From: a virus
Strand: one strand, 5' to 3'
IMG/VR virus record: IMGVR_UViG_3300031999_000174
Location: 1 to 25,348 of that record
DNA: 25,348 bases
The stretch's first letter is position 1. Every line of letters begins with the position of its first letter. Positions 1 through 25,348 of the stretch are shown here, one piece after another. The translations under genes and the position numbers were made by a program. Under the pieces are notes generated by a model. The model was not told the origin of the DNA. It worked only from the letters and a program-made list of their open reading frames with translations, and did no database searches.

Positions 1-2476
1 TAATGACTATATACGTGCCAATATTGAGGTCATTGAACTTTCCGTTTCCAGTTGCGATTATACTTGCACAATTAATGAAAGTCATAGCTTCAAGTGTACC
101 GAACTTTCCGACGCCGCTAGCATATATGTCTCTCCATCTAGTCAGGTCAGCCCCTAAATCATATGTTGCATGTGCATTAGGTAAGAGGTTAATTTGAACG
201 CCGCCACCTAGAAGTCTTAATGCACCTGAAAGCCAAATGTCACGCCACCTTTTCGGAGTAGCATTCTCTCCTAAATCATAAGTATTATCTATATTTGGAA
301 TGACATTGCCGAAAATCATGTTTGTAACTGCAAGGTCAACAGTCCAGATTTTAGCAAACCGCTTATCTGCAGCGCCTAAGTTGCCGCTTTCGTCAGCAAC
401 CGGTAACAGATTAGTTTTAAGTTCAAGGTTTGCTACTCCTGTACGCTTCAGCCAAGTGTCAAGAGCTGTACTGCCTCCGGGACCAAACTGAAGAAGCTCA
501 AGATCCAATTTTGCTCTAGGATTTGCTTCTCCAAAAGTTTTCAGTTGAACATAACCATCTGAAGGCAGAAGCAGATATTTCGTGTTAACTTCTTTCCACC
601 TGTAAGCGCTACTGCCAAGAATTCCCCTTAAGTCATCTGAAGGGTTAAACTCATGATCAACTACTGTGTTTGCAGCCTTATTTTTTGTTCTAAACTGAAT
701 GATTGCTGCTGAATCATTGAAGGGTCCAATAAACTTGGGAGCTATCCAGCCTTCAATTTTGTCCCAGCCGCCATCATCATCACTTGCCCATTGAGCGCCT
801 GTATCATCTCCTGTTTCATGTCCTAAATGATGGTTCCCGAGACCGCCTCCGTAAGAAACAGAAGGTACTCCTCTTTTGCCAAGTTTTGTCCTAGCAAGTT
901 TCTCTACTGTTACAGTTGTTGCCCGCAAGCCATAAAGATAGTCTGCTATCTGAGGCGGGACCTTCCCAAGCTCATAAGTTATTATGAGAGTTTGCTGTCT
1001 CGCGTCAACATGGTATTCTACGCTTTCAATCCGAAAATCAGAGTCAACATTCTCGTTGGGCAATTCAACGTGAATCTTGTCTCCAGGCAAAGAAGGGTCA
1101 AGAGCATAATCTATAACGCTGCTTTCAACAGTCAAGTATTCTGCTGGATCCTTGAAGTAGTCCAGGAGGGCTTTTGCTCTTAAATTACAGTCTAGATCGC
1201 TGTTGAGTTCTTCATCTGTTTCAGTAAATTCTCGAAGACCATAACTTGTTTGGCTTCCAGGAACATCTTCCTGCATCGCAGCATATCTTCTCCCTCCGAA
1301 ATAGAGAGAGTCAACCCAGAAGTAGCCGCTGCCTATACCTGCAAACCAACAGTCAATACGAACAACTTTTATGGCGCTCCAATCAAAGCCAGCAGTAATA
1401 GATGACCAATCGCCAGCATTTACTGCGCCGACTCTAACATCTACTTTCTGCCACTCATTTAATCCAATATTAACGTGTTTCCAGGCTTCTCTCGCTGATG
1501 TGTCTATTAGACAGATGCTTACATTCCCGCTGAAAGCTTGCTGGAGAGCAAGATAGAAACTTAAAGTCGGATACAAATTAGAGTTAACTTCTTTGCCTCC
1601 ATCGATTGTGAAGACTGCACCTTCATAGTAAGCTTGAATTCCGTGAAGTTTGATACTCCCAGTCCCTTTGACTTTTGAGACTGTATCAAAAACGGGCGGT
1701 TCACCAGTTATTGATGTCCAAATTCCGTCAGTAGAATGAACTGCTTCAGTCCAGAGATCCTTATCTAGAGGTACACTCTTGTCAGCAAGGCCATAAATCA
1801 TAATCTTGTTCCGGACTCTGTGAATATCTTTCCTGTACTCGCTAACTTCAGCGATCTCTGTTAGGCTAACACTACTCGTTTTGCTGTTCTTTGGGAAAAA
1901 CTCGAACTTGCCATCAGGCGCCACACGAAAATCATAGCCGATTACGCCTGCCTTGTCACTGCTTTCAGCAATATACTTCAAAACATCCCATAAAGGCGTA
2001 TCCTCATACTCAAGCAAAGTGAACGTCGTATCCGTGTCTTCTACAAGCTCAGTAGCGCTTCGAGTGTGACTAAGAAGCGCATAAGAATCCATCAAGTCTT
2101 TAACGATCGCTTCTCCCTTTTGGCTAGTATAAGTTTTTGTTACTACGCGACGGAACAGTTTTTCTCCCCAACATCTACCGCTTACCAGCATATAGTATTC
2201 ATTTGGATTTGGACAGAAACACTTGATACTTTCAACTCTGCAAGTGATTAACTGTGGAACATTAGTACCTCTGCCAACATCAATGTGTCCATCAACACCA
2301 ACAAGGATAGGTGTTGTTCCTCCTGGACTATACTCTTGGTCCCAATTTTGAAGGAGAAGGTCAAAAGATGAGACTTCTTTAGTACAGCCTAAATGAAGAA
2401 CAAGATCAATAATGTCTCCTTGCGGGGGAGTAACAGAGCCTAAAACAGCAGCAATTTTGGGAATGTCGCTGCTCAA
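1..2476 (-). CDS. Baseplate hub / tail fibre protein with inserted carbohydrate-binding-like domain (partial, runs off left edge)
   Basis: An uninterrupted minus-strand frame of 825 codons starts at a TTG 2 nt after the tape-measure stop and is still open at position 1. An in-frame TGA at 2483-2485 limits the start. Residues about 1-240 look like a siphovirus tail hub (tail-associated protein), with WGEKLFRRVVTKTY and DTPLWDVLKYIAESSDKAG. Residues about 245-400 look like a beta-sandwich carbohydrate-binding module, with NEWQKVDVRVG and GSGYFWVDSLYFGG. Residues about 405-515 return to hub-like sequence (LPGDKIHVELPNENV), so the module seems inserted in the hub. The last 200 residues carry repeated fibre units of the form NLLP..YDLG..RWRDIW. 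The role is inferred to be tail tip and host recognition. The C-terminus lies outside the window. Confidence 0.8.
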   Translation of the reverse strand, partial: MSSDIPKIAAVLGSVTPPQGDIIDLVLHLGCTKEVSSFDLLLQNWDQEYSPGGTTPILVGVDGHIDVGRGTNVPQLITCRVESIKCFCPNPNEYYMLVSGRCWGEKLFRRVVTKTYTSQKGEAIVKDLMDSYALLSHTRSATELVEDTDTTFTLLEYEDTPLWDVLKYIAESSDKAGVIGYDFRVAPDGKFEFFPKNSKTSSVSLTEIAEVSEYRKDIHRVRNKIMIYGLADKSVPLDKDLWTEAVHSTDGIWTSITGEPPVFDTVSKVKGTGSIKLHGIQAYYEGAVFTIDGGKEVNSNLYPTLSFYLALQQAFSGNVSICLIDTSAREAWKHVNIGLNEWQKVDVRVGAVNAGDWSSITAGFDWSAIKVVRIDCWFAGIGSGYFWVDSLYFGGRRYAAMQEDVPGSQTSYGLREFTETDEELNSDLDCNLRAKALLDYFKDPAEYLTVESSVIDYALDPSLPGDKIHVELPNENVDSDFRIESVEYHVDARQQTLIITYELGKVPPQIADYLYGLRATTVTVEKLARTKLGKRGVPSVSYGGGLGNHHLGHETGDDTGAQWASDDDGGWDKIEGWIAPKFIGPFNDSAAIIQFRTKNKAANTVVDHEFNPSDDLRGILGSSAYRWKEVNTKYLLLPSDGYVQLKTFGEANPRAKLDLELLQFGPGGSTALDTWLKRTGVANLELKTNLLPVADESGNLGAADKRFAKIWTVDLAVTNMIFGNVIPNIDNTYDLGENATPKRWRDIWLSGALRLLGGGVQINLLPNAHATYDLGADLTRWRDIYASGVGKFGTLEAMTFINCASIIATGNGKFNDLNIGTYIVI

Positions 2477-2478
2477 GG

Positions 2479-3396
2479 TTACTCAACGCCTTTACGGTAT
2501 AAGTCTTCTCCAGACCGTCGAATACTGCGGCCTGAAGTTGGCGTTTCGGCTGCTGCACTATTGAAGTCTCTCATCCCTGAAGTTGCATTATTCATCTGTG
2601 AAGCGAAATATGACATTGCTACAGCTGCAGCGATTATAACTGCGATTCCGACTCCTGTTAAGGCTAAGAATGTTGCATGGCTAATGTTTAGAGCATTCTG
2701 AGCGGCTACAGCGATCCATGTTGCAGCGGCTTTGATCTTATGAGCTATACTTGTCGTTATACTCGCGCCTGCATTCGAAGTTTCAGCTGTCGTATTAATT
2801 GCGATGCTAGCAGTGTGTCCAGTCGTTATAGTAGTCATAATTGCTTTGAGCCGAATCCATGCTCCCATAAGCGTTATGACGCTCATGATCGTGCTGATCC
2901 ACTTGCTGCTTTCCTTGTCAAGGATCCCGAAATTGCTAGCAAGACTCGTGACAGCGATTCCCATATGCCCAACTGCCATAAATCCTGAAGAGACGCTTCT
3001 TAAGCTAACATTAACTGCTTCAGCTTTTGCTCCAACTTCTGTAAATCCTGTTGCCGAAGCCTTCAAGCTCTCACTCATGTTTACTGCTGAGACGCTTGTC
3101 TGCTGAAAAGTAATGTTAGCAGCTTGAACTGAAGAAACATCTATCGGCGGGACTGATGGAATGTCAATAGGAGCAAAATTTATCGATATTGGAGAGCTTT
3201 CAATCTGAGCCTTAAGTCCTGCAGCATCTTCGCTTATGGTACTGAATGCTGGACTTGCCTGATTCTCTACGCTAATGAGGATTCTCTGCCCCGAAATCTG
3301 TGAAGCCATAACTCCAGCATCAGCAGCTACCCTAACGAATTCTGCACTTGCCAGATTATGAGCAATAATCGAGACTGCAAGTTCGTTAAAACTCAT
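2479..3396 (-). CDS. Tape measure protein (short)
   Basis: This 305-residue protein follows the gp10-like gene with an ATGA overlap and precedes the hub gene, the usual tape-measure position. It is rich in Ala, Ser, Ile and Thr and has long hydrophobic alpha-helical stretches in its second half, for example GVGIAVIIAAAVAMSYF near residues 250-266. No enzymatic motif is visible. Tape measures set tail length at roughly 0.15 nm per residue, so 305 residues would give a tail of about 45 nm, short for a siphovirus. Assignment rests on position, composition and hydrophobicity; sequence similarity alone would not identify it. Confidence 0.65.
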   Translation of the reverse strand: MSFNELAVSIIAHNLASAEFVRVAADAGVMASQISGQRILISVENQASPAFSTISEDAAGLKAQIESSPISINFAPIDIPSVPPIDVSSVQAANITFQQTSVSAVNMSESLKASATGFTEVGAKAEAVNVSLRSVSSGFMAVGHMGIAVTSLASNFGILDKESSKWISTIMSVITLMGAWIRLKAIMTTITTGHTASIAINTTAETSNAGASITTSIAHKIKAAATWIAVAAQNALNISHATFLALTGVGIAVIIAAAVAMSYFASQMNNATSGMRDFNSAAAETPTSGRSIRRSGEDLYRKGVE

Positions 3397-3764
3397 TGAA
3401 GACCAGCTCCTAACTTTGCAGCTTCTATCCCTTCAGAAATCATCTTCTCAAGTTGGTCAAGATACTTCTGAACTGCCGGAAAAATGTAGGGCTGAGCTCG
3501 CATATATCTAGTCCCGAATTCGACAAACAAAGCGTAAGTTGCCTCAGCGCCAATGCGAACCACCCAATCTTTGACTTGAGAATATATTGTACTCTGAAGA
3601 TAGCCTGTTCTAACAGGAACTTTAGCTCTAGCTTCAGCCTTAACAAGTTCAGCCCATTCACTCAATTTCGCTCGCACATAATCCTGTAGTGAAATGCCTA
3701 ACTTAGAGAGAGCTGCCTGAAACTGTTCAACGCCTTGAACTTGAAGGACTACTTCAACGGCCAT
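3393..3764 (-). CDS. HK97 gp10-like tail completion / minor structural protein
   Basis: The 123-residue product matches the HK97-gp10-like family pattern: an N-terminal helix (GVEQFQAALSKLG), a second helix, the motif KVPVRTGYLQSTI near residues 49-61, and ALFVEFGTRYMRAQPYIFPA near residues 78-97. The motifs 'vrTGxLrxSi' and 'yaxxvEfGTr.m.aqPfl.Pa' are family hallmarks. These proteins usually sit at the head-tail neck. Here the gene lies between the tail chaperones and the tape measure, away from the connector genes. Its ATG at 3764 overlaps the -1 frame end of the chaperone gene (stop at 3754), and its TGA overlaps the tape-measure ATG, so the genes are probably translationally coupled. Confidence 0.85.
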   Translation of the reverse strand: MAVEVVLQVQGVEQFQAALSKLGISLQDYVRAKLSEWAELVKAEARAKVPVRTGYLQSTIYSQVKDWVVRIGAEATYALFVEFGTRYMRAQPYIFPAVQKYLDQLEKMISEGIEAAKLGAGLQ

Positions 3765-3963
3765 AAGTCTTTGCTCCCCTATTTGCTTTTGCGAGTTCGT
3801 CTTCAGTCTGGAGATCCATCTCTCTCAGAATCACTAGGAACTGCTCGATACTTTTTGCTGGCTGCCTTCGGAGCTCGAGGATTGTCCATCCGAATTCTTT
3901 GCATAACCGAAACTCTGAAAGAGCTGCATTCGGTTTTCCTCGCTTAATTGCTCTAACAAAAAA
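3754..3963 (-). CDS. Tail assembly chaperone, T-like extension reached by -1 frameshift (G-T fusion)
   Basis: This -1 frame opens at a TGA three codons before the slippery run and holds no ATG, GTG or TTG until far inside, so it can only be translated by shifting from the G frame. The 67 added residues include ALSEFRLCKEFGWTILELRR and QFLVILREMDLQTEDELAKA. 'Lc.eFGWt...l...p' followed by a helix is typical of the C-terminal part of phage tail chaperones. The fused product would be 173 residues from ATA 4274, or 136 from ATG 4163. It ends at TGA 3754, 11 nt inside the gp10-like gene. The same DNA also encodes the Ser-rich C-terminus of the unshifted product. Confidence 0.8.
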   Translation of the reverse strand, partial: FFVRAIKRGKPNAALSEFRLCKEFGWTILELRRQPAKSIEQFLVILREMDLQTEDELAKANRGAKTYGR

Positions 3964-4274
3964 CGCAGTTCATCATGAGAGACACCGTTAAGTTTGTTGA
4001 CGACTTTCGAGAAGAGCTCACCGACTTCTATCGGGACACCTTCCTCTTCAGCGAGTAACTTCTCGAGCGTTATCGGCTTATTGTCAGGCTGTTCTTTTAG
4101 GCTAGCAAAAATGGACTCTGCCTGGATCGCGACGAAATCGCTCATCTCAACCTGGCCAGTCATCTTGCTATACTTCGTGTGTTTCTGGCAGATCCTGCTC
4201 CTTCTTGCCCAAGTGATCTCTCTGAAGACGTACTGGCCAGCGTATTCTTTGCCGAAGTCTTCTTTGACATCTAT
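3834..4274 (-). CDS. Tail assembly chaperone, unshifted G-type product
   Basis: The gene lies between the tail tube and tape measure, as expected for siphovirus tail assembly chaperones. The first conventional start is ATG 4163 (109 residues), but the same frame is open upstream to the preceding gene's TAA and reads as chaperone-like sequence, including YAGQYVFREITWARR. I place the start at ATA 4274 (146 residues), 8 nt after AGGA at 4283-4286. The protein is acidic and helical and, unshifted, ends in a Ser-rich tail. A slippery T TTT TTG at 3957-3963 allows a -1 shift into the T-like extension. If non-AUG initiation is wrong, the coding region is 3834-4163. Confidence 0.75.
   Translation of the reverse strand: MDVKEDFGKEYAGQYVFREITWARRSRICQKHTKYSKMTGQVEMSDFVAIQAESIFASLKEQPDNKPITLEKLLAEEEGVPIEVGELFSKVVNKLNGVSHDELRFLLEQLSEENRMQLFQSFGYAKNSDGQSSSSEGSQQKVSSSS
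3957..3963 (-). other. -1 ribosomal frameshift site T TTT TTG
   Basis: Read on the minus strand this is the canonical X XXY YYZ heptamer, in frame with the chaperone G codons TTT and TTG. After a -1 slip the ribosome reads TTT TTT GTT and enters the T-like frame. Confidence 0.8.
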
Positions 4275-4282
4275 ACTTTGTG

Positions 4283-4286
4283 TCCT
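4283..4286 (-). promoter_or_regulatory. Candidate Shine-Dalgarno AGGA before a proposed ATA start
   Basis: AGGA on the minus strand is followed by 8 nt and then ATA at 4274, in the chaperone frame. The match is short, so this is the weakest of the three AUH start cases in the window. Confidence 0.35.
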
Positions 4287-4292
4287 GATATC

Positions 4293-4748
4293 TTATCCGC
4301 TCCCGGTGATTGCTATTGTGAAGCTGAAGCTTTTCAGGCCTTTTGTTGCTTTGTCAACTGTTAAGGTGAAGTTGACAGGAATTATTCCTTCTGGGCTTAT
4401 CTGTCGGCCTTCAGCATTCCATGAGCAGCCTATAAAAGTTGTTGCGTTTGCAGGGATCCAGCTTTCAGTGACCATAGTCACATTTATTGGGACATTACTT
4501 GTACTTTTGAGGTAGGCTAATGAATTCTTTGTTTCTCCAGGCTCAAGGAAGCCCCAGTCAATCATTGTCAACTCTATTGTGCATTCTCCATTTTTGAAGA
4601 CGCTGACGCCGACAGACTTGATCTGTGCTGTGTTAGATATTCTGACTGTTGCAGAAAGCCAAGTATATGTTATGAGTGATCCGACAACGCTTCCAACAGC
4701 GACAGAAGCGAGGATGATAGCGATTGTTTTGTTTCTTGTCAGTTCCAT
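4293..4748 (-). CDS. Signal-anchored beta-sandwich protein of unknown role, in the tail module
   Basis: The 151-residue protein begins at ATG 4748 behind a strong ribosome site (AGGTGATCT). Residues 1-7 are charged and 8-31 are hydrophobic (AIILASVAVGSVVGSLITY), giving an uncleaved signal anchor. The rest is beta-rich and looks like a small immunoglobulin-like domain, with MIDWGFLEPGETKNS near 70-84 and SNVPINVTMVTESW. It has several N-x-S/T glycosylation sequons. From memory, similar secreted domains are abundant in Bathyarchaeia-like archaea; this could not be checked. It lies between the tail tube and chaperone genes, an odd place for a membrane protein. It could be an envelope-displayed, entry or exclusion protein; the function is unknown. 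Confidence 0.7.
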   Translation of the reverse strand: MELTRNKTIAIILASVAVGSVVGSLITYTWLSATVRISNTAQIKSVGVSVFKNGECTIELTMIDWGFLEPGETKNSLAYLKSTSNVPINVTMVTESWIPANATTFIGCSWNAEGRQISPEGIIPVNFTLTVDKATKGLKSFSFTIAITGSG

Positions 4749-4758
4749 CTAGATCACC

Positions 4759-5637
4759 TTAGCTGATGACGACGTCTCTAGCTGTGAACTTCACTTTTAC
4801 GCTTACTAAGTCTTCAATTCTAGTCGGCGTTGCGACAGTATCCCATTTGCAGTATTTGAAAAGAGCGCTACTAACTGGGCCTAGGTCAAACTTGAGGCTA
4901 AATTCATTATCAGAGACCATATCGTCGAATTCAGTATCATCTTCAAACTCAAACGTAATTTCGCCGTACAGGTTTCTGTGACGTTCCCGGAGATACTTTA
5001 TTAAGGAACTTGTTGATGGTGGACTTTGAATGCAAGGTACAGGCTTCAAGTTATTCTCTAAAGTCCATTTCCAATCAGTTACTTTAGTTGTTGTTACTTG
5101 AGTGCTTCCATCTGCGGCGCCGCGTGAAACTCCAACTTCGTTAAAGGCAACTGCTCCAGCATAATCGCCGTAACTTGCTCCAGCAATTTTTGCTGTTCCA
5201 AGAGAAAAACTTTTGCCGATCAATTCAACATTAGCTTTAATGAGGTCTTCAAGGTTACATTGAACGGTAAGTTTGTCAATTCTCATTCCTTTATACGTGA
5301 AACTAAGGATATTACTTGGAGTAGCCCACAAACTTTTGTAGTATATTGCCTCAATGCTTAAGCTGGTTAATGTTTGGGCATGCTGAATGAAACTGATCGG
5401 TGATTCACTGCTTAAGCAGTCCGGAATCTTGAGAAGAACGCGCTGGAGACCTTTCTTTATAGTCTGAAGATCTCTGCTTCCTACACCGCGAACCTTTATG
5501 AGGCCAGAATCAATACCTGGATCAACTGCTTCAGCGTTTATGCCGAGCATTGTTGGACTTGTTGGAGTAACTCCATATACGCTTTCAGCTACGAAATAGA
5601 GGCGAAACTCATGCGCTCCATACGTTTCTACGCTCAT
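4759..5637 (-). CDS. Major tail (tube) protein
   Basis: The 292-residue protein starts with an extended YFVAESVYGVTPTSPTMLGI segment, typical of siphovirus tail tube proteins ('E.tyGttp..P.f'). It ends with a beta strand, LVSVKVKFTARDVVIS, also typical. The middle is beta-rich and contains TDWKWTLENNLKPV. The position after the terminator and before the chaperones and tape measure agrees with canonical tail gene order. Six-fold rings of this protein would form the tail tube. The start ATG at 5637 has an upstream GGGAGTGTGA-like ribosome site and overlaps the stop of a 19-codon mini ORF. Confidence 0.8.
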   Translation of the reverse strand: MSVETYGAHEFRLYFVAESVYGVTPTSPTMLGINAEAVDPGIDSGLIKVRGVGSRDLQTIKKGLQRVLLKIPDCLSSESPISFIQHAQTLTSLSIEAIYYKSLWATPSNILSFTYKGMRIDKLTVQCNLEDLIKANVELIGKSFSLGTAKIAGASYGDYAGAVAFNEVGVSRGAADGSTQVTTTKVTDWKWTLENNLKPVPCIQSPPSTSSLIKYLRERHRNLYGEITFEFEDDTEFDDMVSDNEFSLKFDLGPVSSALFKYCKWDTVATPTRIEDLVSVKVKFTARDVVIS

Positions 5638-5693
5638 TTGTTTTTCGTCACACTCCCTTCTTTGTCACCTTTGATGACTGTGAAAGCTCTCAT
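5634..5693 (-). CDS. 19-codon mini ORF between zinc protein and tail tube genes
   Basis: ATG at 5693 overlaps the TGA of the upstream zinc protein gene, and its own TGA overlaps the ATG of the tail tube gene (ATGA at both ends). It encodes 19 residues starting MRAFTVIKGDKEG. It may be only a translational-coupling linker that carries ribosomes to the tail tube start. The tail tube's own ribosome site lies inside it. Confidence 0.3.
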   Translation of the reverse strand: MRAFTVIKGDKEGSVTKNK

Positions 5694-5935
5694 ACTGCTA
5701 ATCCCTCTACGACTGAGAGCAATTTTTTGAGGAGAATCCCTTTCAGCTTCGCATTCGGGCGGTTTTCATCAATGTAAAGGATGTATGTAGAGATCATCAT
5801 ATGTTCATGGTAGCCTTTACCATAATAGGCTTTGCGGCTGTCGCAATGCATACATGTCCAATGAGGCCGCTTAAGATCTAGATTGCAGACTCCTTTCCTG
5901 CAAGCGAAACCGAAACTTAGGTGTATCCTGAACAT
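5690..5935 (-). CDS. Small zinc-binding protein, unknown function
   Basis: This 81-residue protein has candidate zinc ligands C12, C17, C28, C31, H43 and H45 (WTCMHCDSRKAYYGKGYHEH). The C-terminal half is a helical hydrophobic/basic segment without motifs. It sits between the tail terminator and the tail tube gene in the same operon. No family is recognised. It could be a small regulator or a minor assembly factor; it does not resemble a known tail component. Confidence 0.6.
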   Translation of the reverse strand: MFRIHLSFGFACRKGVCNLDLKRPHWTCMHCDSRKAYYGKGYHEHMMISTYILYIDENRPNAKLKGILLKKLLSVVEGLAV

Positions 5936-5961
5936 TCTTGTTCTCTCAATTACTGTAAGAT

Positions 5962-6996
5962 TTAGGAGACTGTTTCAAACATGTAGCCCTTAAGCTTTAG
6001 TTCTGTTTTCCATAGATAAGGCTTCGCATTAGTGTCGTTAAGTTCACGAAAGCTTAAGACGTCACAGAATGTTAAGCCTGTTACTTGAAGGGTACATTCA
6101 ACGAAATCACCAGTTATTGAAGAGGGGTCGCTTCCATTACTTGGATATGTACTCCGGACTAAAACGTGGAGGTATCCATTAGCGTCAACATGGTTTATGA
6201 GGTCAGCTGTTAACGTAATAGTTGTTACTTCATCTACTGCGCTTGAAGTACCAGTCTGAGTATGAGTCCATGCGCTTGTTGAGTGGTCCCATATTTTGAA
6301 GGTTATACCAGGCGTAGGAGGCGGAGTTAAGCCAGGCTGAGCGCCTGTTCCGTAGCCTTCAAAAGTTAAGACTAACTTTTTGAGGCATTGTTCTCTTGCT
6401 TCAAGCTCTGAAATTGTTGTTGAAGTTGTATTTTTTCCAACTTTGAAGCTGAAGAGAAATTGGCTATATTTCGTGTTACTTGTTGTTGACTTGGTATGTC
6501 GATTATTATTGCTTGTCCAGAAATGTTGATAATCAGCTACAGATAATTCAGTCCACACTGTACTATTTGGAGCGAGTTCTGTTGCGTCAGCTCCTTCATA
6601 TGCTTTGTGAGTTGTTGAATAATAGCCGAGACCATTAAAATTGTAGATTGTTTTGTAAGGCAAGTTACGGTTAGCTTGGATAACAGCTAATATTCCAGCG
6701 AGAGTTTTATCACGCATTTCTCGAGCAGGATCTATCTGAATAGCCCTATCAACTGTGTGAATTAAACATCTTAGATAGATCATTCGCCACCTTATAGTTG
6801 AAGCTAGATTAACCTTGTTAATATCTTCTGATTCAAGCCCAAGAGTCACTACTGCATCGTAAGTCTTCATAAACTCCCTGTCATAATGTTCTGGACTATA
6901 GAGTATACTAGCAACGCTTGCATTATTCCGAATGACGCTAACTTTCGTTTTCAAGAGCCGCAAAATTGTTGTCACAGGATTTTCAAGCTCACTCAT
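5962..6996 (-). CDS. Tail terminator-like protein with added beta-sandwich domain
   Basis: The ATG at 6996 overlaps the stop of the preceding gene (ATGA). Residues about 1-115 fit the tail terminator pattern: NPVTTILRLLKTKVSVIRN, then YDREFMKTYDAVVTLGLE and a helix REMRDKTLAGILAVIQANRN. Residues about 140-325 form a separate Thr/Ser-rich beta domain resembling jelly-roll adhesion modules (LVLTFEGYGTG, TFKIWDHSTSAWTH, DANGYLHVLVRSTYPS). The last 20 residues look like a closing terminator strand, so the module may be inserted rather than appended. With 344 residues it is more than twice the usual terminator length. It would cap the tail tube at the neck while presenting a surface domain. The terminator call is moderate. 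Confidence 0.55.
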   Translation of the reverse strand: MSELENPVTTILRLLKTKVSVIRNNASVASILYSPEHYDREFMKTYDAVVTLGLESEDINKVNLASTIRWRMIYLRCLIHTVDRAIQIDPAREMRDKTLAGILAVIQANRNLPYKTIYNFNGLGYYSTTHKAYEGADATELAPNSTVWTELSVADYQHFWTSNNNRHTKSTTSNTKYSQFLFSFKVGKNTTSTTISELEAREQCLKKLVLTFEGYGTGAQPGLTPPPTPGITFKIWDHSTSAWTHTQTGTSSAVDEVTTITLTADLINHVDANGYLHVLVRSTYPSNGSDPSSITGDFVECTLQVTGLTFCDVLSFRELNDTNAKPYLWKTELKLKGYMFETVS

Positions 6997-8612
6997 GTAG
7001 CCATAAGCCTCCGTAAACTAAGCTGATAGAAATAGGGCACGTTTCCTTTTACGTGAAGCTGAACACTTTGGACTTCGTAGTCATCTCCCTTTCTTCGAAT
7101 CTTATCATGGTTTCTGACAGGGATAAATGTGAAGCCGTTAAGATAGTCTTCAATGATATAGCCAGCTTCAATAATGACTTCTTCAGCGCGTGCTGGCTGC
7201 ATGAAAGCTTTAATTTCTAAAGGATCTGAATAGGTTACGCTTTGGACTGCTTCTTGAATAGAAAAGAGCTCGACAACTTCACCATAACCTTCTAGAGCTT
7301 TCGTAAATTCTGTCAAGGGAGCAACATAGTTCAGGAGCATTCTTCCGATCCATGTAACGCTTGCATTAGCTTTCTGAGGAGTAACAGGCGCAAAAGTCCC
7401 GAAGACAGGACCCCAATACAGAAACTCTTCAGGGTACATGTCAACGATAAGACAGCTTAATGCATAGCTAGGCGGATCCCAATCTTTCCGGAGAGGAGCA
7501 AGGATGCCGATGCTTATTGCATCATAATATTCGCATGCTGGAAAGCGGCTTACTACATCAATGTAGCCAGGCCAGCATACAGCAGGCCAGTAAGCAGGAT
7601 GGCTACCTGTTTGTTTGATAGCGTTTACATAGTCATAGATGTGCTGGACTGTTGTTGAAAATCCTTCGTAGTAATATAAGCCTAAGAGTGCGAAGCTGAT
7701 AACATCATCATAGACTTCACTTTCAGTTAACCCTATTCTGTGCCATTCTCCATCGCCTGAAGGGAGAGGATCAAACCACATCCAGATATCATTTAAGCCT
7801 TCGACTAGGAAGTCTCGCGCGTCACTCATCATAAGAGTATATATTGCTGCATTTGCAACGTCGTAAGTGTCATTGAGCATTTTCAAGCCGATTAAACAGT
7901 AAAGGTTTTCAACGCTCATACTTACGACCCAAACGTCTGAAGAGTCTACATATGTTGCGAAGCCCCCATAATACGTATCTTGAAGCGCTAAAACTGTTGG
8001 CTCATTCTGCATATTGAAGAGAAACGTTCTTCCTGCCAAGATAGCAGATGCCAGATGGTCAGCATCGCCTGTTAAGGAATATGCTTTAAGAAGAGCTGGA
8101 ATAGCGCGACCTGCATCAATACTCCAGTATTCGTCGCTTCCTTCTGAGTTTACGAATCCTCCGTAAGCTTTCAAACCTGCATTTACGCATTGTTGAGTGA
8201 TTAGCCAGTCAGCTAGAGACTGAATCTTTGCCAGAACAGTTGTCTTCAAGGCACCTGCCGAGAGAGTCCCATAATAATCATAGAAGAATTCGATTGCGAA
8301 AGCAGCTGGAAAAGTGCCTTTCCCATAGGCAATATCCGGATGGTCAACAGCTCCATCTTTTGCCACATAATAAGTGTAAGCAAGATTCGTCGTCATTGTC
8401 ACGACATTTACGAGAACACTATCAACAGTATTCCATTCACTATGAGCACTGTCTTTGATTTCTACAGGCATACCTGCAAGAAAGAGAGCTCCATTAGTAA
8501 CAGTTACTTCTTTCTGTCCAGCAGTTGCATCACCAGTAATTAATGCAGAGAGGACATAGTACCAAGGCGCATAGTAATAGACGAAATCATAGTATGCTTG
8601 TGGAAAAGTCAT
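6993..8612 (-). CDS. Fusion of six-hairpin glycosidase-like domain with head-closure (neck) protein
   Basis: The ATG at 8612 follows GGAGTGAT. The 539-residue protein has three parts. Residues about 24-90 are a beta module (ITGDATAGQKEVTVTNG). Residues about 90-430 have the repeating helical, aromatic-rich pattern of an (alpha/alpha)6 barrel, as in six-hairpin glycosidases, lyases and epimerases (DEYWSIDAGRAIPALLKAYS). Residues about 440-539 read as a head-closure protein: TYSDPLEIKAFMQPA, NHDKIRRKGDDYEVQSVQL and a final YFYQLSLRRL. The gene lies between the connector and terminator genes, exactly where head closure is expected. The catalytic residues cannot be assigned, so hydrolysis of a host glycan is a hypothesis; it may only bind. 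Confidence 0.65.
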   Translation of the reverse strand: MTFPQAYYDFVYYYAPWYYVLSALITGDATAGQKEVTVTNGALFLAGMPVEIKDSAHSEWNTVDSVLVNVVTMTTNLAYTYYVAKDGAVDHPDIAYGKGTFPAAFAIEFFYDYYGTLSAGALKTTVLAKIQSLADWLITQQCVNAGLKAYGGFVNSEGSDEYWSIDAGRAIPALLKAYSLTGDADHLASAILAGRTFLFNMQNEPTVLALQDTYYGGFATYVDSSDVWVVSMSVENLYCLIGLKMLNDTYDVANAAIYTLMMSDARDFLVEGLNDIWMWFDPLPSGDGEWHRIGLTESEVYDDVISFALLGLYYYEGFSTTVQHIYDYVNAIKQTGSHPAYWPAVCWPGYIDVVSRFPACEYYDAISIGILAPLRKDWDPPSYALSCLIVDMYPEEFLYWGPVFGTFAPVTPQKANASVTWIGRMLLNYVAPLTEFTKALEGYGEVVELFSIQEAVQSVTYSDPLEIKAFMQPARAEEVIIEAGYIIEDYLNGFTFIPVRNHDKIRRKGDDYEVQSVQLHVKGNVPYFYQLSLRRLMAT

Positions 8613-8615
8613 CTA

Positions 8616-8999
8616 TCACTCCTCATCTGATTCAGCAACTTTGAACGTATCATTTTTGAGTTTCTTGATCGCCGCCTCGAGGCGCTTGTTCAAGATGTCT
8701 AGGTTAATGTTTCCTGCTTGGCCGCTGCTCTGGCTAACGCTGAAGCTTCCTATTGTGAAGCTTTGTCCGCTTGTTGCTCCTCCGCTTACATAGTTGGCAC
8801 AGTAGATCGCTGCTAGATTCGTAATTGCTGAAGCTGCCAACTGAGTACAACTTGAATAATCTAAAGTTTGTCCGATTTCTGCGCTGATCTCTGCTGCAGC
8901 ATCAACAAGGAATTTGGTGACTTGAGCATCGCTTATTGTTCCAACAGAAATGTTGAGTCTGCCTCTTACGTCATTAGGTGTGACTGCAACCATAAACAT
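8616..8999 (-). CDS. Head-tail connector (adaptor) protein
   Basis: The 127-residue helical protein matches the HK97 gp6 / SPP1 gp15 adaptor pattern. It starts with VTPNDVRGRLNISVGTISDA, followed by the helix VTKFLVDAAAEISAEIG. A later helical part includes NLAAIYCANY, and the C-terminus is NLDILNKRLEAAIKKL. It would form the ring below the portal. Two ATGs are possible, 8999 and 8993. It starts the neck-tail block and is separated from the fibre cassette by 64 nt, the largest gap in this part of the operon. Confidence 0.75.
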   Translation of the reverse strand: MFMVAVTPNDVRGRLNISVGTISDAQVTKFLVDAAAEISAEIGQTLDYSSCTQLAASAITNLAAIYCANYVSGGATSGQSFTIGSFSVSQSSGQAGNINLDILNKRLEAAIKKLKNDTFKVAESDEE

Positions 9000-9063
9000 T
9001 CAACTCAGAGCTGAATATTCTATACTTCAGATTCTTTAAGAGCTTTTCCACAGTAGCAACTTC

Positions 9064-9618
9064 TTACATTACCTGAACTTTCATAGTGTCTCCTGTAGGT
9101 TGAGTGTAAGTTATTTCAAGCTGCGGAACATTAGAGCCTGCATCAAGCGCAGTTATCGATGCATAATTGTCGTTTTCGCCTTCCTCATGCAAGCCTAAAC
9201 TGAAACGGTTCACAGCCGTTTTCGCGTTTCCAACATCAGCGACAACGTTGCTGCCAAGCGTGAAAGCTTTTGCGCCAGTTGAGCGAAGGCTCGTATCATC
9301 ATTGACGTACGCTGTGCCTGCTGCGCAGCGGCTGTAGCAGGGGTCACCAGCATCACCAGATGGGTCTGCTTGGCCGTCACTGTTGTACGGGTGAATATCC
9401 AGAAGATGTGCGGCTCCTCCCGCTGTGCCACAGTTGACCAGGAGGCGAACCTGCGAAATCGTCGCGCCAGTCGGCAAATTGGTCAGTGGGAAACGAGCAA
9501 ACGTGTGATAAGGGGCTTTGGCTGCAATGCCGACTCTTACTGTTGCTCCGTTTGTTGTTTTGGTGAAAGAGTTGTTCACGTCACCATCATAATCCGTGTC
9601 AATCGTTAAAACCGTCAA
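9064..9618 (-). CDS. Secreted-type jelly-roll (DNRLRE/CBM96-like) virion protein
   Basis: I choose TTG at 9618 as start: it overlaps the TGA of the upstream gene and has GGTGAAGGG 6 nt before it. This gives 184 residues; the open frame itself extends to 9690. The pattern TTNGATVRVGIAAKAPYHTF, then ARFPLTNLPTGATISQVRLL, and the end NVPQLEITYTQP is that of DNRLRE / CBM96-type beta-sandwich domains, found in bacterial and archaeal surface proteins and in viral fibres. The DNA looks richer in G+C than its neighbours, suggesting recent acquisition. The likely role is a capsid-attached glycan-binding or decoration protein. Confidence 0.65.
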   Translation of the reverse strand: MTVLTIDTDYDGDVNNSFTKTTNGATVRVGIAAKAPYHTFARFPLTNLPTGATISQVRLLVNCGTAGGAAHLLDIHPYNSDGQADPSGDAGDPCYSRCAAGTAYVNDDTSLRSTGAKAFTLGSNVVADVGNAKTAVNRFSLGLHEEGENDNYASITALDAGSNVPQLEITYTQPTGDTMKVQVM

Positions 9619-10157
9619 GGCGAACCCTTCACCGTGAGGCTTTCCATTGCCCCTTTGATGTCGATGCGAAACCTTGTCGTGTTCCCCCATGGTTGCATGT
9701 TGTGTTCTTCAAGAACCGATAAGAATTCTGGGCCGAACATTTCTTGGTGGCACTTGAAGATTTTTTCCAATACCCAAAACTCGCCCCTAAACACGCCTTG
9801 GCTGCAACAGTAACCGTAGCTGAACTTCAGCAATTCTTTGAAAGTATCCATGCTTTCTTTTGCCCAATCGTCACCGTCTATAACTGCCGTGGCAAAAGTC
9901 ACCAGTTTCTCAGAAACCTTGTCCTGTTCATCTCGAAACTCAAAATATAACACCGCCTTGACCTTTCCAGAATCGTCTTCTGCAACGCACATGCTTGACA
10001 ACCGCTTCTGCAACAACGCTGAAACGTAGCCGATTGTTGCTTTGTGGTGGCCTGACCAGCATAATGTTAAAGACTGGTTCTGAAGCTGCTGTTCAGCGGC
10101 TATCCAGGCGGCTACTTTGCTGAGCTCGTATGTTTGCTCTATACGGTAACATTTCAC
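9615..10157 (-). CDS. Unrecognised alpha/beta protein, possibly GNAT-fold
   Basis: GTG at 10157 overlaps the TAG of the upstream gene. The 180-residue product has alternating helices and strands. KVKAVLYFEFRDEQDK followed by WAKESMDTFKELLKFSYGY resembles the strand-helix core of an acetyltransferase-like fold, but the acetyl-CoA loop (R/QxxGxG/A) is not clear. Similar uncharacterised proteins occur in phages near fibre genes. It has five cysteines. It lies between two jelly-roll proteins, so a virion-modifying or fibre-assembly role is possible but unproven. Confidence 0.5.
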   Translation of the reverse strand: MKCYRIEQTYELSKVAAWIAAEQQLQNQSLTLCWSGHHKATIGYVSALLQKRLSSMCVAEDDSGKVKAVLYFEFRDEQDKVSEKLVTFATAVIDGDDWAKESMDTFKELLKFSYGYCCSQGVFRGEFWVLEKIFKCHQEMFGPEFLSVLEEHNMQPWGNTTRFRIDIKGAMESLTVKGSP

Positions 10158-10570
10158 TAGAGAGTCACCGTTTGTGTTCCAATGACTTCGATAGTGACGT
10201 CAGAGCCTGCGATTGTGCTTCCGATTTGGTCAACGTAAACGCTGAATTCGTCAGCTTCAGCAATAGAAGTTACATCTGGAGCGCTACTTACAGCAGTCTT
10301 CTCTGTAGCTACAATCGTTGGACGATTTCCCTGTGTCGTAAAGATTGTTGTTCCAGCTCCTGTCCCTGTATGAACATCAATTATCAAGTTAGCGCCTGTT
10401 GGCGCAGTATCTATGACTAAACGGACTTTCGTGAGAGTAATTGCGCAAGGAGCTAATAGTCTCTGAGTTTTCTGGCCTGTTGTTAAGGCTCCAGGGATAG
10501 AAAAAGCTAACGTGATAACTGCTGTTTTCGTGTCGCCAGCAAGTATCAGTTTCTTCCATGTTGTCGTCAT
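10157..10570 (-). CDS. Fibre / receptor-binding-type jelly-roll protein
   Basis: ATG at 10570 overlaps the TAA of the upstream gene. The N-terminus MTTTWKKLILAGD is nearly identical to that of the fibre gene at 11234-11590, which suggests a shared virion-anchoring tag. The rest is a compact beta-rich domain of the kind seen in phage fibre heads: LTKVRLVIDTAPTGANLIID, then TIFTTQGNRPTIVA, and DEFSVYVDQIGSTIAGSDVT. This 'GstvaGsDltv' ending is typical. It is probably a head or tail fibre tip involved in surface binding. Confidence 0.65.
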   Translation of the reverse strand: MTTTWKKLILAGDTKTAVITLAFSIPGALTTGQKTQRLLAPCAITLTKVRLVIDTAPTGANLIIDVHTGTGAGTTIFTTQGNRPTIVATEKTAVSSAPDVTSIAEADEFSVYVDQIGSTIAGSDVTIEVIGTQTVTL

Positions 10571-10932
10571 TATTGTTCTGTCCTTTCAATAAATTCTCTG
10601 ACATCTTTTGGAACAGGTCTCCCAAGCCAGAACCTTCTAGCAGAATCTTCATTCAAAGGCTTACCTGAAACTGTCACAAGCACATCAGGATTATTAGCAA
10701 GCCTCCTCAGCTCAGGGATCTCTTTCTCGAGCCAAGAAAGCAACTCAAGAAACTCCTGCCTTTTCCCCATCTGAAAGAGCGTCTGAACCTTCTCATACAG
10801 TTTCTTCCTGGCAAACTTTATGATCAAAAGCTCCTTCATATTCAAACTTCCCAAATCAAAAAGCTTGATGCCTCTAACGTAAAGCTGATCAACTATTCGA
10901 GCAATCTGAATTCTACTCTCACTTAGGGACAT
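10570..10932 (-). CDS. Helical protein of unknown function in fibre cassette
   Basis: This 120-residue protein starts at ATG 10932, overlapping the previous gene by 14 nt, and overlaps the next ATG as TAATG. It is predicted to be mostly alpha-helical (LNMKELLIIKFARKKLYEKV, then EFLELLSWLEKEIPELRRLA) with a basic/acidic surface and no signal peptide or cysteines. The tight overlaps with two fibre genes suggest an assembly chaperone or adaptor for fibres. No family is recognised. Confidence 0.55.
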   Translation of the reverse strand: MSLSESRIQIARIVDQLYVRGIKLFDLGSLNMKELLIIKFARKKLYEKVQTLFQMGKRQEFLELLSWLEKEIPELRRLANNPDVLVTVSGKPLNEDSARRFWLGRPVPKDVREFIERTEQ

Positions 10933-11182
10933 GACCTTTCATCTCGGCTGGAAGCGTTTCTACAGCGATTCTTGATTGACTATCTATCTGAGCCTTCTTT
11001 TCACCGAGCATTTCCTGAAGCAAGATCTCCAAAGCAATGATTATTTCGTCAATATGACCTTTCTCAGCGGCTAAAGCATCAACTAGAGCATTATGAATAT
11101 TCGCTATGCAGTCTGCTTTTTCTTCTCTCCACTCCTTCTCCCATTCTTTCCTGATTATTTCAACCCACTTCTCAAACTTCAT
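10919..11182 (-). CDS. Small helical protein of unknown function in fibre cassette
   Basis: The 87-residue product starts at ATG 11182 behind an AAGGGGGT ribosome site. It is strongly charged and helical: residues 1-22 are Trp- and Lys/Glu-rich (WVEIIRKEWEKEWREEKAD) and residues 45-60 form a hydrophobic helix. It overlaps the following helical gene by 14 nt, and the two products may act together. No known family was recognised. Confidence 0.5.
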   Translation of the reverse strand: MKFEKWVEIIRKEWEKEWREEKADCIANIHNALVDALAAEKGHIDEIIIALEILLQEMLGEKKAQIDSQSRIAVETLPAEMKGHVPK

Positions 11183-11233
11183 ATTATGAATACCCCCTTA
11201 GTCTTTCTTTTTCCCAAAAAAAGGAGGGAATTC

Positions 11234-11590
11234 TTAGACTACTGTACAGATGTACGGATGTAACTCGGCTGCGCCTGCGTGGAAGTAGATCTGCCCCAAA
11301 GCTGGCGTTGCTGGATTAGATGTTTGATTGTCAAGGCACAACGATGTTGCTTCATTCTTGGCAAAGTCAAGATCGGCTGATAAGGCTTCGATGTGTTCGC
11401 TGCCTACAACATCATTCGCTATGATTGCTGCAGCGTTTACTGAACCGTTTCCGAGAATGTGAACGTGGTCGTGTCTGCTAGCGTCTATTGCTACTCCTTC
11501 AGCTGCAGTTGTTCCTACGTTATGTGGGTCTTCATCGCTTAGGCTTGCTACTTCATCGGAAAACGCAAGTTTTTTCCATGTTGTCACCAC
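11234..11590 (-). CDS. Fibre-like virion protein
   Basis: The start is GTG 11590 (or GTG 11587), close behind a perfect GGAGGTGAT ribosome site. The N-terminus WKKLAFSDEVASLSDEDPHN resembles the tag in the gene at 10157-10570. The middle AIDASRHDHVHILGNGSVNA is a classic phage fibre motif ('asr.DHvH'). The C-terminal part, NPATPALGQIYFHAGAAELH, is also common in phage fibre proteins ('p..GqiyF...'). It likely forms a trimeric fibre or a capsid-attached spike together with its upstream neighbour, which shares the motif 'HPYIxxV' at its C-terminus. Confidence 0.65.
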   Translation of the reverse strand: MVTTWKKLAFSDEVASLSDEDPHNVGTTAAEGVAIDASRHDHVHILGNGSVNAAAIIANDVVGSEHIEALSADLDFAKNEATSLCLDNQTSNPATPALGQIYFHAGAAELHPYICTVV

Positions 11591-11604
11591 TATATCACCT
11601 CCAT

Positions 11605-12099
11605 TTAGACTCCGATGTAAGGATGTTCATCACTGAGAAGGAAAACTGCTTCGCCAACTTCCATAGTTGCTGGCAAATCATCAACGTTTTCGAAGGTGCA
11701 CCCACCGCAGGCGAGCTCTCCTGTTCCTACTGTACAGACATAGATGCTTGAGTCAGTAGTTAAAAGTAACGCATAGCCAGGATAAGCATCAGCAGGCAAA
11801 ACATCAACATCACAGATCTGGCAACATTTAGTCGCAAAAGGAACATTATGCTTTTCGTTCCCATGCATCGCTGTACTGCTACCGCCTCCACCGCCGCCGC
11901 CTGCTTCTCCATGATGAGTCTTAAGCTTCTGTATCTTCTCAAGAATTTCAACAGCATGCAAGCCGTCTAATTTGTCAGCGTCAAGCCCTGAACCTTCACC
12001 CTGCGGCAACAATTCTAGAAGCCGCTCTCCTTCAAGAGAAGCCTTAGCATCCTTAACTAATCTTTTAGTCTCTTTCAGGATTTCTTCAGCTTCAGGCAT
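11605..12099 (-). CDS. Fibre-like virion protein with poly-glycine hinge
   Basis: The 164-residue product begins with a helical coiled-coil-like region, followed by GSGLDADKLDGLHAVEIL near residues 36-53, a very common phage fibre motif. A seven-Gly run (GEAGGGGGGGSS) near residue 70 acts as a hinge. Next comes AMHGNEKHNVPF, another fibre motif, and a C-terminal domain with six cysteines (KCCQICDVDVLP, ACGGC), where CCQIC may bind metal or form disulfides. It overlaps the methyltransferase gene by 8 nt. It is inferred to be part of a capsid or neck fibre. Confidence 0.65.
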   Translation of the reverse strand: MPEAEEILKETKRLVKDAKASLEGERLLELLPQGEGSGLDADKLDGLHAVEILEKIQKLKTHHGEAGGGGGGGSSTAMHGNEKHNVPFATKCCQICDVDVLPADAYPGYALLLTTDSSIYVCTVGTGELACGGCTFENVDDLPATMEVGEAVFLLSDEHPYIGV

Positions 12100-13189
12100 A
12101 AATGAATACTCTCTTTCCTTGCTTAAAGATTTTGACCCACAAATAATCTCGAGGTTTATCTATTGTTTCTTGATGATGTAGAGTCTGGTTTCTGTCTAAG
12201 ATTCTTTTGAACCATTCAGGAGTTAACAGCCTCTTTTGAATATGTAAGGGCATCTCAGCGCATGGTCCATCAGGGTCAGGGCAAGCAATAATTAATGTAT
12301 GCTTCGCAACTCGGATGCATTCAGCTAGAAAATCTTGAGGATTCTCGAGATGTTCAATTAACTGATTAGAATAGAGATTCTCAAAACTTTCGTTACTGAA
12401 AGGCAAATGTAAACAGTCACCTTTGATGAAGTTAACAGCCTTCTCGAGGTCTATTGGAATGTCAGAAAGAACTATTTGACCATCACTTCTATGTAAAGTC
12501 GGTTCAGGATGTAGATCAAGATTCACTGAGCCTTGCGGTTTATGGCCGCAGCCGATATCTAATGTATTCTTGACAAGAGGCTTCTCAGGCAAGTGTCCAC
12601 ATTGAACATCACCATCTATCGCTGCTGTGAAACCTTCTCTCGCAACATCATACGCAAAATAGACATCTTCCCCCAGATTCTCTTGACACCGAAACTTAAG
12701 TCTCTCTATTACTTTTCGTTTAATAAGGATACAACTGCAGCCTGCCATAACTGGCCCTTTCAAAACATGATTCTGAACAAGAGCTTCAGGCAAGTACCAG
12801 ACTTTCATGTTACCATCAATGAAGCCAGCGATAAAATCAGCTTCAGAATGCCTACGGACTACTCCATAAGCAACATCAACGCCTAAAGTATAGAGGCTTC
12901 CGAAAGCATGCTTAGGCACTTCAACATCTCCCTGGACTAGCCAGAGATAATCAAAATCTTCAACTAATGCCTTGTGAACGAGATAGTTTTGCCTGTTGAC
13001 TATGCCTGAGAGTCCATGACTACCACAGGGGGGAGTCTCACAGACTTCAAAGTCAAATTCTCCATAAAACTGGATAGACTCTAAAATTGCAGAATGAATA
13101 GCAAGACTAAAGCTTGCATACCTGTCTTTTCTGCCAAGCTGAGGGATCCCGACTAGGATCTTCTGGTGAACCTTGACTTTTTTTTTGTT
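12092..13189 (-). CDS. Glycosyltransferase (GT2-like) - methyltransferase fusion, probably entered by -1 shift
   Basis: The C-terminal half is a class I SAM methyltransferase (Methyltransf_11-like): LDIGCGHKPQGSVNLDL is motif I, and LYSNQLIEHLENPQDFL the post-motif. The N-terminal half is a GT-A glycosyltransferase: KILVGIPQLGRKDRYASF, DYLWLVQGDVEVP in place of DxD, and GEDVYFAYDVAREGF. The first conventional start is GTG 12919, which would cut off the first third of the glycosyltransferase. The frame is open up to a TGA just above 13189 with no other ATG, GTG or TTG. It is therefore probably entered by a -1 slip at A9 (13178-13186) from the upstream ORF, giving a product of about 437 residues. 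It may glycosylate and methylate virion fibres or host surface glycans. Confidence 0.75.
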   Translation of the reverse strand, partial: NKKKVKVHQKILVGIPQLGRKDRYASFSLAIHSAILESIQFYGEFDFEVCETPPCGSHGLSGIVNRQNYLVHKALVEDFDYLWLVQGDVEVPKHAFGSLYTLGVDVAYGVVRRHSEADFIAGFIDGNMKVWYLPEALVQNHVLKGPVMAGCSCILIKRKVIERLKFRCQENLGEDVYFAYDVAREGFTAAIDGDVQCGHLPEKPLVKNTLDIGCGHKPQGSVNLDLHPEPTLHRSDGQIVLSDIPIDLEKAVNFIKGDCLHLPFSNESFENLYSNQLIEHLENPQDFLAECIRVAKHTLIIACPDPDGPCAEMPLHIQKRLLTPEWFKRILDRNQTLHHQETIDKPRDYLWVKIFKQGKRVFIYA

Positions 13190-13404
13190 CCAGGCTCAGC
13201 CTGCTCTATCTCGTCTACTGGTTCCAATTCTTCTAAGGGTTTCTTGAGTATCTCAGGCTTCGGGATCACGATAGGCTTAGGAGCTTCAATAACTTCTAGA
13301 AACGTTTTTCCAACGTACTTATCAGGCAACTCTACAACGTCGCCATTATGATAGATTATTCCACCTATCAAGATTTTTGAGACGCCTTTAATTCTGAATT
13401 TTAT
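13153..13404 (-). CDS. Small head-region protein with apparent ATA start
   Basis: The first conventional start is TTG 13371 (72 residues), but it lacks a nearby ribosome site. The frame continues upstream as IKFRIKGVSKILIGG, which reads as a natural N-terminus, to ATA 13404, exactly 8 nt after a strong GGAGGG (13413-13418). With the ATA start the protein has 83 residues: a small beta domain containing YHNGDVVELPDKYV, then a Pro/Glu-rich linker and a basic end KKKSRFTRRS. Small proteins of this type occur downstream of capsid genes in phages. At A9 the ribosome may shift -1 into the GT2-methyltransferase, making this domain its N-terminus. Confidence 0.6.
   Translation of the reverse strand: MKFRIKGVSKILIGGIIYHNGDVVELPDKYVGKTFLEVIEAPKPIVIPKPEILKKPLEELEPVDEIEQAEPGTKKKSRFTRRS
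13178..13186 (-). other. A9 slippery run joining small ORF to GT2-methyltransferase
   Basis: Nine A on the minus strand lie within both frames. A -1 ribosomal slip, or addition of one A by polymerase slippage, would carry translation from the upstream small ORF into the glycosyltransferase frame, which opens only three codons earlier. Undercalling of an A10 run would give the same picture. Confidence 0.55.
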
Positions 13405-13412
13405 TGTACCAT

Positions 13413-13418
13413 CCCTCC
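13413..13418 (-). promoter_or_regulatory. Shine-Dalgarno GGAGGG deciding an ATA start
   Basis: GGAGGG lies 8 nt before ATA 13404. The ATG at 13410-13412 directly abuts it, is out of frame and stops after three codons, so it is not a credible start. No other start codon lies within normal spacing. Confidence 0.55.
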
Positions 13419-13476
13419 TCTATAGTTTGATTGAAATAAACAAATGGGGGGTACGAGACGGTCTAACCCGCTCCGC

Positions 13477-14361
13477 TTAAGTTAGAGTATTAATCTCGCA
13501 TATAGCGGTTGGTTGAAGAATTCGCGGAGCTGCTACTTCGTAGACTTTTCCGTCGATATTCATGTCTTTGTCTTGCTGTAGGAATGTGTCTATATCTTTG
13601 CCGATGACGAGCTCAAAGTTTCCAGCGCTTGCGTCTATAACGAGGACACTGTCTGCAGCATCATCTGCTGCTGTGAGTTGTGTGCTTACGAAGACGCCTT
13701 TACTGCACATTTTCTGGACTACTTCCATGTGAGTAACTGCTGTGTTTGCGATTAGAGCATAGAGTTCGCCCCAGAGTACAGGCGGCAAGATTATCGCGTA
13801 TGGGCCAGCATGTCCATCTGCTACGAGCAGTTGGATAGCTGCTGCGATTTCTGCTTCGGGTCCTGCGCTCCAGTCTCCACCGTTGCTTTCGTTTCTTCCT
13901 GTTGCAGTTGCTAGTCCTTCGAGTCCTAAGCGTTTGTACAGTGTTGTTTCTCCGACAAGAATGCATGCATCTTCTTCTTCTGCAACTTGTCTAGCTGCAT
14001 TCTGAATGTTGATTGTGTCGATTGGCAAGCCTCCTCCTCTTGAAGCGATTAAGTCTCGCCACATGATTTGGAAGTCTTTACTGATAACTGGGACCGGAAT
14101 ATCGAATGCTGTTAACTTTACGGAGTCAATGTTTTTGCCTGTTCCGTAAAGGCTCAGGTTTGCAGGTGACATGTCTGTGGCTTTGTAGCCTCGCATGCTT
14201 GTGAAGCCTGCGTGTGGAAGAGTTGTTACAGGCATTATGCGTCTGCCGATTAGTTGAGGCCGAACTGCTTCAACTATCTTGGTTTCGATGTACCTGATTT
14301 CTTCGTCTGTTAGTGTTGCTGTGTCTCTGCCGACATTTCTTAGACTATATCCATTTTGCAT
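13477..14361 (-). CDS. Major capsid protein, HK97 fold (encapsulin-like)
   Basis: The 294-residue protein starts at ATG 14361, 7 nt after GGAGAG. Its features match the encapsulin/Linocin-like branch of HK97-fold capsid proteins: N-terminal helix LTDEEIRYIETKIVEAVRPQ, E-loop and spine region DIPVPVISKDFQIMWRDL, then AARQVAEEEDACILVGETTL and LEGLATATGR. The P/A-domain part contains GPYAIILPPVLWGEL and FELVIGKDIDTFLQ, with the final strand YEVAAPRILQPTAICEI. It follows the decoration and scaffold genes in the usual head order. Because portal, terminase and protease genes are present, this is a virus capsid, not an encapsulin compartment. Confidence 0.85.
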   Translation of the reverse strand: MQNGYSLRNVGRDTATLTDEEIRYIETKIVEAVRPQLIGRRIMPVTTLPHAGFTSMRGYKATDMSPANLSLYGTGKNIDSVKLTAFDIPVPVISKDFQIMWRDLIASRGGGLPIDTINIQNAARQVAEEEDACILVGETTLYKRLGLEGLATATGRNESNGGDWSAGPEAEIAAAIQLLVADGHAGPYAIILPPVLWGELYALIANTAVTHMEVVQKMCSKGVFVSTQLTAADDAADSVLVIDASAGNFELVIGKDIDTFLQQDKDMNIDGKVYEVAAPRILQPTAICEINTLT

Positions 14362-14373
14362 TGTAGTTCTCTC

Positions 14374-14856
14374 CTATGAAGCGGCTGCTGCTTCTGCAGT
14401 GTTTGTCCAGATCTCAGCTAGGATGTATGCGATTGTTGTGACGTTGCTGGCTTCAAGGGCTTTTCCGATTGTACAGCCTTGTCCACCGATGGCTGCGACT
14501 GCTAGTTCTACTGCTAGGCCGTCGGCTCCTGTGACTAGAGTATCACCGATTGCGACGTTTTCAGATGCTTTCAGTCTAACTTGGCAAATGAAGTGACCTG
14601 TCAAAACGAGAGCTGTCTCTCCTATTGCTTTGGTAGCTCCTATTGCCTGGTCAGGGGCGCATTCGACAACTCCGACAAAGTTGTCGGCTTTGGCTCCTGA
14701 TTCTTTGATTGCATGTTCATAAGTATCATTTATGACGAGGGATCCTGGGATGCATTCTCCTATTGTTGCGTTGGCTCCGACTTCGTATTCTTTGATTTTG
14801 CCAGCAATCATTTCGCATAATATACGGTTTGCTGGTTTCTGGTGTCCTTGCGGCAT
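14374..14856 (-). CDS. Head decoration protein (DUF2190-like)
   Basis: This 160-residue beta-rich, Ala/Gly-rich protein starts at ATG 14856, overlapping the TAA of the upstream gene (TAATG) with GGTGAACAA before it. The pattern NFVGVVECAPDQAIGATKAI, then ASENVAIGDTLVTGADGLAV and GGQGCTIGKALEAS, is that of phage head decoration / head-fibre base proteins ('G..l..g..G.v......iGkaLeaa'). It sits immediately before the capsid gene, as is usual. It would trimerise on the capsid surface and stabilise it. Confidence 0.7.
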   Translation of the reverse strand: MPQGHQKPANRILCEMIAGKIKEYEVGANATIGECIPGSLVINDTYEHAIKESGAKADNFVGVVECAPDQAIGATKAIGETALVLTGHFICQVRLKASENVAIGDTLVTGADGLAVELAVAAIGGQGCTIGKALEASNVTTIAYILAEIWTNTAEAAAAS

Positions 14857-15245
14857 TATTGTTCACCCTGCTTTTTCCCGTAGAGACTCCCGACTGTGAG
14901 ACCTTTCAGTCTGTCGGATTCTATAGCGTCGAAGTGGATGTTTGGACTTGAAGGTGTTGCTGAGTCAACAGCGATTTTAATGTTCTTCAATTCATCTATC
15001 GTTTTGGCTTGAAGTTCATCTACTGGCAACTTGCTGTGGGGGACGATCTCTTTGATTAGTTTGCTTTTTGCTTGAGCTGTCAGAACTTCATTAGCTTCTT
15101 TCAGTTCTACACTCAACTTTTCGATCATAGCATCCTTTTCTTGGATAGACCGTTTCATCATTTCGTTTTCTGCTGAGATAGCATCCATGCTTGCTTTCGC
15201 TACTTTATTCTGCGGTTCTTCAACCTTTTCTTGCTTTTCTGGCAT
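14856..15245 (-). CDS. Candidate scaffold protein
   Basis: The 129-residue protein is rich in Glu, Lys and Ala, with a long coiled coil at residues about 20-75 (ENEMMKRSIQEKDAMIEKLS). A second helical part contains LPVDELQAKTIDELKNIKIA, followed by a Ser/Pro linker and a basic C-terminus DRLKGLTVGSLYGKKQ. Length, charge and position between protease and decoration/capsid genes fit a capsid scaffold or its C-terminal remnant. No sequence family is recognised, so the call rests on context. Confidence 0.55.
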   Translation of the reverse strand: MPEKQEKVEEPQNKVAKASMDAISAENEMMKRSIQEKDAMIEKLSVELKEANEVLTAQAKSKLIKEIVPHSKLPVDELQAKTIDELKNIKIAVDSATPSSPNIHFDAIESDRLKGLTVGSLYGKKQGEQ

Positions 15246-15341
15246 ATTTTCGTTTTTCCTTTTGGGTTGCTACTTCTAACGCGCCGTCAGTGGTCGCGAA
15301 CACACCATCCCGTGTTAGTCATATTGCCTTATTATGAGGCG

Positions 15342-16265
15342 CTACCGTTTAGTTATGTCATTCAAGTGGTAAGGACCCAAGAGCTCCCTTGAACGCTCAA
15401 GCTCTTTTTCAGGGTCAACCTTTTCTTTAGGAAGAATCTTGTCCGGTTCTTTAGTTTCTTCGAAAGAATCTTCTTTGTGTTTGTCTACCCAAGCTTGAGC
15501 TTTCTCCATCGTCCAGCCTTTGCTTCTTTCAAACATGTAATTCTGAATTACTGTCGCACCTTGCGGGTCACTCTTAAACTTGCCAATGATCGCATGAATT
15601 CCTTCTCCAGCACTCAAGACGATTGTTCTGAAACTCCCATCAACGAAGACGCCAGGATCTCTAACTCTGATCCGGATATAGTCTTCTGTGACTTCAGGGT
15701 CAAACATTGCTTTTAATGCAGCGTCAAGTTGCATGCCGCAGAAGGGGCTAGGGCACCTGCCTTCAGGGATCCCTGCAGCTAGATGTCCAAACATTAGTTT
15801 GCGTTGAACGAAATCGTATTTCTGGCCGCTCCATTCGCCGGGCATAATATCTTTCTCGCAGAAGTATGCGAAACTGACATCTTTCTTTGTTCCAGCTTTT
15901 ACAGCGTCTAGAAACTTCGGGTCGCAGGCTTTCTTAAACCACCTGATTTGACCTATGATTCCGTTAATGTCACTGCACCAGCGAGTCTTTTCTACTCTTC
16001 CCTGAATAGCTTCTGCATCTTCAACGAAGACTGTATCGATATGTTTCTCGCTGACGACCCAGGCGCCTTCAGCAGTGAAAGCAGCATTCTTTAATTCTGA
16101 AGCAGGCCTGTAGCCTAGTGTTGTTTTTCCAATGTGATCTTTGAATGGAAATATGCCTTCTCGAGCTAGAATCGCAGGGACAACTAGGTTTTCCTCGTTT
16201 TCTTCTATGATTTTTGTTCCGTCTATCTCTGCTGAAACTCTAACGAAATTGTCTCTCATCTTCAT
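15342..16265 (-). CDS. DUF2213-type prohead protease with C-terminal extension
   Basis: The 307-residue protein begins at ATG 16265 behind GAGGAATA. ENLVVPAILAREGIFPFKDH followed by LGYRPASELKNAAFTAEGAW is the DUF2213 start pattern ('L.vp.ti.r.G...y......RP..El'). SEKHIDTVFV stands where other members have the catalytic-region H, and DVSFAYFCEK matches the family segment 'reLS.GY'. Beyond residue 200 an extra domain contains DPGVFVDGSFRTIVLSAGEG and ends with SKGWTMEKAQAWVDKHKED, as in XkdF-like phage proteins. It presumably cleaves scaffold and capsid during maturation. Catalytic residues are not certain. Confidence 0.65.
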   Translation of the reverse strand: MKMRDNFVRVSAEIDGTKIIEENEENLVVPAILAREGIFPFKDHIGKTTLGYRPASELKNAAFTAEGAWVVSEKHIDTVFVEDAEAIQGRVEKTRWCSDINGIIGQIRWFKKACDPKFLDAVKAGTKKDVSFAYFCEKDIMPGEWSGQKYDFVQRKLMFGHLAAGIPEGRCPSPFCGMQLDAALKAMFDPEVTEDYIRIRVRDPGVFVDGSFRTIVLSAGEGIHAIIGKFKSDPQGATVIQNYMFERSKGWTMEKAQAWVDKHKEDSFEETKEPDKILPKEKVDPEKELERSRELLGPYHLNDITKR

Positions 16266-16287
16266 TATTCCTCGTTAGTGTGATTAG

Positions 16288-16324
16288 AGCTCGAGTCGAC
16301 GCCGTGACTACGCCGACTCGAGCT
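16288..16324. repeat. Perfect 11-bp inverted repeat, 15-nt loop
   Basis: Arms AGCTCGAGTCG (16288-16298) and CGACTCGAGCT (16314-16324) pair fully. The hairpin lies in the 93-nt gap between the MuF-like and protease genes, about 20 nt before the protease ribosome site. No U-run follows on the minus strand, so a simple terminator is unlikely. It could be an mRNA-processing or translation-control element, or a protein-binding site. Confidence 0.75.
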
Positions 16325-16358
16325 TCGGGGGGCAGGCTTCTGGGTTTCTAGCGTTTTG

Positions 16359-16640
16359 TCAGTCTAATTCTAGCCTCATGCTCCAGTGGCACTTGCAATG
16401 AGTATGAGCTGGAATTCGCGGAATAAACTGGCCTACTCTATAGCGTCTTCCGCTTTGGAAGTCACAGTAATTGCATGGTTCATTGTTAAGATATTCAGTT
16501 ACCCACTCAAACTCTCTAACTCCAGCTTCACCGCCGATTAATTGGATTGAATGGTTTATTGTTCGCCATACTATATCTTCAGATAGTATATCTAGCCTTA
16601 AGAGGATTCCTGCTTCACTTGTCCAGAAGCTTTCACTCAA
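16359..16640 (-). CDS. Miniature MuF/SPP1 gp7-like head morphogenesis protein
   Basis: TTG 16640 overlaps the end of the portal gene by 8 nt. The 93-residue product keeps only the C-terminal signature of the MuF-like minor head family: C56 and C59 (NYCDFQSGRRYRVGQFIPRI), then H79, C82 and C84 (PAHTHCKCHW), probably binding zinc. Typical members are 250 residues or more with a long helical N-terminal part, which here is reduced to about 50 residues. The place right after the portal is canonical. These proteins bind portal and DNA during head assembly. It may be a natural minimal form, since no remnant of a longer N-terminal part is seen. Confidence 0.65.
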   Translation of the reverse strand: MSESFWTSEAGILLRLDILSEDIVWRTINHSIQLIGGEAGVREFEWVTEYLNNEPCNYCDFQSGRRYRVGQFIPRIPAHTHCKCHWSMRLELD

Positions 16641-18258
16641 CCACTTTTCCCTTCATTGCATCCTTGAGTATCCGTTTGAAACTGTCCAAATATTCGGCAG
16701 CCATCATCACATATTGCCTTTCTCTTTCTGGACTTAATTGTGAGATTGGTTTTCCAGCCAAACTTCGAACATTCAGGAGCGTAACCTGTTTCATCCTCTG
16801 GACATATTCTTCAATGACTAACTTTGCGCCTAAAATGCCATCTTCAGGCGGCATTCTTCCAGAGACGCATTCACCCACGATTTTCTTGAGAGAAACAGCA
16901 AGGTCTTTTTCAACTTCACTCGGCGCTTGATCCATCAGATTCTTCTCTTGATAAGGAGCAGGTTGATCGAGAGGATTCTGCTGTTGTTGGATCTTCTTCA
17001 ACATTTTCCCTTCACTATTCGGCAAAGCATCAAGCTGATACAGTTTGCTTCGTACTTCATCAGGAGTCATGTAAGCAAGCATTTTTTCTGCTGTTTGGCT
17101 CTTTAGCAGTTCGATTTCTGCTTTCGTTCTTTCGTCAGCTTCAAAGCCTGGATTCCAAACTATTTCATAGTCAGGAATTCTGTCTTCTCCATATTCTAGG
17201 GCTGCAATTCTGTTGATAAGATCACGGAGTAGAGGCTCTTGTGAAGTTTGAACGTCACTTATCATTTTGAAGTATGCTCGTTCATTGACTTCGCTTCCTG
17301 TTAGGGCTCCAGCTTGTGCACCACGAAAAACAGGCTCTGGAATCCCTGTTCCTCCGCTCATACTTTCAAGGCTTGGCTGTAGATAGTTGCTAGGGTTAAA
17401 TGCTTGTGCTCCAACGCCTTTGAATTCGAGTTTCTTTGTTTGGTTATGAACGAAGTATTTTTTGGCGTTCATATTGTCAAATTGGCCGCTTGCGATGAAA
17501 GCGTCAATCTGAGCTCCTGTAGCGTCTTCTAAAGTGATGTCTGGAAAGCCTGAACCGTACCGTATCATAGCAAGAGCTACATTCCATCTGATGTAACGCA
17601 AAGCCATAATGTCATCGTAGACGACGCCGACTGCGCTTATGCCCTTCCAAGGATGATCAAAGATTCGTGTTGCTAAATGAATTGTTCTTGTGAAGTGGAC
17701 TCTAATCGGCGCTACTGATGATCCGAAGTTGTACCATTCTGGAAGATTGAGCCGTTCACTGTTAGGCTTCTTGTCTTCTTCAACGCTAGTGACATGCAAT
17801 TCAGAGTAAGCCTGCAATTCGCTGATTTCGACAGGAGATGTAATAGGCTTGCTTAAGTCTCCACCATAGTCACTGTACCGTAGAACGAGGACTGCCCAGC
17901 CGAAGAGCCTTTCAAAAGTTGTCAAGAGAGTAAGCTTTTTTCTAGCGTCAAGAGCGTTAAGTTTCTCGAGAATAAGCTTTTCAAATTCTGTGTCTTTCTC
18001 GTCACTTTTGTTTTTGATTTTGAACCAGTTGTCCCAGCAGTCATTTCCTACCATGAAGCTTATGCGGTATGCTGATCCTTCACGTTTAGCTCCGAAAACA
18101 AGGTCTTGGACGCTTATTGTTTCTTGTCCGAAAAGAAGATTGCTAGTTGGTATCCGAATAGAAGAAATGTCAACGTTTGAAGTATCCACGCCTGTTATGC
18201 GTTTGATTAAGCGAGCTCCTAATCGTTGAAGACGAGTAGGCTTTTTCTCTTCAGGCAC
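16633..18258 (-). CDS. Portal protein
   Basis: The 541-residue protein starts at GTG 18258, 7 nt after GGTGA. Portal features: clip/wing segments TTFERLFGWAVLVLRYSDYG, then NLPEWYNFGSSVAPIRVHFT and RIFDHPWKGISAVGVVYDDI. The stem-crown region includes SMSGGTGIPEPVFRGAQAGA, followed by LTGSEVNERAYFKMISDVQT, a classic portal motif ('sG...n..y...v...Q'). The length is normal. It forms the dodecameric DNA channel at the capsid vertex. It lies upstream of the MuF-like and protease genes and shortly downstream of the large terminase, in standard head-gene order. The C-terminal 150 residues are helical and acidic. Confidence 0.9.
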   Translation of the reverse strand: MPEEKKPTRLQRLGARLIKRITGVDTSNVDISSIRIPTSNLLFGQETISVQDLVFGAKREGSAYRISFMVGNDCWDNWFKIKNKSDEKDTEFEKLILEKLNALDARKKLTLLTTFERLFGWAVLVLRYSDYGGDLSKPITSPVEISELQAYSELHVTSVEEDKKPNSERLNLPEWYNFGSSVAPIRVHFTRTIHLATRIFDHPWKGISAVGVVYDDIMALRYIRWNVALAMIRYGSGFPDITLEDATGAQIDAFIASGQFDNMNAKKYFVHNQTKKLEFKGVGAQAFNPSNYLQPSLESMSGGTGIPEPVFRGAQAGALTGSEVNERAYFKMISDVQTSQEPLLRDLINRIAALEYGEDRIPDYEIVWNPGFEADERTKAEIELLKSQTAEKMLAYMTPDEVRSKLYQLDALPNSEGKMLKKIQQQQNPLDQPAPYQEKNLMDQAPSEVEKDLAVSLKKIVGECVSGRMPPEDGILGAKLVIEEYVQRMKQVTLLNVRSLAGKPISQLSPERERQYVMMAAEYLDSFKRILKDAMKGKVVE

Positions 18259-18265
18259 TATCTTT

Positions 18266-18463
18266 TCACCAATGGAAATACACTATTATTAGTTGAGCTC
18301 CTGTAAGTACGATTCCGAGAGTTGTTGAGCAAGCTATGACAACATTTTTGAGGCTTCTGAAGCGTTCATCTGTTAGTCTTTGGCATCCTTCACGATAAGC
18401 TTTGCAGAGGTCCATAGAAACATTGGTAAGATTGCAGTGTTCAGGATCTGTACATTCACTCAA
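18266..18463 (-). CDS. Small tail-anchored membrane protein
   Basis: TTG 18463, preceded by GGTG, gives 65 residues. The N-terminal 38 residues are soluble and charged, with four cysteines (CTDPEHC, MDLCKAYREGC). Residues 40-63 are one hydrophobic helix (VVIACSTTLGIVLTGAQLII). This layout, soluble N-terminus plus single C-terminal membrane helix, resembles the small XhlA-like membrane proteins often coded in phage structural operons. A holin-type role is possible, but its place between terminase and portal genes gives no support for lysis. Confidence 0.6.
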   Translation of the reverse strand: MSECTDPEHCNLTNVSMDLCKAYREGCQRLTDERFRSLKNVVIACSTTLGIVLTGAQLIIVYFHW

Positions 18464-18567
18464 TACGGCACCAGCTTTGAATAGTAGAATCTCTTAAAGG
18501 GACTATGAATGGTTTTCCTTATAGCTTTTGTGCAGTTTCCGGAAGACTCTAAGTTTGCTTAACTGAA
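18464..18567 (-). promoter_or_regulatory. Intergenic gap with a weak TATA-like element
   Basis: This 104-nt gap precedes the small membrane protein and portal genes. On the minus strand it contains AAAAGCTATAAGG near 18512-18524, with a purine-rich part before the TATA-like core, placed so that transcription could start about 25 nt later. Support is only by pattern. It could be an internal promoter for the head genes. Confidence 0.3.
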
Positions 18568-18894
18568 TTAGAAGAGCTCTTCCAGAAATTTTCTGAGAGC
18601 CTGAACCTGAGCTGGATTGCTATAGTCAACAATAATGCTGATTGTAGCTATCGAAGAGATCGATTGTGAAACTGTTGAACGATCTAAAGATCTAACTATG
18701 TTATCATTCTTAGAAGGTAGTTCTGGAGTATATTCAAGATCAGGTTTTTGAATGACTTCTGCTTTTGGTTTACGTCCCCTTAGCTTATAGCCGCAGACTT
18801 TGCAGACTCTTAAGCCATCTAGTACCGCTGCACATTTCGGACAGTTCCTCAGTTCTTGAGTCTTTTGAGTAGCCATATTCTCTTGTCTCTTCAT
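18568..18894 (-). CDS. Zinc-ribbon protein of unknown function
   Basis: The 108-residue protein has an N-terminal zinc ribbon with C18, C21, C31 and C34 (NCPKCAAVLDGLRVCKVCGY), then a basic stretch (KLRGRKPKAE), a disordered linker and a C-terminal helix. A second possible start is the ATG at residue 7. Located just after the large terminase gene, it could be a DNA-binding packaging accessory, but no family beyond zinc ribbon can be named. Confidence 0.6.
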   Translation of the reverse strand: MKRQENMATQKTQELRNCPKCAAVLDGLRVCKVCGYKLRGRKPKAEVIQKPDLEYTPELPSKNDNIVRSLDRSTVSQSISSIATISIIVDYSNPAQVQALRKFLEELF

Positions 18895-18917
18895 TCTCTT
18901 TAAAAGCCTATTGATTC

Positions 18918-20171
18918 TTAGCCGAACCTGAAACCGCCAACTTCAGGAACAGGCGTAAGAGGCAAAGCATACCGTAAACAGTCGCAAAGATGGTCTCGCT
19001 CTTTAACGTCTTCCTTGTATTCAAGGAGCTCACTTATCAGGTTCACACACCGTTTTGACGTAAAGAAACGAGGCAAACCATCCCCCGCAACTGTTAATCT
19101 GCTTCCCATTTCACGAAGGCCATCATCTCTTTTGTAGTCATAAGGCCGCGCGTCTAACCCTACTTTTCGAAGTTTACTTATCCCTTGTGGGTGACTCTTA
19201 TCACACCAGAAGATGCCGTTTCTCCATGTTTTCTGCATTTCTAAGGCTGCACTTGCCAAGTCTTCATCTGTACATTGTGTTTTATAGAATTCTTCAACTG
19301 CCCATGCTCTATTGTCTCCGTCAAAAGCTACAGCTAGAATCGCTGAAGGGTTTGTCCAGCCGAAATCTACGCCGAACCGCATAGATCGGATAGAGGCTTT
19401 CTCAATTTCTTTAACATGTATCGAAGTATCAAAAGGCAATGTGCCAGCTGCTACAGTTGCGAAGCGTCCATAAATGAATCTGTCAGCAAGGCCGCCTGTA
19501 TGTGTTCTTATAATTTCATCAACAAAAGTTTTCGGAAGTTGCGGGTTTTCAAAGAGACTCCAACGATAGACGCGGCATTCTGAGGAAGTTGTCTCAGGAT
19601 TCTCTATCGCATTGAAGAGAGGTGAGCCTGGCGAGTCTGGAGTCGTAGTTATCCAGACGCTTGGCGTAAAGGGAATTTGGCAGCGGCCACTTCCTCGTAA
19701 GCGTCTTAATACTGTTAGCCAGGCAGAGTCAAAATGTAGGATAAGCCTTGCTTCGTCAATATGAGCATAATCAACGTTTGGTCCTTCAGCTTTCTCTGGA
19801 TCGTCTAAACTCACAAACCACCATTGACTACCATTTTTCCATTCTAGACAGTTATCTCCCCTGTTAAAATTTCTGATCAAAGGGTTTGAAGTGAAAGGGT
19901 AAGGGCAGCCGAGTAAGAGGCGCGATTCAAGAGTTGGAAGTAATATCCTTCTCATCATTGGGTATGAAGGCTCAAAAATGTAGCCGACACTTCCAGGATA
20001 ATCTAGTGCCCACCTTACATCTTCAAAGAGTCCACACAAAGTTTTGCCTGCGCCTGTACCGCATGAGACTCCTCGCTGGCTATAAACGTCTTTGCCGCCG
20101 TGAAATTCCTTCTGTTTAGTATGGGGGCAGTAGAGAAGGAAGTTATGGCCTGAAATTAGGCGGGTTGACAT
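18918..20171 (-). CDS. terL: Terminase large subunit
   Basis: The 417-residue protein has the packaging ATPase and nuclease motifs in order. Walker A is GTGAGKT at 38-44. Walker B with catalytic Glu is VDYAHIDEA at 133-141, and a coupling-like TTT lies near 175-177. The RNase H-like nuclease domain begins with FGVDFGWTNPSAI at 267-279 (D269), followed by WCDKSHPQG (D324) and DHLCDCLRYAL (D393, D397). It is slightly short for the family but appears complete. The ATG at 20171 overlaps the upstream zinc protein gene. It pumps DNA into the prohead through the portal and cuts concatemers. Confidence 0.92.
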   Translation of the reverse strand: MSTRLISGHNFLLYCPHTKQKEFHGGKDVYSQRGVSCGTGAGKTLCGLFEDVRWALDYPGSVGYIFEPSYPMMRRILLPTLESRLLLGCPYPFTSNPLIRNFNRGDNCLEWKNGSQWWFVSLDDPEKAEGPNVDYAHIDEARLILHFDSAWLTVLRRLRGSGRCQIPFTPSVWITTTPDSPGSPLFNAIENPETTSSECRVYRWSLFENPQLPKTFVDEIIRTHTGGLADRFIYGRFATVAAGTLPFDTSIHVKEIEKASIRSMRFGVDFGWTNPSAILAVAFDGDNRAWAVEEFYKTQCTDEDLASAALEMQKTWRNGIFWCDKSHPQGISKLRKVGLDARPYDYKRDDGLREMGSRLTVAGDGLPRFFTSKRCVNLISELLEYKEDVKERDHLCDCLRYALPLTPVPEVGGFRFG

Positions 20172-20359
20172 ACTTCGAAGAGCCTCTTCTGTCCCTTATC
20201 TACTGGCTCAGGCTGATCTTGGACTTTAGGAAGCTCCCGCATAATCATGTCGACATCTCCTCGCTTTTTCCTCATTACCAGACAAGAAACTTGCTCATGG
20301 TACTTATGGAAGATGTTCGGCACCTTTTTTCCGCAGTATCTACACTTGCTTAGCGGCAC
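20156..20359 (-). CDS. Small zinc-finger protein
   Basis: I place the start at GTG 20359, behind AGAGGG, though the frame is open to an ATG at 20392. From GTG it has 67 residues with a zinc-finger-like set C6, C9, H18, H21 and C26 (SKCRYCGKKVPNIFHKYHEQ). A basic patch RKKRGD and a Pro/Gln/Lys-rich tail follow. It overlaps the small terminase candidate at one end and the large terminase at the other, so it is co-translated with packaging genes and may help DNA recognition. Confidence 0.6.
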   Translation of the reverse strand: MPLSKCRYCGKKVPNIFHKYHEQVSCLVMRKKRGDVDMIMRELPKVQDQPEPVDKGQKRLFEVCQPA

Positions 20360-20825
20360 TCTTTTCTGCCCTCTGTTTTGCTGCCTCTTCAAGAAGTAAC
20401 CGTTTCATTTCAGGGTCAGCATCGAATGGTGTTGAAGAAAGTGTTACTCTTGTCTCGCTTGGTTCTCGTTTGATTGCTCCGATGTTCTGTAGGATATCAA
20501 TCAACTTTACATGTGTTTCAAGAATCACTCGAAGAGCGCCTACTTTAGCATTCATATTCATTGTGTTTGCATAGACTCTCCAGGCTTCTAATCCAACTTG
20601 ACGAATCGCGCCTAAAGTCTGGTCTAGAATCGTTTCATCATCAGATCTTACGATAAGATGTATCCATCTCTTACGCCTTCCCCAGTCTCTCATTATTGCT
20701 CCAGGAGAGACGCCTTTAAAGAGAGGATTACGCTTTGCCAGATCTTTTGCTACTAAGTGAAGCATTCCTCCTCTAACCATTCTATCAAAAAGCTCTATCC
20801 TTCGTGCTAGCAAATTCTCATTCAA
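20340..20825 (-). CDS. Candidate terminase small subunit
   Basis: The open frame extends to 20933, deep inside the upstream ASCH gene. The best start is TTG 20825, about 7 nt after GGTGTGA and 8 nt downstream of the ASCH stop, giving 161 residues. The N-terminus is helical with a helix-turn-helix-like part: LFDRMVRGGMLHLVAKDLAK, then GAIMRDWGRRKRWIHLIVR, as in small terminases. A helical oligomerisation region follows (LDQTLGAIRQVGLEAWRVYA), and the C-terminus is charged. Position two genes upstream of the large terminase supports the call. Direct family similarity was not recognised. Confidence 0.55.
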   Translation of the reverse strand: MNENLLARRIELFDRMVRGGMLHLVAKDLAKRNPLFKGVSPGAIMRDWGRRKRWIHLIVRSDDETILDQTLGAIRQVGLEAWRVYANTMNMNAKVGALRVILETHVKLIDILQNIGAIKREPSETRVTLSSTPFDADPEMKRLLLEEAAKQRAEKSAAKQV

Positions 20826-20832
20826 TTTTTGT

Positions 20833-21219
20833 TCACACCGTAAAGAATTCTTTGTTTTTCTGTACCCATTCAAAAGTGATAATGTCAAAGCCTTCATAAG
20901 GAGGTCTCTCTTGAATCTCGCCTCTTCCGTCAATATAGAGAAGATCAGGATGCATCTTTCTGAATGCTAACCGAAAATCTTGTAAACATTGGAATCCGTC
21001 TCTTACTGCATCTTCATAAGTTATGTCTTTGAATCGTTTCCGTATTATCTTTGTGACTTTTGCTTCTCCTATTTTCATGCAAGATTTAGTCCTCAGGTCC
21101 CAATAGACGATTAAGATATCTCCAACTTTGATAGGCTTCTTTCGTTGCTTACGAATAGTCTGTAGTTTTGAACCGTTAGCGAGCCTTTCTTTCAAGACTG
21201 AAAACCCTAGAGAAGGCAA
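20833..21219 (-). CDS. ASCH/PUA-like domain protein
   Basis: The pattern LGFSVLKERLANGSKLQTIR, then KPIKVGDILIVYWDLRTKS and KIGEAKVTKIIRKRF, ending ITYEDAVRDGFQCLQDF, is that of ASCH domains. These are RNA/nucleotide-binding beta barrels related to PUA. I prefer TTG 21219, 7 nt after AGAGG and past the end of the upstream gene. ATG 21255 is the alternative and adds 12 residues. ASCH proteins are common in archaea and their viruses and are proposed to act in RNA or nucleotide metabolism or as regulators. It lies between a winged-helix protein and the packaging genes. Confidence 0.7.
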   Translation of the reverse strand: MPSLGFSVLKERLANGSKLQTIRKQRKKPIKVGDILIVYWDLRTKSCMKIGEAKVTKIIRKRFKDITYEDAVRDGFQCLQDFRLAFRKMHPDLLYIDGRGEIQERPPYEGFDIITFEWVQKNKEFFTV

Positions 21220-21230
21220 CGTGAAGACCT

Positions 21231-21602
21231 CTATGTGATGGGTGTTTGAGGACATTCTTGTCTTCGCATCCTAAAAATTACGTGTCTACCTTCTCGAGAC
21301 TTTCTCATATAGCCCATTATGGTTAGTTGATTCAAGTAAGATGATTCTACTGCTCGAGCTTTATGTGTCCGTTGGCTTATATTCTCAGCTGTTCCAGCTT
21401 CTAAGCTTTCTAGTGTGAAGTATGTTTTGATAAGGTGTGAGGGGAGGCTTAAGAGAATAAGTTTCTCGTTCTGTGTTAGTTTGATTGGAGAAGTAAGCAA
21501 TGTTAAGATTTGGTGGAGTTCTTTCTGGAGATCGTTAAGTTTGTTGTTTAGGCGTGCATATCCGCGTAAGATTCCTTTCTGTGTTAAGAGATTTTGTCTA
21601 AT
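21231..21602 (-). CDS. Winged-helix DNA-binding regulator with apparent ATT start
   Basis: The C-terminal 80 residues form a winged helix-turn-helix: LTQNEKLILLSLPSHLIKTY, then GTAENISQRTHKARAVESSY and a wing MRKSREGRHVIFRM, as in MarR/TrmB-like archaeal regulators. The first usual start is TTG 21500 (89 residues) without a ribosome site. The frame continues upstream with a coiled-coil-like stretch RLNNKLNDLQKELHQILTLL to ATT 21602, placed 8 nt after GGAGAG (21611-21616). That gives 123 residues and overlaps the GNAT stop by 5 nt. It may regulate this operon. Confidence 0.65.
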   Translation of the reverse strand: MRQNLLTQKGILRGYARLNNKLNDLQKELHQILTLLTSPIKLTQNEKLILLSLPSHLIKTYFTLESLEAGTAENISQRTHKARAVESSYLNQLTIMGYMRKSREGRHVIFRMRRQECPQTPIT

Positions 21603-22080
21603 CTAAGCAGCTCTCCTGTTTCTTGTTTTCTGGAATGTACCGAAGTGAAACTGTGATTCTTTTTTCGCTTGAGCCTGTGTAGAGATTCTTGAAGTTTCTC
21701 GAGTCAATTCTGTTGCCTCTGCCTATGTGTCGTATCTTCCAGTTTTTCAAGCCGCCTCTGACTAGCTGAGGATTGCTGGTTATGATTGTGAAGGGAAGCT
21801 TCGTTTTTTCTGTATAGTATTTTGCCATGAAGTTCAGGAGTCTTCTGCCGACGCCTATGCCTTGATAGTCTGGCAGGACGACAAGCCTGCTAACTCTATA
21901 GTAAATTGTTCCCATGTGGATTTTGATTATTGCGATGAACGCTATCGGTTTCTCTTTGTAGATTGCGACATAGTTTTTTGTGAATGGATTGAGCTGACCG
22001 CTTAGATAATGATAGTCCCTAAAGATTCTCCAGACGTCACCGCTGCAGCTATGAATCCGAATCGAGATTTCTGGTCGCAC
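21598..22080 (-). CDS. GNAT acetyltransferase domain, probably fused to the ABC ATPase by -1 shift
   Basis: The product contains SRLVVLPDYQGIGVGRRLLN, with the GNAT acetyl-CoA motif QGIGVG, and FRDYHYLSGQLNPFTKNYVA plus YKEKPIAFIAI as the N-terminal part. In COG2401 and related proteins, from memory, an ABC ATPase is followed in one chain by this kind of acetyltransferase. Here the two are in different frames overlapping by 79 nt. GTG 22080 can start the ORF, but no ribosome site precedes it. A -1 slip on A9 at 22083-22091 would give one chain of about 362 residues. The substrate is unknown. Confidence 0.75.
   Translation of the reverse strand: MRPEISIRIHSCSGDVWRIFRDYHYLSGQLNPFTKNYVAIYKEKPIAFIAIIKIHMGTIYYRVSRLVVLPDYQGIGVGRRLLNFMAKYYTEKTKLPFTIITSNPQLVRGGLKNWKIRHIGRGNRIDSRNFKNLYTGSSEKRITVSLRYIPENKKQESCLD
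21611..21616 (-). promoter_or_regulatory. Shine-Dalgarno GGAGAG deciding an ATT start
   Basis: GGAGAG is followed by 8 nt and ATT 21602, in frame with the winged-helix protein. The same hexamer, 7 nt before ATG, serves the capsid gene at 14361. Confidence 0.45.
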
Positions 22081-22685
22081 TCTTTTTTTTTACTATACTC
22101 CATTGTGTCTGTTGTAAAGACCCAGTCTGGCTCTAGCCAGTTGACAACATCATAATGGCAAGTTACAGCTATGAAACGCTTCTTAGATTTTCTGATTGCC
22201 TTACTAATCGCAAAGGCTGAGACTTGAGCAACTTCTCTATCCACAACACTTGTGAATTCGTCAAAAACGATTAGGTCTTGCTCGAGGACTAACGCTCTTG
22301 CGATGTCAACGCGCATTTTCTCTCCCTGGCTAAGTTGATCGTAACTTTTGAGCCAGTCTGGGGGGCTAGCGAAGCCGACGCTTGAAAGAGCCTTTGTTAT
22401 GTCTGATACGCTCAGGTTTTCTGGGAAATCATCAAGGATAGTCTTATGTGTATATTTGAAGCCGCAAATGTAAGCTTGTTTGAAGAGGTCTTTTGCTATG
22501 CTTGTTTTGCCTGTGCCGCTGCGGCCTACTATTACGCCGACTTTCCAAGAGTCATCATCAAAGGGTATGTTACCTTTGAAGCGTTTTTCGAGTTTGCAGT
22601 CTAGAAGAGAAAAGCTGCCGACTACAGATTGAGCTCTGAAAGAATCTGTATTCTCCCAACTTTTTACAATGTCGAAAGTCGGCAT
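22002..22685 (-). CDS. ABC-type ATPase (COG2401-like)
   Basis: The 227-residue protein has Walker A GRSGTGKTS (54-62), the ABC signature LSQGEK (118-123), Walker B LIVFDEF (138-144), a D-loop-like VVDRE, and the H-loop in VTCHYDV (176-179). There are no membrane segments and no transporter partner, so it is a soluble ABC ATPase. Its last 26 residues after the A9 run are not ATPase-like and represent the unshifted frame. The ATG at 22685 overlaps the ParB-like gene by 22 nt. Together with the GNAT domain it likely forms a COG2401-type ATPase-acetyltransferase working with the ParB-like protein. The biological role is unknown. Confidence 0.8.
   Translation of the reverse strand: MPTFDIVKSWENTDSFRAQSVVGSFSLLDCKLEKRFKGNIPFDDDSWKVGVIVGRSGTGKTSIAKDLFKQAYICGFKYTHKTILDDFPENLSVSDITKALSSVGFASPPDWLKSYDQLSQGEKMRVDIARALVLEQDLIVFDEFTSVVDREVAQVSAFAISKAIRKSKKRFIAVTCHYDVVNWLEPDWVFTTDTMEYSKKKECDQKSRFGFIAAAVTSGESLGTIII
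22083..22091 (-). other. A9 slippery run joining ABC ATPase to GNAT
   Basis: The minus strand reads AGT AAA AAA AAA GAG in the ATPase frame. In the -1 frame TAG and TAA stops lie directly before the run and the GNAT frame directly after it. Slipping back one base, or one extra A, fuses the two domains. Homopolymer undercalling is the alternative. Confidence 0.6.
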
Positions 22686-23212
22686 TTGAAACCTCCCTTT
22701 ATTGAGAAAGCATATGCTACTTGTTGAGCATGCTCATCTTCACATTCAATGACGACTTCCCATATTGGCTTAAGTTCTGCTGGTATTTCATTATCAGCTT
22801 TATTAAGAAGCCTCTGGAGTTTTTCATCACTAAGAGCCAGAAGATTCTTCAAGTCTTCTCCTTTCCCTAAATCCATAATTCGCCGAAATTCTTCAGCATC
22901 AGCGTCAGGATCATGTTCACCGTGTACTTTGTTAAGAATCTGTCTAAGGAGGCGGCGGTCAACATCATCAACATCACAACGAATAACTTTAACGTGTGAG
23001 AGGCCGAGCTCTCGAGCGACTGTTAACCTCTGTTCTCCATCAGCGATAAGCAAGTCTTTATTCGTAATAATCGGGATAAGGAACCCGAATTTTTCGAAAC
23101 TATCTCTCACTTGTTGAAGTTGCCTTTCACTCATCCGATTAGGATTCTGTCCATCAACTTTAAGATCTTGGATCTTAACGATCTCTTCCCGCGGAAACTT
23201 CGTATTAGCCAT
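22664..23212 (-). CDS. ParB-like nuclease/partition domain protein
   Basis: The N-terminal 75 residues are a ParB/Srx-like domain: IQDLKVDGQNPNRMSERQLQ, then FLIPIITNKDLLIADGEQRL and ARELGLSHVKVIRC. ADGEQR at 57-62 corresponds to the 'DGhhR' NTP-binding/nuclease motif of the family. The middle is helical, and the C-terminus contains WEVVIECEDEHAQQVAYAF, a small alpha/beta unit often seen in viral members. It has no helix-turn-helix typical of true plasmid ParB and no ParA neighbour. In head-tailed viruses, proteins like this are often coded near the terminase. It is the first gene of the minus-strand operon. Confidence 0.75.
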   Translation of the reverse strand: MANTKFPREEIVKIQDLKVDGQNPNRMSERQLQQVRDSFEKFGFLIPIITNKDLLIADGEQRLTVARELGLSHVKVIRCDVDDVDRRLLRQILNKVHGEHDPDADAEEFRRIMDLGKGEDLKNLLALSDEKLQRLLNKADNEIPAELKPIWEVVIECEDEHAQQVAYAFSIKGGFKCRLSTL

Positions 23213-23324
23213 TCGTTCTGCTCAACGCCAATACACCTAGCGACTTTTTCGCTTTTAACATTTGTCATCCGAAATCTTTTAAGGCAATAGATTCTCTAGA
23301 GATTAGATAGGAAGAGGCAGTTAG
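23213..23324. promoter_or_regulatory. Divergent promoter region
   Basis: This 112-nt gap separates the minus-strand structural operon from the plus-strand operon. For the plus side, CGAAA followed by TCTTTTAAG (23270-23284) resembles BRE plus TATA; start of transcription near 23303-23308 would leave GAAGAGG (23311-23317) as ribosome site before ATG 23325. For the minus side, TGTTAAAAGC at 23251-23260 is a weaker TATA candidate about 40 nt from ATG 23212. Confidence 0.5.
23293..23302. promoter_or_regulatory. Candidate operator, 10-bp palindrome TCTCTAGAGA
   Basis: A perfect palindrome lies about 10-20 nt downstream of the candidate plus-strand TATA element, next to the expected transcription start. 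A protein bound here could repress the plus operon. The winged-helix protein at 21231-21602 is a possible binder. Confidence 0.35.
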
Positions 23325-23468
23325 ATGTTGAAGCGAAAGCATAAAATGATGCTTGACTGCAATGGACCAGACAAGCATTCATGTTGTGGGTGTACTCATT
23401 GGGTAAGCGCCCTTCCTGGATATTACTGTGAAGAAATCGTCAACGCTAAAAAAGCTAGAGAGAGTTAA
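23325..23468 (+). CDS. 47-residue cysteine-rich protein
   Basis: ATG 23325 follows GAAGAGG by 7 nt. The product is 47 residues with C12, C20, C21, C23 and C35 (DCNGPDKHSCCGCTHW, YYCEE), consistent with a small zinc- or metal-binding knuckle. It is the first gene of the plus-strand operon, 4 nt before the next. No family is recognised. Confidence 0.6.
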   Translation: MLKRKHKMMLDCNGPDKHSCCGCTHWVSALPGYYCEEIVNAKKARES

Positions 23469-23472
23469 TTAG

Positions 23473-23634
23473 ATGGATCTCTTAGTTCTTTTGGCTCTTG
23501 TTGGAGTTACCCTAGTTTTAGTCGTTGTTGTGATTATTGTTCTTTTGTGGGTTGCTGCTAAGTCTTATGAGATGGGCTGGAATGATAGAGATAGAGGCGT
23601 CTGGATTGGTGACAAAGAAGAAAAGAACCCTTAA
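23473..23634 (+). CDS. 53-residue single-span membrane protein
   Basis: ATG 23473 gives 53 residues: residues 3-28 are a strongly hydrophobic helix (LLVLLALVGVTLVLVVVVII), followed by a polar tail containing SYEMGWNDRDRGVWIGDKEE. It is a small N-terminally anchored membrane protein of unknown function. It overlaps the next gene by 53 nt in another frame, or by 26 nt if that gene starts at GTG 23609. Confidence 0.6.
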   Translation: MDLLVLLALVGVTLVLVVVVIIVLLWVAAKSYEMGWNDRDRGVWIGDKEEKNP

Positions 23635-24400
23635 AGAGAGAATTGCTCAAACCTTCAAGATCATTCTAGATATACCTAATGACCTTCCAGGGCTCCATGA
23701 GCTCATTTATCTTCTATCTTCAATAGGTACGCTGCGTTCTTCAAGTATTCATAGATGGTCACCTTTGAAGATTTCGGACTTTCATATATATGATAAACCA
23801 AATTATCCAGTCAGAATCGATCCTTTCTTGGTCTTCGCTGAAGTTACTTTAAAGTGGAAATGTAAGGATTGTACAACTAGCAAAACAGAAAAAATCTACT
23901 ATGAACTCCCAGGGTTAGGACACCCATATTTACCTGAAAGGTATTGGCGAAGAGAGCCTAGAACAGTAAGAGTATATGTTCCTACTCTTTCATTTTGCGT
24001 TTCTACTTATAAAGCAAGAAAAGAAGCTGAGAGATTAGCTAGAGAAGAAAGCAAGAAACGTAGAGATGCTGAAATGAAAGATTATGAGGAGAGAATAAAG
24101 TTTACGAGAAAGTTTACGAGTCTTGAAGAGCAGATGAATCTAGCTGAGTCTCTTTCTTCTGAAGCTTCTAGGAATATTCAGATTGCCCGTAACCTTAAAA
24201 TCTTGAGTTCACGTTCACTTAAACGGAATTCTCGAAGGTTTCAGGTTGCAGTTTATCGTCTTGTTGAACTTGGTTATAGTCCTGAAGACTTTAGGGAACT
24301 CACTATAAAACATGTTAATCTAATGATGACGTGGTATAGAGTGAAAAAGAATGCTTGCTTAAATGATTCTTCTTGCGGTATGAGGGAGTTTTTTGAATGA
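23582..24400 (+). CDS. Coiled-coil protein with Cys pair, unknown function
   Basis: The start is ATG 23582 (272 residues) or GTG 23609; an ATG at 23537 is also in frame but lies deep in the membrane protein gene. Residues about 85-100 hold a CxxC (KWKCKDCTTSKTEKIYYELP) in a beta-rich domain. Residues about 145-215 form a highly charged coiled coil (YKARKEAERLAREESKKRRD). The C-terminal part is helical and contains YRLVELGYSPEDFRELTIKH. This is the largest plus-strand gene and ends in an ATGA overlap with the next. No family is recognised; it could be a DNA/RNA-binding early protein. Confidence 0.6.
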   Translation: MIEIEASGLVTKKKRTLKERIAQTFKIILDIPNDLPGLHELIYLLSSIGTLRSSSIHRWSPLKISDFHIYDKPNYPVRIDPFLVFAEVTLKWKCKDCTTSKTEKIYYELPGLGHPYLPERYWRREPRTVRVYVPTLSFCVSTYKARKEAERLAREESKKRRDAEMKDYEERIKFTRKFTSLEEQMNLAESLSSEASRNIQIARNLKILSSRSLKRNSRRFQVAVYRLVELGYSPEDFRELTIKHVNLMMTWYRVKKNACLNDSSCGMREFFE

Positions 24401-24504
24401 AGAAGATTAAAGACCCACAGAAAGGATACTGTCCACATTTTAGGGAAGTCATGGACTTGAACGATTGTTATTTCTGCTACTTCAAAAAGGTGAGAAAGAA
24501 ATGA
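24397..24504 (+). CDS. 35-residue Cys-rich mini protein
   Basis: ATG 24397 overlaps the preceding TGA, and its own TGA overlaps the next ATG (ATGA at both ends), which supports translation. C12, H14, C24 and C27 (YCPHFREVMDLNDCYFCYF) could form one zinc site. Function unknown. Confidence 0.55.
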   Translation: MKKIKDPQKGYCPHFREVMDLNDCYFCYFKKVRKK

Positions 24505-24671
24505 AATCTTTAACGCATAGGGAAATCTTGGAAGTTATTCCTGGCGATGTGTGCCGAGGTTGCCTGATTAGACCGTTAGTTTGCAAGAAAAAACAGGTAG
24601 ACCATCCGAGTTTTCATTGTAATGGAATCAGTGTTATCACAAGAATTTTGGAGGCTGCGAGAAATGAGTAG
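24501..24671 (+). CDS. 56-residue Cys-rich protein
   Basis: ATG 24501 overlaps the preceding stop as ATGA; 56 residues. C18, C21, C28 and C40 (VCRGCLIRPLVCKKK, FHC) probably bind zinc. The N-terminus KSLTHREILEVIPGD and the C-terminus are helical. It overlaps the next gene by 8 nt. Function unknown. Confidence 0.6.
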   Translation: MKSLTHREILEVIPGDVCRGCLIRPLVCKKKQVDHPSFHCNGISVITRILEAARNE

Positions 24672-24834
24672 TGTTGAAGATTTGAGGAAAGGGTTAAGGC
24701 ATTTCATTTGGCATTGTCCAATCTGCAAAAAAGAAACTGTACATCGTCCTGTTCACTTAGAGTTTGTTGCTTGTAACATCTGCGACTTGGTTCAGCATAA
24801 ACCTTTGAAAAAGTTGCTTGAGGCTAGAATATGA
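24664..24834 (+). CDS. 56-residue zinc-ribbon protein
   Basis: ATG 24664, 8 nt after GAGGC, gives 56 residues with C18/C21 and C37/C40 (WHCPICKKETVHRPVHLEFV, ACNIC), a clear zinc ribbon. It overlaps the next start by 4 nt (ATGA). Zinc-ribbon mini proteins of this type are common in archaeal viruses, and their targets are mostly unknown. Confidence 0.65.
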   Translation: MSSVEDLRKGLRHFIWHCPICKKETVHRPVHLEFVACNICDLVQHKPLKKLLEARI

Positions 24835-25010
24835 ATGAAGGATATGTTGAAGGAAAGAATCGAACTTGGTATGATGTCTGCAAGAACTGTTCCAGAATAG
24901 TGTCGTCACGGCATACTTCTTGTCCGAAATGTGGCGGTACTGATTTTGAAGGAACCATCAGAGAATCAGATGGTAGAGTTCGACGGAAACCGTTTCTTGA
25001 GGCGACATAG
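24831..25010 (+). CDS. 59-residue zinc-ribbon protein
   Basis: ATG 24831 overlaps the preceding stop and lies 6 nt after GAGGC. C17/C20 and C31/C34 (DVCKNCSRIVSSRHTSCPKC) form a zinc ribbon closely resembling ribosomal or RNA-polymerase-type ribbons (CPKCGGTDFEGTI). The C-terminus is basic (RVRRKP). It may bind nucleic acid or a host transcription factor; this is inference. Confidence 0.65.
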   Translation: MNEGYVEGKNRTWYDVCKNCSRIVSSRHTSCPKCGGTDFEGTIRESDGRVRRKPFLEAT

Positions 25011-25016
25011 AAATGA
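24999..25016 (+). repeat. Junction repeat GAGGCGACAtAGAAATGA, copy 1
   Basis: This 18-nt stretch covers the end of one gene, its ribosome site and the next start (ATG 25013). It differs by one base from the copy at 25331-25348. Confidence 0.7.
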
Positions 25017-25348
25017 AAGCAGAAAAAATAGACGAGTTGAAAGCCTACGTTGAAGGTGTGCTCCACGGCAAAGTTGTAATGGAACAGATGGGATACTGTA
25101 AACGGTGCGGAAAATGGGAAGACCTCCGACTTGGGGTTTGTTTTGATTGTGCAATGCCGAATTGTACTCGCCCAACTTGTCCTTTCAAGAAATTAGTTTT
25201 CAATGTTCATCATGAACGTGTTTGGAAAGACATGGTTTATCGTGATACTGTCAACGGGAAAACTTTGGTTAAGTGTGATAGAGATGAAGGTCCCTGTTCA
25301 GACCAAGAATATGCTGTAGCATCAGATAAAGAGGCGACACAGAAATGA
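25013..25348 (+). CDS. 111-residue Cys-rich protein
   Basis: ATG 25013, 9 nt after GAGGC, gives a complete 111-residue product ending with TGA at the window edge. C29/C32 and C43/C46 (YCKRCGKWEDLRLGVCFDCA) are a zinc ribbon, followed by C51, C56, C88 and C94. The stop overlaps an ATG at 25345, so another gene probably follows outside the window. No family is recognised. Confidence 0.65.
   Translation: MKAEKIDELKAYVEGVLHGKVVMEQMGYCKRCGKWEDLRLGVCFDCAMPNCTRPTCPFKKLVFNVHHERVWKDMVYRDTVNGKTLVKCDRDEGPCSDQEYAVASDKEATQK
25331..25348 (+). repeat. Junction repeat GAGGCGACAcAGAAATGA, copy 2
   Basis: Second copy of the gene-junction repeat at the window edge. By analogy the ATG at 25345 should start the next gene. 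Confidence 0.65.

Follow-up and report, generated by a model that had tools for sequence, protein, structure and literature searches.

What is an enzyme-like fold doing in the neck of a tailed virus? The question is raised by a single gene in the window, by which we mean the whole 25,348-nucleotide stretch analysed here, an IMG/VR virus record (IMGVR_UViG_3300031999_000174) whose gene content is that of a tailed virus. An earlier note on this DNA had proposed that a glycosidase-like barrel and a head-closure protein are fused in one chain at 6993-8612, and was silent on the strand. The open reading frame is on the minus strand. It begins 3 bases past the adaptor gene (8616-8999) and overlaps the downstream gene (5962-6996) by 4 bases, within a compact late gene cluster that runs through terminase, portal, protease, capsid, a variable block, adaptor, fusion gene, a 344-aa gene, tail tube, and an HK97 gp10-like gene. 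The genes around the fusion are as follows:

8616..8999, minus strand: Ad1-like head-tail adaptor, 127 aa (phrog_541 E 5e-4, phrog_302 E 1e-3)
6993..8612, minus strand: head-closure fusion gene, 539 aa, with an N-terminal helix, an optional beta-domain, a six-hairpin barrel, and a head-closure domain
5962..6996, minus strand: tail terminator, 344 aa (Z 14.7 to an HFTV1 tail chain, 14.3 to T5 p142, 14.3 to the P74-26 neck, 11.3 to T4 gp15)
4759..5637, minus strand: tail tube protein (PF18906 E 2e-13)
3393..3764, minus strand: HK97 gp10-like tail completion protein (phrog_5 E 4e-21, PF04883)

The last of these genes (window 3393-3764) follows the tail tube gene; usually it precedes it.

A fusion of this kind could be an artifact. 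A wrong-strand or chance frame is ruled out by the intact minus-strand frame and by the plus strand, which is rich in stops across 6993-8612. An assembly chimera is likewise ruled out, because the frame recurs on three further IMG/VR contigs, where the protein is identical (100%), and in 121 distinct relatives. The AlphaFold2 model of the 539-aa chain, built on a 66-sequence alignment, has a pLDDT of 94.2 and a pTM of 0.92, and comprises an N-terminal helix (residues 5-14), a barrel (about 90-430), and a closure domain (about 436-539), the latter two matching the domain limits given in the earlier note. Together, the reading frame, the 121 intact relatives, and the model bear out the single-chain fusion.

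Relatives were found mainly through alignments. Used as a single sequence, the fusion protein recovered only its identical copies from IMG/VR, nothing in named phages by tblastn, and nothing in GTDB genomes. A search with the tail tube gene gave 23 loci, of which those reaching far enough upstream carry the fusion. A 16-sequence alignment of the fusion recognised 197 stretches in IMG/VR, from which 80 loci were kept, and an alignment-based scan of GTDB returned 20 loci. Sixteen of these 20 carry the name Candidatus Bathyarchaeota, among them one complete chromosome and some contigs longer than 300 kb, and one (JAAKEZ010000002) is the contig of the published provirus BATPV1 (PMC11705971). Single fusion contigs were binned as Gallionella, Bipolaricaulis, Crenarchaeota, and Njordarchaeum, and may represent binning errors or other hosts. 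The hosts are mainly Bathyarchaeia: a barrel match occurs in 40 of 257 Bathyarchaeia genomes and is strong in 38, and the frames with strong full-length matches are about 460-550 aa long and thus fused. One genome (G005, Bathyarchaeota A05DMB-2) has six copies of the fusion gene on six contigs, which suggests many proviruses or fragments.

The gene order around the 121 distinct intact fused proteins is stable. The terminator is next to the fusion in 117 of the 121, and the tail tube is present in 86 of the 89 loci with enough DNA. A recognised Ad1-like adaptor lies upstream in 90 of 115 and about 25 loci show none recognised, so the adaptor cannot be said to be always upstream. Several apparent departures from the fusion were set aside. 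The genes that looked unfused in L024, L079, and L080 consist of pieces overlapping in another frame, and are frameshifts or sequencing errors; partial barrel matches in L162, L164, and L165 run off contig ends; and those in L163, L169, and L170 appear to be broken proviruses.

The C-terminal part of the chain can be placed with some precision:

6996..7307, minus strand: head-closure (Hc1, SPP1 gp16-like) beta-barrel, residues 436-539 (8hdr_A E 6e-5, TMt 0.77)

In a Foldseek search, this modelled domain matched a neck chain of Pam3 (8hdr_A, E 6e-5, TMt 0.77), and dozens of predicted viral proteins resemble it as well, among them head-tail joining proteins, stoppers, and SPP1 head-tail adaptors. 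These matches uphold the proposal of a normal head-closure C-terminus of about 100 residues. They come from fold comparison; searched by sequence against the PDB, the domain gave only chance matches, and the phrog_939 “head protein” profile reaches E 1.5e-5 in the relative L017 and only 0.12 for the window protein. A helix (435-443) directly precedes the beta-barrel in the model. The region 471-490, which we compared with the flexible plug loop by which known Hc1 proteins close the DNA channel, is modelled as a hairpin with lower pLDDT (76, 68) and contains the invariant residues E482, G484, and Y485. With a fold of about 100 aa, a gene position between adaptor and terminator, and a stand-alone homologue of normal size (described below), we take the protein to be a head-closure (Hc1) protein. 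It shares with SPP1 gp16 and lambda gpFII, the classical stoppers, the C-terminal beta-barrel, the place in the gene order, and a core of about 105 aa; proteins of that type have about 110 aa, whereas the window protein adds a 430-residue barrel region before the core (PMC9701221, PMC4362835).

Two other Bathyarchaeia loci are unusual in their head-closure domain or position. On a 1.2-Mb contig, a host Topoisomerase VI B gene (L239:7327-9411; PF09239 E 5e-61) has a C-terminal domain that matches the viral head-closure profile at E 1e-16 and adjoins a topoisomerase VI A-like gene; perhaps a host gene captured a provirus remnant. In a provirus, the gene at the head-closure position (L241:3783-4421, 212 aa) has an insert at about 36-120 that looks by eye like fibronectin III, and would be a different add-on to the same ring.

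The stand-alone homologue occurs in a provirus (L238) found by searching with the closure domain. It has the same gene order and a related tail tube (E 1e-123), its terminator is short (153 aa), and its closure protein is plain and unfused, with 111 aa from a Met at 8168 and a phrog_939 match at E 8.7e-8. Because this plain protein occupies the same place, the barrel is an addition at the N-terminus of an otherwise ordinary head-closure protein; because it is unfused, the closure part is a complete protein alone, and tails of this type can do without the barrel. The provirus represents either the ancestral state or a loss of the barrel. Its tail region also encodes a protein with weak GH32/GH43/GH130 glycosidase matches (L238:14682-15683). 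Further, two loci show exchange of modules. In one (L063:2-7548), the fusion-bearing neck-tail module is seen by eye to lie behind a different head module with another adaptor-like gene, and this head module has no detectable similarity to the window adaptor; in the other (L006:9989-20870), the head genes are nearly the same as those of the window (capsid 86% identical) and the neck and tail are wholly different, with no barrel. Thus, whole neck-tail modules are swapped at the head boundary, and the barrel is dispensable for that head type.

The barrel itself is defined by its predicted fold and by its conserved residues:

7323..8345, minus strand: (alpha/alpha)6 six-hairpin barrel, residues 90-430 (AlphaFold2, Foldseek; VIA-align Z 28.4)
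7704..7709, minus strand: codons of D302-D303, an acidic pair that opens an inner helix and is present in 100% of 79 sequences; putative catalytic residues
7521..7523, minus strand: codon of D364, an acid that does not vary and lies in the loop preceding inner helix five; putative catalytic residue

In the AlphaFold2 model the helices pair as six hairpins, and the best VIA-align match among PDB enzymes spans 303 residues (Z 28.4, rmsd 3.2 A). By Foldseek and VIA-align, the barrel resembles sugar epimerases and GH8-like, GH88, and GH76 enzymes at Z 24-28; the VIA-align comparison was made for residues 1-436 only, and is thus uninformative for the closure domain. The helix pattern and these scores agree with the region of about 340 residues that had been read as resembling six-hairpin glycosidases and lyases, and the fold search called for in the earlier note found matches to both six-hairpin (Z up to 28.4) and head-closure proteins. 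Mean identity among relatives is 60% in the barrel vs. 51% in the closure domain. Across 79 sequences below 85% identity, the invariant barrel residues are Q141, W290, R292, D302, D303, Y341, W347, Y350, Y363, D364, R375, D379, and W400. Active sites of the (alpha/alpha)6 fold lie in the loops leading into the inner helices, and most of the invariant acids (D302-D303, D364) and aromatics fall in loops expected at the barrel mouth. Counted over the whole barrel, invariant polar and aromatic residues make up 19 of 182 positions on the presumed active face vs. 8 of 156 elsewhere, a modest enrichment (p 0.054; p 0.14 and 0.050 at stricter thresholds).

Can the barrel be assigned to a named enzyme family? 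The commonest Pfam match is D-glucuronyl C5-epimerase (PF06662), found in 46 of 66 members at E up to 0.05; C5-epim_C is weakly matched by the barrel sequence, and the window protein scores 20.8 bits vs. a Pfam cut-off of 23.3, which several relatives pass (up to 25.6). The catalytic Glu-Tyr pair of the human enzyme is E499-Y500, and in two different weak alignments the Glu position is variable in the fusion family. AGE and cellobiose 2-epimerase use two catalytic histidines, and no barrel His is conserved in more than 88% of the 79 sequences; without an invariant His, the barrel lacks the residues for AGE chemistry. GH88/GH105 enzymes have a catalytic Asp pair at set places, and GH76 enzymes an adjacent one. 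Invariant Asp residues are present in the barrel, where hhalign to a single GH88 sequence gave no usable alignment, and D302-D303 is both adjacent and invariant. In general, the hhalign comparisons with single GH88 and C5-epimerase sequences were too weak for mapping a whole active site. We therefore assign no reaction, since the C5-epimerase and AGE signatures are missing and GH88 and GH76 are undecided, and place the modelled barrel in the six-hairpin fold only. A shared fold by itself demonstrates no function. The enzymes that have this fold in common with the barrel (GH8-like 3ren, GH88, GH76, AGE, cellobiose 2-epimerase, and D-glucuronyl C5-epimerase) are not parts of a virion ring protein. 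Among cellular proteins, the closest cousin found, a free GH76/GH88-like six-hairpin protein of 407 aa, is encoded in a glycosyltransferase cluster (L168:1401-2624).

Two further domains were overlooked in the earlier note, as was the identity of the 5962-6996 gene:

8346..8549, minus strand: optional inserted beta-domain, residues 22-89, absent from part of the fusion family and weakly like the K1-lyase Rider
6079..6657, minus strand: CBM-like beta-sandwich insert, terminator residues about 114-306 (Z 14.6 to a phi812 baseplate protein, about 8 to CBM families)

The beta-domain (about 22-89) is weakly similar to the Rider domain of the K1 capsule lyase. It recurs in a tail tube protein (L094:8276-9355) and in tail proteins of about 1100 aa (L013:5705-8992, L016:13152-16481). 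Since it is optional and recurs in tail proteins, it looks like a mobile virion decoration domain. The downstream protein is modelled with a pLDDT of 91.8 and has the terminator fold (Z 11-15) in common with the HFTV1 tail completion protein, T5 p142, the P74-26 neck protein, and T4 gp15, known examples that lack the CBM-like insert. Similarity of the insert to several CBM families, at Z of about 8, is borderline by the tool's own standard for a meaningful score. The fused loci comprise 103 with a long terminator and 10 with a short one (146-155 aa) without the insert. No intact locus has the CBM-like insert without the barrel, the two exceptions in our table being frameshifted fusions. With one bare-neck locus known, the pattern is at most suggestive.

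How might these parts work together in the particle? From gene order and fold, we infer that the fusion sits at the neck. Its C-terminal domain would form a ring, probably hexameric, with the adaptor ring on one side and the tail terminator on the other, and would there close the DNA channel. SPP1 gp16 is a hexamer whose N-terminus touches the adaptor (PMC9701221), and the stopper of roseophage R4C has an N-terminal helix at its adaptor contact (PMC10276861), a role that helix 435-443 of the fusion may play. Joined before the closure domain, the barrel would lie outside the channel, near the adaptor, so that about six barrels might project outward as a collar beside six CBM-like domains of the terminator ring. 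The earlier note had allowed for six or twelve barrels; by analogy with the SPP1 gp16 hexamer (PMC9701221), six is the better guess and twelve the poorer one. During adsorption, the collar would bind, and trim or remodel, glycans of the host surface around the particle, either those of the S-layer or extracellular polysaccharide. We judge it somewhat probable that the protein is a head-closure ring protein of a Bathyarchaeia tailed virus with a glycan-active-type barrel, forming a neck collar that binds and trims or remodels host glycans. More tentatively, the closure ring with its putative catalytic barrels and the CBM-bearing terminators could form a two-ring glycan-processing neck, in effect an enzyme-plus-CBM glycosidase in two parts encircling the DNA gate, and neck rings in general could be a platform on which add-ons are exchanged; this extension is possible, and we would not lean on it.

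The most serious alternative, which we regard as unlikely without dismissing it, is that the barrel is catalytically inactive and lectin-like, so that the collar does no more than hold on to host glycans in an early, reversible stage of attachment. The missing known catalytic signature and the binding-type CBM-like domain in the adjacent ring fit such a role, and the conserved aromatics W290, W347, W400, Y341, Y350, and Y363 would suit binding too; however, invariance of D302-D303, D364, and R292 in 79 diverse sequences exceeds what binding usually needs. It is improbable that the barrel has a structural role alone, adding bulk that steadies the neck or fixes its spacing while making no contact with glycans. 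Accessory domains of a structural kind do occur on neck rings (in the R4C adaptor, an Ig-like domain touches the capsid; PMC10276861), but the barrel is more conserved than the closure domain, its invariant polar and aromatic residues lie in the loops leading from outer to inner helices, and the related bare-neck module functions without it. Still less probable, by a wide step, is a barrel that works within the cell or during release (on the sugars of host-surface or virion glycoproteins, for instance) and is only a passenger in the virion: although its nearest cellular cousin lies among glycosyltransferases, every intact relative has it fused to a structural ring protein, for which a free intracellular enzyme would have no reason. 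Finally, that the C-terminal domain is another tail-tube-like beta-barrel of a protein located elsewhere in the tail is hardly credible, for although such barrels recur in tail proteins (a gp16-like domain is also part of the phi29 knob protein; PMC9701221) and the gene travels with the tail module, even to a different head module, it sits at the head-tail gene boundary from adaptor to terminator, its matches are head-tail joining proteins, and its stand-alone homologue matches a head-protein family.

The glycan-processing collar that we favour has partial counterparts. In the archaeal virus HFTV1, turrets on the capsid carry deacetylase-like heads proposed to weaken the S-layer glycan matrix (PMC12494034), and the collar may well do a similar job, or at least bind such glycans. 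Like the collar, these turrets display, at a distance from the tail tip, a predicted glycan-acting enzyme together with a domain of carbohydrate-binding type; unlike it, they have a deacetylase fold and stand on capsid hexamers, in a virion whose description goes from HTC to TCP and names no separate closure ring (PMC12494034). In phi29, 12 appendages hang from the collar; gp12 serves host recognition there, but as separate trimeric spikes of another fold, unfused to the closure ring (PMC6542822). The staphylococcal “pre-neck appendage” depolymerase Dpo7 is an exopolysaccharide degrader from the structural region whose neck position is in name only, and which has another fold and is unfused (PMC4658415). 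The R4C adaptor likewise belongs to a neck ring and has an accessory domain at its N-terminus, but it is an adaptor rather than a head-closure protein, and the domain is of a structural, Ig-like, non-enzyme fold (PMC10276861). The suggestion of a new position for a depolymerase-like enzyme was thus too strong, given the phi29 appendages (PMC6542822) and HFTV1 turrets (PMC12494034). What stands as new is the covalent fusion of the barrel to the head-closure ring, together with the CBM-like domain in the next ring; adhesins or enzymes near necks were already known in other forms. Such fusions are not mentioned under the terms searched in a paper on neck classification (PMC4362835), nor in the main-text passages searched in papers on Bathyarchaeia and archaeal tailed viruses.

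Head-closure proteins are conserved in long-tailed phages and treated as structural plugs; here, the ring carries an enzyme fold. The viruses that bear the fusion form a widespread group, with hosts in an abundant and mostly uncultured archaeal class, and the bare-neck provirus provides a natural comparison for the fused necks. Searches for virion enzymes that are restricted to tail fibres and spikes can overlook candidates in the neck, and the collar offers a testable idea for how Bathyarchaeia viruses handle the glycan coat of their hosts.
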